Assembly (NCBI RefSeq): GCF_019977755.1
Contig: NZ_AP025145.1
Coordinates: 1,364,001 to 1,428,000, forward strand
Length of the DNA stretch: 64,000 nt
From: Vibrio penaeicida
GTDB taxonomy: Bacteria > Pseudomonadota > Gammaproteobacteria > Enterobacterales > Vibrionaceae
Direction of reading: 5' to 3'
The notes under the pieces are model-generated. The model was given only the letters and a program-made list of their open reading frames with translations, searched no databases and was not told the DNA's origin. Shown piece by piece: positions 1-64,000 of this stretch. The position numbers were made by a program, and so were the translations under genes. Each line of letters starts with the position of its first letter. Positions within the stretch are counted from its first letter, which is position 1.

Positions 1-3000
1 TTTCTTGAAGCGTTTCACCAGATTGATTCACGAGTTCAGTGCCCTCCTCCACCTTGGTTTGGCTATCGCGTATCAGATCTTTGATTTCTTTCGCAGCTTG
101 CGAAGAGCGCTGCGCAAGATTGCGAACTTCACCAGCAACCACAGCGAAGCCTCTTCCTTGTTCACCAGCCCTTGCGGCTTCGACTGCTGCATTCAAAGCC
201 AATAGATTAGTTTGGAAAGCAATTTCATCGATGACACCAATGATTTCAGAAATCTCTTTACTGGAACTGTTGATCTCTTTCATCGCAGCGACAGCTTGGT
301 CGACAACCTTGCCGCCTTTCTCCGCTTGCAATTCAGCCTCTTTCGACAGCTCATTAGCATTTTCCGCACGTTCCGAGCTTTGTTTCACTGTACCCGTCAT
401 TTGCTCCATACTGGCTGATGTTTCTTCAAGGTTAGATGCTTGTGCCTCCGTCCGCTGGCTTAGGTCGGTATTGCCTTGAGCGATTTCATTCGCGCCTTGA
501 GAGACCGAATTTGCCGAGGTTCGAATACTGCTGATCACCTCTGTCAGCTTTTCTGCCGTGGCATTCGTATCTTCTTTTAGCTTACCAAAGCTGCCTTGAT
601 AGTCGTTGGTGATGCGCGACGTTAAATCCCCTTTAGCCATGGCTCCTAAGGTATTCATTACATCATTCATCGCAACTTCGACCGTACTTACTAGGTCGTT
701 AAGCCCCATGCTCAAGTTACCAAAGAACCCTTCTTTACCATCTAAGTTGATTTTCTTGCTCAAATCACCATTAGATGCCGCCATCACGATTTCGTCGATT
801 TCTTTTTCAATATTAACTTCCGCAGTCCTATCGACCCACTCGACAACCGTACCGATTCGCTTGCCGTCTACTTCAATAGGATTTGAAGTAAGGGCAAAAA
901 CGCGGTTGCCGATGTCTTCAACAGACCGATTGGTGTTTTTAAGTTGGCTCAACGTGCCACGTTGCTGAATTGGATTTTTGAAGAATTTGGCAACATCAAT
1001 ACCATGCAAACCGTCCAGTTTAAACTCTGGTATTTGCTGCCTGATGTCTGGCTCCGCCACTCGCATCATTTCTTCGAGCGCTTTGTTGGCATAGATAACT
1101 TTAAGCTCAGGATCCGCAATCATCACGTTGCCAGAAACACTATCCAGAGCATATTTCACCCGAGCATTTTCTGATGCAACTCTTGCTTTTTCACGTTCTT
1201 CCGCTAACCAATCTGTACGATCATCCCACTCTACAACCGTACCTACCCGTGCTCCATTGACCGAAACAGGGTTAGCAACAATAGCGAACGTATGACCGCC
1301 AACAATGATTTCGTGTTCAAACGTACTAGAGAGCTTGTCTAAACGCGGTAAGTGCTCGGTGAAAGCACGGAAGTACTTATCGATTTTCTGACCGCTTATT
1401 CCTTTCACATCGAAGTCTCTTACATCGTTTCGGATATCTCTCGATGCACTCTCCATCATCGACTTAACTGCATCATTCATGTAAATGACATCGTAATTTG
1501 TGTCTACGATCATCACTTTGCCTGACGAGCCATCTAGGGCGTACTTCACGCGAGCATTTTCTGAAGCAACGCGAGCTTTCTCATGCTCCTGCGCTAGGTA
1601 TTCAGTACGATCATCCCACTCTACTACCGTTCCGACTCTTTGATTATCAACGATGACAGGGCTTGCAACCAATGCAAACGTACGCCCTCCAATTTCCAAT
1701 TCATCTGTGAAAGTTTGAGTTAAATGATCGAAGGTTGTTTTTTTCTCAGCAAAATATTTGAGGTGTTTATCGATGGGATTCCCCATCAGCGATTGATGAT
1801 CAAATCCTGAAATGTCTTTCTGGATATCCGATTCCGCCTCTTTCATCATGCTCAAGATAGAGTCATTCATGTAGATAACGTTATAGTTACGGTCAGCAAT
1901 CATTACGTTGGAACTGGCGTTGTCTAAAGCGTTTTTAATACGCGCATTCGTGCCCGCTATTCTGCGTTCTTCTTTCTCTTTTTCTCTACCTATACGCAAG
2001 TTATCACGCATTTTCAGCATGGATAAAAAGACGCCTTCAGGTTCACGCTCATCGTATTTCTCGTCAAGTTCACCGCGAGAAATGGCGTTTGCTATTTGGG
2101 CGAGTTCGCTCGGGTCTTTGCCCAATTGACGCATAACGACTTTCGTTAAAAGGAACACAATCCCAACACTAACCAGAAGCGCGACAACAAATACAATCAC
2201 AATAGTGTTGACTGCGTTTTCATTTTTAGCTTTGAGTTCTGGTCCAAGTCGATCTTGATCGTTCTTCACCGACAGTTTTAAGTCTTCTACCAATGCAGCA
2301 AACTGAGGACCAATCACATCGAGTGTATTGCTCATTTTGTCATTGCGGTCAACAATGATACCCACGACGCTTTCAAAAGCGTTCATATACTCTTTTTCCA
2401 TTGCCGACGTTTCAGATACCAAAGCGAGATCGGAAGACGAATCAATCAGAGTACGGAGTTCTTGAATTTCTTTGTCAAAGTTGTTGAATTCAAATCTTAC
2501 TCTTTCAGCAGCCGATGTTTCGTTACTTTCGAGATACTTGATCACATACAAACGTGCGAGCAATAAGTTACGCATCGCTAAGCCAGTACGATACCCAAGT
2601 TCCGAGTTGGCATTCTCTGACGCACTCAGCATCAGTGCCGTAAGATTCTTCTCCATTTTTGGTCCACGAACATTCAATACGTCATTAACGAGCTCATTAC
2701 GTTCAATACGATAACGCTTTATCACATTAAATGTTTCGTTGTAGTTGTGGATTTCTTTGTTAAGCTCTTTGACCATTGCAGCCCTTTCAGGCTTGTTGAT
2801 CTCTTTGTCGGCAACTTTTAAAAGGCTTTCAACTTCTTGAAAGTAATCGTTGTACTGGTCTATATCCTTCTGGCTGCCTGTGAGTAAGAAGTCTTTTACG
2901 TTCATTCTTACCATCAACATGTTCGATTGAAGAATGCCGGCAAGGTTACTGTCTCTTGCCAACTCGCGGTAATTCTTAAAGCCATCTGACGCTGTTGTTA

Positions 3001-3118
3001 AAGCCAAGTACGAAGTAAGCCCAATGATAGCCAAGGTCAGCAAAACGGCGGTAAATGCCGCAATAAGCTTGGCTTTGAGCGTCTTCAACAACTGCAAAGA
3101 TCTCGTGGTATTTTCCAT
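1..3118 (-). CDS. Methyl-accepting chemotaxis protein with three PAS domains (3' end off window)
   Basis: Membrane chemoreceptor that would signal to CheA/CheW. About 1039 codons are visible and the C-terminus lies beyond the window. Order: TM1 (about residues 12-32), a helical periplasmic region of about 270 residues (size fits an HBM-type ligand domain), TM2 (about 301-322), HAMP-like helix, three PAS copies starting near residues 385, 520 and 650, a second HAMP-like stretch, then the methyl-accepting coiled coil with the conserved hairpin tip ([22 protein letters not shown], given here only as a landmark motif around positions 130-215). Each PAS copy ends in a [14 protein letters not shown] motif, and the copies are about 130 residues apart, so they arose by tandem duplication. 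ATG at 3118 follows a GGGAAGA ribosome site. Ligand unknown; PAS copies could bind haem or FAD but no signature decides this. Confidence 0.93.
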
Positions 3119-3372
3119 TATTATTCTTCCCTAGTTTGTTTGGGGATAAGAAACCTTGCGATAAGAAAAAAGTATAGAACTCAAAGTTCGGCGAAAATCA
3201 CACTTTTGATTTGTGCGTTTTATGGCGGTTTTATTTAGAAACAACTGAATAAGAAGGAAAAAAATAGAAGAGGTACAATTACACAATCAAAATGCAATCG
3301 ATTTAATATGAAATATCAAACAAAATTTTTATTTTATAAACAGCTCATAAGTGAGAAGCAGATCACTTTACA

Positions 3373-3387
3373 TGAAAATGATTCTCA
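3373..3387. promoter_or_regulatory. Putative Fur box
   Basis: TGAAAATGATTCTCA matches 13 of 15 positions of the Fur 7-1-7 core (TGATAATnATTATCA). It is the only notable signal in the 335-bp A+T-rich gap between the chemoreceptor and the DUF4105 gene, about 255 bp upstream of the chemoreceptor start. Iron control of this receptor is an inference. Confidence 0.45.
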
Positions 3388-3453
3388 CTTTGGGTCATGA
3401 GATTTCTGTTTTGGTTCAAATCACAGCCATCAATCAAACGCACCAAGCAAGCA

Positions 3454-5379
3454 TCAAAAATACCAATTGCTCGATAAGGTTACTTCCGCTTGCTTGTCGT
3501 GTTCAATTTTGACTCGGGTGTCCCACGTAGCGCTGTCACCAAACCTGTTTTCCCAACTGAGCTTAAAGGATGTTGAATGTTCTGGATTAATAGTCGCATA
3601 TGGGGTGAGTTTCAAATGCGACTTCCAGAGACTGTTTGCTGTGTAGAGAAGCCCCAAATCTATTCCGACATAAGAATCGTTAAATTGAGTCGCGTCTACT
3701 CTTACCGAAGGCATGGCGTACATTGCTGCTTCTCCAAAAATTCGTGTAGCAAAGCCGAAGCCCGAATAAAGGCGAAACCTCTCATCGTTTTGTGTCTTCA
3801 GATCCGCTTGTTCAACCGTAACACGCGTATTCCACGCCCAACGTGACTCTTCAAACAAATCGACGTCCAATATGTTCAACGCAGCAATATTCAAAAAATC
3901 AAATGAGTGCAACCAAGCCTTATTGCCGTCTGTCCGAATTCTTGCGTCTAAAAATGTTGCGTTAGAATCCTTAAACCGAGAAGCTTCTATAGATAGAAAA
4001 TCGTAATAGCCAATTCTTGTTCTAAACTCCATAGCGCCGCCATTTTGCAGATTATGAACCCACGCAATGCTGCCTAAAATTGGATTTTGGGCTTGATGTG
4101 GTGGCAAACCCTCTTGCCTGATCTTGCTAAGTTCGGCTGGCGCTAACTCCAAATTAGCAAGCATGAGCTTTCTTTTTGTCGCTTTGTAAGCATCGATTTC
4201 GACCTCGTTTGCTCGCGACATTTCCAACTCGACGTAATCATAGAGGGTGCTTAAGATTTTGGATTTTGACGTGCTATTCAACGCAATGTACTCGTCGCTA
4301 TTCAAAAATTGAACGTTATCAATTAAGCGCTTCGCTATTGCCTTTTCTGTATAAGATAAATCTACGTACTTCGCATGCAAACGGTCGTATTTTGAATCTC
4401 TTTTTTTAACCTGGAGCAGTAAATTTTCTCCATGATGCTTTGTTTTCGCAATATTTTTAAAAACATCGATCGGCATATCCCAAGGTTGATTTTGATTTAA
4501 TAATGGGGAATCGACGACAACATTAATGAAGTTCGCCAATTGAGATGCACAGTTAAACGATAAGAAATAGTAAGTAAACTTCGCTTGCCCCATTTCCCAA
4601 AGATGATCTTGCAACAAATCGACTTCTTCGGCAGTCAGGTTTAACTCATATTCCCACAAAACACGTTGTTCGATCTCTGCATAGCTAGCGTCGTAGATGT
4701 AATAGTCTTCTTGGGTGTAAGAGGCTTCGTATCCTCCCAATAAGCCATAAGCCATATATTTTATTGGTCCATCGCCGTCGGGGACGTCGGCTCCATAGTT
4801 AATGCTCATGTCCAGTAAAGGAGAGTCTGTATCTGACTTTCCAGACGGTTGATTCATCTTTAACATCAAATGACCAAAGAACGACGCCGGATTGCCGAAA
4901 AAACCTGAAACAAAAATAACACTGACCGACTCGGCATTGTTCATGTGCTTCCAATCGGAATAGGTTGGGCAATTTATCTCTGGCAATATGAGCGAGTCGC
5001 CGAGTTCCCGCTTTAGCCACTGCACACGCGCTGGATACACACATTGTGGATGTAGATCGACGGGGTATTCACCTTGTGGCTTTTTAATGGCGTTTATCGT
5101 TTCAACCAACTCAGCAAATGCGTTATTGCCACCTTCAGGTGAAAGAAAAAACGAACCATTTTTAATTTGGCTTGACCCATTTTTAAAATGAAGAAGCTTT
5201 TGCCACCGAGGTGACACCGCAAGTGCTTCTGTGGTTGAAGAATGTAGCACTTGTCCAGTCGCGTATTCTTCAGCAACGCTTTTTGTTGCTGCAATGCTTT
5301 TTGTTGCTGCAATGCCTTTTGTTGAAATAAAAAATGAAAAGCATGTCGAAGCAAGGCTGACTAAGATAATTTTATTCAT
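3454..5379 (-). CDS. DUF4105 (Lnb N-terminal periplasmic domain) family protein
   Basis: Exported protein of about 641 residues. The signal peptide is MNKIILVSLASTCFSFF-like with cleavage before an Ala-rich run. The central block, VSVIFVSGFFGNPASFFGHL (about residues 150-170), followed by an FNCAS motif about 120 residues later, is the DUF4105 signature. The C-terminal third is rich in alternating beta-strand pattern and ends in WYF, so it may be a small outer-membrane barrel. I chose the ATG at 5379 because the signal peptide begins there; an upstream ATG at 5391 is possible. Just after the signal peptide a six-residue unit (IAATKS) is repeated, encoded by a near-exact 18-bp tandem repeat. 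Function unknown; the family is often annotated as an outer-membrane protein. Confidence 0.85.
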   Translation of the reverse strand: MNKIILVSLASTCFSFFISTKGIAATKSIAATKSVAEEYATGQVLHSSTTEALAVSPRWQKLLHFKNGSSQIKNGSFFLSPEGGNNAFAELVETINAIKKPQGEYPVDLHPQCVYPARVQWLKRELGDSLILPEINCPTYSDWKHMNNAESVSVIFVSGFFGNPASFFGHLMLKMNQPSGKSDTDSPLLDMSINYGADVPDGDGPIKYMAYGLLGGYEASYTQEDYYIYDASYAEIEQRVLWEYELNLTAEEVDLLQDHLWEMGQAKFTYYFLSFNCASQLANFINVVVDSPLLNQNQPWDMPIDVFKNIAKTKHHGENLLLQVKKRDSKYDRLHAKYVDLSYTEKAIAKRLIDNVQFLNSDEYIALNSTSKSKILSTLYDYVELEMSRANEVEIDAYKATKRKLMLANLELAPAELSKIRQEGLPPHQAQNPILGSIAWVHNLQNGGAMEFRTRIGYYDFLSIEASRFKDSNATFLDARIRTDGNKAWLHSFDFLNIAALNILDVDLFEESRWAWNTRVTVEQADLKTQNDERFRLYSGFGFATRIFGEAAMYAMPSVRVDATQFNDSYVGIDLGLLYTANSLWKSHLKLTPYATINPEHSTSFKLSWENRFGDSATWDTRVKIEHDKQAEVTLSSNWYF

Positions 5380-5390
5380 GGGATATCGCA

Positions 5391-5423
5391 TATAAAAAAG
5401 CGCATGAGAATCCCCATGCGCTT
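5391..5423 (-). terminator. Intrinsic terminator after the 158-aa secreted protein gene
   Basis: On the minus strand AAGCGCATG pairs with CATGCGCTT across a 7-8 nt loop and is followed by TTTTAT. It sits just upstream of the DUF4105 gene start, so it should separate the two transcripts. Confidence 0.75.
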
Positions 5424-5449
5424 GTTACTTCAATATAAAAATGTAAGGT

Positions 5450-5926
5450 TTAAACAGCCTGGCAAGTACCAGATGTTTTATCTAACGAGCCCACTAGAGA
5501 ATTAAAGTAGTTCACTACTTTTTCTTCGTGAGAGGCGTTCAAGTAGTATTCGTTCTCTACATGTTGTTTGAAATCGTTGCGAATAGACGCTGACATCTCT
5601 TGGCGAGCGGCATCGTCACATTCCAAAATGTCTAACATTGCAACGACGTGTTCACCATTACCCGTTGCAGTATCTTGTTCTAGCATTGGGTAATTTGAAT
5701 CAATAAACTTTGCTGCCGCCCATAAAGAGAAACCACAAAGTGAAGGGGTCGTCAGATAAGAAGAAGATGCATCACTTGTACTGGATGAAATATTTAGAGT
5801 AACCGCTACCCAGCCACCAGCGACACCGCCAGTAAGAGCATGACCTGTTCCACATTCTTTCAAATAACTTGCATTGGCAAAAGACGAAGAAAGCAGCAAT
5901 GCAAAAGCCAATAAGATTTTTTTCAT
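5450..5926 (-). CDS. Small secreted protein, DUF3015-like
   Basis: 158 residues with a clear signal peptide (MKKILLAFALLLSSSFANA, cleavage before SYL). The mature part has a Gly-rich N-terminal stretch, several cysteines (K-E-C-G, S-L-C-G, L-E-C-D), and an acidic DTATGNGEHVVAMLDIL block near residue 100. That block resembles the D-x-A-x-G-x-G-E segment of DUF3015 proteins. Probably periplasmic. No enzyme motif is seen and no function is proposed. It is a single-gene transcript with its own terminator. Confidence 0.7.
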   Translation of the reverse strand: MKKILLAFALLLSSSFANASYLKECGTGHALTGGVAGGWVAVTLNISSSTSDASSSYLTTPSLCGFSLWAAAKFIDSNYPMLEQDTATGNGEHVVAMLDILECDDAARQEMSASIRNDFKQHVENEYYLNASHEEKVVNYFNSLVGSLDKTSGTCQAV

Positions 5927-6091
5927 TTAGATGTACCCTTAAATATCATTATTAACGATTTACACAGGGTGACATATATTTCCATTGGCATTTATTTTCC
6001 CTTCAACAATATCGTAATACTGTTCAACGTTTTTTATTTCTCCGTCTAAGGATTAAGTGACGTGATATTCTACTAATAAATATATTTAAGA

Positions 6092-6119
6092 GGTTTTGAA
6101 GTTTACGCTAAACAAAACC
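6092..6119 (-). terminator. Possible terminator of fruR
   Basis: GGTTTTG and CAAAACC pair, with an inner GTTTA/TAAAC stem, 5-30 nt past the fruR stop. The following bases are T-rich but not a clean U-tract. The rest of the gap (5927-6091) shows nothing notable. Confidence 0.4.
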
Positions 6120-6123
6120 GATA

Positions 6124-7104
6124 TTATTGTCGAATAATCAATTTTCGATTAATAAACTCTAACCCAGACTGATATCGCTTTGCCGAAGCATTTAAAGCAA
6201 GCTCCATGGCACTGTCTGCGATTAACTCAAATTGCTGTGGCAGCGAATTCACTTTTATAGGTAGAAAATCAAGAAGTCTATTATCACCAAAAGTACCAAG
6301 CTTGATTGTATTCAGCAGCTCAGGTTTGTCTAACAAAGCATCGAGTATCCCTTCCAACAGAGTATAAGAAGTCACTACGATGGCATCTGGAACGGTACCC
6401 ATATTTATCCAATTTGAAAAAAGGGCGTGCCCATTCTCCCGATTAAAGTGGTTGCCATAAGCTTTATATACTTCGCAATTATGATCACAAACAGCTTTCA
6501 AAAAACCCATTTCACGCTCTTTGGAAACATTCAGTTCTGGCATTGCGCCCAGTAACCCTACCGATTTTACAGAGCCGCTCATCATCGATTCTGTCAGTGA
6601 CTTAGCACCTTCAAAATCCTCACTGATTACACAGGCAAAATACTCATCGTCTAATGCTCGGTCAATAGCAATAACAGGGGTGCCGCTTTGCTGAATCTGA
6701 CGATAAAAATCGGAACCATCGGCAATAGCACTGGCAACAAAAAGTGCATCAACTCTCCGGCTAATAAGTGCATTAACGACTTTTTTTTCCGTTTCAGGAT
6801 CATCATCAGAGCACCCAATTAAAATCTGAAAGCCAGCATTTCTAGATTGCGCTTCTAGCAATTTCGCCAACCTAGCGTAACTGGTGTTTTCAAGATCAGG
6901 AATCACCAGCCCAAAAGAACGGCTGCTGCCCGCTCGTAATGCGGATGCCGCATGATCAGGACGAAACTGGTGCTCTTCTACCACAGCCATTACTTTTTTC
7001 TGCGTTCTTTCGCTGATACGGTATTTTTGAGCTTTTCCGTTTATCACGTAGCTTGCTGTTGTTTTCGAAACGCCAGCCAGTTTGGCTATTTCATCGAGTG
7101 TCAT
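6124..7104 (-). CDS. fruR: LacI-family fructose repressor FruR/Cra
   Basis: 326 residues. The N-terminal LacI helix-turn-helix with hinge (MTLDEIAKLAGVSKTTASYV, residues 1-55) is followed by a periplasmic-binding-like effector domain. The opening, and the RISERTQKKVMAVVEEHQF and SSRSFGLVIPDLENTSYARL segments, match Cra/FruR closely. In vibrios FruR responds to fructose 1-phosphate or fructose 1,6-bisphosphate and controls fruBKA. It is divergent from fruBKA, and three operator-like palindromes lie between them, so it probably regulates both itself and the operon. Confidence 0.93.
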   Translation of the reverse strand: MTLDEIAKLAGVSKTTASYVINGKAQKYRISERTQKKVMAVVEEHQFRPDHAASALRAGSSRSFGLVIPDLENTSYARLAKLLEAQSRNAGFQILIGCSDDDPETEKKVVNALISRRVDALFVASAIADGSDFYRQIQQSGTPVIAIDRALDDEYFACVISEDFEGAKSLTESMMSGSVKSVGLLGAMPELNVSKEREMGFLKAVCDHNCEVYKAYGNHFNRENGHALFSNWINMGTVPDAIVVTSYTLLEGILDALLDKPELLNTIKLGTFGDNRLLDFLPIKVNSLPQQFELIADSAMELALNASAKRYQSGLEFINRKLIIRQ

Positions 7105-7175
7105 ATTGGATCCTGCTGTTGTGTGCGATGGATCATAATTCGGGATCCTGATGATATTTTAGGTTTGAATTATAA

Positions 7176-7191
7176 GCTGAATCGTTTCAGT
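7176..7191. promoter_or_regulatory. FruR operator 1
   Basis: GCTGAATCGTTTCAGT is a near palindrome matching the FruR/Cra operator pattern GCTGAAnCGnTTCAGC. It lies 72 bp upstream of the fruR start, where binding would give autoregulation. Confidence 0.8.
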
Positions 7192-7197
7192 ATAAAA

Positions 7198-7213
7198 GCT
7201 GAAAGGATTCAGC
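7198..7213. promoter_or_regulatory. FruR operator 2
   Basis: GCTGAAAGGATTCAGC has perfect GCTGAA/TTCAGC arms, 22 bp (two helical turns) from operator 1, so cooperative binding on one face of the helix is possible. Confidence 0.85.
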
Positions 7214-7323
7214 AAAACGACAAAATGTGAACAATACCCACGCGTTTAAGTATCTATTTGATGCGCATGCAGGCGTTCGGTTATACAAATATACAGCGTT
7301 TGCTGAATTTTTTTGACCAAAAA

Positions 7324-7339
7324 GCTGAACCGATTCAGC
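7324..7339. promoter_or_regulatory. FruR operator 3
   Basis: GCTGAACCGATTCAGC has perfect 6-bp arms and lies 63 bp upstream of the fruB start, in position to control the fruBKA promoter. Confidence 0.87.
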
Positions 7340-7402
7340 TAAATTGCAATATCGTGAATCGTGATTAGCCATAGATTCATGAAACTACTTTACGAGGTCT
7401 CC

Positions 7403-8548
7403 ATGCTGACATTGAAAGAAAGCGACATTACTTTAGGTTGCCAAGCTGGTTCTAAACCGCAAGCCATTCAATTAGTTGCGACCACTTTGAACGCAAAAGA
7501 ATTAGTGGAATCAAACTACGTTAAAGGGATGTTAGAGCGCGAATCTCAGTCTTCTACCTACCTTGGGAACGGCATTGCCATCCCTCATGGAACAACCGAT
7601 ACTCGCAAGTTAGTTAAGAAAACGGGCGTTAGCATCCATCACTTTCCTCAAGGAGTCGATTGGGGCAATGGCAACATCGTTTACCTTGCCATTGGTATTG
7701 CTGCAAAGTCTGATGAACATTTAAGTATCCTAAAACAACTGACCAATGTGCTCTCAGAAGATGACGTTCAAGACAAGTTGAGAGTCGCGACAAAAGCAAT
7801 CGAAATCCTCGATATTTTGAATGGAAAAAGCTCAGCTAAATCGGTATTGGAAGAGACATCCATTCTTATCGATTTTCCCGCAACGGATATGGTGCAACTT
7901 ACTGCGGTTACCGCTGGAATCCTAAAGAATCAAGAAAAGTGCAGTCACAACACCATTAGTGATCTCCTTTCATCCGAACCGGCTCATTTAGGGCAAGGTT
8001 TGTGGATGGCAAGCTCTAGCAAAGGTGTACTAAATACGGGGCTCTCGTTTGTATCAGTAACCGATTCCTTCACCTTTCAAGATAAGGAGGTAAAAGCACT
8101 TATCGCTGTCGTAGCCATCGATGAATCCCATATTCCTTACCTTACCGCTCTGCAAAACATCATTGAACGAGGCGAGCAATCTACCCTTTCATCCTCTTCA
8201 GCTTCACAGGTGCTAGGGATGCTTTCCTCTAAAGAAATCGATAGCAAAGCCTCAGCTGTAGATAGCGCGAATGAACTAGAGGGCGTTTTCAAGATAAGAA
8301 ATGAACATGGATTGCACGCACGCCCGGGTGCCATGTTGGTTGCAGAAGCTAAGAAGTTTGAATCAACGATAAAAGTTGAAAACCTGAATGGTGATGGAAA
8401 ACCCGCTAACGCCAAAAGCCTAATGAAAGTGATTGCCTTAGGTGTAAAACGAGGCAACGAATTGAAGTTTACGGCTTCGGGACCCGACGCTCAACAAGCA
8501 CTTGATGCTATTGGAGTCGCGATTGAATCTGGCTTAGGTGAAGGATAA
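7403..8548 (+). CDS. fruB: PTS fructose EIIA-HPr fusion (diphosphoryl transfer protein)
   Basis: About 381 residues. It carries phosphate from enzyme I to FruA during fructose uptake. The N-terminal EIIA domain has the active-site His62 in GIAIPHGT. A central linker-like domain (about 155-285) follows, then a C-terminal HPr domain with EHGLHARPGAML around residue 300, whose second His is the phosphorylation site. The ATG at 7403 follows GAGGT and gives the usual FruB N-terminus; upstream in-frame starts (GTG 7361, ATG 7379) lack a ribosome site. First gene of fruBKA, 4 bp before fruK, behind FruR operator 3. Confidence 0.95.
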   Translation: MLTLKESDITLGCQAGSKPQAIQLVATTLNAKELVESNYVKGMLERESQSSTYLGNGIAIPHGTTDTRKLVKKTGVSIHHFPQGVDWGNGNIVYLAIGIAAKSDEHLSILKQLTNVLSEDDVQDKLRVATKAIEILDILNGKSSAKSVLEETSILIDFPATDMVQLTAVTAGILKNQEKCSHNTISDLLSSEPAHLGQGLWMASSSKGVLNTGLSFVSVTDSFTFQDKEVKALIAVVAIDESHIPYLTALQNIIERGEQSTLSSSSASQVLGMLSSKEIDSKASAVDSANELEGVFKIRNEHGLHARPGAMLVAEAKKFESTIKVENLNGDGKPANAKSLMKVIALGVKRGNELKFTASGPDAQQALDAIGVAIESGLGEG

Positions 8549-8552
8549 CTCT

Positions 8553-9617
8553 ATGAAAAATATAGTCACCATCACTCTAAACCCAGCGCTCGATTTAACT
8601 GGCACGTTGGATAGACTCAACCAAGGCAGTGTCAGCTTGGTCAATGAAAGCGCATTTCATGCCGCCGGCAAAGGAGTGAATGTCGCACGAGTGCTTAAAG
8701 AGCTTGGCGCAAACGTTACAGTGACCGGTTTCTTGGGCAAAGATAACCAAGAGATGTTTTGTCAGCTTTTCGATCATATTGATGTAAACGACCAATTTAT
8801 CAGAGTAGAAGGCGCAACCCGCATAAACGTAAAGTTGGTCGAACATGACAAATCCGTCAGTGACATCAACTTCCCGGGCGTTGCTGTTACAGAAGAAGAT
8901 AAACACCGGTTCGAAAATACACTTTTAGAACTCGCGAAAAGCCACGATTTGTTTGTGCTCGCTGGCAGTTTGCCACGTGGCGTTACTCCGCTTGAGTGCG
9001 CAAACTGGATAGAAATGCTCACCAAGCTCGGTAAAAAGGTCGTATTCGATAGTAGCCGAGAAGCATTGGTGCATGGTATTCAATCCAGCCCTTGGCTCAT
9101 CAAGCCTAATGAAGAAGAATTGGGATACTTAGTTAACCAACCCCTCTCCAGTGTAGAAGCATGCATAAATGCTGCTGCCGCTCTCGATGATCTCATTGCA
9201 GAATCACAGCCAGCTAAAAGCTCTTTACCTATCCAAGACTCGCTACCGACAGAAAACATAGCATCTATCGAACGCGCTAAACCAGTAGAAAGCTCTAAGC
9301 CAATAGAAAGTGCTAAGCCTATCGAAAATCTTGTTATTTCTTTGGGTGCTGACGGTGTTCTTTGGCGAAGAGACGATTATTGGCTGCACTCTACTCCGCC
9401 CAAAGTCGACATCGTTAGTACGGTTGGCGCAGGCGATACTCTCGTTGCCGGGATGTGCTGGGGGCACCTTAACCAATGGGACGATGAGCAAACCTTGTCA
9501 TTCGCAACCGCCTTATCGGCTTTAGCCGTATCGCAGGTAGGTGTTGGGGTTCCCGATCTCAACACAGTCACTTCCTTACAACACAACATAACAATTAAAA
9601 GAATATCTAAACTTTAA
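8553..9617 (+). CDS. fruK: 1-phosphofructokinase with an extra repetitive segment
   Basis: Phosphorylates fructose 1-phosphate to fructose 1,6-bisphosphate. PfkB family: the N-terminal TLNPALDLTG and AAGKGVNVARVL motifs, and the C-terminal STVGAGDTLVAGM motif containing the catalytic Asp, are all present. About 354 residues against roughly 310-325 for the family. The surplus is a low-complexity stretch at about residues 218-255, encoded near 9205-9325, with KPVESS / KPIESA / KPIEN repeats, just before the ISLGADGVLW strand. It probably forms a surface loop, since both flanks align well with FruK. ATG 8553 follows GAAGGA and overlaps the fruB end region. Middle gene of fruBKA. Confidence 0.94.
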   Translation: MKNIVTITLNPALDLTGTLDRLNQGSVSLVNESAFHAAGKGVNVARVLKELGANVTVTGFLGKDNQEMFCQLFDHIDVNDQFIRVEGATRINVKLVEHDKSVSDINFPGVAVTEEDKHRFENTLLELAKSHDLFVLAGSLPRGVTPLECANWIEMLTKLGKKVVFDSSREALVHGIQSSPWLIKPNEEELGYLVNQPLSSVEACINAAAALDDLIAESQPAKSSLPIQDSLPTENIASIERAKPVESSKPIESAKPIENLVISLGADGVLWRRDDYWLHSTPPKVDIVSTVGAGDTLVAGMCWGHLNQWDDEQTLSFATALSALAVSQVGVGVPDLNTVTSLQHNITIKRISKL

Positions 9618-9628
9618 AGGTTAACATT

Positions 9629-11398
9629 ATGAACATCTCTATTGTTACTGCTTGCCCAAGTGGTGTCGCTAACACCATTATTGCTTCCGGATTGTTGAAA
9701 AATGCTGCAAAAACGTTGGGGTTTAACGCCAACGTAGAGTGCCATTCAACTATTCGCCAAGTAGATTTACTGTCTCAAGACGTCCTTAACGAGTCCGATG
9801 TCATTGTCATTGCTGGCCACGAAGGCTTCGACACCCAACGATTTATTGGGCTCAAAGTTTACCAGCAGCCCATCAGCACTGTGATGGAGAATCCACAAGC
9901 ATGGCTTAAAAATGCCGTTGAAAAAGCCGAAGTACTCACTGAAGAAAATGCCTCAAAGCCCGTGACAAATAGAAATAGCGCTCCTCTTGACACCGGCGCC
10001 CCCCAAAATTTGAATGAACGCGCTAAAAACATTGTTGCCATCACTGCTTGCCCCACTGGCGTTGCCCACACATTTATGGCAGCAGAAGCGTTGGAAGGAG
10101 AAGGTAAGCGTTTAGGGCATAAGATCAAAGTAGAAACTCGTGGCTCAGTTGGCGCAAAAAACCAATTGACGGATGAAGACATCGCAAACGCGGATCTCGT
10201 GATCATTGCTGCTGATATAGAAGTACCGTTGGAACGCTTTAACGGCAAGCTTCTGTATCGTACAAGTACAGGGTTAGCACTGAAAAAGACCAAGCAGGAA
10301 GTAGCGTTGGCCTTTAAAGAGGCTTCAATCTATACCCACTCTGGCAATGCATCTTCGACAAACTTTAAAAAGGAAAAAACAGGCGCTTACAAACACCTAA
10401 TGACAGGTGTGTCACATATGCTTCCATTAGTGGTAGCTGGCGGTTTAGCCATTGCTCTTTCCTTTGTATTTGGCATTGAAGCGTTCAAAGAAGAAGGAAC
10501 TCTTGCAGCAGCACTAATGACGATTGGAGGAGGCTCAGCTTTCGCATTAATGGTGCCAATATTAGCTGGGTTCATCGCCTTCTCCATTGCGGACAGACCT
10601 GGATTGGCGCCCGGCTTGATAGGGGGCATGCTCGCAAGTTCGACTGGAGCAGGGTTCTTAGGCGGTATCGCCGCAGGTTTCATTGCTGGTTATTCTGCAA
10701 AATGGTTAGCAGACAAAGTGTCGCTGCCGCAATCGATGGAAGCATTAAAGCCCATTTTGATCATCCCGCTTGTTGCAAGCTTGTTTACTGGCTTGATCAT
10801 GATTTACGTTGTCGGTACCCCTGTTTCCAGCGCTATGAACGCGTTAACGGAATTCCTTAACACAATGGGTTCCACCAATGCTGTTTTACTCGGCATAATC
10901 TTAGGTGCAATGATGTGCTTCGACTTAGGCGGTCCCGTTAATAAAGCGGCATATACGTTTGGTGTAGGTTTGCTTGCAACAGAAACTTACGCACCAATGG
11001 CAGCAGTCATGGCGGCAGGCATGGTTCCAGCACTAGGTATGGGGCTGGCGACATTCCTCGCTAAAGATAAGTTCGACGCGAGTGAAAGAGAAGCCGGAAA
11101 AGCATCCTTTGTGCTCGGACTGTGCTTTATTTCCGAGGGTGCCATTCCGTTTGCCGCGAAAGACCCAATGCGTGTAATCCCTGCTTGCATGGCTGGCGGT
11201 GCTTTAACTGGCGCACTATCTATGCTGTTTGGTGCCGAACTACTTGCGCCGCATGGTGGGCTTTTTGTCTTGCTCATTCCAAACGCCATCAGCCCAGTAT
11301 TGATGTATTTAGTCGCCATCGCTGCGGGAACAGCATTAACCGGATTCGGATACGTTGCATTAAAAAAACACGCAGAGCTTAAAGCCGTCACAGCGTAG
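9629..11398 (+). CDS. fruA: PTS fructose transporter IIB'BC
   Basis: 589 residues. It imports fructose and phosphorylates it to fructose 1-phosphate. There are two IIB-type modules. The N-terminal IIB' has Cys9 in TACPSGVA, and the active IIB has phospho-Cys141 in TACPTGVAHT. A IIC membrane domain of about ten segments follows from residue 250 to 580 (GVSHMLPLVVAGGLAIALS at its start; DLGGPVNKAAY and EGAIPFAAKDP are family signatures). Last gene of the operon, 11 bp after fruK, followed by a hairpin. Confidence 0.96.
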   Translation: MNISIVTACPSGVANTIIASGLLKNAAKTLGFNANVECHSTIRQVDLLSQDVLNESDVIVIAGHEGFDTQRFIGLKVYQQPISTVMENPQAWLKNAVEKAEVLTEENASKPVTNRNSAPLDTGAPQNLNERAKNIVAITACPTGVAHTFMAAEALEGEGKRLGHKIKVETRGSVGAKNQLTDEDIANADLVIIAADIEVPLERFNGKLLYRTSTGLALKKTKQEVALAFKEASIYTHSGNASSTNFKKEKTGAYKHLMTGVSHMLPLVVAGGLAIALSFVFGIEAFKEEGTLAAALMTIGGGSAFALMVPILAGFIAFSIADRPGLAPGLIGGMLASSTGAGFLGGIAAGFIAGYSAKWLADKVSLPQSMEALKPILIIPLVASLFTGLIMIYVVGTPVSSAMNALTEFLNTMGSTNAVLLGIILGAMMCFDLGGPVNKAAYTFGVGLLATETYAPMAAVMAAGMVPALGMGLATFLAKDKFDASEREAGKASFVLGLCFISEGAIPFAAKDPMRVIPACMAGGALTGALSMLFGAELLAPHGGLFVLLIPNAISPVLMYLVAIAAGTALTGFGYVALKKHAELKAVTA

Positions 11399-11449
11399 CC
11401 TTCGTGTTCAATATACCCACTTAGCCTCAGTAAAAAGTCTCAGTATAAA

Positions 11450-11497
11450 GCCTCAAATACCGCGAAAGTATTTGAGGCTATCCTCAACGCTTTTTTA
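11450..11497 (+). terminator. Terminator-like hairpin after fruBKA
   Basis: GCCTCAAATAC pairs perfectly with GTATTTGAGGC over a 7-nt loop. A T6 tract lies 13 nt further on, so termination could be weak or Rho-aided. The rest of the 400-bp gap before padC is A+T rich and shows nothing else clear. Confidence 0.6.
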
Positions 11498-11798
11498 GCC
11501 CAGCTCTGTATCTTCAGCTTACTCTTAAACGAATAAAAGGGTTGCTCTTTCGCTCTTCTTCTAGTTTTTCGCCCGTTCGACCTTTCGTTTCCTTCTAATA
11601 TCCCATCACCACCACAAAGATAATGAAATCGGACAGAACATCATAAATCCATGCATATCTCGTTTACTTTTTCATTTTATAAAATCTATGATGCGGAATT
11701 CAGAGTCTCGTAAGCTGCCTCTGTTCAAGGAAAAGAAAGCAGTGCAAAGACTCACCCATTCCAAGGTACTTAGACCTAAAAAACAACAAGGAAAATCC

Positions 11799-12326
11799 AT
11801 GAGTTTCAACAAAGAAGACCTTAGTGGTATCGTTGGGAAAAGTGTTATCTACGATTACGACCAAGGCTGGCGATACGAGTGCTACGTAAAGAACGACCAC
11901 ACTATCGACTATCGTGTTCACAGTGGTATCGTTGGCGGGCGCTGGGTAAAAGATCAAGAAGTGGTCATGGTTCAGATTGCAAAAGACGTATTTCGAATTT
12001 CTTGGGTTGAACCAACAGGAACAGACGTTTCATTGTCTTTCAATCTCGTAGACTACATCGTCCATGGAACTATTTATTTCCCACGTTGGATCGTTGAAAG
12101 TCCCGAGAAAATTGCTTGTTACCAAAACGAGCATCTTGAAGAAATGGAAGCGCTACGCGATGCTGGTCCTGTCTACCCCACTGAATTAATCAGTAGCTTT
12201 GCGACGCTCGTCTACTTAAGAGAATGTGGTGAAAACAACGAGCAAGTCATTGCTTGCCCGCCACATGAATTACCAAGTAATTACCCTGAATGCTTACCTG
12301 ACAAAAATCTTTTGCCTGCCTTGTAA
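11799..12326 (+). CDS. padC: Phenolic acid decarboxylase
   Basis: Cytoplasmic non-oxidative decarboxylase of hydroxycinnamates (p-coumarate, ferulate, caffeate) to vinyl phenols. 175 residues, normal family length. GKSVIYDYDQGWRYECYVKN, DHTIDYRVHSG, ISWVEPTGTDVSLSFN and TIYFPRWIV match PAD proteins along the whole length, including the conserved Tyr pair, Arg and Glu of the active site (E in SWVEPTGTD). ATG 11799 follows CAAGGA; an in-frame ATG at 11688 would add an unrelated basic extension. Its 3' end overlaps the convergent protease gene by 33 bp. Confidence 0.93.
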   Translation: MSFNKEDLSGIVGKSVIYDYDQGWRYECYVKNDHTIDYRVHSGIVGGRWVKDQEVVMVQIAKDVFRISWVEPTGTDVSLSFNLVDYIVHGTIYFPRWIVESPEKIACYQNEHLEEMEALRDAGPVYPTELISSFATLVYLRECGENNEQVIACPPHELPSNYPECLPDKNLLPAL

Positions 12327-13343
12327 TGTTGCTTGCTGCCTCCAGCAGGCAGCAATTAATAACAACATCATTGCCAATAGGCTAACTCCGCCCGCTTCAG
12401 AGCTAGTATCGCTCGTAGCTTCAGCCTCTGGTTCTGATTTAGGGACGACGCCTCCTGTGGTTGAGCCGTCAACAGAGTATTTCGGTGTTTCGTTCCCAGC
12501 CAATACGCTATTTATCCAAGGAACGTAATCTAATACCTCAGTAAACACCCCATGGACAGAGACTGAAGGGTTGCCACAAACGCTTGGTCCAAAGCTCGCA
12601 ATGCCAATTTGTCGGTATTTGGAGCCATCAAACCAGAGTAGCGGTCCACCAGAGTCCCCCTGACAAATAGCACCATGAAGACCAGATGTGGAGTTGTAAT
12701 CGCCCTTTGTACAGATGTGCCCTCCTTTCACCGATGCAAAAGCGGTACAAGTTACTTGGTCAACGTAATCCAACGCCACTTGAAGTAGATGGTCAGAACT
12801 GTCGTAGTTTGACTTGGTGTTCCCGTGCCCTACCGCTTGAAACTTTGCGCCGTTAACTCGATAGTTTGTGTCATCACCACTAACAGGTAGTGGTACAAAT
12901 TGAGAAGAAGGCACCCCTTCCATCGCGTATTCAAGTTCAATGATCGCGATGTCATTCTCCCATAGGTAATAGGATCCGTCTCGGTAGTCATCTCGATAAT
13001 AAAAAGATTTCGCGGGTATTTTTTGCGCGCTATTAAAATCCCCCTCGCGCTCTAACTGCAATACGACAGTGGTATATTTATTGTAATAATTGTCTTGGAC
13101 ACAATGTGCCGCTGTCATTACGTGTTTCGCATCTAGAATGGTTGCCCCACAGTAATTACCGTAGTAACCGTAATCTTCACGTCTATCGTAATAAAGGCTT
13201 GCCATGTAAGGATAAGATGAAATGTAAGCGTTGTTTCCGTTAACAATTGCTGGTGAAACTTGTTCAGCACTGACTGCGTACTGAGCCGAAAAAACAAGCA
13301 TTAATAACAACACATTGCGCATAGAACTCTCCCCAATAAACAT
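12294..13343 (-). CDS. Secreted trypsin-like serine protease with GlyGly-CTERM-type tail
   Basis: 349 residues. Signal peptide to about residue 25, then a mature N-terminus of the IVNGNNAY type. The chymotrypsin-fold triad is visible: His in MTAAHCV, Asp in NDIAIIEL, Ser in CQGDSGGPL. The C-terminus has an acidic/Ser linker, a Gly-Gly followed by a hydrophobic helix (GGVSLLAMMLLLIAAC) and a longer basic tail than usual. This is the GlyGly-CTERM arrangement processed by rhombosortase and linked to type II secretion in vibrios. The extended tail beyond the helix overlaps padC and may be a secondary extension. Related to the downstream-strand neighbour, probably by duplication. Confidence 0.9.
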   Translation of the reverse strand: MFIGESSMRNVLLLMLVFSAQYAVSAEQVSPAIVNGNNAYISSYPYMASLYYDRREDYGYYGNYCGATILDAKHVMTAAHCVQDNYYNKYTTVVLQLEREGDFNSAQKIPAKSFYYRDDYRDGSYYLWENDIAIIELEYAMEGVPSSQFVPLPVSGDDTNYRVNGAKFQAVGHGNTKSNYDSSDHLLQVALDYVDQVTCTAFASVKGGHICTKGDYNSTSGLHGAICQGDSGGPLLWFDGSKYRQIGIASFGPSVCGNPSVSVHGVFTEVLDYVPWINSVLAGNETPKYSVDGSTTGGVVPKSEPEAEATSDTSSEAGGVSLLAMMLLLIAACWRQQATLQGRQKIFVR

Positions 13344-13504
13344 CCCAAAGATATTGAAGCTCTATAAAAATAGTAGGAGAGATTTAGATCACACGGCATA
13401 AATTAATTGAACATCGCACCTCGACGCTGAGCCAATTTATAAAAACATATTATTAACATTTTAATTACATCATCAATATCAGTAAGTTATCTGGTGACGG
13501 AAAA

Positions 13505-13540
13505 AATAAAAAAAAAGAGCCTCATATGGAATGAGACCCT
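13505..13540 (-). terminator. Intrinsic terminator after the second protease gene
   Basis: On the minus strand GGGTCTCAT pairs with ATGAGGCTC (nine pairs including two G-U) over a 5-nt loop, followed by nine Ts. It lies about 20 bp past the protease stop codon. Confidence 0.85.
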
Positions 13541-13562
13541 CTATTATTTATAGCGTGATAGA

Positions 13563-14624
13563 TTACTTACGTTTTCGAGCAATACTGGCAAACATGAGAA
13601 GCGCCATCGCTAACCACCCTATAGACCCACCGCTACTACTGCTTGTGTTTGGACTTAAGCTGTATTTCTGCAACCATTCTCTTCTGAGTGCATCATTAGA
13701 AATGGCTTTTGGCGTTTCATTGCCAGCGATCACACTAGCAATCCAAGATTGATAGTCTTTCACTTCTGTATAAACAGAGGTCACTTTAGTTTGATCTGAA
13801 CTTCCACATGTACTGGTGACAAAGCTTGCTATACCAACTTGATATTGTATTTGTGAGTTAGGGTCCGTCCAATAAGCGGGGCCTCCAGAGTCACCTTGGC
13901 ATACACTGTTCAATAACCCAGATGCAGTATTAGTGTCTTTGAAACATAAGTGACTATCGGTTAGCTTATTTCCGTTGACGAATGTTGAACTGCACTCTGC
14001 TGGGGTCGCAACTTCCAAACTGGTTTTAAGCAGTGGTAAGTATCCGTATTTCTGTTTTCTATCATCATTATTGCTTTGAGTGTTCCCATGACCAACCGCA
14101 GTAAAAACAGCAGACGAAGTCGCGCGGTATGTCGATTCAATAAAATCCGTCATTGTTAATGGTATAGATGGGAAAACACTTGAAGAAAACGTAAGAGGCG
14201 TTTCCAACTTGAGCAGGGCTATATCGTTAGGCAGCAGATCTTGATTGGAATCTGAGTAGTTGTCTGGGTAATAAATCGCGCTGACTCGAACTCGCTGTTT
14301 CGCGCCAAAGGGTTGAACTTTAGAGGGGAAATCTTCTTCATTATCTAATTGAGGGACAACCGTTGTTAACAGGCTCGCCAGCGTATTGTTATAAACACAA
14401 TGGGCAGCAGTCAGTACATGATTAGCATCTATGATGCTTGCCCCACAATAGTTGCCAGTGGAATAACGCCCATCGTATTCAAGCGTATCGATGAAAAGTG
14501 TGGCAATGGAAGGGTAATTCGTACTGCTCGCCACACTCCCATTGACGATTGCTGGGTTGACATTATTGGAAGCAATCGCAGTAAAAGGCATCATCGTTAG
14601 CAATGTAATCAAAGATTTAGTCAT
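13563..14624 (-). CDS. Secreted trypsin-like serine protease with GlyGly-CTERM anchor
   Basis: 353 residues: signal peptide (about 1-18), propeptide-like start NNVNPAIVNGSV, and the triad His in LTAAHCV, Asp in NDIALLKL and Ser in CQGDSGGPA. The C-terminus SSSSGGSIGWLAMALLMFASIARKRK-like tail (last 26 residues) is a textbook GlyGly-CTERM signal: Ser/Gly stretch, hydrophobic helix, basic end. Expected to be exported by type II secretion and processed by rhombosortase, like the Ves proteases of V. cholerae. It has its own terminator, so it is transcribed separately from the other protease. Confidence 0.92.
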   Translation of the reverse strand: MTKSLITLLTMMPFTAIASNNVNPAIVNGSVASSTNYPSIATLFIDTLEYDGRYSTGNYCGASIIDANHVLTAAHCVYNNTLASLLTTVVPQLDNEEDFPSKVQPFGAKQRVRVSAIYYPDNYSDSNQDLLPNDIALLKLETPLTFSSSVFPSIPLTMTDFIESTYRATSSAVFTAVGHGNTQSNNDDRKQKYGYLPLLKTSLEVATPAECSSTFVNGNKLTDSHLCFKDTNTASGLLNSVCQGDSGGPAYWTDPNSQIQYQVGIASFVTSTCGSSDQTKVTSVYTEVKDYQSWIASVIAGNETPKAISNDALRREWLQKYSLSPNTSSSSGGSIGWLAMALLMFASIARKRK

Positions 14625-14763
14625 ATTTACCCCTCTATTTCTATGTTTTACGATGGCTCATTTAAGCATCGCTCAATCTTGTAGTCGATGATCATTATAT
14701 CCATTCATACAGCATATTCGATGTTTCAAACGTAACCGCTCGTAAGCATCACATTACATCGGG

Positions 14764-14800
14764 TCAAAAAAAAGCGGCTATTCCGTAAAGAATAGCCGCT
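14764..14800 (-). terminator. Intrinsic terminator of gcvT
   Basis: AGCGGCTATTC pairs perfectly with GAATAGCCGCT over a 6-nt loop; eight Ts follow on the minus strand, about 25 nt after the gcvT stop. Confidence 0.92.
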
Positions 14801-14822
14801 CAGATTTTCGAAAAATTTAAAA

Positions 14823-15938
14823 TTAGCCGCGATAGTAACGCTGAGGTACAAACGGCATTTTCTCAACAGTCATTGCCAGTTTTTTACCACGTACTTCAGC
14901 AAATACCTCTGTACCAATGGCAGCAAATTCTGTTTTTACATAACCCATAGAAACTGGCTTACCCGCTGTCGGGCCCGCAGTACCACTGGTTACGATACCG
15001 ATTTCATTGTCATCTGCATCAAACAACTTTGCCCCTTCACGCACTGGTGCTTTCGTTTGACCAATCAAGCCAATACGCTTACGAGAAACATTCTTCGTCG
15101 CGATTTGCTCAAGAATGATGTCTGCGCCAGGGAAACCACCTGCACGCTCGCCATCTGTACGACGAATTTTCTGAATGCCCCACAATAGGCTTGCTTCAAC
15201 AGGTGTCGTTGTTGTGTCTAGATCGTGACCGTAAAGGCAAAGACCACACTCCAAACGCAATGAATCACGTGCACCAAGACCAATCCACTCCACTTCCGCG
15301 AATTCAGTTAGCGCACGAGCCAACTCTTGAGCTTTACCAGCTGATACAGAGATCTCGTAACCATCTTCACCGGTGTAGCCAGAACGGCTCACCAAGCAAG
15401 GTTCACCAAGAATCTCAATTGAACGAGCATCCATAAATACCATCTCACATACTTCAGGTGCAAGGCGCGCCAATACTTCCGCAGCTTTTGGACCTTGCAA
15501 TGCAAGCAAAGCGCGATCTTCAATTAGCTCTAGTTCTACCGACTCAGGCAGGTTAGCGCGTAGGTGGGCAATATCTTGCTCTTTACACGCTGCGTTAACG
15601 ACAACGAATAGATGATCGCCAAAATTAGCCACCATCAAGTCATCCATAATGCCGCCTTCTTCATTTGTGAAGAACGCGTAACGCTGGTTTCCTACAGGAA
15701 GATCAACAATATCAACCGGAACAAGTGCTTCTAACGCTTTCGCCGCATCAGGACCGTGAAGCTTAAGCTGCCCCATGTGCGATACATCGAACAAGCCAGC
15801 CGCATCACGTGTATGCAAATGCTCTTTCTTCACACCCAATGGGTACTGAACAGGCATATCGTATCCTGCAAACGGTACCATTTTCGCTCCAACTTCTACG
15901 TGAAGCGCGTGCAGTGGGGTTTTCAGTAATTCAGTCAT
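14823..15938 (-). CDS. gcvT: Glycine cleavage system T protein (aminomethyltransferase)
   Basis: About 371 residues. Transfers the aminomethyl methylene carbon from lipoyl-GcvH to tetrahydrofolate and releases ammonia. TPLHALHVEVGAKMVPFAGYDMPVQY at the start, the DVSHMG motif and the SRTGYTGEDGYE-type motif (SRSGYTGEDGYE here) are characteristic. The ATG at 15938 has GGAG at good spacing, so I prefer it to the ATG four codons upstream (15950). It is split from glyA-gcvH-gcvP by the regulator gene and read on the opposite strand. A terminator-like hairpin in the leader and a PurR-like box upstream suggest regulated expression. Confidence 0.95.
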   Translation of the reverse strand: MTELLKTPLHALHVEVGAKMVPFAGYDMPVQYPLGVKKEHLHTRDAAGLFDVSHMGQLKLHGPDAAKALEALVPVDIVDLPVGNQRYAFFTNEEGGIMDDLMVANFGDHLFVVVNAACKEQDIAHLRANLPESVELELIEDRALLALQGPKAAEVLARLAPEVCEMVFMDARSIEILGEPCLVSRSGYTGEDGYEISVSAGKAQELARALTEFAEVEWIGLGARDSLRLECGLCLYGHDLDTTTTPVEASLLWGIQKIRRTDGERAGGFPGADIILEQIATKNVSRKRIGLIGQTKAPVREGAKLFDADDNEIGIVTSGTAGPTAGKPVSMGYVKTEFAAIGTEVFAEVRGKKLAMTVEKMPFVPQRYYRG

Positions 15939-16029
15939 TGTATTCTCCATATCGCCAAGCCCTGGCTGACTTCGTCGACGTTTTAAAACTGGCTTAAAAG
16001 GTAACAGTTCGTTTCCCTTTTATAAAAAC

Positions 16030-16069
16030 AAAGACAGTCGATGGTGTTTTATCATCAAATACTGTCTTT
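16030..16069 (-). promoter_or_regulatory. Terminator-like hairpin in the gcvT leader
   Basis: On the minus strand AAAGACAGT pairs with ACTGTCTTT across a loop that can itself pair (GATG/CATC), and is followed by GTTTTTAT. It lies about 92 nt before the gcvT start codon and 250 nt past the regulator stop. It could be the end of the regulator transcript or an attenuator of gcvT. I see no glycine-riboswitch aptamer beside it. Confidence 0.5.
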
Positions 16070-16114
16070 TCGCTTTGTAAAGACACACAGATGTTTCTAC
16101 AAAGTTAAGATTTG

Positions 16115-16124
16115 TTTCCAATAG
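16115..16124. promoter_or_regulatory. Half-site of the putative XRE-cupin operator near gcvT
   Basis: TTTCCAATAG repeats the first ten bases of the palindrome found upstream of the regulator gene. It lies about 177 bp upstream of the gcvT start, between that gene and the regulator. Assignment as an operator is inference from the recurrence. Confidence 0.4.
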
Positions 16125-16271
16125 TAGATAAAGTTGACTCGCTTTTAAACCGATCGGACGTATAAGATCAGTAAAATTGTGATATTTCACAACTTTGTTA
16201 CATCATACATTGGTGTGTTTTTTGAGTATTTATTGTGAAATTTTTTATTAAATGAAGCAGTTACGAAAGCA

Positions 16272-16287
16272 AAGCAAACGTTTGCCT
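16272..16287. promoter_or_regulatory. PurR-like box upstream of gcvT
   Basis: AAGCAAACGTTTGCCT matches the PurR operator core (GCAAACGTTTGC is a perfect 12-bp palindrome). PurR is known to repress gcv and glyA genes in enterobacteria, so control of gcvT is plausible although the box is about 335 bp upstream. Confidence 0.7.
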
Positions 16288-16316
16288 TCACTATAAGAAA
16301 CTTAAGGAATTTAACG

Positions 16317-16940
16317 TTATTTAGCCGTCACCCACAAAATTTGGGCATCTTCATCACTGGTCGAGACCAACATATGACCCATATTGGCGTCATAATAAAC
16401 GCTATCGCCAACGGTCATCGGAACGGGTTCATAAAATTCTGAAAAGAACAAAACATCCCCTTCTAAGATCAGAAGAAACTCCTCTCCGTCGTGACGAACC
16501 CAATCGTTATAATCTTCAAAATTCCTTGCCCGTATACGGCTTTTAAACGGCATCATTTTTTTATTAGAAAGTTGAGTGGCCAGTAGCTCGTGCTCATAGG
16601 TGGGAGTTGGGTGGGGTTTACCCTCTCCAGAACGCGTAAGATCTCTCCTACCCGTTGCCACTTTTTTTCTTGGTGGTTCAAAGAGTTGAGGCATATCTAT
16701 TCGCAAACCATTCGCCAGTTTTTGCATGGCTTGGAACGTAGGCGAAATTTGTTCGTTTTCTATCTTAGAAAGCGTGGATCGAGCAAGCCCTGTACGCTTG
16801 CTTGCATCTTCCAAAGTTAAGCCAAGCTTCATTCGGATTTCTTTTAAGCGCTTCCCAAGCTTTAACGGTTCGATATTCTCGTCTTGAGGCTCTTTTGCAA
16901 GCGTTACTGATGGGTACTCATCGTAGATGTCTTCAGACAT
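16317..16940 (-). CDS. XRE-family regulator with C-terminal cupin domain
   Basis: 207 residues. The helix-turn-helix (LGKRLKEIRMKLGLTLEDAS..TGLARSTLSKIENEQISPTF, about residues 28-72) is followed by a basic linker and a cupin (about 135-205) with FLLILEGDVLFF and GDSVYYDANMGHML motifs. This HTH-plus-cupin type usually senses a small metabolite. Lying between divergent gcvT and glyA-gcvHP, it is the likely local regulator of glycine cleavage, with glycine or a related C1 compound as a guess for the signal. The motif TTTCCAATAGGAAA occurs upstream of it and half of it near gcvT. Confidence 0.88.
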   Translation of the reverse strand: MSEDIYDEYPSVTLAKEPQDENIEPLKLGKRLKEIRMKLGLTLEDASKRTGLARSTLSKIENEQISPTFQAMQKLANGLRIDMPQLFEPPRKKVATGRRDLTRSGEGKPHPTPTYEHELLATQLSNKKMMPFKSRIRARNFEDYNDWVRHDGEEFLLILEGDVLFFSEFYEPVPMTVGDSVYYDANMGHMLVSTSDEDAQILWVTAK

Positions 16941-17060
16941 GCATCCCTCTTATTTTCGTACTTCCTAATGCTGTTCTTTTATTGTGCACAGAGACGCGTG
17001 AACATGAAAGTAGTCGGATGAAATTAAACAGTGCGCCATGTAGCAAAATAGGAAAACATG

Positions 17061-17074
17061 TTTCCAATAGGAAA
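17061..17074. promoter_or_regulatory. Putative operator of the XRE-cupin regulator
   Basis: TTTCCAATAGGAAA: perfect 5-bp arms (TTTCC/GGAAA) around AATA. It lies about 121 bp upstream of the regulator start and on the glyA side of the intergenic region. The TTTCCAATAG half recurs at 16115-16124. Confidence 0.5.
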
Positions 17075-17227
17075 TTTTTGATTGATTGTCTACTCAACTA
17101 ACGTTATGTTACGACCTTGTTAGATGGGGAACTTTCTCGCACATTTCTAACGTATTACGTAATAGGTCATTTACATACAAAAAACACTGCCATTCGAGTG
17201 CAACTTACCCTACAATCCGCACCGAAA

Positions 17228-17243
17228 AAGCAAACGTTTGGCT
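17228..17243. promoter_or_regulatory. PurR-like box upstream of glyA
   Basis: AAGCAAACGTTTGGCT keeps the CAAACGTTTG core with one mismatch in the outer arm. It lies 191 bp before glyA. glyA is a classical PurR target in enterobacteria. Confidence 0.65.
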
Positions 17244-17320
17244 AAAACGTCGTTTTAGATTGAAATTGCCAAACCCATTACGTAGTAAACGGCAGAAATG
17301 AGAAGTTCACGGACTCGCGC

Positions 17321-17351
17321 TGGAATGGCTTCAGAACGTAAGCCATTTCAG
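17321..17351 (+). promoter_or_regulatory. Strong hairpin in the glyA leader
   Basis: TGGAATGGCTT pairs over all 11 positions (one G-U) with AAGCCATTTCA around an 8-nt loop. There is no T-tract after it, so it is not a terminator. A second short AAGCC/GGCTT hairpin follows. It may stabilise or regulate the long glyA leader; the consensus bases of the glycine riboswitch are absent. Confidence 0.5.
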
Positions 17352-17433
17352 AGAAACAAAGGAAGCCTGGCTTAATTAAAGAACACGGCCAATTTAGAGC
17401 CATACTAGCCAGACAAATGGAAGGTTATCTGCC

Positions 17434-18732
17434 ATGAACAACAAATCTTACCAAAATCACAGCCTTGAGAACTTCTTCTCTACTAACCTCGCTGCCACAG
17501 ACGACGCTGTTTTCGCTGGAATCCAAGCAGAAAGTGCTCGTCAAAACGACCAAATTGAGCTTATCGCTTCTGAAAACATCGTATCGAAAGCGGTAATGCA
17601 AGCCCAAGGCACATGCCTAACAAACAAGTACGCAGAAGGTTACCCGGGTCGTCGTTACTACGGTGGTTGTGAACACGTAGACACCGTCGAAGCCATTGCA
17701 ATTGAACGTGCAAAGAAACTATTCGACTGTGAATACGTAAATGTTCAGCCTCACTCTGGTGCGCAAGCAAACGGCGCGGTGAAGCTGGCATTGCTGCAAC
17801 CTGGAGACACCATTTTGGGGATGTCTCTGGATGCTGGTGGTCACCTAACACACGGTGCACGCCCTGCGCTTTCTGGTAAGTGGTTTAACGCTGTTCAATA
17901 TGGCGTAGACAAAGAAACTCTAGAAATTAACTACGATGATGTTCTTGCACTAGCAAAAGAGCACCAACCTAAAATGATCATCGCGGGTGGCAGTGCTATC
18001 CCACGTGTTATCGATTTCGCTAAATTCCGCGAAATTGCAGACGAAGTTGGCGCTATCCTAATGGTCGATATGGCGCACATTGCCGGTCTTATCGCAACAG
18101 GCGCTCACCCTAGCCCACTACCTCACGCACACGTTGTAACAACAACAACGCACAAAACACTTCGTGGACCGCGTGGTGGCATGATTCTTACCAATCACGA
18201 AGACATCATCAAAAAAATTAACTCCGCAGTATTTCCTGGATTACAAGGCGGTCCTTTAATGCATGTGATCGCCGCCAAAGCCGTCGCGTTCGGTGAAGCA
18301 TTAGGTCCAGAATTCAAGACTTACATTGATACTGTGGTAAGTAACGCAAAAGTTTTAGCTGAAGTATTGCAAAATCGTGGCTGTGACATCGTGACTAACG
18401 GTACGGACACGCACCTAATGTTGGTTGACCTTCGTCCGAAAGGATTGAAAGGAAACCAAACAGAAGAAGCGTTGGAACGTGCAGGCATCACATGTAACAA
18501 AAACGGCATACCATTTGATTCAGAGAAGCCTATGATTACATCAGGCATTCGCTTAGGTACGCCTGCCGGAACAAGCCGCGGTTTCGGAAATGAAGAATTT
18601 AAACTGATCGGAGAGTGGATTGGCGATGTGCTGGATGGCTTAGTAGAAAGCCCAGAAGGCAACGCAGAAGTCGAGCAACGCGTTAAAAAGCAAGTGAAAG
18701 ACCTCTGCAGTCGCTTCCCGCTTTACCAATAA
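17434..18732 (+). CDS. glyA: Serine hydroxymethyltransferase
   Basis: 432 residues, slightly longer than the 417-residue housekeeping GlyA because of an N-terminal extension. Interconverts serine and glycine with tetrahydrofolate. [24 protein letters not shown] and the PLP-binding Lys241 in [14 protein letters not shown] are intact. As first gene of glyA-gcvH-gcvP it probably couples glycine cleavage to serine formation: one glycine yields methylene-THF, which GlyA uses to convert another glycine to serine. This is probably the second GlyA paralogue found in vibrios. The start has GGAAGG 11 nt upstream. Confidence 0.95.
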
Positions 18733-18766
18733 TAATCATCACCTGGGAATTTTTGGAGACAAATCA

Positions 18767-19147
18767 ATGGACAATACACTGAAGTTTGCTGATAGCCACG
18801 AGTGGGTTAAAGACAATGGTGACGGCACCGTTACTATCGGTATCTCAGAGCACGCTCAGCAGATGCTTGGCGATGTCGTATTCGTAGACCTGCCAGAAGC
18901 AGGCGACAGCATTGAAGCGGGCGAAAGCTTCTCATTAGTTGAATCAGTAAAAGCAGCGTCAGACATTTACGCGCCTATTACTGGTGAAATTGTTGAAATC
19001 AATGAAGAGCTAGAAGACAGCCCTGAACTGATTAACGAAGAATCGTACGAAGGCGGTTGGATCGTTAAAGTTAAGATGGCAGACGCTTCTGAACTGGACA
19101 ACCTGAAAGATTCAGAAGAATACCTTAACAGTATTGAAGACGAATAA
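18767..19147 (+). CDS. gcvH: Glycine cleavage system H protein
   Basis: 126-residue lipoyl carrier that shuttles the aminomethyl group between GcvP and GcvT. The lipoylation Lys62 is in [14 protein letters not shown], and the flanking [21 protein letters not shown] and [10 protein letters not shown] segments are typical. The ribosome site TTTGGAG precedes the ATG. It lies 34 bp after glyA and 30 bp before gcvP. Confidence 0.97.
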
Positions 19148-19177
19148 ATAATCGACGAGTCGCGGTAGATAGAGATT

Positions 19178-22042
19178 ATGACAGAGTTACTTCACAACCT
19201 AAGCACGGACAACGAGTTTATTGCGCGCCACAACGGCCCAAATAAATCAGAACAAAAACACATGCTGGATGCGGTTAATGCATCTAGCTTAGATGCTCTG
19301 ATTGAAGAAACCGTACCTGCACAAATTCGCCTAGAGTCACCAATGAGTGATGAAGCTCCTATGAGCGAAGCAGACATGCTTCTAGCGATGAAAAAATTTG
19401 CTAACCAAAACCAAATCAAGCGTACTTTCATTGGCCAAGGTTATTACAACACCTTCACGCCGAACGTGATTTTACGTAACGTGCTGGAAAACCCTGGTTG
19501 GTACACAGCTTATACACCATATCAACCTGAGATTTCTCAGGGTCGTCTTGAAGCATTGCTGAATTACCAGCAAATGGTGATGGATTTGACGGGTATGGAA
19601 ATTGCCAACGCATCCCTACTGGACGAAGCAACAGCAGCCGCTGAAGCCATGACCTTGTGTAAGCGTGCAGGTAAAAGCAAAAGCAACGTATTCTTCGTCG
19701 CGGACGACGTGCACCCTCAAACTCTTGCGGTAGTGAAAACTCGCGCCGAGTTTATTGGTTTTGAAGTAATCACTGGCACAGCAGAATCTCTGCCAGAGCA
19801 CGATGTATTTGGTGCTCTGATTCAATATCCGGGTACAACGGGTGAAGTTCGTGACCTCAGCGATATCATCGCTAAAGCACAAGCAAACAAAACGCTTGTA
19901 ACGGTTGCAACGGATCTACTCGCTTGTGCCCTATTGAAACCGGCTGGAGAAATGGGCGCCGATGTTGCTATCGGTAGTGCGCAACGCTTTGGTGTTCCAA
20001 TGGGATACGGCGGTCCTCACGCGGCATTTATGGCCACTCGTGACAAGCACAAACGTACCATGCCTGGCCGTGTTATCGGTGTTTCCATCGATACAAAAGG
20101 CAACCAAGCGCTTCGTATGGCGATGCAAACTCGTGAGCAGCACATCCGCCGCGAGAAAGCGACATCGAACATCTGTACGGCTCAAGCACTGCTTGCGAAC
20201 ATGGCTTCTTTCTTTGCTGTGTATCACGGCGCAGAAGGCTTACGCACTATTGCTCGTCGTACGCATCACCTAACGGCTATTTTGGCGGCAGGTTTAACGA
20301 AAGCAGGTTACGAGCTAGCTCATAACAGCTTCTTCGATACCATCACGCTAAACACAGGCGACAAAACGGCAGCATTGCTTGAAAAAGCACAGCAAGCCGA
20401 CATCAACCTTCGTCAACTTGATGGCCAAATCGGTATCAGCCTTGATGAAACCACGACAACTCAAGACCTAGAAGCGCTATTTGGCGTATTCGGTGCAGAG
20501 CAAAACGTGGAAACGCTGTCTGCGGAAATTGAAGGCAACGAATTTGCAGCAATTCCAGAAGCGTGCCGTCGCGAATCTGAGTACCTGACTCACCCTGTAT
20601 TCAATACGCACCACAGCGAAACGCAAATGATGCGTTACCTGAAGCAGCTTGAGAACAAAGATTTCTCGCTGACTCACGGTATGATCCCGCTAGGCAGCTG
20701 CACAATGAAATTGAACGCAGCCGCAGAAATGATCCCTGTCACTTGGCCAGAATTTGGCGCGATTCACCCATTCGCACCACTAGACCAAGCGGCTGGTTAC
20801 ACAGCACTTGCTCAAGATCTAAAACAGAAGCTATGTGAAATCACTGGCTACGATGACTTCTCTTTGCAACCGAACTCGGGTGCATCGGGCGAATACGCGG
20901 GTCTTATCGCGATTCAGCGCTACCACGCTAGCCGTGGCGAAGGTCACCGTAACGTTTGTTTGATCCCAAGCTCTGCACACGGAACTAACCCAGCCACAGC
21001 TTCAATGATGTCGATGAAAGTCGTGATCGTTAAGTGTGATGACGATGGCAACATCGCAATGGACGACTTAGCGGCTAAGATCGAGAAACACAGAGACAAC
21101 CTTTCAAGCATTATGATCACCTACCCTTCTACGCACGGCGTATACGAAGAGCAAGTGAAAGAAGTGTGCGAAATGGTTCACGAGGCTGGCGGCCAAGTTT
21201 ACCTAGACGGCGCAAACATGAACGCGCAGGTAGGCTTAACTTCTCCAGGCTTTATCGGTTCAGACGTTTCTCACTTGAACTTACACAAAACGTTCTGTAT
21301 TCCACACGGTGGTGGCGGTCCGGGTATGGGGCCTATCGGTGTGAAATCGCACCTAGCACCTTTCTTGCCAGGTCACATCGAAAACGGTGTACAGGGCGAA
21401 GATTACGCAGTAGCCGCAGCCGATTTAGGCAGTGCTTCGATTCTTCCAATTTCTTGGGCTTACATCGCGATGATGGGCACACAAGGTCTAACGGAAGCAA
21501 CGAAACTGGCGATTCTAAACGCAAACTACATCATGGAACGCTTGCGTTCTCACTACCCTGTTCTTTACCGTGGCACCAACGGCCGCGTAGCGCACGAATG
21601 TATTATTGATATTCGTCCGCTGAAAGAAGAAACCGGCATCAGTGAAGAAGACATCGCAAAACGTTTGATGGACTACGGCTTCCACGCGCCAACCATGTCG
21701 TTCCCAGTAGCGGGTACGTTGATGGTTGAGCCAACGGAATCTGAAGATTTGGCTGAGATAGACCGTTTCTGTAACGCGATGATCGCCATCCGTGAAGAAA
21801 TGTCTAAAGTGAAAGACGGCGAATGGCCACTGGACAACAACCCATTGGTTAATGCCCCTCACACTCAAGCTGACTTGTCTGAAGACGAGTGGAACCGCCC
21901 TTACTCACGTGAGCTGGCGTGCTTCCCATCTGCGCAAGCAAAAGCATCGAAATACTGGCCAACGGTTAACCGCGTAGACAACGTGTACGGCGACCGTAAC
22001 CTTATTTGCTCTTGCCCAAGCATTGAGAATTACGAAGACTAG
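19178..22042 (+). CDS. gcvP: Glycine dehydrogenase (decarboxylating), P protein
   Basis: 954 residues, normal length. PLP enzyme that decarboxylates glycine and loads the aminomethyl group on GcvH. It shows the usual two homologous halves: [18 protein letters not shown] and the Glu-rich N-half, then [18 protein letters not shown] and the PLP Lys704 in [19 protein letters not shown]. Last gene of the operon. The synonymous codon pattern (many GCA/GAA/AAC with C-ending His and Tyr codons) looks like a well-expressed core gene, unlike the low-GC genes that follow. Confidence 0.97.
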
Positions 22043-22129
22043 TTTTTAGCTGATCACAGATAACCAAGTTGGAAACTGTGATAACCGAGTTGAAAACCGA
22101 CAACTAAGTTGGAAACTAACTTGAATAAC

Positions 22130-22157
22130 AAAAGGCGAACCAATTGGTTCGCCTTTT
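22130..22157 (+). terminator. gcvP: Bidirectional terminator downstream of gcvP
   Basis: A perfect 28-bp palindrome centred on CCAATTGG with AAAAGGCGAA/TTCGCCTTTT arms, followed by TCTTTT on the plus strand and preceded by A-rich sequence that gives Ts on the minus strand. Lies 88 nt past the gcvP stop. Confidence 0.88.
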
Positions 22158-22244
22158 CTTTTGGGGTCGTTCTAGCACATATGAATAACCAACTTAATAG
22201 CGTTAACTTAGCTGTGATCTGCTCCAGCAAGACTGGACACTTCA

Positions 22245-23096
22245 TTAAGCGACATTTTGCTGTTCAAAGTTAACTGGGCTTAGATACCCAAGAGCACTGT
22301 GCCTTCTCATCCGATTATAATCAACCTCAATGTACTCGAAGACCGTTTGGCGCATCTCATTTCTTGTCATGATCGGTTCGTATTGGATCGCCTCGACTTT
22401 CATAGAATGGAAGAAGCTCTCAACACACGCATTATCCCAACAGTTTCCTTTTCTACTCATACTTTGTTTTAGGTTATAAGCACTTATTATGTCCCTATAG
22501 TCTTTTGAGCAATACTGGCTACCTCGATCACTATGGACAGTAACATGCTCAGGGAACCCTCGACGGAACAGAGCCATTGATAATGCATCGCAGACCAGAG
22601 TTGCCGTCATCCTCGTATCCATTGACCAACCGATCACTTGTCGTGAGTAAAGGTCGATGATGACAGCCAGATACAACCAGCCTTCGCTCGTGGCAAGATA
22701 CGTGATATCTCCCGCCCATTTTTGATTCGGAGCCGTTGCGTTAAAGTCTTGAGCTAGCAAGTTCGGCGCTACGGGCATCTTATGCTTGCTATCCGTCGTA
22801 CATTTAAACTTGCGTGCCGCTTTCGGCGTTAAATCCTGACGCTTCATACTGGCGGCAATGGTTTTAACATTACGGCTATCCCCATTCTCAGCTAGCTCTT
22901 TCTGGATGCGCCTTGAGCCATCACGCCCCTTACTATTGTCAAAAGCTTTTTTGACTTTTTCATCAAGCTTTTGGCGTATTGCCTCACGCTGGATGTACTT
23001 GTGGCGATGCTTAATCCAGTAATAGAACCCACTTCGTGAAACTTCGAACACCTTAGCCATGCGGACCACATTGAAACACAGAAGGTGTTCTAGCAT
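22245..23096 (-). CDS. IS3-family transposase, orfB (DDE catalytic part)
   Basis: 283 residues from its own ATG. The rve integrase core has the DDE residues visible: first Asp in KWAGDITYLATSEGWLYLAV, second in VHSDRGSQY, Glu in DNACVESFFHSMK. The frame stays open upstream of the ATG into the end of orfA (YEF-M-LEHLLCFN), so the active product is expected to be an OrfAB fusion made by -1 frameshifting near the A-rich end of orfA. Catalytic residues are intact, so the element may still be active. Confidence 0.93.
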   Translation of the reverse strand: MLEHLLCFNVVRMAKVFEVSRSGFYYWIKHRHKYIQREAIRQKLDEKVKKAFDNSKGRDGSRRIQKELAENGDSRNVKTIAASMKRQDLTPKAARKFKCTTDSKHKMPVAPNLLAQDFNATAPNQKWAGDITYLATSEGWLYLAVIIDLYSRQVIGWSMDTRMTATLVCDALSMALFRRGFPEHVTVHSDRGSQYCSKDYRDIISAYNLKQSMSRKGNCWDNACVESFFHSMKVEAIQYEPIMTRNEMRQTVFEYIEVDYNRMRRHSALGYLSPVNFEQQNVA

Positions 23097-23110
23097 AAAT
23101 TCATAGCAAT

Positions 23111-23398
23111 CTACTTTAGATTTTTCGCGAAGTAGGTGGCGGCCTTTTTTACGATATCTAGCTCTTCAGCTTGCTCAGCCAATTGCCTTTTGAGCTTGGC
23201 GACTTCGGCAGCGAGATCTCTTTCACGCTGACTGGTACTGGTGTCTTTTTTAATTGCCTTACGCCAACCGTAGATCTGGGATTCATGCAACCCGAGCTGC
23301 CTCGCTGCCGCAGCAACTCCCACTTTCTCTGATAGCTTCAAAGCTTCTGCCTTAAATTCAGGGGAATGTTTAATTCTAGTTTTTTTGTTAGTTGTCAT
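23111..23398 (-). CDS. IS3-family transposase, orfA (HTH, leucine zipper)
   Basis: 95 residues. HTH_Tnp_1-type DNA-binding domain (HSPEFKAEALKLSEKVGVAAAARQLGLHESQIYGWRK, given by position 10-46) followed by a coiled coil (RERDLAAEVAKLKRQLAEQAEELDIVKKA). The A-rich codons near the end (KKAATYFAKNLK) carry candidate -1 slip sites into orfB. Confidence 0.93.
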   Translation of the reverse strand: MTTNKKTRIKHSPEFKAEALKLSEKVGVAAAARQLGLHESQIYGWRKAIKKDTSTSQRERDLAAEVAKLKRQLAEQAEELDIVKKAATYFAKNLK

Positions 23399-23633
23399 TG
23401 TTCACCTCGTTAGTGATTGTACTCACTTAACTTGGTGTCCAAAACTGCTGGGGCGGATCATTCTATTGAAGAGAGAGTTTTCAACTTAGTTAACCAAACC
23501 TGATGGCTTCATTTGCCATTAAGCGGTGGGAGTTTGCAACTTGGTTATTTTTGAGAAGTATTCCAGATGTCTGATTTAGAAAGCTAGCTAGTTTCCATCT
23601 TAGTTATCTGTGATCATTAGCAGTGCCAGAGAA

Positions 23634-23667
23634 TTCTAATTTTAGACAAAGTGCCTAGTTTGGAGGA
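23634..23667. repeat. Diverged solo end of an IS407-type element
   Basis: TTCTAATTTTAGAC...GTGCCTAGTTTGGAGG resembles, in inverted orientation, the terminal repeat of the intact IS407-type element that begins 80 bp further on (CCCTAAACTAGGGACA..TTAGAATTAGAG). It is probably a relic of an earlier insertion. Similarity judged by eye. Confidence 0.4.
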
Positions 23668-23692
23668 GATCTAAGCTTGGTATATTTAAAAA

Positions 23693-23725
23693 TCAGACAA
23701 ATTTCGGTTTGTCTGATTTTTTATT
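23693..23725 (+). terminator. Intrinsic terminator-like hairpin between the two IS elements
   Basis: TCAGACAAA pairs perfectly with TTTGTCTGA over a 6-nt TTTCGG loop, flanked by AAAA and TTTTTT so it could work in both directions. No gene reads directly into it now; it may be a remnant of pre-insertion sequence and would insulate the IS from upstream transcription. Confidence 0.75.
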
Positions 23726-23811
23726 GCTTGTCACTATGTAATCATCCCCTAAACTAGGGACATTTAGAATTAGAGTTCTTCGGTTTAAACTAAACCAAAT
23801 GGAGAACACTG

Positions 23812-24078
23812 ATGAAAAAATCACGCTATACAGAAACGCAAATCGTCAAGATTCTGAAAGAAGTTGAGGCTGGCAGGTTGGTCAAAGAGGTCTGCCGAGA
23901 GTATGGCATATCAGATGCCACTTACTACAACTGGAAGTCCAAGTACGGCGGCATGGAAGCCTCAGACGTGAAGCGACTGAAGGAGCTTGAGGATGAAAAC
24001 CGACGCCTGAAGCAAATGTTTGCTGAACTGAGCCTCGACCATAAAATCCTTAAGGATATCGTCGAAAAAAAGCTGTAA
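23812..24078 (+). CDS. IS407-type transposase, orfA
   Basis: 88 residues: HTH (YTETQIVKILKEVEAGRLVKEVCREYGISDATYYNWKSKYG, about residues 5-46) and a coiled coil (DVKRLKELEDENRRLKQMFAELSLDHKILKDIVEKK). It starts at ATG after a GGAG ribosome site and ends at a TAA just after an A7 slip run (24065-24071). Confidence 0.92.
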   Translation: MKKSRYTETQIVKILKEVEAGRLVKEVCREYGISDATYYNWKSKYGGMEASDVKRLKELEDENRRLKQMFAELSLDHKILKDIVEKKL

Positions 24079-24102
24079 AAGCCCACGATTCGGCGAGAGT
24101 GG

Positions 24103-24924
24103 GTGGATTACGTCAATAATTGTCACTGTGTGAGTCTGCGTAGGGCTTGTCGTTTAGTCGGCATCAGTGACTCGGTCTATCGGTATCGACCAGATAAGCA
24201 CCGAGATACCCCTGTGATTGCCGCCTTGCAAGAAGCCGTTGAACGTTATCCTGCATATGGTTTTGGCATGTTATTCAAAGTGCTTAAGCGATGGGGGTAT
24301 CGCTGGAACCACAAACGAGTGCATCGACTCTACTGCGAACTGAAGTTGAATAAGCGCCGTCGTGGAAAGAAGCGGCTACCAACAAGAGAGCCTGCCCCTC
24401 TCTGTGTGCCAGAAACGTTCAATCAATGTTGGTCAATGGATTTCATGAGCGATTCACTGATGTGTGGTAGACGCTTCAGGACGTTCAATGTTATCGATGA
24501 CTTTAACCGTGAAGTGCTGGCCATTGAAATTGACTTGAATCTTCCCGCTCAAAGAGTTGTTCGCGTGTTGGAACGCATCGTCGCCTGGCGAGGTTATCCG
24601 AGTCAGTTACGTATGGATAACGGTCCAGAGTTTATCTCAACGGCTTTAGCTGAATGGGCGGAACAACATGACATACAACTCGAATTCATACAGCCAGGCA
24701 AGCCCACACAAAACTCGTTTGTTGAAAGGTTCAACCGGACCTATCGAGATGAAATACTCAACATGTATGTGTTCAGAACGTTAAAAGAGGTACGTGAGCT
24801 AACAGAAAACTGGGTTCGAGAATACAACGATGAACGTCCCCACAGCTCGCTGGGTGACCTGACCCCTTGGGAATATCTTGCTAAGTTGAAATTGCCGGAA
24901 GACTCTAATTTAGGGTGTCACTAA
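24103..24924 (+). CDS. IS407-type transposase, orfB (DDE catalytic part)
   Basis: 273 residues from a GTG. DDE core: Asp in WSMDFMSDSL, Asp in RMDNGPEF, Glu in NSFVERFNRTYRDEIL, then YNDERPHSSLG. The coding frame extends upstream as KPTIRREW and is in the same frame as orfA, separated by the orfA TAA. A -1 slip at A7 (24065-24071) instead gives KKAV followed by a different frame that stops after 15 codons. Removing one A from the A4 at 24077-24080 would give the expected KKAVKPTIRREW junction, so this copy may be unable to make OrfAB. Confidence 0.9.
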   Translation: MDYVNNCHCVSLRRACRLVGISDSVYRYRPDKHRDTPVIAALQEAVERYPAYGFGMLFKVLKRWGYRWNHKRVHRLYCELKLNKRRRGKKRLPTREPAPLCVPETFNQCWSMDFMSDSLMCGRRFRTFNVIDDFNREVLAIEIDLNLPAQRVVRVLERIVAWRGYPSQLRMDNGPEFISTALAEWAEQHDIQLEFIQPGKPTQNSFVERFNRTYRDEILNMYVFRTLKEVRELTENWVREYNDERPHSSLGDLTPWEYLAKLKLPEDSNLGCH

Positions 24925-24931
24925 AAAAGGG

Positions 24932-25463
24932 ATGTTTACACAGCTATTAAAATGAAATCAGGCACAGTTTGTGTACTAGGCGACCTTATGATGATGAGCC
25001 ATACGGCTATTTATAGAGCTTTTGGCGATAGGGACGCTGTAATTCATTGGGGTTACATTAATGCTGCTCCAAGATAGACTTTGGATAAGGCTAGCAATGT
25101 ATTTCTTGTTTTAATTTGTTCGAGAATGCGTGATTCTGGGCAGCAATCAAAATTTTGACTTATCCAGCGGTCATCTTGTGAAAAGACATCAATGGGACTC
25201 AAACGTTTTCCAAGTTCTTCCATTTCATAGCTTTTACTAGAACATCAGGCTTTTTTACGCTAAACAAGTCAATGAAAAAGGGTTGATAATAGACAATGAT
25301 AATTTATCCTTTTTGCAAATATCTACATATCCACACTACTCATGTATAAGCAAAGCACTATTGTCCCTAAACTAATTGTGCTTTTTTGTAAGATAGGATA
25401 CATTTTGAAAAGTGATTAGTTTAACTATTTGATAATAATAGCAATAAGGTGGTTTGTGGTTAG
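24932..25463. other. Gap between IS407-type element and the Hachiman-like locus
   Basis: No convincing gene. Two short ORFs are present: a 41-codon plus-strand ORF at 24952-25077 (starts MKSGTVCVLGDLMM) and a 56-codon minus-strand ORF at 25053-25223 (MEELGKRLSPIDVFSQ..). Both lack clear ribosome sites and look like remnants of flanking genes cut by the insertions. From about 25230 the sequence is A+T rich and likely holds the promoter of the following nuclease gene. Confidence 0.5.
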
Positions 25464-26222
25464 ATGCTGAATTCAGAATGTATACAGCTTGATTCTTCAA
25501 AATCTTTACATGTCATAGAAATCGAATCGATAACTGAAGATACAAAGAAGCTATTAGATACATACTTTGTGTCGATTTGTGAAGGTGACTCAGATAGTAA
25601 GATCGACTTAGTTAAGAAGAGACTAGCAAAGTTCCTTGAAACTAAAAGTGTAGAGATACAGATGGGAGCTATTGCCGAGTTCTTTGTTCATCTCTACTTG
25701 AATCAGCTTAGCTTCAAGCAAGAGTTTTTATTCTTCAATTTGGAAGAAAACTCAATAAAGAAAGGCTTTGATGGTTTGTTTTCTAAAGACTATGAAACTT
25801 TTTTAGTAGAAAGTAAATCCGGAGCGCTCTTAACAAAGGGGATCAGCCATAAAAAGAAGCTTAATACAGCATATACAGATTTAAAAAACTATGTGTCCGG
25901 TAAGTGCGAAAAGGGAAAAAATAACCCTTGGAAAAACGCATATAATCATGCTAGTCATATTGATGTAGGAGCTGAAAAAGGAATAAGGAAAAAAATAGCA
26001 AAGCTTAGAGACATGTATGATTCAGGTAAGTATACAAACATTAAAGATTATAAAATAATTCCTTGCTCAACTATTTTTTTAAATTCAGTTTTGAGCAGTA
26101 ATAAAAATTCCGAAATTTTATTAGAGCATGAATTCTTAAAGGAATATGATTGCATGTCATTGGACGCTATATGTATATCAAAAAATGGTTTAGAATTATT
26201 TAAAAATTATCTAGGTGAATAG
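25464..26222 (+). CDS. HamA-like (DUF1837-type) PD-(D/E)XK nuclease of a Hachiman-like defence system
   Basis: 252 residues, strongly A+T-biased. A nuclease-like core is visible: Glu72 in GAIAEFFVHLYL, Asp103 in KKGFDGLF, and Glu116-x-Lys118 in TFLVESKSG, in the order and spacing of HamA/AbpA (DUF1837) effectors. In characterised Hachiman systems HamA is held inactive by the HamB helicase and degrades DNA on phage attack. It overlaps the next gene by 8 bp (GTG start of the helicase inside its end), the usual hamA-hamB arrangement. The family call rests on motifs and context, not on an alignment search. Confidence 0.72.
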   Translation: MLNSECIQLDSSKSLHVIEIESITEDTKKLLDTYFVSICEGDSDSKIDLVKKRLAKFLETKSVEIQMGAIAEFFVHLYLNQLSFKQEFLFFNLEENSIKKGFDGLFSKDYETFLVESKSGALLTKGISHKKKLNTAYTDLKNYVSGKCEKGKNNPWKNAYNHASHIDVGAEKGIRKKIAKLRDMYDSGKYTNIKDYKIIPCSTIFLNSVLSSNKNSEILLEHEFLKEYDCMSLDAICISKNGLELFKNYLGE

Positions 26223-28688
26223 TTTGGCAATTTCTTTTAGTTGGCTTAAAGATAATGACATATTTTTCTCTTCTATGAGAAAAATGTCGCTCAATACTCC
26301 TTTGAATATTGAGGAAATGGAGTACATGCTGGGGTGTGCAGTACTTTTTCTTGAAGAGTATCGTAAGGATAATCGCAGGCATTTATATTTTGAACTTGCT
26401 TACTTTATCGTCCTTAAGTGTGCAATCAACAATAATGTTTATGAGCCATTACTTGATGTTAGTGCCAACTTTGGCTTGTATCCAATATCAAAATATATTA
26501 CTAAACACAATCTATACCATATTAATGCTTCTTCTGAATTTAGTCTGTCTTACCAGTTAAGTAAATTTAAACACAATGATATTGTTGAAACATACGAACA
26601 AAGAAATTCTAGAGTACAACTAGTTGAAAGCCAAGATGAAGAAAACTGCTATATTGCACCTACATCTTTTGGAAAGAGTTCTTTGATTACAGAGATTATA
26701 AGAGAAAAAGATTTTAATAAAGTTGCTATAATTGTTCCAACAAAATCTCTTTTAATCCAAACATACAAACTAATTAAATCAAACTTTTCAAAAAGGAATA
26801 TAATATTCCATGATGAAATGTATGATGGATCAGAAGACTTTATCGCGATATTTACTCAAGAACGAGCGTTAAGGCTTCTAAAGGACGAAAGGGTTTTTTT
26901 TGATTTGTTAATTATTGATGAAGCCCATAACCTATTTAGCTATGACTCTAGAAGCTTATTACTAACTAGGCTTATCAGAAGAAATAGAAAAAGGAATCGA
27001 AAATCAATCAATTACTACTTATCACCTTTAATATCTAGCTCAGATAATCTAAAGGTTGATAGTAAACAAGAAATATTCGAAAAAAAATCATTAGTAACAT
27101 TAAGGAGCCTGATATATATGAATATAAAGAGTCAGGTGAAGTAAGGAAGTACAATCGATTTCTAGATGTCTTCTTTGAATCAGGGAATAGTAATAGCTAT
27201 CTAAATTATATAATTAATAATAGTAAAGAGAAGAACTTTCTATACCTTCGGGCTCCCAAAAAGGTGGAAGAACTATCTATACTCCTTGACTCGAAGTTAG
27301 AGCTAGTAGACTCTCCTAGCTTAGTGGAGCTCTCTGATGTAATTTCTAAGAATGTTCATAAAGACTTTTATTGTGTTGAATACATAAAGAAGGGATTGGT
27401 TTATCTCCATGGAAAACTACCAGATTTAATTAAAGAATATTTGGAGTATAAATTTTCAAAGAATAAAGATGTTAAATATGTGGTTGCTAACTCTGTAATA
27501 CTTGAAGGTGTGAATTTACCTGTAGACAATATGTATATAATGAATACGAACTCACTCGATGCAAAATCTCTAACTAATTTAATTGGTAGAGTCAATCGAT
27601 TGAATGAAGTATTTGATGATGGAAGAAAATCTCTAGATAAACTTCAACCTAGCGTTCATTTTGTTAACTCAGAAGATTTTAACCGTAAAGGTGGAAATAT
27701 GGAGAATCAAATTATAAAGCTAAAGAGTGGCGTATTCAAAGATAACCTAGAGAATCCTCTTTTAGTGAATTTTGATATAGAAAAAATGAAGCTAGAACTC
27801 GAAAAAGCTAAGAACAGAAATAATATAGAAAAAGTTCTAACTTTGGAGAAAAAATTATCCGAATATCGAGAAATTAAAGGTGTTGAAGATTTTCTTATAA
27901 CCAGTGAATTGGATGATAATAATAGAGTTAAGAAAGTTCTTCTTGAGTCTGATATTCTTTCTTTTTACTCCAGTCCTGAACAGGTTATAGATAGACTTTC
28001 AAGTAAAGCAGATATGATAACTCTGCATCCAGAGTGGAGGGATTCTCATATAATAGATAAAATTTATTTATTTTTTATCCAAGGCTTAGAAAGTTACTTT
28101 GCTAAGATGGATTTTCTCCGATTGCAACATATTAAAGCGCGGGATTTCTACAAGATGTTTACCGGAAATCTCCACAGACTAAGTTTAAAAGAGCATATAT
28201 CTGATACTATTAGTTACTTCCAATCGATAAAGTACCTTCCACAAGGTAGAGAATTCTATATTGGGGACTCTTATGGAGAAATCGGTAAGATAAATATAGA
28301 TGGTAGGAGAGGAAAGCTTGTTTACATTGATCTTTCGAGTAAATCCAACAAAGAGCTTGCGAATATCGCGTTAGTTAAAATAAAAATAGAGAGTGATTTT
28401 GTATCATATACATTAAATAACTTTGTTAATGTAATGTATGATTTGGATGTTATTTCTGAGGAAGAATATGAACTATATATTTATGGGACTACAAATAAGT
28501 CTAACTCTGAGTTTGTAAAGCTAGGTATTAGTGGCTCTTTGATAAATAAGTTAGTTCGAGATAAGCAAATAAGAAATTTATCCATTAATGAACATGGATT
28601 AGTAGAGTTTAATGATGATTTCTCGAAATATATTAGTTCTCAAGATGACCTCATAAAGTTCGAAATAAGTAAATTCGTGGATATTTAA
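26215..28688 (+). pseudogene. HamB-like superfamily 2 helicase, interrupted by a frameshift at an A8 run
   Basis: Would be about 824 residues. Walker A APTSFGKS (148-155), motif Ia-like IIVPTKSLLIQT and DEAH (235-238) are in the first ORF (26215-27144). The second (open from 27087, first ATG 27264, to 28688) has motif V EGVNLPVDN and a motif VI-like LIGRVNR. The frames join at A8 (27080-27087): after GAA AAA AAA one base must be read twice (or a ninth A added) to continue as IISNIKEPDIYEYKESGE.., and the sequence then runs open to the stop. Starts at GTG overlapping hamA. Causes considered: decay, A-tract phase variation, transcriptional slippage, sequencing undercall. Confidence 0.75.
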
Positions 28689-28770
28689 TTTAACGTGTAG
28701 AAATCGAATATTTTGACTTCATTTTAAATGAAAATCACCTTATCCTAAAGTTGAGATAATAAGCTATTGC

Positions 28771-28818
28771 GAGCTATAGATCGGTGAATTGTAATTCACT
28801 TCACCGACTAGCTCTTTT
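28771..28818 (+). terminator. Terminator after the Hachiman-like locus
   Basis: A two-part stem: GAGCTA/TAGCTC outside and CGGTGAA/TTCACCG inside, followed by TTTT. About 83 nt past the helicase stop. Confidence 0.7.
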
Positions 28819-28842
28819 GAACGCATAAAAAGAACTTTAAGG

Positions 28843-29207
28843 AACACTCACTCTAAGAAAATACGAAACCCATCAATTACAGTGAGTTGTGCCTAGATCC
28901 ACAAACGAATTAACGGGGACACTCACCCTAAGAAAATACGAAACCCATCAATTACAGTGAGTTGCGCCTAAATCCACAAAGGCTGTACTAGCCCGTTTTC
29001 CACTCTAAAGCTTTCGCGTAGGGTGAGCTCTTTTCTTTTTAAAGAGAGCTTCGTGAGAATAACGGGGACACTCACTCTAAGAAAATATGAAAACCATCAA
29101 TTACAGTGAGTTGCGCCTAAATCCACAAAGGCTGCACTCGCCCGTTTTCCACTCTAAAGCTTTCGCGTATGGTGAACCCTCTTCTTTTTAAAGAGAACTT
29201 CGTAACC
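28843..29207 (+). repeat. Three tandem copies of the leader of the Y1 transposase gene
   Basis: A unit beginning GGGGACACTCACTCTAAGAA occurs in a short form (about 28843-28906) and two long forms (28912-29060 and 29061-29207, about 148 bp each). Each contains ACTCACT..AGTGAGT inverted arms about 25 nt apart, able to form a hairpin. The long copies continue with CCCGTTTTCCACTCTAAAGC.., and the last runs directly into the transposase start codon. This is the arrangement expected of REP-like sequences mobilised by a REP-associated tyrosine transposase. Confidence 0.8.
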
Positions 29208-30170
29208 ATGACCAAAGCCCGTGCTCAGTTAATCAGCCTAGAAGCAACACCCTATTATCATTGTGTTTCACGCTGTGTGCGGCGCTCATTCTTATGCGGT
29301 TACGATTCGCAGCAAAACCGATGTTTTGAACACCGTCGAGGCTGGATTGAAGAGCGATTGCTGAAACTGGCACATGTATTTTGTATCGATGTATGCGCCT
29401 ACTCCATTATGAGTAACCACTACCATGTTGTTCTTCATGTCAACCAAGAAGATGCGCAGTCTTTGTCTGACCAAGACATTTGTGAAAGATGGCTGAGCTT
29501 TCATACTCCTCCATTGCTGATTCAAAAGTGGTTAAAACAAGACGCTCTATCAGAAGCCGAACTACTAAAAATTCATGACATTATTGGCACTTGGCGTGAG
29601 AGATTGTCGAGCATCAGTTGGTTTATGCGTTTACTGAACCAGTACATAGCCACGCAAGCCAACAAAGAAGACGGTTGCACAGGGCATTTTTGGGAAGGGC
29701 GATTTAAAAGCCAGGCGCTTCTAGACGAATCAGCCCTCGCCGCCGCCATGGCTTATGTCGATTTAAATCCGGTTAGATCCAACATCGCAGGCAGCCCCGA
29801 AACGTCAGAATACACTTCCGTGAAAGCCAGAATTGATGTTCTTAAAGAGAATAACATCTCCTCCCCCTGTTTATATCCGTTCGTAGGTAACCCTCGAAAA
29901 GATATGCCACAAGGTATCCCTTTTAGATTGATGGATTATTTGGAATTGGTCGACTGGACTGGTAGGCAAATTCGCGACGACAAACGGGGAAATATCGCTA
30001 ACACTCTCCCACCTATCCTTAATCGATTAGGCATTAGCCAAGAAACGTGGCTAAACGCCTGCACTCAGCTGGAAAGAGGAAATGTGATTGGTAAGGAACA
30101 TTCGATAAAACATGCGCTACCAGTGTTAAAACGAAAGCGAGTCTCGGGCTTTCGGCTCCCTGATAGCTAA
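29208..30170 (+). CDS. REP-associated tyrosine (Y1/HUH) transposase, RAYT-like
   Basis: 320 residues. The N-terminal Y1_Tnp domain shows YYHCVSRCVRRSFLCG and the HUH metal motif in SNHYHVVLHV (about residue 78). TGHFWEGRFKSQALLDESAL and AMAYVDLNPVRSN are hallmarks of this transposase group. The catalytic Tyr is expected in the helix around residues 140-155 (RLLNQYIA). ATG 29208 is chosen because similarity begins at MTKARAQL. Such proteins nick single-stranded REP hairpins; the three leader repeats immediately upstream are the likely substrate. Confidence 0.88.
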   Translation: MTKARAQLISLEATPYYHCVSRCVRRSFLCGYDSQQNRCFEHRRGWIEERLLKLAHVFCIDVCAYSIMSNHYHVVLHVNQEDAQSLSDQDICERWLSFHTPPLLIQKWLKQDALSEAELLKIHDIIGTWRERLSSISWFMRLLNQYIATQANKEDGCTGHFWEGRFKSQALLDESALAAAMAYVDLNPVRSNIAGSPETSEYTSVKARIDVLKENNISSPCLYPFVGNPRKDMPQGIPFRLMDYLELVDWTGRQIRDDKRGNIANTLPPILNRLGISQETWLNACTQLERGNVIGKEHSIKHALPVLKRKRVSGFRLPDS

Positions 30171-30411
30171 TCGCGAGAACTAGCTCGGCTGCTCCCTAAT
30201 CTAATATTCATTCAAAGCATGCTTTGGCAACTTCGTTTACTTAAAAATCGTGAAAAGTAATTGAAACGGAGCGTATTTACCAAAATCTAATCTAACAAGC
30301 CAAGTGATTTTTTCAGGTATCGATATTTAGGCTGGTTTTGTGAAATTGACTCGGCTATTTCTAAATTTCCTGTCCTTACTTTTCTTTCTATTTATTTTTC
30401 TCCTGCTGTAA

Positions 30412-30591
30412 TTAACACCTTCCCTTTTTTGCCTGACCTGGAGGGCAAAATTTGCCTTCTGGTTGTTCTGACTTGGGCTGCTCCTTAGTTCCAACTTTAA
30501 TTTCAACGTCATCGACTTCACCTTCGACGCGTGTCAACTGGCATCCGTTTAACAAGAAAGCAATAAAAACTAACGAAATTATACTTTTCAT
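30412..30591 (-). CDS. Small lipoprotein
   Basis: 59 residues: signal peptide with lipobox LLNGC (Cys at about residue 17), then an acidic mature part ending in CPPGQAKKGRC. ATG 30591 has a GGAG ribosome site; a longer in-frame start at 30612 is unlikely. The gap between it and the upstream transposase (30171-30411) shows nothing else. Function unknown. Confidence 0.7.
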   Translation of the reverse strand: MKSIISLVFIAFLLNGCQLTRVEGEVDDVEIKVGTKEQPKSEQPEGKFCPPGQAKKGRC

Positions 30592-30730
30592 ATAAGCTCC
30601 ATTTAAAACCAATAAGACAAGATACTGATATCTGTTTTTATTATGTACAAGTGTTGTCCTTAATTTGTCCCATCTCTTAAAATTGATACACGCTCGCCGT
30701 ACTCTTCAACTGCCTGTCCCATTTAATTCC

Positions 30731-30936
30731 TGCCTTACGCCAACCGTAGATCTGGGATTCATGCAACCCGAGCTGCCTCGCTGCCGCAGCAACTCCTACT
30801 TTCTCTGATAGCTTCAAAGCTTCTGCCTTAAATTCAGGGGAATGTTTAATTCTAGTTTTTTTGTTAGTTGTCATTGTTCACCTCGTTAGTGATTGTACTC
30901 ACTTAACTTGGTGTCCAAAACTGCTGGGGCGGATCA
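30731..30936 (-). mobile_element. Truncated copy of the IS3-type element (right end only)
   Basis: About 206 bp nearly identical to the right end of the complete IS at 22215-23460. It covers the first 48 codons of orfA (one visible silent or near-silent change) and the terminal repeat ending GGCGGATCA. Its inner edge breaks inside orfA at the Trp-Arg-Lys of the HTH end and joins unrelated sequence, so an ORF of 65 codons with a foreign tail remains. The outer end abuts a lipase gene fragment. Confidence 0.9.
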
Positions 30937-31568
30937 CTCCAAGAGTAGGTATGAAAAGCTATGCTACCAAGTCAACTCACTCGAATGTAAAAATCTTCCG
31001 ATGCACAAATGGGGCAGACCCAGTTCCCATGGTACCTTTATGGCCATTTTCTCACGCGCCTGTCGACAAACCAGAGTTTAGGCTCGATTCATCAAGCGGC
31101 GTAAACTTTGAATCCCATAAGCTATTATCCGGTGTCGGTTATGTTAAGAACCTCCGTTCCGACAGTTGGGGTCATTTAAATCGTGCAGCAATTGCCAACC
31201 TAAATCGCCCTGTGCGTATGAAGTTTCACAATCGTCACCAGGTCACCTTTAGCCAGCGCTGGTCAGATAAGATCGCATCAGCGATCATCACACTATTGAA
31301 AGATGCTGGATACGGAGCATTAGTAACAGGACAAGGGATAATTGTTGCGGGTCTCACCTATTACGACCTACTCGCCAGAGCAATGGAGAAAGTCGCCAAG
31401 TCCTCACAAAAACTTGCTGAGCAGACTAAAGGACTACTAGGTCACATGCTTGTATTCGCAGGAAAAGTGGCGAAAGACGTAACCGATCTTTCTTACAAGT
31501 TTATTAAGTGGGTATTTGAAGTAACCGTTGCTAGGTTATATCGAGCAGTAAGACAAGCAATAGCCTAG
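30937..31568 (+). pseudogene. Class 3 lipase, 5' part missing (cut by the IS remnant)
   Basis: The frame entering from the IS end reads TPRVGMKSYATK..VKIFRCTNGADPVPMVPLWPF, which is the region just after the nucleophile elbow in class 3 lipases (S-P-R-V-G, then N-G-x-D-x-V-P). The GxSxG serine and everything before it are gone. The remaining 210 codons include a Gly/Ala-rich hydrophobic stretch (DAGYGALVTGQGIIVAG) and an amphipathic tail. The type resembles lipase toxins but no T6SS gene is nearby. The in-frame start within the IS (30861) is accidental. Confidence 0.75.
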
Positions 31569-31636
31569 GCTAAATCGGCTGAGGCTTATAGTTAAACATT
31601 TGAAAAGCTTACTCTAGAATATAAACTCCAAACAGC

Positions 31637-31675
31637 AAAAAGAGCCAACAGTTTTACTGCAGGCTCTTTGAGTTT
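31637..31675 (+). terminator. Terminator after the lipase remnant
   Basis: AAAAGAGCC pairs with GGCTCTTT over a 15-nt loop, nested in AAACTC/GAGTTT. It lies about 70 nt past the lipase stop, so it probably belonged to the original gene. Confidence 0.6.
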
Positions 31676-31703
31676 ACATGTAGTGCTCTGAATAGGTCTT
31701 CTT

Positions 31704-31755
31704 TATACCCAAACAACCTCAAAGCAATCGGTTCTGCGAGAATAGTTTGGGTATA
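31704..31755. repeat. Miniature copy of the TATACCCAA repeat family
   Basis: 52 bp with perfect 11-bp inverted ends TATACCCAAAC / GTTTGGGTATA and the internal ACCTCAAA motif seen in the longer copies at 58742-59021 and 60443-60769. Confidence 0.7.
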
Positions 31756-31758
31756 AAC

Positions 31759-31941
31759 TTAGTTGATGTTGCTGAGCATCTCTATCAATTCAATTTCGGT
31801 TTCTGGGATCTTCGCCAATTCAATAGAGGGAGAGTTTCCTCCCTTGAGCATATAGGCGTTTTGTGTACAGTGATCATAGTGAAACCACTTACCATTCACG
31901 CACACGTCGGTGTAACACCGAGGATCATCCTTTAATTTCAT
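31759..31941 (-). CDS. Small cysteine-containing protein of unknown function
   Basis: 60 residues (MKLKDDPRCYTDVCVNGKWFHYDHC.., ending ELIEMLSNIN). Three cysteines and a His in the first 25 residues could bind metal, but no family is recognised. ATG 31941 follows AAAAGGTG; a longer in-frame start (31989) has no ribosome site. It ends four bases from the miniature repeat. Confidence 0.55.
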   Translation of the reverse strand: MKLKDDPRCYTDVCVNGKWFHYDHCTQNAYMLKGGNSPSIELAKIPETEIELIEMLSNIN

Positions 31942-32056
31942 ATAACACCTTTTTAACACTGAATAACAATTACAACCTACTCGCAACATATGAAACTCAG
32001 CTTGATCTAGATCAAACTGAATGGAATTGGCGCACTGATTTCATAATTACAGTTTA

Positions 32057-32518
32057 TTAAATGACAAAATGGCAAGCCATAAGCGTTATCGACACAAGAC
32101 TTAAACACCCTCTTATCGCGTTCCAGCGCCCCCATTTTTCAAGGTAATGTTGCCATGTTTGAATCAGTTGGGTACCTGAATCTTTTAACCGATTATTGAG
32201 TGGAACATTAAAAAATAACGTTATAAGAAAACCGGATATGGCGAGCCCTGCGCCGGACAAAAACAGTAACATTGTTGGACTTTGTTCTTGGTACAAGATG
32301 ATCAGAATGCAAAGAATGCTGCTCAATGGCGAAGAGAAAAATACCGTCAAGAACCCCTTATTCAAAATGACCTCATTGATTCTCACCATTACCTCTGGTG
32401 TCTTTCGCTCTTTCAATACAGGCATAACCGTGTTGTAGAAAATGAAATAAAGCCCTGCAAGTAGCGATGTTGTAACAAAGGTGACAATTTCCAGCACCAT
32501 CAACAATGAATCAAACAC
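32057..32518 (-). CDS. DUF1772 membrane protein
   Basis: About 153 residues with four predicted membrane helices. The FYNTVMPVLK motif after helix 1, INEVILNKGFLTVFF, LFFNVPLNNRL and the C-terminal W-x-x-WN-x-x-R segment are the DUF1772 (anthrone oxygenase-like) pattern. GTG 32518 has AAGGAG at good spacing; an upstream in-frame ATG (32566) would add a polar extension. Divergent from the AraC-type regulator, which may control it. Confidence 0.8.
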   Translation of the reverse strand: MFDSLLMVLEIVTFVTTSLLAGLYFIFYNTVMPVLKERKTPEVMVRINEVILNKGFLTVFFSSPLSSILCILIILYQEQSPTMLLFLSGAGLAISGFLITLFFNVPLNNRLKDSGTQLIQTWQHYLEKWGRWNAIRGCLSLVSITLMACHFVI

Positions 32519-32654
32519 ACTCTTCTCCTTTTCGTTTGGGTATTGGGTAGTTGGGTAGATAACCAAGCTGTTGAATCGGTAATTGTGTATTTAATAGAAA
32601 TAGGCAATCATTTGATTTGCATAAAGTTCGCAATTCTTTGCAGGAAGTACAAAA

Positions 32655-33620
32655 ATGCCTAACAGCAATCTAAGCGCTCAAGATCGTCTGCGGAACAAAA
32701 TCCCCCATCAAGCAGAGAATGTATCCCCACTTGCTTATCTATCGATGAGAAGCGTCTTTTATACACACTCCCTGTTAGAAGAGCCCTGGGGTATTGCTAT
32801 ACCTAGCATTCCTTCCAGCTGCATGTTTCACCTCATTACGAGCGGTACCGCCACCTTAAACATTGCTGAGGAAAGCATAGAGCTGCAAGAAGGCGATTTT
32901 ATCCTCCTACCCAAAGGAAACGGGCACAGTTTTGTGGATAGGAAAGGGTCTAAGGCAGTCAATCTTTTAGATTTAGAGATAAAGAAGATAGGAAATCATC
33001 ACGAGCAGCTAATTATTCAGGGATATGGTCGCAAAACTCAGGCATTGTGCGGTACGGTAGTGTTCGACAGCGAGCTTGCTCATTCCATTACCAAATCGAT
33101 GCCTGATTTCGTTTTCATTGGTTCTGATTCACACCTCTACTCCACCCTTTCCCAAATTGTATCTTTGATTCAGCAAGAGCTCGCCAACGAAGAGTTTGCA
33201 TCCAGTATCGTCATCACCAAATTGGCTGACATCTTGATTCTTCAGAGTATCCGAGCTTGGATTTCAGAACTTCCTGCAAATGATCAGTCTTGGATCAACG
33301 CTCACTCAGATAAACATTTAGCAAAGGTAATGGCAACCATTCACCACTCCCCAGCTTCAAACCTTGATGTTAATACACTTGCCAAGATTGCTGGGATGTC
33401 TCGGACCGCTTTTATTGATCATTTCAAACAAGTAGTAGGTTCAACACCCAAAAAGTACGTTACCGATTGGAGACTGAATCTCGCCAAAGATAAGCTCACC
33501 AAAGGGAATGAATCCATTATAAGTATCGCGATGAGCGTTGGTTATCAATCTGAAGCTGCTTTTAGTCGGGCGTACAAAGCGGCATTTGGTTTTCCCCCTT
33601 CCCAAACCAAGAAAGCCTGA
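32655..33620 (+). CDS. AraC-family regulator with N-terminal cupin
   Basis: 321 residues. Cupin_6-type sensor domain (about 20-195, with [17 protein letters not shown] and [15 protein letters not shown]), then two HTH motifs of the AraC type (about 225-318: [29 protein letters not shown] and [27 protein letters not shown]). ATG 32655 follows GCAGGAAG. Divergent from the DUF1772 gene, its likely target. The following 278-bp gap is A+T rich with no recognised signal. Confidence 0.9.
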
Positions 33621-33898
33621 TCTTGTGAGGCGCTTTGTCACTTCTTACATAAAGAAACAGAACAGACTAATTTTAAAATCCACAAATATCCATTTATTCA
33701 GATTATTAACCTGAATAAAAATCACAAACACAGTAATTAACTCTAAAATAATGCACCAATCTGCTTACTTTACAAATATTGCCTGATAAGTTCGCTTTGC
33801 TCTCAGAAATGATACAGAGAGCCCTATTCTCATACACATCTGTTCATTAACCGAGTGTATAGGGAAGGTAATAAATCTATAAAAACAGGTAATTAAAT

Positions 33899-34849
33899 AT
33901 GATTTTAAAAAGAAGCTTCGCTGCCCTCGCCATTTTAACGGCTTTTAACGTCTCCGCTTACGAACACTACTCCGTGTTTGAAGATTATGTGGACTCCAAT
34001 AGCGTACAAGCAACCACCGCTCGCTTGACTCAAGTCGCGAAAGAAGCCGGTGGTCAAACGACAGTCGCTGGTGCGTATTCTTACGACCATCTGGGTAGAG
34101 TGACTCAACGAGATTACGCAGACAGCACTTTTGATTATGCATACAACGAACAAGGCTTATTGCAGTCTGCTCGCGCATTGATGAAGCACGGTTCAATCAA
34201 TAGCTACGTACGACACACAAAAGAGAATTTCATTTCCGACTACAGCTACAACGATCTAGGGCAAGTCACGTTCGAGAACAAAAAAGTGTTTCATGACGAA
34301 GCAACGAATTTAGATGGCACACCTATCGCGTCATATCGAATTCAATACACGTACGGGGCAGATGGTAAGTTGCTTCAGCGTAGACAAGCCCCAATTACTG
34401 GGGAAGATACCGCCGTTAGAGAGTTTCACTATTACTACCATGAAGACGGGAAGCTAAGAAAAATTCGTGAAACTCGATTCTCTACACCAAAAGAAAAGAA
34501 CACATTGCTCCTTCAGTACCACCCGAATGGGGAGATTAAAAAAGCGACCCAAAAGCTATTTGGTAAGCCAACAAAAACCGTTGAAATGGAATATGTCGAT
34601 GACGGCTCTCTCGTATATGGTGTGTATTACGCCGATCCAGTCAAAGAATGGAAAGTGGACGTAGACTTCTTTGGGTTGGCATTTCACCCAATTCGCAATC
34701 TGAAGCAAACTGTAGAAGGGAGCGTAACGAACTACAGATACCAGTACCACAACCTTGACGGCGACGTTCTGCCAGACAGTTTGGAGCTATTACTCACCTT
34801 CCCAACTGGGGCGAGCACAACGTTGAATTATAGTATGAGCAACAAGTAA
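33899..34849 (+). CDS. Secreted YD-repeat (RHS-like) protein
   Basis: 316 residues: signal peptide (cleavage near VSA-YE), then repeated Y-x-Y-(N/D)-x-x-G-x-(L/V) units (YSYDHLGRVTQ, YAYNEQGLLQ, YSYNDLGQVTF, YTYGADGKLLQ, YYYHEDGKLRK, LQYHPNGEIKK). These are YD/RHS-type beta repeats, but there is no RHS core cleavage motif or C-terminal toxin. It may be a small secreted or periplasmic shell-like or binding protein. Weak ribosome site (AGGTAATTAA). Own terminator follows. Confidence 0.75.
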   Translation: MILKRSFAALAILTAFNVSAYEHYSVFEDYVDSNSVQATTARLTQVAKEAGGQTTVAGAYSYDHLGRVTQRDYADSTFDYAYNEQGLLQSARALMKHGSINSYVRHTKENFISDYSYNDLGQVTFENKKVFHDEATNLDGTPIASYRIQYTYGADGKLLQRRQAPITGEDTAVREFHYYYHEDGKLRKIRETRFSTPKEKNTLLLQYHPNGEIKKATQKLFGKPTKTVEMEYVDDGSLVYGVYYADPVKEWKVDVDFFGLAFHPIRNLKQTVEGSVTNYRYQYHNLDGDVLPDSLELLLTFPTGASTTLNYSMSNK

Positions 34850-34864
34850 AGAATATCCAGAAAC

Positions 34865-34893
34865 AAAGGCGAGCAACGTAGCTCGCCTTTTTC
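34865..34893 (+). terminator. Intrinsic terminator after the YD-repeat gene
   Basis: AAAGGCGAGC pairs with GCTCGCCTTT over ACGT-type loop, followed by TTCTTT. Confidence 0.88.
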
Positions 34894-35080
34894 TTTACAA
34901 AAAGCGAACCTTATTAATAAACTGACCTCTAATCTTGACCAAACAAATGAATTCGATAATAACAATCAGATGCTTAAATAATTAAATTAGATTAGATATT
35001 TTGAACATTTTCGCTTGAGTTTTGTTCAAATTATCTGCAGTTCATAATAAAAACATAAATATAAAATAAGGAAAATGGAC

Positions 35081-38000
35081 ATGAGCCATACCATGCGCTT
35101 TTCACTACTTGCTGCTTTAATTTCAGGTGTACTTTCCCCAGCCCATGCAACGCAAATCCCCAAACCTAACGAAGCAGCATTACAAAAAGCCGTACTAGAA
35201 TCGGCGGATGAAACAGTGCCAGAAACAGGTGCTTCAAATGCGCCACTCTGGCTGCGAAATACCGCTTTGTCTCCAGATGGAAAAACCTTAGCTTTTACCT
35301 ACCAAAGCAAGATATTTTTGGTTTCAAGTCAGGGGGGCGATGCTAGGTCGATCACCAATGGGGACTTTTACCCGCATAATTTGATGTGGTCACCCGACAA
35401 TCAAACACTCGCATTCGCAGCAAACCCTTATGGTAACGATGATGTATTCACGATAAACCTTAAAACTGGCCAGATGGCTAGACACACATATCATTCTGGT
35501 TCAGATATTCCCACTGGGTTCAGCGAAAATGGCGATGCTTTGTTGTTTAGTACTTCAAGGCTAACCAATAAAACGCAAGATTTTTATAGCTTGCCAGAAG
35601 GGTCCTTGTACCCTCTCGGGAATCAGCTATATCGTGTCGCACTTCACTCCAATCAATCCTCTGCGGTTCTGAGCGTACCGGCGAAACATGCGGTTTGGAA
35701 TTCCGATGAAACAAAGTTGTTGTACAACTCTCCACACAAAGACCAGCAATATCGCAAGCATCAACGTTCTTTTGCGGTTCCGAATATCTGGCTTTATGAC
35801 GCCACCACAGGTAAACACAGCCAGCTCACTGAAGATCGCATCGCGGCACAACAGCCCATTTGGAATGCAGATGAGTCTGGCTTTTACTACCTCAGTGAGC
35901 GTGATGGGAATTTCAATGTGTGGTTTTACGATTTAACAACCGCAGAAAAGTCTCAACTTACACATTTGTCTACGCACCCCGTCCGCCATCTGTCTGTGGA
36001 TGGAGAGGGCAACCTCGCGTTTTCATATAATGGTGAGCTATACACCCAACTGCATGATGATAAAACGTCAAAGAAAGTGAACATCAATATTCACAATTTC
36101 ACCGTACAGCCAAGCCAATACCACTTCACTAATAATGCCACCAGCTTTGTCCCATCGGAACTCGACGTAGGTGAAATGCTGCTGAGCGCCTATGGGGATA
36201 TCTATGCTTTCGATGCAGAAAAAACAACGGTAAAAAACATAACCAATACGATTGGTGCGGAAAAACACGTCGAATTCACCTCAGACGGATATGGCGCTAT
36301 TTACAGTGCACTAAGGGATGGTAAATGGGGACTCTATACGGCATATTCTCAAAAAGAAGAAGAACGACTGTCGAAAGCAATCATTACTGACGAAGCCCCT
36401 TTTCTTGTTTCTGAAGAACACAATTTAACCCACCCCAAATACTCTCCGGATGGGAATAAACTCGCGTTTATTGTCGATGGAAGAGCACTTCATGTACTTG
36501 ATATCAGTGACAGTAATGAAGAGTCTGTATTAGACAAAATCGAAGACGCACTTACTTCTGAAGATGATGAAACCGCAAATTTAGGCGTGGAGCTTATTTC
36601 TGCGGAAACAGTCAGTGAATCAAACCGAATGGAGTTTTCTTGGTCTCCCGATTCTTCACAACTTGCTGTGCATTTATCGCCTAGCCCGTATGTGGAGCAA
36701 ATTCACGTCGTGCAAGCGGATGGAAGCGAGTCTTCAATTAACGTGTCTCAAAGTGGCTTTTACAATGGCATGCCACAGTGGAGCGCTGACGGCAGAATTC
36801 TATTTTGGGAAACATCAAAGTACGGTACAAAATCGGCGGATGGCGAAGACACCGGATTTACCCTTAACGGTATCTTTGTAAATAATCGCGCAAAGAAAGA
36901 TTTTAGAGACAACATCGAACCGCCAGAGGAAAACGAAAGTGCACCGAGTTACGCTTTCAACGCCAACAATATAGAGTATCGCGAGGCATTCCACCTCCCC
37001 TTCTCTACTACCGTCATTGGTGCGCACTTAATGGGCGACCACTTGCTTGTCATCGATATGTATTCAGACCCATCAGGTGAATACAGTACACGAGGGTTTA
37101 GCTACAACATCAGAACCAACGAGTCTTCATTGCTGTTTTCTGGTCTCCCAGAAGCCAATAGTGTTTACATCTCATCGAACCAAGAATTTGCTTACCTACT
37201 CACAGAGTATGATGTGATTGAAGTAGATACGAATTCTGGTGAGCCCCTATATCACGCCATAGATCTCCCTGTAGATTTTGACGTGGTACCAAGGAGAAAA
37301 GCCGCATTTGACCAAATCGTTACCCAAACGAAAGAGCAATACTATCGCCCCGATATGGACAATGTGGATTGGGACTTCTATAGCGACAACTACCGAAAAT
37401 TTCTACCTCACATTAACAATGACCTCGACTTTGCCACCATTTTAAGTGAGCTCAGTGGCGAGCTGAATTCTTCTCACACTGGGGGTTATGGCAGTCCGAA
37501 AGCGCCTATGCGTTACGACGAGACGGCATCACTTGGGTTAGTGTTTGCTGAAAACATTGCACCCTCGTTTACTCTCACAGAATCTTCGAATACGGATGCA
37601 AAATACAATGCCGACGAAACTGCGGACGAAACTGCCGAAAAAACGACTGAAGAAGAGACTTTGTTCAACCTTGTCATTAAGGAAGTGTTGCCCGGTGGCC
37701 CTGCCGACATTGAGGACGTCGTGCTTAAAACAGGTGATCGCATTACTGCTATAAATGGAAAACCCGTTTCTAACCTCGCTGAACTTTCTCAAGCTTTAAA
37801 TAACAAAGTAGACACGCCTGTCGCCGTTACTTTAATGAGAGGAGAAAAGAACACTTGGCAGCAAGAAATCACACCAATGAGCGATGGCGAGCAATATGGA
37901 CTGGTTAGCAAACGTTGGGAACTGGCAAGACGCGACCACGTTCTTAAAACAAGTAATGGCAAAGTTGGTTATGTCTACCTGCCTGACATGTCTGCTCATA

Positions 38001-38521
38001 GTTTTGAGCACCTTCGAGCAGAAGCGCTTGGCCGCTTAAGAAACACAGAATCACTGATCATTGATGTACGCTTTAACCGAGGTGGCTTCTTAGCCGATAC
38101 GTTAATTGAATTTCTAACCGCTCAAAAAGCAGCGGTTGTCGTTCCGAAAAAAGGTAAACCCGCTTCAGATGCAAGCAGACGTAGCTGGTTAAAACCTTCG
38201 GTAGTGATAGCAAACTCCGCCTCTTATTCAGAAGGTTCTGCGTTTAGCCAGTATTACCAAGATCTGAACGTCGGCCCTATTATTGGTGAGCCTGTTCCAG
38301 GGACAGGCACGGCTGTAATGGGTGCGTTCTCTTCAGTATACCCTGACGTTTTCTTTAGCTTCCCTTACCTTCCATTAAAAACATCCGACGGTCGTTATTA
38401 CGAGAACCTTGAACTCATCCCAGATATTCAAGCCTTTAACCGACCTTCTGAAATTGCTGTTGGTAAGGACACACAATTGGATACCGCTATTGAAGCAGCA
38501 TTAAGTCAAATTCAGCCGTAA
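35081..38521 (+). CDS. Tricorn-like S41 peptidase with beta-propeller and PDZ domain
   Basis: About 1146 residues with a signal peptide (cleavage after SPAHA-TQ). N-terminal WD40/PD40-type propeller repeats (ALSPDGKTLAF, WSPDNQTLAF, WNADESGFYY, YSPDGNKLAF, WSPDSSQLAV, WSADGRILFW), a tricorn core-like C1 region near residue 760, a PDZ (about 855-930: GDRITAINGKPVSNLAELSQAL) and an S41 catalytic domain with the NSASYSEGSAF nucleophile region (Ser about 1048-1050). Periplasmic here rather than cytosolic as in archaea. ATG 35081 preferred over 35075, which is only 2 nt from the AAGGA. Confidence 0.9.
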   Translation: MSHTMRFSLLAALISGVLSPAHATQIPKPNEAALQKAVLESADETVPETGASNAPLWLRNTALSPDGKTLAFTYQSKIFLVSSQGGDARSITNGDFYPHNLMWSPDNQTLAFAANPYGNDDVFTINLKTGQMARHTYHSGSDIPTGFSENGDALLFSTSRLTNKTQDFYSLPEGSLYPLGNQLYRVALHSNQSSAVLSVPAKHAVWNSDETKLLYNSPHKDQQYRKHQRSFAVPNIWLYDATTGKHSQLTEDRIAAQQPIWNADESGFYYLSERDGNFNVWFYDLTTAEKSQLTHLSTHPVRHLSVDGEGNLAFSYNGELYTQLHDDKTSKKVNINIHNFTVQPSQYHFTNNATSFVPSELDVGEMLLSAYGDIYAFDAEKTTVKNITNTIGAEKHVEFTSDGYGAIYSALRDGKWGLYTAYSQKEEERLSKAIITDEAPFLVSEEHNLTHPKYSPDGNKLAFIVDGRALHVLDISDSNEESVLDKIEDALTSEDDETANLGVELISAETVSESNRMEFSWSPDSSQLAVHLSPSPYVEQIHVVQADGSESSINVSQSGFYNGMPQWSADGRILFWETSKYGTKSADGEDTGFTLNGIFVNNRAKKDFRDNIEPPEENESAPSYAFNANNIEYREAFHLPFSTTVIGAHLMGDHLLVIDMYSDPSGEYSTRGFSYNIRTNESSLLFSGLPEANSVYISSNQEFAYLLTEYDVIEVDTNSGEPLYHAIDLPVDFDVVPRRKAAFDQIVTQTKEQYYRPDMDNVDWDFYSDNYRKFLPHINNDLDFATILSELSGELNSSHTGGYGSPKAPMRYDETASLGLVFAENIAPSFTLTESSNTDAKYNADETADETAEKTTEEETLFNLVIKEVLPGGPADIEDVVLKTGDRITAINGKPVSNLAELSQALNNKVDTPVAVTLMRGEKNTWQQEITPMSDGEQYGLVSKRWELARRDHVLKTSNGKVGYVYLPDMSAHSFEHLRAEALGRLRNTESLIIDVRFNRGGFLADTLIEFLTAQKAAVVVPKKGKPASDASRRSWLKPSVVIANSASYSEGSAFSQYYQDLNVGPIIGEPVPGTGTAVMGAFSSVYPDVFFSFPYLPLKTSDGRYYENLELIPDIQAFNRPSEIAVGKDTQLDTAIEAALSQIQP

Positions 38522-38587
38522 AAGGCGCGTTAGAAATGTCATTTAAACAAAGCCTTTTCTGAACTAAGGCTGATGTTGATAAATATT

Positions 38588-38619
38588 AAGGCGAGCATTG
38601 CGGCTCGCCTTTTTTTTTA
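38588..38619 (+). terminator. Intrinsic terminator after the tricorn-like gene
   Basis: GGCGAGC pairs with GCTCGCC over a 6-nt loop, followed by nine Ts. Confidence 0.92.
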
Positions 38620-39287
38620 GTTGGGGAGATAAGAATAGTATTCACGATGGCGGATATTTGACGTTATTGACCAAATTTGACGATACCAATCCAATAATTA
38701 TCAAAGCTCTTATTACTTTGTAAGATATCAACCATTTTGGCTAGCTTGAGTTACGGTATGCGTCTTTTTAGAGTTTGATTGCTCTCGCTGTCTATAAATT
38801 CACCCAAAAACTCTTAATTTATTGATATTATTTACTTAATTATAAATAAATCGATTCCCCTTTTCCGTAAAACAAATTTTGCTATTTTGTTAATCTGGAA
38901 TTAAGTGCATATTTCCATACAAACCCAATATGAATAGCAATTAAACTCATATCAACCCTCACCATACACAACTTATTGATTAAGAAGAGTTTTATGACGT
39001 TATCTTTACCCCTCACTGTTTCTAGCTAGCTGATTTCTCACAAATTTGTAGGAATTCAGCGGATTGAGACTATCAGGTCCAATGAGTTAAATTCTTTTGG
39101 GAACATTCCCGTTCATGACGCGATTGAGATTCCACTATTCTTGCTGCCTAAACGAAAAAATCATGCGTTAACCGCAAGTGTCTTATGCGGTAGTTGCCAT
39201 TGATTTATCAGTTATTGGAAGCCCAATCAAAGCACACCGACAACGCTCATTCCCTATTTGAACGTACCCAAAAGAAGAAATCATAGA
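38620..39287. other. Long A+T-rich gap before the flavoprotein gene
   Basis: About 670 bp without a supportable gene. An 11-codon ORF at 38994-39029 (MTLSLPLTVSS) follows an AAGAAG sequence and could be a leader peptide or chance. The rest holds no recognised repeat or operator. Confidence 0.5.
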
Positions 39288-40802
39288 ATGACAAGCTCTC
39301 ACAAAAAAAGGTTAAATCGCCCACATGTTGCCATATTAGGTGCGGGGATTTCAGGCTTAGCCATGGCTCACGAATGCCGTAAGCGTGGATACAATGTATC
39401 CATTTACGATAAGGAACAGCAGACTGGGGGGAAATGCCTTGGTACGGTTGTTCATGGGTGTGTACACGAACTCACTCACAGACAACTTTTTGCAAAGAAC
39501 CATAATTTACTGAACTTTTTGAAGGAAATACCAACGGAGACTGGAAGCTGTTTTGACTCCCTGTATCCGCAAGAGAAAGTGCAGTTTGTGTGGGGCAAAA
39601 AAGGCAAAACCATGCAATTTCAACGTCGCTACTTTCGTCACGTCGAAAAGCTCATGGATGACGCAAAATCTGCCTACGCGATGCTCTACTCAAAAGTCCC
39701 GGTTCAAGACGTACTTTGGTTTAAAAAACAGTTAGAACAAACCTTTTCTGCGGAAAAATTGCTGAGAACACCCGTTAGTGAATATTTTGAATATCAGCAA
39801 AGACCTAAGCTAGCTCAATTCCTAAAACCCGTACTACTCGGTTGGATTGGTGCAACAGACAGTACACCAGCGCTATCGGTGTTAGATCTGCTTAACAATA
39901 AAACGGGGACGTTTCACCCTGATTCTCCAAACGCATACAGCCTAGGAATTCGCGAACCTATTGGCGATGCCATTATTGCTCCTCTTACCGAGCACCTAAT
40001 ACAGAGTGGCGTGCATTTTTACCTCGGATGCGAAGTCACCTCGCTGAAACAGAATGAATCTGCCACATCGATTTCTAGTGCTATCACAAAAGAGGGGGAA
40101 GCTATCGAAGCCGATTTCTTTGTGCTGGCATTGCCTGCTCATGTTACTGAAGCACTGATCGGTAATCACAGTAAAGCGCTGGATTACAATTATGTATTTA
40201 GCCACGGCTTCCAATTTCATTTTTCTCAAATGCCCGCCAGTTTAAAGGGAAAAACTGTGGGTATAGCGGTCGATTCGCCGTGGGGACTGAGTTACCACAT
40301 TACCAGTAGAAAAGTGGGTCAAGTTGAGCGAGTTTGCTTGTCCGTTACTGCTACCGATTTGAACCATGCTTTGGGGGTTGTATACCAGCGCCCTATGCTG
40401 GAGTGTAACGAGCATGAAGTGCGAACTGAATTGCTGACTCAACTCTTCGGAAATACATCTTTAGCCGAAGAAGACGCTTTTATGAGTTTTCATGTTGGAT
40501 TAGGCGCAAAACTGGTTCCAGAGGAAGAGTTAGAAACAAGCTACAAAACATGGTTTAAGGGCGGCACTGTAAGAGACGATCAGGGAAACAAGCAACGCTG
40601 GGTTATTCAGCACGCTCTGACTCACCCGACAGCAAAAAGCATGCAATCCTTATCAGTTGACGCCTTTCACAATCTATTTTTGGTTGGAGAGTACCTCTCA
40701 GATTCAAAACAAACTTGGCGTGTCCCCGTGACCCTCGAGCGTTGTATTGAAACGGTCCGATTAAGTGCTGAACAGCTGAGTGCAAAAGAGGACGTCGCAT
40801 GA
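39288..40802 (+). CDS. FAD-dependent amine-oxidase/dehydroxylase-like flavoprotein
   Basis: About 504 residues. N-terminal dinucleotide-binding fold VAILGAGISGLAMAHECRKR followed by the Glu/Asp-x5-GG motif (YDKEQQTGGKC), and a C-terminal FAD motif (FLVGEYLSDSKQTWRVPVTLERCI). The group includes hydroxysqualene dehydroxylase and protoporphyrinogen-oxidase-like enzymes; substrate unknown. The ATG at 39288 starts just before the Rossmann fold; an upstream TTG is unlikely. Overlaps the next membrane-protein gene by 4 bp (ATGA), so the two form an operon. Confidence 0.82.
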   Translation: MTSSHKKRLNRPHVAILGAGISGLAMAHECRKRGYNVSIYDKEQQTGGKCLGTVVHGCVHELTHRQLFAKNHNLLNFLKEIPTETGSCFDSLYPQEKVQFVWGKKGKTMQFQRRYFRHVEKLMDDAKSAYAMLYSKVPVQDVLWFKKQLEQTFSAEKLLRTPVSEYFEYQQRPKLAQFLKPVLLGWIGATDSTPALSVLDLLNNKTGTFHPDSPNAYSLGIREPIGDAIIAPLTEHLIQSGVHFYLGCEVTSLKQNESATSISSAITKEGEAIEADFFVLALPAHVTEALIGNHSKALDYNYVFSHGFQFHFSQMPASLKGKTVGIAVDSPWGLSYHITSRKVGQVERVCLSVTATDLNHALGVVYQRPMLECNEHEVRTELLTQLFGNTSLAEEDAFMSFHVGLGAKLVPEEELETSYKTWFKGGTVRDDQGNKQRWVIQHALTHPTAKSMQSLSVDAFHNLFLVGEYLSDSKQTWRVPVTLERCIETVRLSAEQLSAKEDVA

Positions 40803-41593
40803 ACAACCGTGTTTATGCACCACTTTCCTCAGTTCTGTTCTTAGCGATTTGTTTTATCTATGGCAGTGGTTTCTATCAACTAGTACAAAGCTCCGTACTC
40901 TTAACTTTGTTACTAACCTTGGTCTTTCCAATCGTTTTTTGGCCGCTCATAAAAAAGGTCGATAACGACGATGAAATAAAACGCATCTTGTTTCTAGAAA
41001 CAGGGTTTAATTTGCTGTGTTTTTTGGCAATAAGCCATTGGATTCAAGTTGGCTTCATCGACAAAGGGTTAGTTGTCTTTTTCCTATTTCAAGCTGGCGG
41101 TTTTATATTCGTTCAGTTAAAGAAACAGGCAACGATGTCGGCATTAATTTCATTGTGTTTAGCCGCAGCTATTGCTTACTGGATCATTGAAAGCACTCAG
41201 ACTCAGCTAAAAGGTGATGGCGCGCTGCTTTTGTTTGGTCAAACCGTGCCATGGCAACTCAAAGTGATTTATGGCGCATGGTTAGCTCAGTTGCTGTTGG
41301 TGGAATACCGGTATGTGCTTCCTAAAATCACGCTTATGTCTTGTCACATTGCGTCCTACTTTATCGCCATTCATGCAGATGATTTTTTTCACGCTCGCAT
41401 AATTACGGCTAGCCACTTACTGTTCTTAGCGCTTTGCTTTGACTTTAAGTCAATGGATTGGGGAGGACGTCAGTTCGCCACGTCGACGATGATGCAACAA
41501 TTCGTCTCTAGGTCCTCGGTACAGCATGCTTTGTCGGCAAGTTTATTAGCCATCGCTTTATCCAGTTTGGGGACATTGCTACTGTTTCATTAA
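40799..41593 (+). CDS. Integral membrane protein coupled to the flavoprotein
   Basis: 264 residues with about seven to eight hydrophobic helices and short loops; no family is recognised. The start overlaps the preceding stop (ATGA), indicating translational coupling and a shared role, perhaps as a membrane partner or lipid-pathway component. Residues such as the conserved His/Asp cluster (CHIASYFIAIHADDFFHARI, about 180-200) might be functional, but this is speculative. Confidence 0.7.
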   Translation: MNNRVYAPLSSVLFLAICFIYGSGFYQLVQSSVLLTLLLTLVFPIVFWPLIKKVDNDDEIKRILFLETGFNLLCFLAISHWIQVGFIDKGLVVFFLFQAGGFIFVQLKKQATMSALISLCLAAAIAYWIIESTQTQLKGDGALLLFGQTVPWQLKVIYGAWLAQLLLVEYRYVLPKITLMSCHIASYFIAIHADDFFHARIITASHLLFLALCFDFKSMDWGGRQFATSTMMQQFVSRSSVQHALSASLLAIALSSLGTLLLFH

Positions 41594-41755
41594 CAATGAA
41601 TTGATTAATTTAACAAGGGGGACGTCTGTTCCCCTCATAATTCTTTGATATTCACAAAAACAGTCACACTCGCTGGTCACATTCCCCCAGTCCTGACACA
41701 TTTTGTCAGTAAAACAGAGTATTTTAATAGTTCAGTCAACTTTCTGGATCCCATT

Positions 41756-42172
41756 ATGTCACCCTCAACCCAATGCCTGTGCGGCAAAGTATCGCTCACC
41801 GTGACCTCCCCTAGCCCCAATTTTAATGTGTGCCATTGCCATTCTTGCCAAACATGGAATGGTGGACCTTCGCTAATGGTGCCATGTGGAGAAGAAGTGG
41901 ATATTATTGGGAGTGAATACGTTAAAGAGTACGACTCTTCAGAGTGGGCAGTACGCGCATTTTGCTTAGATTGTGGTACGCATTTGTACAGTCGATTCAA
42001 ACAAACGAATCAATTTAATGTTCCTGCTGGGCTATTTTCCCAATGGGAAGCGTTGGATATGGCAATGCAGTATTTCATCGACATTAAGCCAAGTTACTAC
42101 TGTTTTTCAAACAACACGCCAACAATGACGGAATCAGAGGTTTTGAACCATTTTTCGTCAACACCCAAGTAA
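41756..42172 (+). CDS. GFA (CENP-V) domain zinc-binding protein
   Basis: 138 residues. The zinc-binding pattern of the glutathione-dependent formaldehyde-activating/CENP-V family is visible: QCLCGKVSL, NVCHCHSCQ and AFCLDCGTHLY. Likely cytosolic with a structural plus catalytic Zn, substrate unknown. ATG 41756 begins right before the domain; the ribosome site is weak (CTGGA). Confidence 0.87.
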   Translation: MSPSTQCLCGKVSLTVTSPSPNFNVCHCHSCQTWNGGPSLMVPCGEEVDIIGSEYVKEYDSSEWAVRAFCLDCGTHLYSRFKQTNQFNVPAGLFSQWEALDMAMQYFIDIKPSYYCFSNNTPTMTESEVLNHFSSTPK

Positions 42173-42247
42173 CCCTGAGATGCTTGGGTCTAAAGGCTAA
42201 CGCAACACAGCCATTAAGAAGTAACTCGCGATTCCAAACAAAGACAA

Positions 42248-42276
42248 AAGCCCTGAATGTTTGGTATTCAGGGCTT
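42248..42276 (-). terminator. Intrinsic terminator of the siderophore esterase-receptor operon
   Basis: AAGCCCTGAAT pairs perfectly with ATTCAGGGCTT over a 7-nt loop; TTTTGTCTTTG follows on the minus strand, about 27 nt past the receptor stop. Confidence 0.88.
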
Positions 42277-42302
42277 AACAGAACTAAAACAAAGTTTATG
42301 GA

Positions 42303-44201
42303 TTAAAACTCAAAATCGACAGCAGCGTAGAAAGTACGTCCAGTATCTACGTAGCCGTAATCGACATCTTGCTCGTCGAAGCGGTAATCCGTTAGATTGG
42401 TAATACCGGCTTTAACAGCAAAATTACCACTCACTTGGTAACGACCACCCAAATCAACGGTAGTAAAACCTGCCAAATCTTCTCGGCTCCAGTTAAGCTG
42501 TTTTCCGGTGTATTTCACGTCGGTAAACAATGATAACTCATCAGATGTGGCCCAATTCAAACCCGCATTCGCCGCCCATTTTGGTGTAAAGGGCAGTTCT
42601 TCATCGGCTCTCGTATCTTTACTGTCTGTATAGGTTGCGTTGGTTGTTAGGTACACCGTATCGGAAAGATCGATCTCCCCTTCAATTTCAAAGCCTTTTG
42701 TTTCCACTTCATTACGGTTGATGTTGGCAATGATCTTTTTACCGTCTGGCGAGGTTCCTTTGTTTGAATCCAAGTCGCGATCAATCATGTCCTTCAGCTT
42801 GGTTTGATACACCGTACCTTGCACAAACCATGTTGGCTGAGTGTATACCGCCGTTAATTCAAGAGACTTAGAGGTTTCTGGTTTGAGATCTGGGTTACCT
42901 GTTAGGTAACAACTACCACGACAGCTGATCATGAAGAACTTATCTGAAGAACGCCAAATAGCCGGTGCTTTAAAGCCCTCTCCATATCCACCTTTGATCG
43001 TCAGATTTTCTGTCGCTGAATACACAAGGTACGCTCGTGGGCTAAAGTGGCTACCAAATTCGTTATGCTTGGTGTAACGACCACTCGCCGTTAACGTCAG
43101 ATCGTCATTTATCGCAAATTCATCCTGCAAATATACCGCCGCCTGATGGTTTTTCTCGCTGTCGGTGTAAAACTTGGTGTGGGTAATTTCTGTGTGGCTG
43201 AAATCAAACCCAGCGGTTAGCGTGTGGCTACCCAAAGCTAAAACTGTTTTGCCATCTACGTTATGGTTGGTTTGCGTGCCCGTCATAACGTCTGGAAGCG
43301 CTGGGTGAGCGTTATCTTCAATGATTTCTGCTTTTTCGAAATAGTAATTTAGGTTGGAAACACCCCAATCCGATACTCGCTCATAACCTGCACCCACATC
43401 AGAACGCTGACTTTCGTAGTAACTGGTACCTGCACCTGGCCATGGGGCGACGCGGTCATCTTTCACGTAACCGAGATCAAACAAAACAGTATCTTTTTCA
43501 GTCGCAAGCCAAGTTAGCGTGGTATCAAAACTTGTTCTTTCTTGCCCTTCTTGAACCGCTGACGTCGCAGTGCGTTCGTCACTGGCTTGCCATACTTTAC
43601 GATCACTCACGTCTATCGACGTATTGAAAAGTAACTTATCAGGAATCACAGAACCGCTAGCAAACAAGTTATAGCTCGCTAATTCACCCCCATCTTTTTG
43701 AGGTTTTGAAAACGCCAAGCTACCAGCAACAAACGTCTCGTCCGTGGGCTGTTTCAGAATAATGTTTACAACCCCACCAATGGCTTCACTTCCGTATAGC
43801 GTAGACATAGGACCACGAACCACTTCGACACGATCAATCGCGCTCATTGGAATACTCGACATGTCGAACGCACCACGAACAATGGCGTCTTTTGAGTTCA
43901 CTTTTCTTCCGTTTACTAAGATCAGCGTATAGTCCGAATCTAAACCACGGATTTTAATAGAAGGCTCATCCCCTCCGCGAGAATCAAGCTGAAGACCAGC
44001 GATTTTACCCAACGCTTTTGTAATGTCCGTTGCAGGAATTTTACTGATTTCCTCAGAAGTAATTACACTGACCGACGCAGGTGCTTGCTCTATGGATACC
44101 TGATTTGTCGTTGCTGTAACGACCATTACCTCATCTTGAGCTACGGCAGGTGCAACTGATAGCGCTGCCGCGACCGCGCAGCTTAACTTCAACAGTTTCA
44201 T
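42303..44201 (-). CDS. TonB-dependent catecholate-siderophore receptor (IrgA/PeuA/CirA-like)
   Basis: 632 residues. Signal peptide (to about residue 21), TonB box DEVMVVTAT, plug (about 35-150: APASVSVITSEEISKIPATDI.., IRGLDSDYTLILVNGRK, VEVVRGPMSTLYGSEAIGGVVNII), then a 22-strand barrel ending in aromatic Phe (AVDFEF). The plug and the closing YGYVDTGRTFYAAVD segment are like IrgA of V. cholerae. Expected to import ferric enterobactin-like or linear catechol siderophores. Second gene after a periplasmic esterase that would open such siderophores, 20 bp apart, behind a Fur box. Confidence 0.92.
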   Translation of the reverse strand: MKLLKLSCAVAAALSVAPAVAQDEVMVVTATTNQVSIEQAPASVSVITSEEISKIPATDITKALGKIAGLQLDSRGGDEPSIKIRGLDSDYTLILVNGRKVNSKDAIVRGAFDMSSIPMSAIDRVEVVRGPMSTLYGSEAIGGVVNIILKQPTDETFVAGSLAFSKPQKDGGELASYNLFASGSVIPDKLLFNTSIDVSDRKVWQASDERTATSAVQEGQERTSFDTTLTWLATEKDTVLFDLGYVKDDRVAPWPGAGTSYYESQRSDVGAGYERVSDWGVSNLNYYFEKAEIIEDNAHPALPDVMTGTQTNHNVDGKTVLALGSHTLTAGFDFSHTEITHTKFYTDSEKNHQAAVYLQDEFAINDDLTLTASGRYTKHNEFGSHFSPRAYLVYSATENLTIKGGYGEGFKAPAIWRSSDKFFMISCRGSCYLTGNPDLKPETSKSLELTAVYTQPTWFVQGTVYQTKLKDMIDRDLDSNKGTSPDGKKIIANINRNEVETKGFEIEGEIDLSDTVYLTTNATYTDSKDTRADEELPFTPKWAANAGLNWATSDELSLFTDVKYTGKQLNWSREDLAGFTTVDLGGRYQVSGNFAVKAGITNLTDYRFDEQDVDYGYVDTGRTFYAAVDFEF

Positions 44202-44221
44202 TATTCGTCCTTTATGATTTA

Positions 44222-45916
44222 CTACTTTACTGGCATTGGAAACAAGCGTTTAAGCCCATCGACCAACGTAATACGCCAACTGAAATAATCGTGTCCGCTG
44301 GCAAATTCTTTGAGCATCACCTGATAGCCTTTATCTTTAAGCACTTGATGCATGTTTCGATTGGTCCCCAAAATATTGGCGAAGTCTGGTTTGACTTCGA
44401 AGAGACCAGCATTCAGATAAACTTGAATAGGTTTGTGGGGGCTTTGTGAGATTTTCTTTGTTAGCCATTCAGAGTCTTCATGAGACCACCAGAACGATCC
44501 CGATTGGCTCAACACCTTGCCGAAAACATCCGGATACTGGTGCGCTATATAAAGCGATGCTAACCCGCCATAACTCGCGCCAGAAAGGACGACCTGTTCA
44601 GAGTTTGGCGATATTTCGTGATGTTTCGCCAACCAAGGAATAAGCTCAGTTGCCATCATTTTTGCAAACTCCGGATTGGGTGGCAACTCGGTTCCTCGAA
44701 GCTTTCGTGAAGGGTTGTTAACAAACACGGCTCTCATTGGAGCAAGTTCACCCGCTTCTATCAGGGCGTCTAATACGAATGGGGTCAGTCCTTTATCTAA
44801 AAAGGCGTCACCATCGAAAAGGATCAGCAGTGGCGTATCCGCATTCAATTTTTGATCGTTAAAAGGACGGTAAATAGATAACTTTCTAGAGTTATCTAAC
44901 AGCTCGCTAGAAAAGGTATGATGAGTCAATTTGCCTTGTTGGGATACGGCACCGTCTAGCCAATGGGCACTCGGTGGATTTCCACTTTCAATTGTAGAGT
45001 AAACTCGCCCCTCTTCGGGAACTGGCCAAGGGTTAAGATTGTTTGGGTCAGCTTGTAGAGTTGCCAAGATTGCCCTACGTTGCTCCCACCCTTGCGGGCT
45101 CTCTAACCGAGGCATGTTTGGCGCAACTTGATAAGACAATCGAAAATCTTTAGGCACTCGGTATGATTTATACCAAGTCTTGCTGTTTTCCATACGTGAC
45201 AAATGCGCGTGCCCATCGTACGGCGCACCCAATAAGCGGACGTTGTTTACGTCACCTTTCCATAGAAAAGTAAGAAGAACTTCATCACCGGATTGGGGTT
45301 CTATGAGTGGTGTGCCATGCGCTTCTATCTCTGTCCAGAATCTCTCTTCTGCCGAGGTTTCATTGTCATCAATTGCGTTTTGCAACCTTTTCAGCCTTGG
45401 ACTCAGGATGGGTTCTGATGGGTTGACGACTCTATCTTCTTTTAGTGGGACATCCCAAAGCGAAAAATGAACATTGGATGCCTTATTCCCTGCCTTAACC
45501 TCAATCGAATACGTATCGGCGTGTTGAAGGTAAAGATAGATTTCTTCTTCGATTCTCTTTTGAGAGGAATAGGTCGTTAAATCTTGTGAATCTCCTACTT
45601 GTGGCTCACTTGTATGTGCATCTATTGTATGTAGCTCTCTAGCTTGCGCACGATTAAACAACGATTTAGATAATGACTGGTCACTGCGATAAACTTTGAT
45701 ACTGGCGAGATCACCATCGTAGGAAAATGTACCTCGTATGTACTGAGAACGGTTTGAAGTGACCGAAATACGAGTCGTCTCACGAGCTTCAACATTTAAT
45801 TCAATGTGCTCAGTCGTACCAAGATTAAGGGTTAAATCTTTTGTTTTTTCTTCCGCGAGCAGGTTTCCCGTACTCATCAGCCCTAGCGAGATTAAAGACG
45901 CTGAAGTGGTAAACAT
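44222..45916 (-). CDS. Exported enterochelin-esterase-like protein
   Basis: About 564 residues: an N-terminal signal, a beta-rich N-domain as in Fes (LKEDRVVNPSEPILSPRLKRL.., TFLWKGDVNNVRLLGAPYD) and a C-terminal esterase D-type alpha/beta hydrolase with nucleophile LSGASYGGLAS, upstream acid region and His in ASGHDYFSW. Unlike cytosolic Fes it is exported, so it would hydrolyse the trilactone in the periplasm (IroE-like site, Fes-like architecture). Start uncertain: ATG 45916 is chosen because the Fur box covers the TTG/GTG starts at 45934/45931, although those would supply an Arg to the signal peptide. Confidence 0.87.
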   Translation of the reverse strand: MFTTSASLISLGLMSTGNLLAEEKTKDLTLNLGTTEHIELNVEARETTRISVTSNRSQYIRGTFSYDGDLASIKVYRSDQSLSKSLFNRAQARELHTIDAHTSEPQVGDSQDLTTYSSQKRIEEEIYLYLQHADTYSIEVKAGNKASNVHFSLWDVPLKEDRVVNPSEPILSPRLKRLQNAIDDNETSAEERFWTEIEAHGTPLIEPQSGDEVLLTFLWKGDVNNVRLLGAPYDGHAHLSRMENSKTWYKSYRVPKDFRLSYQVAPNMPRLESPQGWEQRRAILATLQADPNNLNPWPVPEEGRVYSTIESGNPPSAHWLDGAVSQQGKLTHHTFSSELLDNSRKLSIYRPFNDQKLNADTPLLILFDGDAFLDKGLTPFVLDALIEAGELAPMRAVFVNNPSRKLRGTELPPNPEFAKMMATELIPWLAKHHEISPNSEQVVLSGASYGGLASLYIAHQYPDVFGKVLSQSGSFWWSHEDSEWLTKKISQSPHKPIQVYLNAGLFEVKPDFANILGTNRNMHQVLKDKGYQVMLKEFASGHDYFSWRITLVDGLKRLFPMPVK

Positions 45917-45934
45917 TCTCACAATCGCCACCAA

Positions 45935-45954
45935 TAGTAATAATTATCATTATC
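45935..45954 (-). promoter_or_regulatory. Fur box upstream of the siderophore operon
   Basis: On the minus strand GATAATGATAATTATTACTA contains two overlapping 7-1-7 Fur cores (TGATAATTATTACTA matches 13 of 15). It lies just before the esterase start, so expression should rise under iron limitation. Confidence 0.88.
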
Positions 45955-46155
45955 GTCAATTTGGCGCGATTATACTTGGAGGGATGAACGGGTAAAGAAA
46001 TGTTACATTTATGAGACGCTGACTATTGTATTACTTTAACTAACTAATAAATATGAATTTTTAGAATGGCATACTTTTTAGAATGATTTTCATGTCGAGC
46101 TCAGATTTTGCTTAATTCAACTGCTCGACATGAAAAGTGACTCTCTGATAAAAGC

Positions 46156-47154
46156 TTAAAGCTCTATCAAAAGCTTGCCTTTGTTCTCGCCAGTAAAGAA
46201 AAGATTCATTGCAGACATTGCGCTTTCAAGTCCATTCAATACATGTGTTCTGTACTGAATCTGTCCATTCATGACATACGGTGTTAGCTTTTCTAGCAAC
46301 TGAGGAACCTGATGAAGGTGATCCGGCATGGCAAAACCTTGTACCGTGATTCGTTTTTTGATTAACGGAATCCAGTTGGGCCCTGCTGAAGGTTCTGAAG
46401 CTGTATAGTCAGCGATCATACCGCACACAACAATTCTTCCGTGAGCATTCATTCGGTCAAATATATGGTGCTGAATAGGACCACCTGTATTTTCAAAAAA
46501 CAGGTCCACACCATCTGGCGTCAATGATTCGAGTTGAGATTTCAAGTCATCTTTCTTGTAATTGATTGCCCCATCAAAGCCTAGTTCATTGACTATCCAA
46601 TCTGCTTTTTCGTCACTTCCAACCACACCAATTACACGTAAGCCCTCTGCTTTTGCAAGCTGGCCAACGATGGAGCCTACCGAACCTGCAGCACCGGTTA
46701 CTACTATTGTTTCACCCGACTTGGGTTTACCTATATTAAGTAGCCCTTGAGTGGCAGTTAAACCTGGTAAGGCGAAAACGGAAAGTGCCGTTTCTGCATC
46801 GATGTCATTCGACACCTTGTTGATACCCTGACCATTGGTTATTGCGTATTCAGTCCAGCCCATCATTCCCATCACTTTGTCGCCCGCGGCAAACTCTGAG
46901 TTTTCAGACGCTACGACTTCGCCAAAACCGCTAGAGCGCATACGAGTGTTCAATGCTACAGGTGGAATGTAGCTTTCCTCATCGGGCATCATCCAACCTA
47001 TCATGGCAGGATCCATCGACATATGAGTTTGTTTAATAAGGAACTGTCCTTCGGAAAGTGCTGGAGTTTCACTCTCAATAACCTCAAACATGTGAGGCCC
47101 AATAGGGTTGCCGTCTGGACGTGCGGTAAGCAAAATTTCTTTATTTAGCGTCAT
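46156..47154 (-). CDS. NADPH-dependent MDR-family reductase, CurA-like
   Basis: About 332 residues. Zinc-independent medium-chain reductase of the CurA/prostaglandin-reductase group. It has MSMDPAMIGWM near the N-terminus, the nucleotide-binding VVTGAAGSVGSIVGQLAK (about 150-168), FDGAINYKKDD and FENTGGPIQHHIFDRMNAHGRIVVCG. Would reduce double bonds of enones or quinones. ATG 47154 follows AAGGAG. Divergent from a LysR regulator that probably controls it. Confidence 0.88.
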   Translation of the reverse strand: MTLNKEILLTARPDGNPIGPHMFEVIESETPALSEGQFLIKQTHMSMDPAMIGWMMPDEESYIPPVALNTRMRSSGFGEVVASENSEFAAGDKVMGMMGWTEYAITNGQGINKVSNDIDAETALSVFALPGLTATQGLLNIGKPKSGETIVVTGAAGSVGSIVGQLAKAEGLRVIGVVGSDEKADWIVNELGFDGAINYKKDDLKSQLESLTPDGVDLFFENTGGPIQHHIFDRMNAHGRIVVCGMIADYTASEPSAGPNWIPLIKKRITVQGFAMPDHLHQVPQLLEKLTPYVMNGQIQYRTHVLNGLESAMSAMNLFFTGENKGKLLIEL

Positions 47155-47249
47155 TGTTTTCTCCTTAGATCGTGTAAGCAGTATTGCACAATGATTCATT
47201 TACAAATAGGCTGCATAAAGCGAATCACTTTTGCTTTAAAGGCAATAAT

Positions 47250-48161
47250 ATGGACAAACTAAAAGCACTATCCTACTTCGTAGAAACGGTAGAAAAAGGG
47301 AGTTTCTCAGCAGCAGCAAACCACTACCATGTTCCTGCTTCTTCCATTTCACGACGAATTGCCGATCTCGAAGCCGAGCTAGGCGCACAGTTACTTGTCC
47401 GAAGCACGCGATCTATCTCGCTGACAGAAGTAGGCAAGCAATACTACCAGCAAGCCCAGCATATACTTGAACAAGTGCACTTTTCCGATCAACTGGTTAA
47501 GCATTATCAAAGTGAACCGACAGGTGTATTGAAAATCAGTGCTATGGTGGGGTTTGGTGAAAGCATTCTTCTTCCTATTCTCGACGACTTTTCTAAGCAC
47601 TACCCCGAAATTATTCTTGATGTTGTGTTAAGTGATGAAATTTCAAAACTGGAAAAGGATGACGTGGATATCGCCATAAGAGGTGGCTACGCACCAGACG
47701 AACGCGTCGTCGCTAAAAAGTTAATGAATAACGATTTCGTTGCTGCCGCTTCTCCAGCCTATATCCAGCAAAATGGTAAGCCTACTTGCACGTCCGATCT
47801 CGTTCATCACCAAGGTTTATTTTTTAAAACGCCAGCCGGTCCAACACCTTGGTTAAGTGAAATTGACGGGCAATGGCAAGACGTATCTGGAAAGGTGAAA
47901 CTGGTAAGTAATAATGGACACTGGTTACTAAACAAAGCCATACAAGATGAAGGTATATTGATGCTGCCTAAATGGGTACTTCAGCCCAGTTTTGAATCCG
48001 GCGTATTACAAGAGTTAACCTTCGATCAACCCTTGCAAATAAGCCACGGTAGAGATTTTGCCATATTCCTACTTTATCAAAAACTCGAATACTCAATTCC
48101 TAAAATCAAAGCCGCTGTCGATTTCATTTGTGAGCAAGTTAAGCTTCAGTACCCAAATTAG
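47250..48161 (+). CDS. LysR-family transcriptional regulator
   Basis: 303 residues. Winged HTH at residues 1-60 (LSYFVETVEKGSFSAAANHYHVPASSISRRIADLEAELGAQLL by position 5-47) and a type 2 periplasmic-binding effector domain (about 90-295). The CrgA/AaeR-like subgroup regulates neighbouring oxidoreductases. ATG 47250 follows AAAGGC. About 95 bp separate it from the divergent CurA-like gene. Confidence 0.92.
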   Translation: MDKLKALSYFVETVEKGSFSAAANHYHVPASSISRRIADLEAELGAQLLVRSTRSISLTEVGKQYYQQAQHILEQVHFSDQLVKHYQSEPTGVLKISAMVGFGESILLPILDDFSKHYPEIILDVVLSDEISKLEKDDVDIAIRGGYAPDERVVAKKLMNNDFVAAASPAYIQQNGKPTCTSDLVHHQGLFFKTPAGPTPWLSEIDGQWQDVSGKVKLVSNNGHWLLNKAIQDEGILMLPKWVLQPSFESGVLQELTFDQPLQISHGRDFAIFLLYQKLEYSIPKIKAAVDFICEQVKLQYPN

Positions 48162-48238
48162 AATTCACAATGACGATTCATCCTTATGGCTTAAACCGCA
48201 CCATGGGATGTCTGTTGGTAGAACAACTATGACTCGAA

Positions 48239-49273
48239 CTAGATTAACGTCTGGTCGATAGCGCCAGCCCCACGCTCATCCAAAGTCACCTTGGCCACCG
48301 CACCATTGATTAAGGTTAAGTTAGGAGGAACATGCCCAATATCCATGTCGTAGATCACTGGAATGCCAAGGTTACCCAAATGCCTTTCTAGTACTTCTAG
48401 GTAACTGAGTTCATTCTGATTACTGGCATCTTTGGCACAATTTCGCCCAATTAAGATCCCGTTAACGGAACTAAATACGTGCCTAAACTTCATGTTTAAA
48501 ATTGCACGAGCAAGTTCAACTGGCGGCATTTCAGCATTTTCTAGATACAACAAAATACCCTTTGGCGCTTTCTTTGCAAAAGCATTGAGATCGAGATATT
48601 CAGTATTAAACAAATGATGCAGAGTATCCCAGCACCCACCAAGCAATCGACCTTCTAAACAGTATCCTGATTCGGGCTTTACGAGCCATTTCCATTTGGT
48701 ATTGATGTTACATTCCAATATAGCTTGTGGGTTCTCAGTAATTGGTGGCCATGTCTTTGTATGCTTTTCGGAAGCGAACTGGGTAAAGCTCTCCCCTTCA
48801 TTTTGTGAAAGGTGCGTTAAAGTAGTTGAAACCAAAGGATCTGTCGCATTTTGAGTGAGATCCATCAAGTTTGAGCAGTGCACAGTAGCCCAGCCCAACC
48901 TAGAAGTAACCACCGATGTGATTGTACTAATATCGGAAAAGCCCAGTATCCATTTAGGTTTCGCGTTAGCGAGTTTTTCGAAATCAAGATATGGAAGCAG
49001 CTCCATCGCCAATTCTCCACCCCAAGGTGGCGCAATAGCATCTATCTCATCATCCATTAAAAACTGCATCAGTTCAGAAGCTCTTTCTTCGGCACAAGCA
49101 CTGACGTGTTTACTCTGCCCTCTTAAGCAATTCCCTTCTATCACTCTAAACTGCAACGAGTTGAAATATTCGAGAACAAATTGATACCGCGATTCATGCG
49201 CTTCGCTAATTCCAGAAGAAAATGCCGTTACACCAATCGTGCTTCCGGCGATTAAAGGGGCTGGGTATTTCAT
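48239..49273 (-). CDS. S66-family LD-carboxypeptidase / MccF-like peptidase
   Basis: About 344 residues. Family features: IGVTAFSSGIS at the N-terminus, APPWGGELAMELLPYLDF, GFSDISTI (the GxSD motif holding the nucleophile), GRLLGGCWDTL, YLENAE (Glu of the triad) and DIGHVPPNLT (His). S66 enzymes trim murein tetrapeptides (LdcA) or cleave microcin C-type acyl adenylates (MccF); the sequence looks closer to MccF in length and motif context, but which is unresolved. ATG 49273 starts right before the domain. It borders the recombinase island. Confidence 0.85.
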   Translation of the reverse strand: MKYPAPLIAGSTIGVTAFSSGISEAHESRYQFVLEYFNSLQFRVIEGNCLRGQSKHVSACAEERASELMQFLMDDEIDAIAPPWGGELAMELLPYLDFEKLANAKPKWILGFSDISTITSVVTSRLGWATVHCSNLMDLTQNATDPLVSTTLTHLSQNEGESFTQFASEKHTKTWPPITENPQAILECNINTKWKWLVKPESGYCLEGRLLGGCWDTLHHLFNTEYLDLNAFAKKAPKGILLYLENAEMPPVELARAILNMKFRHVFSSVNGILIGRNCAKDASNQNELSYLEVLERHLGNLGIPVIYDMDIGHVPPNLTLINGAVAKVTLDERGAGAIDQTLI

Positions 49274-49437
49274 ACTATTCAGTTTCCTACAAAAGTTAGT
49301 CATTCAGCTTCAATTTTTTGAACCCATATGATGGACAGATTTTTACTATGCACTGAGTCTCAATTCATCACAAAAACAAATGAAATGGATTGCATTTAGT
49401 GGTCATATAAACACATTAAATCAACACGTTAATGAAT

Positions 49438-49459
49438 GTAAGGATAACTAACAATTATG
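49438..49459 (+). repeat. Left 22-bp inverted repeat (candidate recombination site)
   Basis: Begins GTAAGGATAAC and ends AACAATTATG. The AAGGA serves as ribosome site and the terminal ATG is the start codon of the NTPase gene. The centre reads ATAA-CTAACAA-TTAT, a dyad with a 7-bp spacer like the core sites of Xer-type recombinases. Confidence 0.85.
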
Positions 49460-52001
49460 AAAGGAATGTTAGATAGAAAAGTCGAGCGCGGTCATATTCA
49501 TTCTTTTCTTAATAGTTCTCCCTCAAATAGCCAGCTATTTTGGATTAATGGTCCTATAGGTTCAGGAAAAACGACTCTACTGAGGTACATTGCAGAGCGT
49601 TACGCTAATAATGTTCTATGCCTTAATGGAGAAAACAGGTTATTAAGATGCAATCAAAATGAACAAAATAAAGAATTTCATACCTTATCAACTTTGGTGA
49701 CCCATATTTCACTAAGTCATCCAATGAAGTTCCACAAGGCATTATCTATTTCAAATGATATACCTGCTCTACCGCCGCTATGGAAAATAGTTTTCAAAGT
49801 AACTAGCCTGATACCAGAGATGCAACAAGTTAATGGGCTATTTGATGGCGTAACACGGCAAGGCGAAGAGCTAGAAACTAAACTTAGAAATATTGTGACT
49901 CCAAACCTTGTGAAGGAAGCAGTTTATGACCTTATCTTGGATTTCTTTACCGAAAAAATAAAGCAGTCTAGCTTTACTGTTATTATCATTGACGACATTC
50001 AATGGATAGACCAAAGATCATTAGAAATACTACTTCCAATTATTAACGAATTATTTAACAAAAATTATGGTATTTATGTTTTTTGTCTAGTCATGATCAA
50101 TGCCCTTCTATTATAAGAGATAAGTATATAAAGGATTTGGTTTGTGACTATTTCTATAATAGTACTCAAATAATTAGCCTAGACAACTTAACTAAAAGTA
50201 AAATGTCTGAGATTTTCGGTGAAGCAAACAAAGAGCTCCCAGTTGATTTAATAGATAAAATACATAGAGAAACTGAAGGTAATTTTGAGAAGTTAGGGAA
50301 GATTTTAAGAAAAAGCAAGGAAGAAATTCATGAGATTTACGAAGAATTAGAAACCAAAAGATCAAAAGGAAGCTATTATGATGACTCCTTTCAAAAAATC
50401 ACCGAACAAAAACCTTATCTAATATATATTTTCTTTATTTTATCATCATTCAAAAATAAGTGCACCACAACGACTTTAAATATCTTGTTAGAATCTTTAT
50501 CTCTTAGGTTAAATTTTGATTATAATTCAAACCAATTGAAGCTAGATTTAAGTGATTTGGAATCATTATCTGAGTTAAAAATGTCAAACTATTTAATCGA
50601 GTGCCATACAGAAAGAAGCGAGCTAGCAATTAGAATGTTAAAGGTTCGTGGTGAATATGAGAAATCTATAATAATTTTATCTCAAATAATTATAGACTAC
50701 ACTATAGAGAATGACAGTGGATTATTAACAGTTGCATTTTCGAATCTAAAGAAAGTAAATCCAAATCTAGTTATTAATGAATTTAGAAAGTTATTATTGA
50801 ATAAATATGATTACCTATTTCATCGAGAAATAATCGTATCAATTAGTATGTCGGCACTTGAACTTAGTAACGACAAAGTAATAGAGAATTTTTCTCTTTT
50901 AACTAAACTAACAACATCCTTGGCAAGGAAAAATGAATTCCTATTAGCTTCTAAATTAGGTCGTAAATTAATAAGATTAAATACAAATAAAAATTTATCG
51001 TATAGCTTTTTGTACGACTATATGAAGTCAATGAGAGAGTCTGGACAAATTAAAAACCACAATGAAGTAAAATCTATTTATCAAGTGATGGTAAAAATGT
51101 CTACAAATTTATCAGAAAACTTGAAAGCAAAACCCTTTACTGTTCAATTCTTGAGCACTTAGGTAAATATGATTATATTAGAAAAATATATAAGGATATC
51201 GATAACAAAACTAAAGACCTAGATTTCAATAACAAAAACGACATTATAATCAATGCAATAGCAGTACGAAATAAAGGATTATCTGAGTTTCATGGTGATA
51301 TTATCAACACATATCATGACGCATACTCAATGCTAGAAAGTATATCATCAAAGGATAGAGAAATTACGCTGCTAAAAGCAGCATTAGCTAATCACTGTGG
51401 GCTTGCCAACTATTATCGAGGAAGTCAGAAAACAGTTATAGATTTTTTTGCCCAATCTCATAGTCATCTGAAAAGTTTGTCTTTGTACCTGGAAACTCCT
51501 ATAAACAACATCGCTTGTTCTCTTATATTGATGAAAGATTACAATAAAGCTTTGGACTTTATTGAAAGGGCTGAAAAATACATCTGCAAACCTATTTATC
51601 AAACACACTCAATTGCAATTAATAAGTCAATTATTTATTGGGAGCTTAATGAGAGAAAACTTGCAATTAATCAAATAGAAAAAGTTATCAATAGTAATAA
51701 CATTCCTGACCCAATGATACTTGCTACTGCTAATGTAAACTATGGATACTTTCTATTTAAAGAAAACAAGTTTCATGAGGCGGCATTAAAATTTAAGGAG
51801 TCAAGAAAATTTAAATATAGATCTCTTCATAATGAGTATAAATTTGTTGAATCAAAACTTGAGAAACTATGTTTGATCAAAGATGGTTTTCTCAGCTCAG
51901 AAGACTTAGGTGACGTATCTTTGATCGACTTTAAGGATGTGTTATCAATACCACACAGAAAAATATATAGACCCGATACTAATTCATTGTATGTCGATTA
52001 A
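49457..52001 (+). pseudogene. STAND-type NTPase with TPR-like C-terminus, two frameshifts
   Basis: Would be about 848 residues. Walker A GPIGSGKTT (32-40) and Walker B VIIIDDIQWID (about 173-183) mark an AAA_16/NACHT-like P-loop; the C-terminal half is helical with TPR-like repeats (YNKALDFIERAEKYI, FHEAALKFKESRKF). Frames: 49457-50116, 50083-51162 and one open from about 51130 to 52001. Adding one T to T6 (50079-50084) gives YGIYVFLSSHDQCPSII, and adding one A to the A4 near 51127-51130 gives AKTLYCSILEHLGKY, restoring one continuous protein. Very A+T-rich, horizontally acquired. STAND proteins often act as threat sensors. Confidence 0.75.
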
Positions 52002-52847
52002 TCTTTTATATAACAATGATTTTAATATACTGCTATTTCGTGATTGCTTTTGTAAATCAGTTTTTAAAGTACTCTTAAGTGAGTGTTCAAATAAATTTAT
52101 AACTGGTTTGGCATGTATTATATGAATGGATGATTTGATGTTGTTATACTCTAAACTAAGTTTGAAGTATGGGGAATTTCTTTCATAATCGACGATATCT
52201 TCGTCAAAAAATATAACATCAAATTTTTTTAATTCAGTGCAGCTAAATAAATCATAATTATCGCTGTAGAATGGTGACCTTACTTCAACTTTATTACCTT
52301 TCCACTTTTTTAAACCTTCAACAAGTGAATTGACACATCTTTTGGGTTCAACTGCTACGACTAATACATTTAAGTCATTTAGTTTTTTTGTATTTTTATA
52401 TATACTGGACAAATAATTAATAGCCGTTGTTGGATGAGATTTTTGTCCATGTCCGGCAGATATCACTGGAACACTAGAACCTTGAATAAGGTCATCAAAG
52501 TAAGATTTAGAATTGCAACGTATAGCTATTAGGTCAACATATTGGCTAATATAACCAGTTATACCAGACAGTGGCTCATTGGACATGTTTTTTTCTATTA
52601 ACTTTTCATACATATCAAAACTCAAATGAGACCCTCCCAATCTTAAAAATGAGGAAACAAACCCAGCTCTAGTTCTTAAGCTATCAGATACAAATAAAGT
52701 TGCTAGAATTTTAGAACGTAGTGAATATGCATTTTCATGATAATAATCTTTAATTGTTGCTTCATTTCTACAAATATCCAATAATTCAAAGACTGTAGAT
52801 TCTATCTGATCTTTAGATATGTCTTTTATACTAACGAAATGATCCAT
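51984..52847 (-). CDS. Aspartate/ornithine carbamoyltransferase-fold protein, atypical
   Basis: 287 residues. The catalytic-subunit plan of ATCase/OTCase is visible: SDSLRTRAGF (56-63, equivalent of S-T-R-T-R), Arg110 in DLIAIRCNS, SAGHGQKSHPTTAINYL (His138), a second Rossmann-like half (LNVLVVAVEPKRCVNSLVEGL), HAKPV (245-249, place of HPLPR/HPGPV) and a C-terminal helix like QAxNGxxxRMALL. The carbamoyl-phosphate site is partly kept (Arg, Thr, His), but Thr of STRTR is Leu, HPTQ is HPTT, and the second-substrate motifs are changed. So a different or lost activity is likely. Start codon and ribosome site lie in the right inverted repeat, 15 bp after the recombinase stop. Confidence 0.72.
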   Translation of the reverse strand: MDHFVSIKDISKDQIESTVFELLDICRNEATIKDYYHENAYSLRSKILATLFVSDSLRTRAGFVSSFLRLGGSHLSFDMYEKLIEKNMSNEPLSGITGYISQYVDLIAIRCNSKSYFDDLIQGSSVPVISAGHGQKSHPTTAINYLSSIYKNTKKLNDLNVLVVAVEPKRCVNSLVEGLKKWKGNKVEVRSPFYSDNYDLFSCTELKKFDVIFFDEDIVDYERNSPYFKLSLEYNNIKSSIHIIHAKPVINLFEHSLKSTLKTDLQKQSRNSSILKSLLYKRLIDIQ

Positions 52848-52866
52848 AATTGTTAGTTATCCTTAC
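52845..52866 (-). repeat. Right 22-bp inverted repeat (candidate recombination site)
   Basis: Exact reverse complement of 49438-49459. Read on the minus strand it contains, in order, the TAA stop of the recombinase, the AAGGA ribosome site and the ATG of the carbamoyltransferase-fold gene. Bases on both sides differ between the two copies, so the identity is confined to 22 bp. Confidence 0.85.
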
Positions 52867-53885
52867 TTTTTCATTATGGCACTCCTGAGGTTTGATTTTT
52901 GTAGTTTCTGTTGGAGTAAAGTGTCGGATACGTGAGTATAGATTTCGGTTGTTGAAATACTGCTGTGCCCCAACAGTTTTTGTACGTATCTCATGTCTAC
53001 ACCGGCCGCTAGAAACTCACACGCAGCACTATGGCGAAACATATGAGGAGTGGCTTTAAGATTGGAATTGGTTTGGTTTGAAATATTTCGAACTAACTTT
53101 CTTGTAAATTGTGTTGAAGCTGGTTTTCCACGGCTATTAACCAAGAAGTTGTCGTGCTGAGGTTCAACTACGTGTCTTAATTCAATGTAACGCCTAATTA
53201 AGGTGCACAACTCGTTATCTAAAATATAAACAAAGCGTTCTCTAGAGCCCTTACCCATAATCTTAATCTTCTTCTCAGGCAAGCTGACATCGTCTAGTTT
53301 TATTCCCGCTAGCTCTCCTACTCTGACCCCTGTCGTAACAAGTAGCTCGACTACAACAAGCGCGGTGAAGTGATTTAAACCTTTCCCATTTTGAATATGT
53401 TTATCTATAAATGGCTGTTTTCTATCTTCACCTGTATTTGTCGAAGATCTTGCTTGGTTTAGAATAGATTTCAAATCGGACTTTGCAATGTTTCTGGGGA
53501 GATGCTTTGGTAGCTTTAAATTGAGTACAAACTTGTGGAAAGGGCTTGCATCAATGTGTTCTTCAATTTCTAGCCAAGAAAACATCGCCTTAGCGCATGC
53601 TAACTTCCTCTTTATCGAAGTTGGTTTAAGTTGATTTTGGGTAAGATAATCAAGAAACTTTGAAATGGAATGCTTATCGATATCCTTCAGCAAAACATTT
53701 ATGCCAAGGCATTCCATCAATTGACGTAAGTCGATGCGATACGCTTTAATCGTATACGACGATAACCCTCTGATATCCTTGCAGTGTGATAAATATCTTT
53801 CGGTTGCTTCAATCAAAGTGTACATGGGCTCTCCAGTTTTATGTTCGTGCTGGTATCGAAAATGCCCTTTTAACAAATCTATCAT
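52863..53885 (-). CDS. Tyrosine recombinase (XerC/D-like integrase)
   Basis: 340 residues: N-terminal SAM-like core-binding domain (about 21-110) and a catalytic domain with every active residue present: Arg188 in TTGVRVGEL, Lys212 in MGKGSRERF, His281 and Arg284 in HMFRHS, His307 in LGHSS, nucleophile Tyr316 in TEIYTHV. It ends exactly in the right 22-bp repeat and reads into the neighbouring gene. Its GC is intermediate and its sequence is undamaged, unlike the NTPase. Probably catalyses inversion between the 22-bp repeats, or integration of the whole island. Alternative start: the ATG at 53825 (MYTLIEATERYL). Confidence 0.92.
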   Translation of the reverse strand: MIDLLKGHFRYQHEHKTGEPMYTLIEATERYLSHCKDIRGLSSYTIKAYRIDLRQLMECLGINVLLKDIDKHSISKFLDYLTQNQLKPTSIKRKLACAKAMFSWLEIEEHIDASPFHKFVLNLKLPKHLPRNIAKSDLKSILNQARSSTNTGEDRKQPFIDKHIQNGKGLNHFTALVVVELLVTTGVRVGELAGIKLDDVSLPEKKIKIMGKGSRERFVYILDNELCTLIRRYIELRHVVEPQHDNFLVNSRGKPASTQFTRKLVRNISNQTNSNLKATPHMFRHSAACEFLAAGVDMRYVQKLLGHSSISTTEIYTHVSDTLLQQKLQKSNLRSAIMKK

Positions 53886-54345
53886 TACAAATGCAATGAT
53901 ATGTACTCACTTCTACATTAAACAGATTACTTACTATCGAAATCGGAAACGACCAACTTCACAGTATGAAAGATAGGTAATGGGTTGTTATCAGCTTGCT
54001 ACACCTAGAATTTCAGCATACAAAGCAACAATCAAATCGATATGTATTTGTTCACTTCACAAACCGAATGACTAGTTATATTATTGTTATATAAGAACTT
54101 ATTACAATAAAACAATACGCCATTCTTAGTTTTCTGTCACATATGGCTACTACTTCCTAACGCGTCAAATAGGAAGATTATGTCACTTTTGGAATTAATC
54201 ATTTTCATTTATTCCCTATATCAATAAAAACGAAAGCGCTACATTCACGCCGATTTAACATAAATAACACAAGTATAAAAATTACTTAGCTTCAGCTTAA
54301 TCCGCTAAACATGGAATGTTCTGAAGCCTTTAAGAGGTCCTACAT
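53886..54345. other. Intergenic region between the island and lldP
   Basis: About 460 bp, A+T rich. The first part should hold the recombinase promoter and the last part the lldP promoter and leader (AGAGGT ribosome site). No clear operator, att duplication or hairpin was recognised. Confidence 0.5.
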
Positions 54346-56037
54346 ATGAGTGAAACACTATTAGCCTTAATCGCATTCTCGCCCATTGTGGTGGCTGCGA
54401 TTTTGCTGGTTGGTCTAAATTGGCCAGCAAAGAAAGCCATGCCCGTAGCCTTTGGGTTAACTGTCGTTATTGCCCTTTTGTTCTGGGACATGTCTACCAA
54501 CCGAGTTCTTGCTTCGATATTCCAAGGGTTAGGGATTACCGTTTCTGTATTGTGGATAGTGTTTGGTGCCATCTTTTTGCTTAACACCTTAAAACATACC
54601 GGCGCTATTTCCGTTATCCGAAATGGGTTTACCAACATCTCCCCCGACAGACGAGTACAAGCGATCATCATTGCTTGGTGTTTTGGATCGTTTATTGAGG
54701 GCGCATCTGGGTTTGGGACACCTGCTGCCATTGCCGCCCCCCTTATGGTTGCCATTGGCTTTCCAGCGCTAGCCGCTGTCTTGATGGGGATGATGATTCA
54801 ATCAACTCCGGTTTCATTCGGCGCTGTCGGCACGCCTATTATCGTTGGCGTAAACAAAGGGTTGGATACACACAATATCAGCGAAGCGTTGGCTGCGAAT
54901 GGTTCGACGTGGGATGCGTACTTACAACAAATTACCTCCAGTGTTTCCCTAATTCATGCGGTTGTCGGCACATTAATGCCTGTATTAATGGCAATGATGT
55001 TAACTCGATTCTTCGGAAAAAATCGTAGCTGGACTGAAGGGTTGGATATTCTTCCATTTGCGGTATTTGCTGGTCTCTCTTTTACCGTCCCTTACGCATT
55101 AACCGGTGTGTTCCTAGGCGCTGAATTCCCGTCACTGATCGGTGGCTTGGTCGGCTTGTCTATCGTTGTACTCGCAGCAAAAAATGGCTTCCTCATTCCA
55201 AAGTCCAAGTGGGATTTTGAAAAAGAAGATAAATGGCAAGCTGAATGGCTTGGTACGCTAAAAATTGATCTAGAAGATAGCAAGAGTAAGCCAATGAGCC
55301 TTGCGATTGCGTGGCTTCCGTATGTGTTGCTTGCCGTTATTCTCGTTGCAAGCCGCGTAAGTGTTGATTTGAAAGATATGCTCAAGAGCGTCAGCCTATC
55401 ATTCGGCAATATTCTTGGCGAAACAGGCATAAGCGCTGCTATTCAGCCTCTTTACCTGCCTGGTGGGATCTTGGTGTTTGTCGCATTACTTGCCACGCTC
55501 ATTCAGGCTCGCAACGCAACGCCTCTTGTAAAAGCGTTTGGCGAATCAAGTAAAACGTTGATTGGCGCGGGTTTCGTTTTGGTGTTTACCATCCCAATGG
55601 TACGGATCTTTATCAACTCAGGTATTAATGGTGCCGACCTTGCGAGTATGCCAGTTACCACCGCAAACTTTGCTGCTGGGCTGGTTGGTGATGCTTTCCC
55701 AGCGTTAAGCGCTACAGTTGGTGCTTTAGGTGCGTTCATTGCAGGATCCAACACAGTTTCGAACATGATGTTCAGCCAATTCCAATATGAAGTGGCACAG
55801 ACGCTTTCTATCTCTAGTGCGGTTGTAGTCGCGCTTCAAGCTGTTGGTGCCGCTGCCGGTAATATGATTGCCATCCACAACGTGGTCGCTGCTTCCGCTA
55901 CGGTTGGATTGCTCGGTCGTGAAGGTGCGACACTTCGCAAAACAGTTATCCCAACTTTCTACTACCTTGTTGTTACCGGAGTGATTGGCATGGTGGTGAT
56001 TTACGGTCTCCGAGTTACGGATGCCTTAATGAAATAA
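54346..56037 (+). CDS. lldP: L-lactate permease
   Basis: 563 residues with 12-14 membrane helices. Lactate:proton symporter of the LctP family; [25 protein letters not shown] and [12 protein letters not shown] are signature stretches. AAGAGGT ribosome site 8 nt before the ATG. Followed 134 bp later by lldD on the same strand, so uptake and oxidation of lactate are probably co-expressed; no lldR-type regulator is in the window. Confidence 0.95.
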
Positions 56038-56171
56038 GAAATCGTTCTAAAAGTAGATTAATGGGCGCAAAGACGCCCAATATTCGGCGCTAATGCCATT
56101 TGTTTTTTAACTCTTAACTTGCTCAACGCCCACGAACCTAAGAGTTAGATATAGAAATCAGGATAGAAATT

Positions 56172-57323
56172 ATGATTATCTCCGCATCGACTGATTATCG
56201 CGCTGCAGCAAAAGCAAAACTGCCACCCTTTTTGTTTCATTACATTGATGGCGGCTCTTACAATGAGCATACCTTAAGACATAATACTGATGACCTTTGC
56301 GACGTAGCATTACGTCAACGCGTTCTCCGGGATATGTCCGATCTCAGCCTAGACACTGAATTGTTTGGCGAGAAGATGTCACTTCCAATCGGGCTTGCTC
56401 CTGTCGGTTTAACAGGCATGTATGCACGCCGTGGTGAGGTTCAAGCCGCTAAGGCCGCTGATAAGAAAGGCATTCCTTTCACCATGTCTACCGTGTCAGT
56501 TTGCCCGATTGAAGAAGTCGCTCCAGCCATAGAGCGACCAATGTGGTTCCAGCTATATGTATTGAAAGATCGTGGCTTTATGCAAAATGTACTTGAACGA
56601 GCCAAAGCGGCGGGTGTGACGACGTTGGTCTTCACCGTGGACATGCCCGTTCCTGGCGCTCGATACCGCGACATGCATTCTGGAATGAGTGGTCCTAATG
56701 CTGCGATGCGCCGAGTATTCCAATCAATGCTTCACCCGAGTTGGTCGCTTGACGTGGGTGTTCTAGGAAAACCACACGATTTGGGTAACATTTCGACCTA
56801 TCGTGGTGAGCCAACCAAGCTTGAAGATTACATTGGATGGTTAGGCGCTAACTTCGACCCATCAATCAGCTGGAAGGACTTAGAGTGGATCCGAGATTTC
56901 TGGGATGGTCCGATGGTTATTAAAGGCATTCTGGATGAAGAGGACGCCAAAGATGCGGTTCGATTTGGTGCGGATGGCATAGTCGTCTCTAACCACGGCG
57001 GTCGACAACTAGACGGTGTTTTATCAACGGTTCGTGCTCTCCCTAACATTGCAGATGCCGTAAAAGGAGACTTAAAGATCATGGTCGATTCTGGTATCCG
57101 AACGGGATTAGACGTTGTTCGCATGCTGGCACTCGGTGCTGATTTTACACTACTCGGTCGTTCTTTTGTGTATGCGTTGGCGGCACAAGGCGGTGCGGGC
57201 GTAGAAAACTTGCTCGATTTGTATGAAAAAGAAATGCGCGTTGCTATGACTTTAACTGGCGCAAAAAGCATCTCCGATATTTCCTCTGACTTATTGGTCG
57301 ATCTGAATAAGCAGACACTTTAG
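56172..57323 (+). CDS. lldD: L-lactate dehydrogenase (FMN, quinone-dependent)
   Basis: 383 residues. Membrane-associated flavoenzyme oxidising L-lactate to pyruvate. FMN/alpha-hydroxy-acid dehydrogenase motifs: [14 protein letters not shown] at the N-terminus, [38 protein letters not shown] and the active-site His in [14 protein letters not shown] 56172 follows CAGGATAG. Downstream partner of lldP. Confidence 0.96.
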
Positions 57324-57430
57324 AACACCACTTAAAATAAAAAGTGCGAGGGATTTAACAAAATTGCTCGCCTTTTTGTTCATTCATCGCCAAAATACGC
57401 CCCTCCTGACCATCTAGATTATCAATACTC

Positions 57431-57907
57431 ATGAAAAAATCCCTACTACCATTGGCTCTGCTGGCTATTTCTTGTGCCTCTCAAGCAGAAGAAGGTTACT
57501 ACTTCGGCCTGGGCTACAACATTTCAACTTCAGATCAAAACGACAGTAAAACAGGGTTAAGTGCAAGCTTCGGGCATACATTTCCGCTTGGAAGCACCTT
57601 CATGATGTCTTCAGAGTGGCTCTATACCGATTTAGGCAAACACAATGACTATGAACTTTCCAGTATCGCATGGAACTTAAAACCGTCACTGCCGCTTAGC
57701 GAAATAATGCACATCGCAGGTGTTTTTGGCACTAACTACTATTTCCAAGAAAGCAGTACTGATAAAGACAACAAATTTGGTATTTCTTACGGAGCTGAAA
57801 TTGGATTGCGACTCACGCAAAATATTGCTGTGAATACGGGCTACAAGATCTTTGATGCGAAGTCAGAACTTTCATCAATGTACGCTGAATTCCAGCTAAG
57901 ATTCTAG
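57431..57907 (+). CDS. Small outer-membrane beta-barrel protein
   Basis: 158 residues: signal peptide (cleavage after ASQA-EE), then alternating beta-strand pattern with many aromatics, ending in Phe (MYAEFQLRF), typical of an eight-stranded OmpA/OmpW-type barrel. No specific family is recognised. Has its own terminator. Confidence 0.75.
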   Translation: MKKSLLPLALLAISCASQAEEGYYFGLGYNISTSDQNDSKTGLSASFGHTFPLGSTFMMSSEWLYTDLGKHNDYELSSIAWNLKPSLPLSEIMHIAGVFGTNYYFQESSTDKDNKFGISYGAEIGLRLTQNIAVNTGYKIFDAKSELSSMYAEFQLRF

Positions 57908-57958
57908 GTCACTAGTGCCAAAGATTCATGAACTGAATTGAGTCATTCTGCAATTGAA

Positions 57959-57990
57959 AATGCCGACTTAACGTCGGCATTCATTATTAT
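57959..57990 (+). terminator. Terminator after the barrel protein gene
   Basis: AATGCCGAC pairs with GTCGGCATT over a 5-nt loop, followed by CATTATTATT. It may act for the convergent DUF805 gene too. Confidence 0.75.
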
Positions 57991-58033
57991 TCAACACAGA
58001 TAATCCACTCCATTAGAGATTCCCTTTCGCATT

Positions 58034-58510
58034 TTAACCTGCGAGTTTGCTCTCTGCCTTCGCTTCGTATTGCTGATACGTTTCCGTAAATTCTGGTAAC
58101 ACGGACATAAGAGAAACAAACATGAGTAAGGAATAAACAACAGGTAGAAGCACAGACATCACTTTAATTATGGAGCTCGATGGAAATGGAGCGTCACCAA
58201 AGCGATTATCGACTGTGTCACCGGGTGCAAGACAAAGAGGGAAATTGAGCACCGGTATCCACGCAATCAATACCAACCACGGGGAAAAGCCGATATCCCT
58301 TAACCTTTTTACAATGAAAAGAACATAGAAAAAGAAGGTAATGGGCATAACAAGAAACCCAAACTCACCCAATAAATTGGGCAATAGCAAACAAGCGGTA
58401 GCCCAACAGGCAAACTCTGTTCGATTTAACCGGCCTTTAAGCTGATAGAACTGAGGCTTGGTTTCTTTTAGGGGTATATCTGGGGAACGAAGTAACTCTG
58501 ATTCCGTCAT
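58034..58510 (-). CDS. DUF805 membrane protein
   Basis: 158 residues, four predicted helices. DUF805 signature: LKGRLNRTEFACWA, VKRLRDIGFSPWLVLIAWIP and the PGDTVDNRFGDAP segment. Inner-membrane protein of unknown role. Start ATG 58510. Confidence 0.88.
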   Translation of the reverse strand: MTESELLRSPDIPLKETKPQFYQLKGRLNRTEFACWATACLLLPNLLGEFGFLVMPITFFFYVLFIVKRLRDIGFSPWLVLIAWIPVLNFPLCLAPGDTVDNRFGDAPFPSSSIIKVMSVLLPVVYSLLMFVSLMSVLPEFTETYQQYEAKAESKLAG

Positions 58511-58741
58511 TTTTTATCCTGATTTTAGTTTTTATCTAGCCAACTTTTCTTGTACAGGTATGGGAAATTCGGTTTGAAATATAGAGAAAAAAGTAAATGC
58601 GTTTTAACTAATATACTAAAGCCTTTAGCAGTTAAGACTCTCCTAATTTGAGCCTTGAATACGCATAACTATTCAATCTATAAACAAAGAAGCACCCAAT
58701 GAAGAGTGTTAAAACACCCTGACCGACAAGATTTTTTTTAT

Positions 58742-59021
58742 ATACCCAAGTGACCTCAAGATGCAGGGTTCAGAGCCTCATATTCTGTTTCAATTCAAGG
58801 AAAAGAACGCTGTGGAATGACGAGTCCTTTCCAAGTTCTTTGACGAGGAAGTGAGGCAGAATATGGGCTCCCAAGGGCGAGTTTAACTGGCTTTCATACT
58901 TCGTTATCGATTCTTGATTTAGAACCACTAGATCTTCAAATCGATGCCTTGCCTGAAAGCCAGTTCCCTATTCTTTGGTAGGGAAGCCGCTGAAACAAGC
59001 ATTTTGAGGTTACTTGGGTAT
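58742..59021. repeat. MITE-like element, full copy of the TATACCCAA family
   Basis: 280 bp. Ends are 22-bp inverted repeats with two mismatches (ATACCCAAGT-g/a-ACCTCAA-g/a-ATG). Internal block TGGAATGACGAGTCCTTTCC..CCAAGTTCTTTGACG recurs in the copy at 60443-60769. It codes for nothing and fills most of the gap between the DUF805 and DUF1330 genes. Confidence 0.85.
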
Positions 59022-59132
59022 CATGAACAACAATATAACGGCAATTCAAACATAGTCAGGGAAAATCGCATAAACACGCGATACTCTTAACAGTTTTTAA
59101 ATCTTCTAAGTAGCGCTGCGAGTTCAACTTCA

Positions 59133-59432
59133 TCAAGATGTAAATTCGGATATGCGCGTAACAGACGAGACGGAAGGTTTGAAATGGCGCTCTTTTACTT
59201 TTGCGTATTCAGCATCAGTGAAAAACGCTTCTTTTGTCTTCTCATCAGGAAAAATCAAAGTAAATACTCGATTTATTGCCTCAGGTGTTTGCGACTTTAA
59301 GACTTCAGAGACCACAAAGTCATAGCCAAATTTGCCTCCGTAACTTTTTAAGATGGGCATCATCGCTTCCCTGTATTGACGGTAACCTTGTTCGTCAGAG
59401 ACCTCTATTCCAATTAACATTTCAAAAGCCAT
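59133..59432 (-). CDS. DUF1330-family small protein
   Basis: About 99 residues. Dimeric alpha-beta barrel (ferredoxin-like) fold expected: FEMLIGIEVSDEQGYRQYREAMMPILKSYGGKFGYDF is the DUF1330 pattern, followed by RVFTLIFPDEKTKEAFFTDAEY. ATG 59432 has AGAAGGA. Function unknown, sometimes linked to small-molecule binding. Confidence 0.8.
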   Translation of the reverse strand: MAFEMLIGIEVSDEQGYRQYREAMMPILKSYGGKFGYDFVVSEVLKSQTPEAINRVFTLIFPDEKTKEAFFTDAEYAKVKERHFKPSVSSVTRISEFTS

Positions 59433-59478
59433 AATACATTCCTTCTGTTGAGATTTAGACATCCTATCAAGGGTTTAT

Positions 59479-59931
59479 TTATGCGATGTTAACTGGCAAT
59501 AGACGTTTGATTTTTTCCATCGCCCTCAAAAAAACCGGGTGACAATCTGCTAACGCTTTTCCTTCTAAGTCCTGCCAGAAAAATTGAAAATCGTGTCCGC
59601 CGTCGTCTAACGTATGGAATGTCCATCGTTCTGGTTGCGGGTTGACCTCGCAATATACAAAGTGCCAAATATGCCCTCTGTAACCTGACTCCCATCGCCC
59701 CAAATATTGAGTCCCCAAAACGTGGCTTAAACCAGATTCTTCCGACAGTTCTCGTATAGCCGCTTGTTCATAGGAGGTATCTTGAGGCTCAACTGTACCT
59801 TTAACAATCTGTATCCCAGCAAGGGGATGCTTGAACATTAGCAGCTCCCTTTTCCCTGCTTTTTGCCTAACCACCACTGGGCAAACTTTCAGAACGCGAC
59901 TTTCCAGTTCGGCTTGTTCATCTAAAATCAA
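59479..59931 (-). CDS. Nudix hydrolase with a variant Nudix box
   Basis: About 150 residues. Nudix region GTVEPQDTSYEQAAIRELSEESGL (by position) keeps RELxEESG, but the first Glu of the canonical box is Asp and there is one extra residue before the REL part. Hydrolysis of an NDP-X compound is likely but the metal site may differ. TTG 59931 overlaps the stop of the preceding acetyltransferase gene (TTGA) and has GGAG upstream; a longer TTG start (59952) is possible. Translationally coupled pair. Confidence 0.8.
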   Translation of the reverse strand: MILDEQAELESRVLKVCPVVVRQKAGKRELLMFKHPLAGIQIVKGTVEPQDTSYEQAAIRELSEESGLSHVLGTQYLGRWESGYRGHIWHFVYCEVNPQPERWTFHTLDDGGHDFQFFWQDLEGKALADCHPVFLRAMEKIKRLLPVNIA

Positions 59932-60422
59932 TCTGTTAACTCCAGTTGCCAATAGCTCACATCGATCAGTTCACCAAACTTCAATCCAACCTTCTTAAAC
60001 TCCCCCACTTTTTGAAATCCTAGAGATTGATGCAATGCGATGCTCGCGTCATTTGGTAAACTCACCACACCTAACACGTTACGGATACGGCGCTTTGCGA
60101 GAATAGAGATTAAGTGAGAATAGAGAGCTTTCCCGATACCCTTGCCTAATGCGTTAGGTGAAACATAAACCGAAGCCTCAGCTGTATGCCGGTAAGCACT
60201 TCGGTTGTTCCATAGCCCTGCATAGGCATACCCGAGCACCTTTTCACCCTCCACCATCACAATCCAAGGTAAAGAATAGCTTTGGATTTTACCGACTCTT
60301 TGGTTCATTTCTTCAGTTGTAACTGGCTTTTCTTCAAACGTTGCGGTGCTGTTTACAACAAAGTCATTGTAGATGTTTGTTATCGCCTCAATATCTTGTG
60401 AATTTACATATCTGATTTCCAT
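59928..60422 (-). CDS. GNAT acetyltransferase, phosphinothricin-acetyltransferase-like
   Basis: 164 residues. Acetyl-CoA fold with VSPNALGKGIGKALYSHLI and the GVVSLPNDASIALHQSLGFQKVGEF motif of PAT/Bar-like enzymes; N-terminal IRYVNSQDIEAITNIYNDFV. Likely N-acetylates an amino-acid-like substrate. ATG 60422 has AAGGAG five bases before. Upstream of, and overlapping, the Nudix gene. Confidence 0.87.
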   Translation of the reverse strand: MEIRYVNSQDIEAITNIYNDFVVNSTATFEEKPVTTEEMNQRVGKIQSYSLPWIVMVEGEKVLGYAYAGLWNNRSAYRHTAEASVYVSPNALGKGIGKALYSHLISILAKRRIRNVLGVVSLPNDASIALHQSLGFQKVGEFKKVGLKFGELIDVSYWQLELTD

Positions 60423-60442
60423 ATCCACTCCTTCTTCCCTTT

Positions 60443-60769
60443 ATACCCAAGTAGCCACAAGATACTTGAGTATATAAACACCGATCCTTTATGCAGTAAT
60501 GTGGATTTAACATATATTCAAATTTTTCGAACAAAATAGTCAATAAAGACGTATTTTTCATTCATAGGTATTTAACCTCAGCTTTGGATGAAAAATAGCA
60601 TAACTCATTGAATTAACGCAGTTAGCGGATAGCAATTCAAGGCTCTCTACTTCAAAATCAGGAACGAAGTGGAATGACGAGTCCTTTCCAAGTTCTTTGA
60701 CGGTGAAGTGGGACAGAAGATAAACTCCCAAGGGTGAGTTTGCCTAGTACCTTGAGGTAGCTTGAGTAT
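60443..60769. repeat. MITE-like element, second copy of the TATACCCAA family
   Basis: About 327 bp with degenerate inverted ends (ATACCCAAGTAGCCACAAGA / inverted ATACTCAAGCTACCTCAAGG) and the shared internal TGGAATGACGAGTCCTTTCC block. Its right end overlaps the last nine codons of a Nudix gene. The centre differs in length from the copy at 58742. Confidence 0.78.
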
Positions 60770-61223
60770 AAGGTTCGTCTAGTTCATCAAACAAACAATC
60801 TTTAGGGTAAGGCAACGCCAAGTCGGGCATTTTGTCTTTGCTAAAATATTGCAGTGCTTTTGTTTCTTCGTCCAACTTTTTACACGGTAACCCAGTAATA
60901 TGACATCGAAACAGTATAACGGTGTAATCGACTCGGTCTCCATTAGGATAAGTAAAAGAGAACCCTTCGCCACCAAATGTACCTAAGATTTTCATTGCCG
61001 AGACCGTATACCCTGTCTCTTCCAATACTTCACGCTTTATCGCTGCGCTTGGCGACTCACCAGGCTCTATCATCCCTGCTGGCAAGCTCCAAGACCCATC
61101 TTGTTTCTGTTGAAGCAGTAGGCGTTTGTGCTCATCTAAAATGACAGCTGCGACACTAGGAATCAACAGCGGCTTGTTCCCTATAAGAGATCGAATTTCT
61201 TTAATATAATGACTCGCACTCAT
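60744..61223 (-). CDS. Nudix hydrolase, canonical box
   Basis: 159 residues. Perfect Nudix box GMIEPGESPSAAIKREVLEETGY; strands before and after (VAAVILDEHKRLLLQQ, VDYTVILFRCHI) fit the fold. May clean up nucleotide derivatives; substrate unknown. The final residues YTQATSRY and the stop are encoded by the end of the adjacent repeat element, so the native C-terminus was replaced. Divergent from the GNAT gene. Confidence 0.88.
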   Translation of the reverse strand: MSASHYIKEIRSLIGNKPLLIPSVAAVILDEHKRLLLQQKQDGSWSLPAGMIEPGESPSAAIKREVLEETGYTVSAMKILGTFGGEGFSFTYPNGDRVDYTVILFRCHITGLPCKKLDEETKALQYFSKDKMPDLALPYPKDCLFDELDEPYTQATSRY

Positions 61224-61285
61224 TGCTTTCCCTTAAAGCTTACCCAATATAAGTAACTGAAATTTTATAGAATAACGGAACATTC

Positions 61286-61771
61286 ATGCCCAACATCAGA
61301 CCCGCAAAATCAGAAGACATACAGAAAATCGCTGAAATCGAATCCCTATGCTTTCCAGAAAGTGAAGCGGCTTCTCTCAAGAGCTTTACCGAACGATTCC
61401 AGGTTTTTCCTGAATGCTTCTTTGTATTAGAAGTTAATGGAGAAATCGCTGGGCACATAAATGGATGTAGATACCACAAAGCCGAATTGCCCGACGAACT
61501 TTTTGAAAATGCCAATCTTCACAATCCAAATGGTATGTACCAAACCGTTTTTGGCTTGGCAGTCGCTCCTTCCCACCAGCGTAAAGGCTACGCGTCTATA
61601 CTCACAAAGCATTTAATAGAGGTTTGTAAACAGCGCAACCTCACTGGCATGGTTCTGACTTGTAAAGAACACCTCATTCCTTTTTACCAAAACCATGGAT
61701 TTACTTCTCAAGGTCAGTCTGATTCCTCGCATGGTGGTGCACTGTGGTACGACATGACTATTGAGTTTTAA
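61286..61771 (+). CDS. GNAT acetyltransferase
   Basis: 161 residues. VFGLAVAPSHQRKGYASILTKHLIEVC is the acetyl-CoA motif A; MVLTCKEHLIPFYQNHGFTSQGQS completes the fold. N-terminal IRPAKSEDIQKIAEIESLCFPESEAAS resembles arylalkylamine-type GNATs. Its 3' end overlaps the convergent GST gene by 14 bp. Confidence 0.87.
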   Translation: MPNIRPAKSEDIQKIAEIESLCFPESEAASLKSFTERFQVFPECFFVLEVNGEIAGHINGCRYHKAELPDELFENANLHNPNGMYQTVFGLAVAPSHQRKGYASILTKHLIEVCKQRNLTGMVLTCKEHLIPFYQNHGFTSQGQSDSSHGGALWYDMTIEF

Positions 61772-62411
61772 CTAGGCGGAAAGGCGTTAGGTCTATCTCT
61801 TCAATCTCACACACCGCTTTAATCGTAGGGTGGTGGCTTAATGCTTGAAGGTACGTTGCAAGATGAGGAAATGTCATCGGATTTTTCTCAACTGGCAGCG
61901 ACCATTCAGCCAGCATAAACAAGAAGTAATCACAAACCGATATGCTATCGCCAATCAGGTATTCGTGCTTCGATAATTGATCATTAATCACCGACAATGC
62001 ATTCGCTATTTGAACTTCTTGCGCCGCACGTACATGTTTGATTGTGCTTTCATCATTTGTGTGGCGATGCGGGTAATAGTAAACCATAAGCTCTGCTTGC
62101 AACGTGTTGTTCAAGTAAGCAAGCCATTGAAGAAAAACAGGGCGGGATTTATCTCCGACCAGCGGAATTAACTGATGTTCTGGATGACTCTCAGCTATGT
62201 GCATGCAAATAGCTGGGCTTTCAAAAATCGGTTGTCCATCGTCAATTAGGGTTGGAATTCGCCCAGCAGGGTTTAGCTTTAAATAGTCCGCTGACTTTTG
62301 AGAATTGGATTTTTTATCAACCAAAACCAGCTCATAAGTCAATTGCATGTGATGCAGTAAAAAGTGTGGCGCTAAACTGGCATTGTTTGGGTAATAGTAA
62401 AGTGTGTACAT
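61758..62411 (-). CDS. Glutathione S-transferase
   Basis: 217 residues. N-terminal thioredoxin-like domain (YTLYYYPNNASLAPHFLLHHM with the catalytic-site region, then NPAGRIPTLIDDG and the FESPAICMHIAES glutathione loop) and an all-helical C-terminal domain. Beta-class type by its ESPAI motif. ATG 62411 is six bases from AAAGGA; an ATG two codons earlier abuts that site. Confidence 0.9.
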   Translation of the reverse strand: MYTLYYYPNNASLAPHFLLHHMQLTYELVLVDKKSNSQKSADYLKLNPAGRIPTLIDDGQPIFESPAICMHIAESHPEHQLIPLVGDKSRPVFLQWLAYLNNTLQAELMVYYYPHRHTNDESTIKHVRAAQEVQIANALSVINDQLSKHEYLIGDSISVCDYFLFMLAEWSLPVEKNPMTFPHLATYLQALSHHPTIKAVCEIEEIDLTPFRLVKTQ

Positions 62412-62431
62412 CGTCATTCCTTTTGAAAGTG

Positions 62432-62803
62432 TTAAACAGCCGTTTTAACACCATTCACTTCGTCTGGTTCAGGGTTACTCAGAAAACGTCTGACCTTAAT
62501 CGTATCCTTTCCTTCCATAATGCACTTGGCTATTCGATGCATCCCATCAAATACGCGAAAGTCTTCGGTTAGAATAACGGGATAGGACAAGTCTGCATTC
62601 AGGATTCTTTTACAGTGTTCCGCCACATTTCGACAAGTTGGTAACGGACCTTCTAGACTAAACCATGTGACCTCATCAGGACCACATATGTCGCTGATGG
62701 CGATTTCTTCAACTGGAAGAGATTCAGCTAAAGCCCATATCCGATCAACATACCAAACTGAACTCACTCCATCATTAATTTCACCGTAGCGCTGTTTGCT
62801 CAT
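62432..62803 (-). CDS. ParB-like nuclease-fold protein
   Basis: 123 residues. SYPVILTEDFRVFDGMHRIAKCIMEGK contains the D-G-x-H-R motif of the ParB/sulfiredoxin fold, without the HTH of partition proteins. It lies 20 bp upstream of the GST gene on the same strand, probably one transcript. Role unknown; it is not the chromosome partition ParB. Confidence 0.75.
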   Translation of the reverse strand: MSKQRYGEINDGVSSVWYVDRIWALAESLPVEEIAISDICGPDEVTWFSLEGPLPTCRNVAEHCKRILNADLSYPVILTEDFRVFDGMHRIAKCIMEGKDTIKVRRFLSNPEPDEVNGVKTAV

Positions 62804-62944
62804 TCTGAATCCTTTCTCTTATTAGCAACGCTAGAAGGTAATAAGCAAGGAGCTAATCGTCAAACAATCAATAAGAATATGCCCGTACAATCAAATAATT
62901 AAATGAAATATTTGGCGAGTTTACAGGGTGCAATAACGAAAAGG

Positions 62945-63403
62945 TCAGCGGCAATTTAGTTCCATGTAAACCGAAGTAGGGTCATGTTCGTAGTCGCCAT
63001 ATACGTCTCGGCGTTTAAAGCCAAAAGTTTCATACAACTTTATTGCCGCAACTTGTTTATTGCCCGTCTCAAGGCGAATGGTGCGTACTCCACGTGCATT
63101 CGATTCAGTGATCAAATGGTCTAATATGCCTTTAGATAGATTTTGCCCACGGAATTTCGGTTTAACATAAATACGTTTGAATTCGCCGTAGGTTTTGTCT
63201 GCTTTCTTAAATACAACCGCACCGCAGGCAGCCAGTTCCTCGTGTATGTAAACACCAGCAAAGTAAACATTCTCTGAGTTTAGTGCGCCGAGTGGAAGTA
63301 AATCATTGGAATCTTCTGAATAAAGTGAGTTCATTAAATGATCGATTTCTTCAATGATCTCCGGCACACCAATATTATGTGGGTACAGCTGAATAATATC
63401 CAT
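62945..63403 (-). CDS. GNAT acetyltransferase
   Basis: 152 residues. Motif A FKRIYVKPKFRGQNLSKGILDHLI and TIRLETGNKQVAAIKLYETFGFKRRDVYGDY are typical of small cytosolic GNATs. Substrate unknown. Third GNAT gene in 4 kb, but sequences differ enough to be independent family members rather than a fresh duplication. Confidence 0.86.
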   Translation of the reverse strand: MDIIQLYPHNIGVPEIIEEIDHLMNSLYSEDSNDLLPLGALNSENVYFAGVYIHEELAACGAVVFKKADKTYGEFKRIYVKPKFRGQNLSKGILDHLITESNARGVRTIRLETGNKQVAAIKLYETFGFKRRDVYGDYEHDPTSVYMELNCR

Positions 63404-63498
63404 ATCAAATACTATAGTTCAAAGTAATAATTTGAATATACCATGGCAATTTCAGTTAGTTATTCTTATTTAACTCTTATAAAAGCCAACTAAACTGT

Positions 63499-63891
63499 CT
63501 AAGGAACGGATACACAAGCAAATGACTCTGGCTTAATTTCACCAGTTATAGAAGTGTCGTATTTTAGAAAAGTTTGATCGCACTCGCTGCTTTCCCATGG
63601 TAAGCAGCTAGAGAGTGAAATAGTGCAAGTTTGTTCAAAGCAGCCCGCCTCTAAACGGTTTATATGATTTTGCATGTTGTTACCGACTAAACTGGCGATC
63701 ACGTCTCCCACCGTATTGCTATCCAAATAACAACTGCGTTGATCTTGTCTTAATGGCACTTGAGCGAATTGGAGGACTTGGGATATTTGAGGGGTTGTAT
63801 TGGCGATATTTCTCACTGCGAGCTGGGAATACACATCGTTGCCATACCACCCTATCACCAACGTTAAAACCAATGCCACCAGTACTTTCAT
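63499..63891 (-). CDS. Exported or membrane-anchored protein of unknown function
   Basis: 130 residues: hydrophobic N-terminus (MKVLVALVLTLVIGWYG, signal anchor or signal peptide), then a polar periplasmic part with six cysteines that could form three disulfides (SCYLD, GCFEQTC, SSCLPWESSEC, FACVSVP). No family recognised. A TCCCTC/GAGGGA hairpin lies at 63901-63920, just upstream. Confidence 0.65.
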   Translation of the reverse strand: MKVLVALVLTLVIGWYGNDVYSQLAVRNIANTTPQISQVLQFAQVPLRQDQRSCYLDSNTVGDVIASLVGNNMQNHINRLEAGCFEQTCTISLSSCLPWESSECDQTFLKYDTSITGEIKPESFACVSVP

Positions 63892-63929
63892 TCCATTGAA
63901 TCCCTCTGCAATTTGAGGGACTCACTATA

Positions 63930-63953
63930 CCTATAATGGTAACCCGTTATAGG
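63930..63953. repeat. Short inverted repeat near the window end
   Basis: CCTATAA and TTATAGG are exact inverted arms 10 bp apart. It could be an operator or hairpin of the next gene, which lies beyond the window. Little can be said. Confidence 0.35.
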
Positions 63954-64000
63954 CTCATAATTGAGAAACGCGTCGCGGCTCCGCTTAATTATGCACTGAT

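Follow-up and report, generated by a model that had tools for sequence, protein, structure and literature searches.

A candidate invertible two-gene cassette beside a tyrosine recombinase in Vibrio penaeicida, with different gene pairs in related bacteria

Introduction

The familiar DNA-inversion switches mostly concern surface proteins, promoters and the specificity of DNA methylation. A stretch of 64,000 nucleotides from Vibrio penaeicida (GCF_019977755.1, NZ_AP025145.1, positions 1,364,001–1,428,000 of the forward strand; hereafter the window, within which all positions are given) raises the question of whether such a switch can exchange whole, unrelated genes: a short inverted repeat encloses a STAND-type NTPase gene and a carbamoyltransferase-like gene, and a tyrosine recombinase gene adjoins them. 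With a probability of roughly 0.8, we consider the segment to be an invertible two-gene cassette driven by the adjoining tyrosine recombinase. Together with loci in other genomes, it seems to represent a family of genetic switches, so far undescribed, that carry different gene pairs in related bacteria; a literature search of open-access journal papers found no description of such a device.

Results

An exact inverted repeat encloses two convergent genes

Over 22 nt, each arm of the repeat is the exact reverse complement of the other (96% across 25 nt), and the spacing between the 25-nt arms is 3385 nt. When arms at least 200 nt apart were required, 22 nt was the greatest length of any exact inverted repeat in the 12-kb region, compared with 11 to 18 nt in 200 order-1 Markov surrogates. 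The 20-nt core of the site has no further copy in the 6.78-Mb genome with up to three mismatches allowed, and the G+C content of the enclosed segment is 0.30 vs 0.43 for about 12.6 kb of flanking DNA. A sequence-only reading of the window had described an exact 22-bp inverted repeat around two convergent genes in a low-GC segment, with the ribosome site and ATG of the inner gene in each arm and the stop codon of the recombinase in the right one. Each of these points holds: the arms are exact, and the translation signals lie within both arms (Table 1).

Table 1. Features of the locus in the window.
Feature	Position	Strand	Details
Far flank	49304..49437	+	Intergenic, from divergent LD-carboxypeptidase gene to far site
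Far (left) recombination site	49438..49459	+	GTAAGGATAACTAACAATTATG; Shine-Dalgarno-like AAGGA and ATG of the STAND gene (49457)
STAND NTPase/TPR gene, broken	49457..52001	+	Frames 49457-50116, 50083-51162, 51330-52001
Carbamoyltransferase-like enzyme, 287 aa	51984..52847	-	OTCace_N (Pfam); 3' end overlaps STAND frame by 18 nt
Near (right) recombination site	52845..52866	-	Recombinase stop codon, Shine-Dalgarno-like AAGGA, carbamoyltransferase-like ATG (52847)
Tyrosine recombinase, 340 aa	52863..53885	-	Phage_integrase (Pfam), 123 bits; presumed inversion catalyst

The recombinase belongs to a distinct clade

The description of the recombinase as intact and reading into the segment is likewise correct. 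Its residues R188, K212, H281, R284, H307 and Y316, which we take to be the R-K-H-R-H-Y catalytic set, are unvarying in a 27-sequence alignment, and dN/dS against the sister strain is 0.08, indicative of purifying selection. NCBIfam tests run on the sister-strain protein, which is 98% identical to that of the window, place it under the equivalog cut-offs for XerC (207.6 bits, cut-off 335.15), XerD (201.4 bits, cut-off 329.6) and XerA (187.7 bits, cut-off 220), and under that for integron integrase (TIGR02249, 86.1 bits, cut-off 265). The 19 cassette recombinases form one clade (support 100/98, with long-branched comparison rows), which in this long-branched tree is separate from a further three tyrosine recombinases encoded in the genome of the window. 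Plasmids searched with the recombinase (tblastn, E ≤ 1e-50) gave no match, and an order-level sample of 394 genomes, with five candidates scored per genome, matched the window's own genome alone (1/394). The best of 57 recombinase loci in viral contigs is just 38% identical, and the two of these loci scanned for inverted repeats have none that is site-like. Four single matches to the site pattern in viral contigs are judged to be chance because no site pair was found there.

Evidence for inversion

The sequence-only reading suggested looking for the opposite orientation among related genomes, and it is found in the assembly of the sister V. penaeicida 6E01 (G171). One contig (C25) runs from the left flank through the site into the carbamoyltransferase gene; another (C11) contains recombinase, site and carbamoyltransferase and begins at the site with the STAND gene. 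The final 77 nt of C25 are repeated in C11, starting at the site, and the assembly contains both junctions, recombinase–carbamoyltransferase and left flank–carbamoyltransferase. This evidence for both orientations comes from assemblies, for which chimaerism or mixing of cultures is an improbable explanation.

Other drafts behave similarly. In G1251, exactly the same 24-nt site is present on the recombinase contig, on the far-flank contig and at each end of a segment contig of 6.2 kb that stands alone. G1319 likewise has a lone segment contig, of 3.7 kb, as does G1263, whose 6.9-kb contig overlaps each flank contig by 127 nt. Of 11 drafts, 6 have contig breaks at the sites, where a simple model predicts about 0.25 (P about 2e-8). 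Moreover, the centre dinucleotide is identical between the paired sites of all 16 loci yet variable between loci, a degree of matching reached by none of 100,000 permutations. A single orientation is displayed by the finished or near-finished genomes G000, G111, G157, G1110, G1287, G1147 and G1174 and by the drafts G1082, G1327, G1121 and G690, as a consensus would display regardless.

A composite mobile element of the usual kind, or a pair of conserved translation-start signals, could resemble this locus with no inversion at all. Every site has a start codon and Shine-Dalgarno-like letters, possibly conserved for translation, and the segment is of foreign composition. Nevertheless, we regard this explanation as very improbable given the opposite junction in 6E01 and the breaks at sites; centres that are matched yet variable are unexpected for translation signals, no transposase was detected among the cassette proteins scanned with Pfam, and the site remains with the recombinase where the segment differs. 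The earlier proposal that the recombinase inverts the segment has gained from the 6E01 junction, the matched centres and the site breaks, all of it support from relatives rather than from the window strain. On these genome comparisons, inversion by a site-specific recombinase is strongly supported, and the window segment can most likely flip by its own enzyme.

The two orientations may not be equivalent

Six STAND cassettes are assembled together with both of their flanks on a single contig (G000, G111, G157, G1327, G1121 and G1174), and in every one the STAND gene occupies the far site; the switch may therefore be biased rather than freely symmetric. The contig overlaps of G1263, which connect the recombinase with an enzyme gene and the far flank with a SIR2-NACHT gene, fit the same order. 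These observations would be explained by a directional system whose working state has the enzyme behind the recombinase and the STAND gene far, the other state being rare or transient, for example triggered by stress or phage; we place its likelihood somewhat below even odds. Against it, 6E01 holds both junctions and the contigs of G1251 and G1319 cannot be ordered, and therefore the other state would be common enough to upset assembly. Furthermore, a fair switch would produce six like orientations with a two-sided probability of 0.03, which is no more than mildly unlikely, and the genomes share ancestry.

The far flank would need to contain the promoter of whichever gene occupies the far site, and none was recognised: across 16 flanks, no promoter upstream of the far site beats shuffled sequences (p 0.13–0.88). 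Of the idea that inversion places either gene directly behind the recombinase as an either/or choice, the placement stands, as the sequence would allow it; strict either/or expression is weakened by the promoter result and by the uniform STAND position.

Different gene pairs occupy the same sites in related genomes

The sequence-only reading had not recognised that the locus is one of a family whose members differ in their gene pairs. Related recombinases occur in 19 genomes, a site of the same type lies directly behind the recombinase in 18 of them, and 16 genomes have an inverted site pair on a single contig; Marinomonas mediterranea is among the carriers. The segment is entire on one contig in 11 of the 18 loci of relatives. 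In each of the 11 complete loci, a single site follows the recombinase and a single inverted partner closes the segment on its far side, and 21 of their 22 genes start no more than 4 nt from a site. The distinct cassettes that were read (n = 15, 13 with two genes and two with three) retain the tail-to-tail contact of convergent genes. Their content is often an enzyme versus a STAND-like protein and otherwise other pairs, and sister recombinases in the tree carry unrelated gene pairs. G1121 and G1147 align at 84.6% across the recombinase and the whole of the near site. Their segment interiors, about 3.4 kb and 2.2 kb respectively, have no match, and homology returns at the far site over some 80 nt. 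Between V. gazogenes and V. quintilis, both flanks are shared and the segment differs. In both pairs of genomes, homology halts at the near site and returns at the far site.

Such exact replacement of gene pairs is what one would expect if the device were mainly a gene-acquisition slot or mobile module, with integron-like cassette exchange, and inversion were a side reaction without regulatory meaning. The whole module may even have moved between G1121 and G1147, because the homologous stretch extends just 72 nt ahead of the recombinase and about 78 nt past the far site. In 10 of 11 loci, the segment has a lower G+C content than its flanks (the two are equal in L137), and G1178 has an empty palindromic site at its recombinase, both of which suit acquisition. 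We consider this reading rather unlikely, however, since all 15 cassettes are convergent and never form an array, and since starts located in the sites and tail-to-tail contact have been kept, features unneeded for acquisition alone.

A few loci depart from the common plan. The recombinase of G1070 has no adjoining site, and that draft has an orphan cassette on a different contig. Isolated matches to the site, with one mismatch, are present at other positions in 4 of the 11 complete loci, and G1082 has an additional exact match to the 16-nt pattern outside the pair, the sole such case among the 19 genomes.

A proposed mechanism and comparison with known systems

For the invertible cassette, we infer that the recombinase is the catalyst and that the exact cleavage positions fall in the two inverted sites, which have arms ATAA/TTAT and a 7-nt centre CTANNAA inside GTAAGGATAACTANNAATTATG; the 3.4-kb segment between them would be turned over. 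Each site doubles as the translation start region of the inner gene, and the near site comes immediately after the stop codon of the recombinase. Inversion would therefore swap the gene that is co-transcribed with the recombinase, and no sequence would be lost. The other gene would then sit at the far end, beside chromosomal DNA. The 3' ends of the two genes touch or overlap, leaving no space for a terminator, so that a strongly transcribed gene would be read through into its partner; this would favour alternate over joint expression, and the purpose may be heterogeneous cell states in a clonal population. Over evolutionary time, the recombinase and its sites would also act as a slot in which the complete gene pair is replaced at the sites.

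Several known systems share parts of this design. The G segment of phage Mu is inverted by Gin, a serine recombinase, and carries homologous tail-fibre alternatives, of which the one beside a fixed promoter is expressed; these are not known to be exchanged between hosts. The Vibrio locus is similar as an invertible segment with two opposed alternatives, but its enzyme is a tyrosine recombinase and its genes are non-homologous. Shufflons and the mycoplasma vsa and vpma loci hold many related variants of one gene, and a site near the gene start moves genes to the expression position; a tyrosine recombinase and short inverted sites are common to these and the Vibrio-type locus, which in contrast has two non-homologous sides. 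Like an integron, the Vibrio locus combines a resident tyrosine recombinase with downstream low-G+C genes that can be interchanged; unlike an integron, it has an enzyme that is not IntI and a single inverted site pair around one gene pair, and none of the 11 complete loci contains an array of directly repeated attachment sites. The RecV switches of C. difficile invert promoter or leader DNA, whereas in the Vibrio locus the gene pair would be inverted. These switches act by site-specific inversion, both states occur in a clonal population, and RecV is needed for some of them (PMC5903667, PMC2784873).

In the Ureaplasma mba/UU376 locus and UU172 element, opposed genes encoding surface or membrane proteins alternate in expression by inversion at short inverted repeats (21 nt for mba), and at mba a shared 5' part can join either gene, as described in PMC3047005; the same paper treats Xer-like recombinases as suspected rather than established there, and mentions them for mycoplasma loci. 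With mba, the Vibrio locus shares two opposed genes flanked by short inverted repeats. It differs from the Ureaplasma loci by its unrelated whole genes, the start codon in the site, the adjoining recombinase, and a pair that varies by species.

The switched items of the proposed device would be whole unrelated genes, often an enzyme opposite a STAND-like or membrane protein, with one recombinase and site platform serving different pairs in different species. Phase variation would be united with cassette exchange in a single compact arrangement, which would offer a site-based route to new conflict or signalling gene pairs. It would also make testable whether STAND proteins and small-molecule enzymes act as opposed partners, and a site that is both a recombination site and a translation start may serve as a laboratory tool.

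The cassette genes

The assignment of a STAND-type NTPase stands, with an AAA_16 (Pfam) match on the first piece of the gene, but two frame breaks had been overlooked; the homologue in V. penaeicida 6E01 is a single intact frame of 848 aa. Although the breaks might suggest that the window copy is a decaying remnant, we find this unlikely: the STAND pieces have dN/dS of 0.10–0.23 against the sister strain, consistent with purifying selection as for the recombinase, and the two sites are identical. We conclude that the frame breaks are recent or sequencing errors. The 6E01 protein has no homologue outside its own cluster among 7999 scored candidates, and a search for solved structures of relatives found none.

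The carbamoyltransferase-like gene is also under purifying selection (dN/dS 0.18 against the sister strain), and the AlphaFold model of its product (pLDDT 87.9) superimposes on the listed ATCases with TM scores of 0.72–0.80. The protein keeps S56, R58-T59-R60, R110, H138, P139 and T140, which we take to be the carbamoyl-phosphate side. HPLPR and RxQKERF, presumably the aspartate side of ATCases, are not present in the window protein or its four closest relatives. By model and sequence, the protein is predicted to have the aspartate-transcarbamoylase fold, with the carbamoyl-phosphate residues kept and the aspartate-side motifs diverged. The sister protein falls under the ATCase and OTCase equivalog cut-offs (93.3 bits, cut-off 263, and 68.7 bits, cut-off 280.85, respectively). 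A genome scan with the carbamoyltransferase matched V. penaeicida alone (1 locus); the further matches from a search of the genus, at about 30% identity, resemble housekeeping carbamoyltransferases and were not considered further.

Such pairings invite a more speculative, and in our judgment quite unlikely, interpretation: a 'flip-slot' of marine Gammaproteobacteria in which a gene that makes or modifies a small molecule or surface compound and a STAND (NLR-like) or membrane partner that senses or answers it are mutually exclusive, cells are heritably split, and pairs are traded between strains at the sites. If so, clonal cells would divide into, for example, makers and responders, a bacterial analogue of a mating-type or allorecognition locus.

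The hint of phage defence drawn from the STAND protein is weak at this locus, where PADLOC gave no match to the carbamoyltransferase or the recombinase and a sole match, to mad8, for STAND (24 bits). Related cassettes have matches to the defence families SIR2 (55.6 bits) and CHAT (61 bits), and one encodes a SIR2-NACHT protein.

The repeat-bounded gene pair in V. penaeicida

The exact 22-nt inverted repeat that the sequence-only reading had placed around two convergent genes is confirmed (96% identity over 25 nt, with 3385 nt between the arms), and it exceeds the longest inverted repeats of 11–18 nt found in surrogates of this 12-kb region (n = 200; arms at least 200 nt apart). Its 20-nt core has no further copy in the 6.78-Mb genome with up to three mismatches allowed. 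As that reading also held, the window sequence has the ATG of each inner gene at the end of its own repeat arm and the recombinase stop codon inside the right arm, and the segment is low in G+C (0.30, vs 0.39 in the recombinase and 0.43 in the flanks). The inner genes meet tail to tail, with 18 nt in common. The described gene content stood for the intact recombinase and the carbamoyltransferase-like gene, but not for the STAND (P-loop NTPase) gene, which is three frames here and, in its sister strain V. penaeicida 6E01, a single frame of 848 aa. Between these strains, dN/dS is 0.08 for the recombinase, 0.18 for the carbamoyltransferase, and 0.19, 0.23 and 0.10 for the STAND pieces; the latter are under purifying selection despite the two frame breaks, which represent either recent decay or sequencing errors.

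Features of the window locus and of selected related loci (G, genome; L, locus; C, contig)
Feature	Locus	Position	Strand
Left repeat arm	window	49438-49459	
Right repeat arm	window	52845-52866	
Tyrosine recombinase, 340 aa, intact	window	52863-53885	minus
STAND NTPase/TPR gene, split by two frame breaks	window	49457-52001	plus
Carbamoyltransferase-like gene, inside repeats	window		minus
Palindromic double site behind the recombinase	G1178, L138	2410-2436	
Orphan two-site cassette	G1070:C11, L185	5775-7548	
SIR2-NACHT gene (1398 aa)	G1263, L183	2712-6908	
tRNA-editing-domain gene	G1327, L137	2439-2861	

The predicted model of the carbamoyltransferase-like protein (pLDDT 87.9) has a two-domain aspartate carbamoyltransferase (ATCase) fold, and the PDB matches listed for it are ATCases (TM 0.72–0.80). 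SxRTR, R110 and HPT are retained. Since the ATCase motifs HPLPR and RxQKERF are absent from the protein and its four closest relatives, its acceptor should be one other than aspartate.

Both arrangements in a sister strain

The opposite orientation, sought in related genomes, is present as a junction in the draft of 6E01 (G171, whose contigs are those of L038/G196), which is 95.7% identical to the window over 8.5 kb. Contig C11 begins with site-STAND and includes recombinase-site-carbamoyltransferase, the window arrangement, and contig C25 carries left flank-site-carbamoyltransferase, the inverted arrangement. The final 77 nt of C25, whose first base is also that of the 22-nt site, are found again in C11, as would be expected where two flanks meet one segment end if the assembler was of the de Bruijn type (k = 77). 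A circular segment copy was rejected as the source of the C25 junction, because it would not yield left flank-site-carbamoyltransferase. Both arrangements in one assembly are direct evidence of inversion in the sister strain.

Assembly breaks at the sites recur in the family. Of 11 drafts with the cassette, 6 have a contig end on a site or no more than 106 nt from one (G171, G1251, G1263, G1319, G829 and G1073, as opposed to G1082, G1327, G1121, G690 and G1070), vs a rounded 0.25 expected from contig numbers (P about 2e-8, simple independent model). Counted from contig ends, exactly the 24-nt site is common to both flanks and both segment ends in G1251, and 21 nt to both ends of the segment and the contig with the recombinase in G1319, in whose assembly the far flank was not found. 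The lone segment of G1263 overlaps each flank contig by 127 nt, beginning at the site, and both flank contigs of G829 stop 55 nt past the start of their common 19 nt.

The recombinase family and its sites

Related recombinases occur in 4 of 227 genomes of the genus, own and 6E01 included (E ≤ 1e-50), the same four among 329 of the family (E ≤ 1e-70), only our own among 394 in the order sample (E ≤ 1e-85), three of 369 in the class sample (own, G690, G829; E ≤ 1e-70) and 13 of 395 in the marine family of G335 (E ≤ 1e-85), taken for Alteromonadaceae from the organisms among the matches and from sequence. The recombinases of the 19 genomes found over all searches form one clade (100/98) in a tree of 22 sequences, whose three comparison rows lie on long branches; G1121/G1147, G1263/G1319 and G111/G157 are sisters. 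In protein listings Marinomonas mediterranea likewise has a recombinase (53%) and an ATCase-like protein (52%), both given with a 4712557-base contig.

The site GATAAYTANNAATTAT (at most two changes) follows the recombinase in 18/19 genomes, in 17 of them 5–15 nt past its aligned end and in G829 69 nt past it. Complete segments lie on one contig in 11 of the 18 relatives' loci examined, and in all 11 a second, inverted site stands 1.7–3.9 kb onward with convergent genes enclosed. Inverted pairs occupy a single contig in 16/19 genomes, own included; in G829 and G1073 the two sites are split between two contigs, and G1251, G1263 and G1319 have lone segment contigs with both bounding sites. Stray matches with a single mismatch were also seen elsewhere in L135, L038, L048 and L147.

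The consensus is ATAA - CTANNAA - TTAT within GTAAGGATAACTANNAATTATG. The central NN differs among loci (AC, GT, AT, AG, GG) and is the same at both sites of each locus (16/16), an agreement matched by 0/100000 permutations with the sister duplicate left out; GG is the centre in 10 of the 15 loci of this test, and the information therefore comes from five. Outside the centre, paired sites differ at 0–4 of 22 positions. By sequence, the sites appear to behave as crossover sites.

In G1178 a double site that forms a palindrome, GTAAGGATAATT-AGG-AATTATCCTTAC, stands behind the recombinase with zero cassette genes, an empty slot either preceding acquisition of the pair or following its loss. G1070 holds an orphan cassette, and its matching recombinase, itself without a site, lies on another contig; action in trans is possible.

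Coupling and orientation

On the best reading, inversion driven by the recombinase would exchange which gene is coupled to it. Outer-gene start codons overlap the site in 15/22 cases over 11 loci, lie 4 nt beyond in 6/22 and elsewhere in one, the near gene (behind the recombinase) of G1147; starts are frame-finder calls, including two TTG codons. Of 15 distinct cassettes (window and 6E01 counted once), 10 have convergent genes that share 9–67 nt; in the other five the genes lie 3–8 nt apart. The far site, beside the chromosomal flank, is mostly intergenic, and no sigma-70-type promoter stands out upstream of it (16 flanks, p 0.13–0.88).

Orientation counts against a fair form of the either/or choice initially proposed: in 6/6 STAND cassettes whose two flanks share a contig, STAND lies at the far site (two-sided chance 0.03, assuming independent cassettes). 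Finished genomes show a single orientation each, as a consensus sequence would anyway. Comparison systems are Mu/Gin, the shufflon and vpma.

The device was not found described in the literature searched, which includes the consulted portions of PMC5903667 and PMC8138268. The nearest analogue is the alternation of genes through inversion in Ureaplasma (PMC3047005). The boldest reading of the sequences is a putative maker/responder or self-recognition pair.

Cassette contents and their exchange

Gene pairs by site
Genome	Near	Far
Window and 6E01	ATCase-like	STAND
G111 (V. gazogenes), G1121, G1174	ATP-grasp	STAND-like
G1327	tRNA-editing-domain protein + ATP-grasp	STAND-like
G157 (V. quintilis)	SHMT-like	STAND-like with membrane segments
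G1110 (Paraneptunicella aestuarii), G1082	PAP2 phosphatase	347-aa membrane protein
G1287	243-aa protein	CHAT-EamA
G1147	membrane protein	KAS III-like
G690	glycosyltransferase	226-aa protein
G1251 (near/far not assigned)	NodU-type carbamoyltransferase vs 384-aa protein + STAND-like	
G1319 (near/far not assigned)	SHMT-like vs STAND-like	
G1263 (contig overlaps put the first beside the recombinase)	PLP decarboxylase-like (894 aa) vs SIR2-NACHT	
G1070 orphan (near/far not assigned)	UbiA-like vs membrane protein	

The STAND label is of uneven strength: a P-loop family is clearly over the Pfam cut-off only in 6E01/window and G1263, barely at it in G1121 (27.0 of 27), under it in G111, G157, G1174 and G1251, and without a Pfam match in G1327 and G1319. 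The proteins of G111, G157, G1174, G1251 and G1319 match a strict Walker A pattern; those of G1327 and G1121, which resemble each other (21% over 866 columns, E 1e-15), do not. PADLOC matches of cassette proteins are weak, the SIR2 and CHAT proteins excepted. The 1398-aa SIR2-NACHT protein of G1263, opposite the 894-aa enzyme-like protein, is the clearest defence-like cargo in the family. The 140-aa aminoacyl-tRNA-editing-domain protein of G1327 is encoded ahead of the ATP-grasp gene, and amino acids or aminoacyl-tRNA might be the substrates of this combination.

V. gazogenes and V. quintilis have both flanks (66–77% identity) and the recombinase in common, and their segment interiors do not match. 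G1287 and G1263 (recombinase 71%; far flank 67% over 6.7 kb) and G1263 and G1319 (84% up to the near site; G1319 far flank unseen) have segments alike only at the sites. G1121 and G1147 align at 84.6% from the recombinase through the near-site end, lose similarity in the interiors and resume at the far site. Outward, their homology reaches 72 nt ahead of the recombinase and about 78 nt past the far site, one 282-nt stretch in opposite orientation excepted; because it stops just outside, recombinase, sites and short ends may have been transferred together as one module, against a fixed place. G1110 and G1082 retain the same gene pair.
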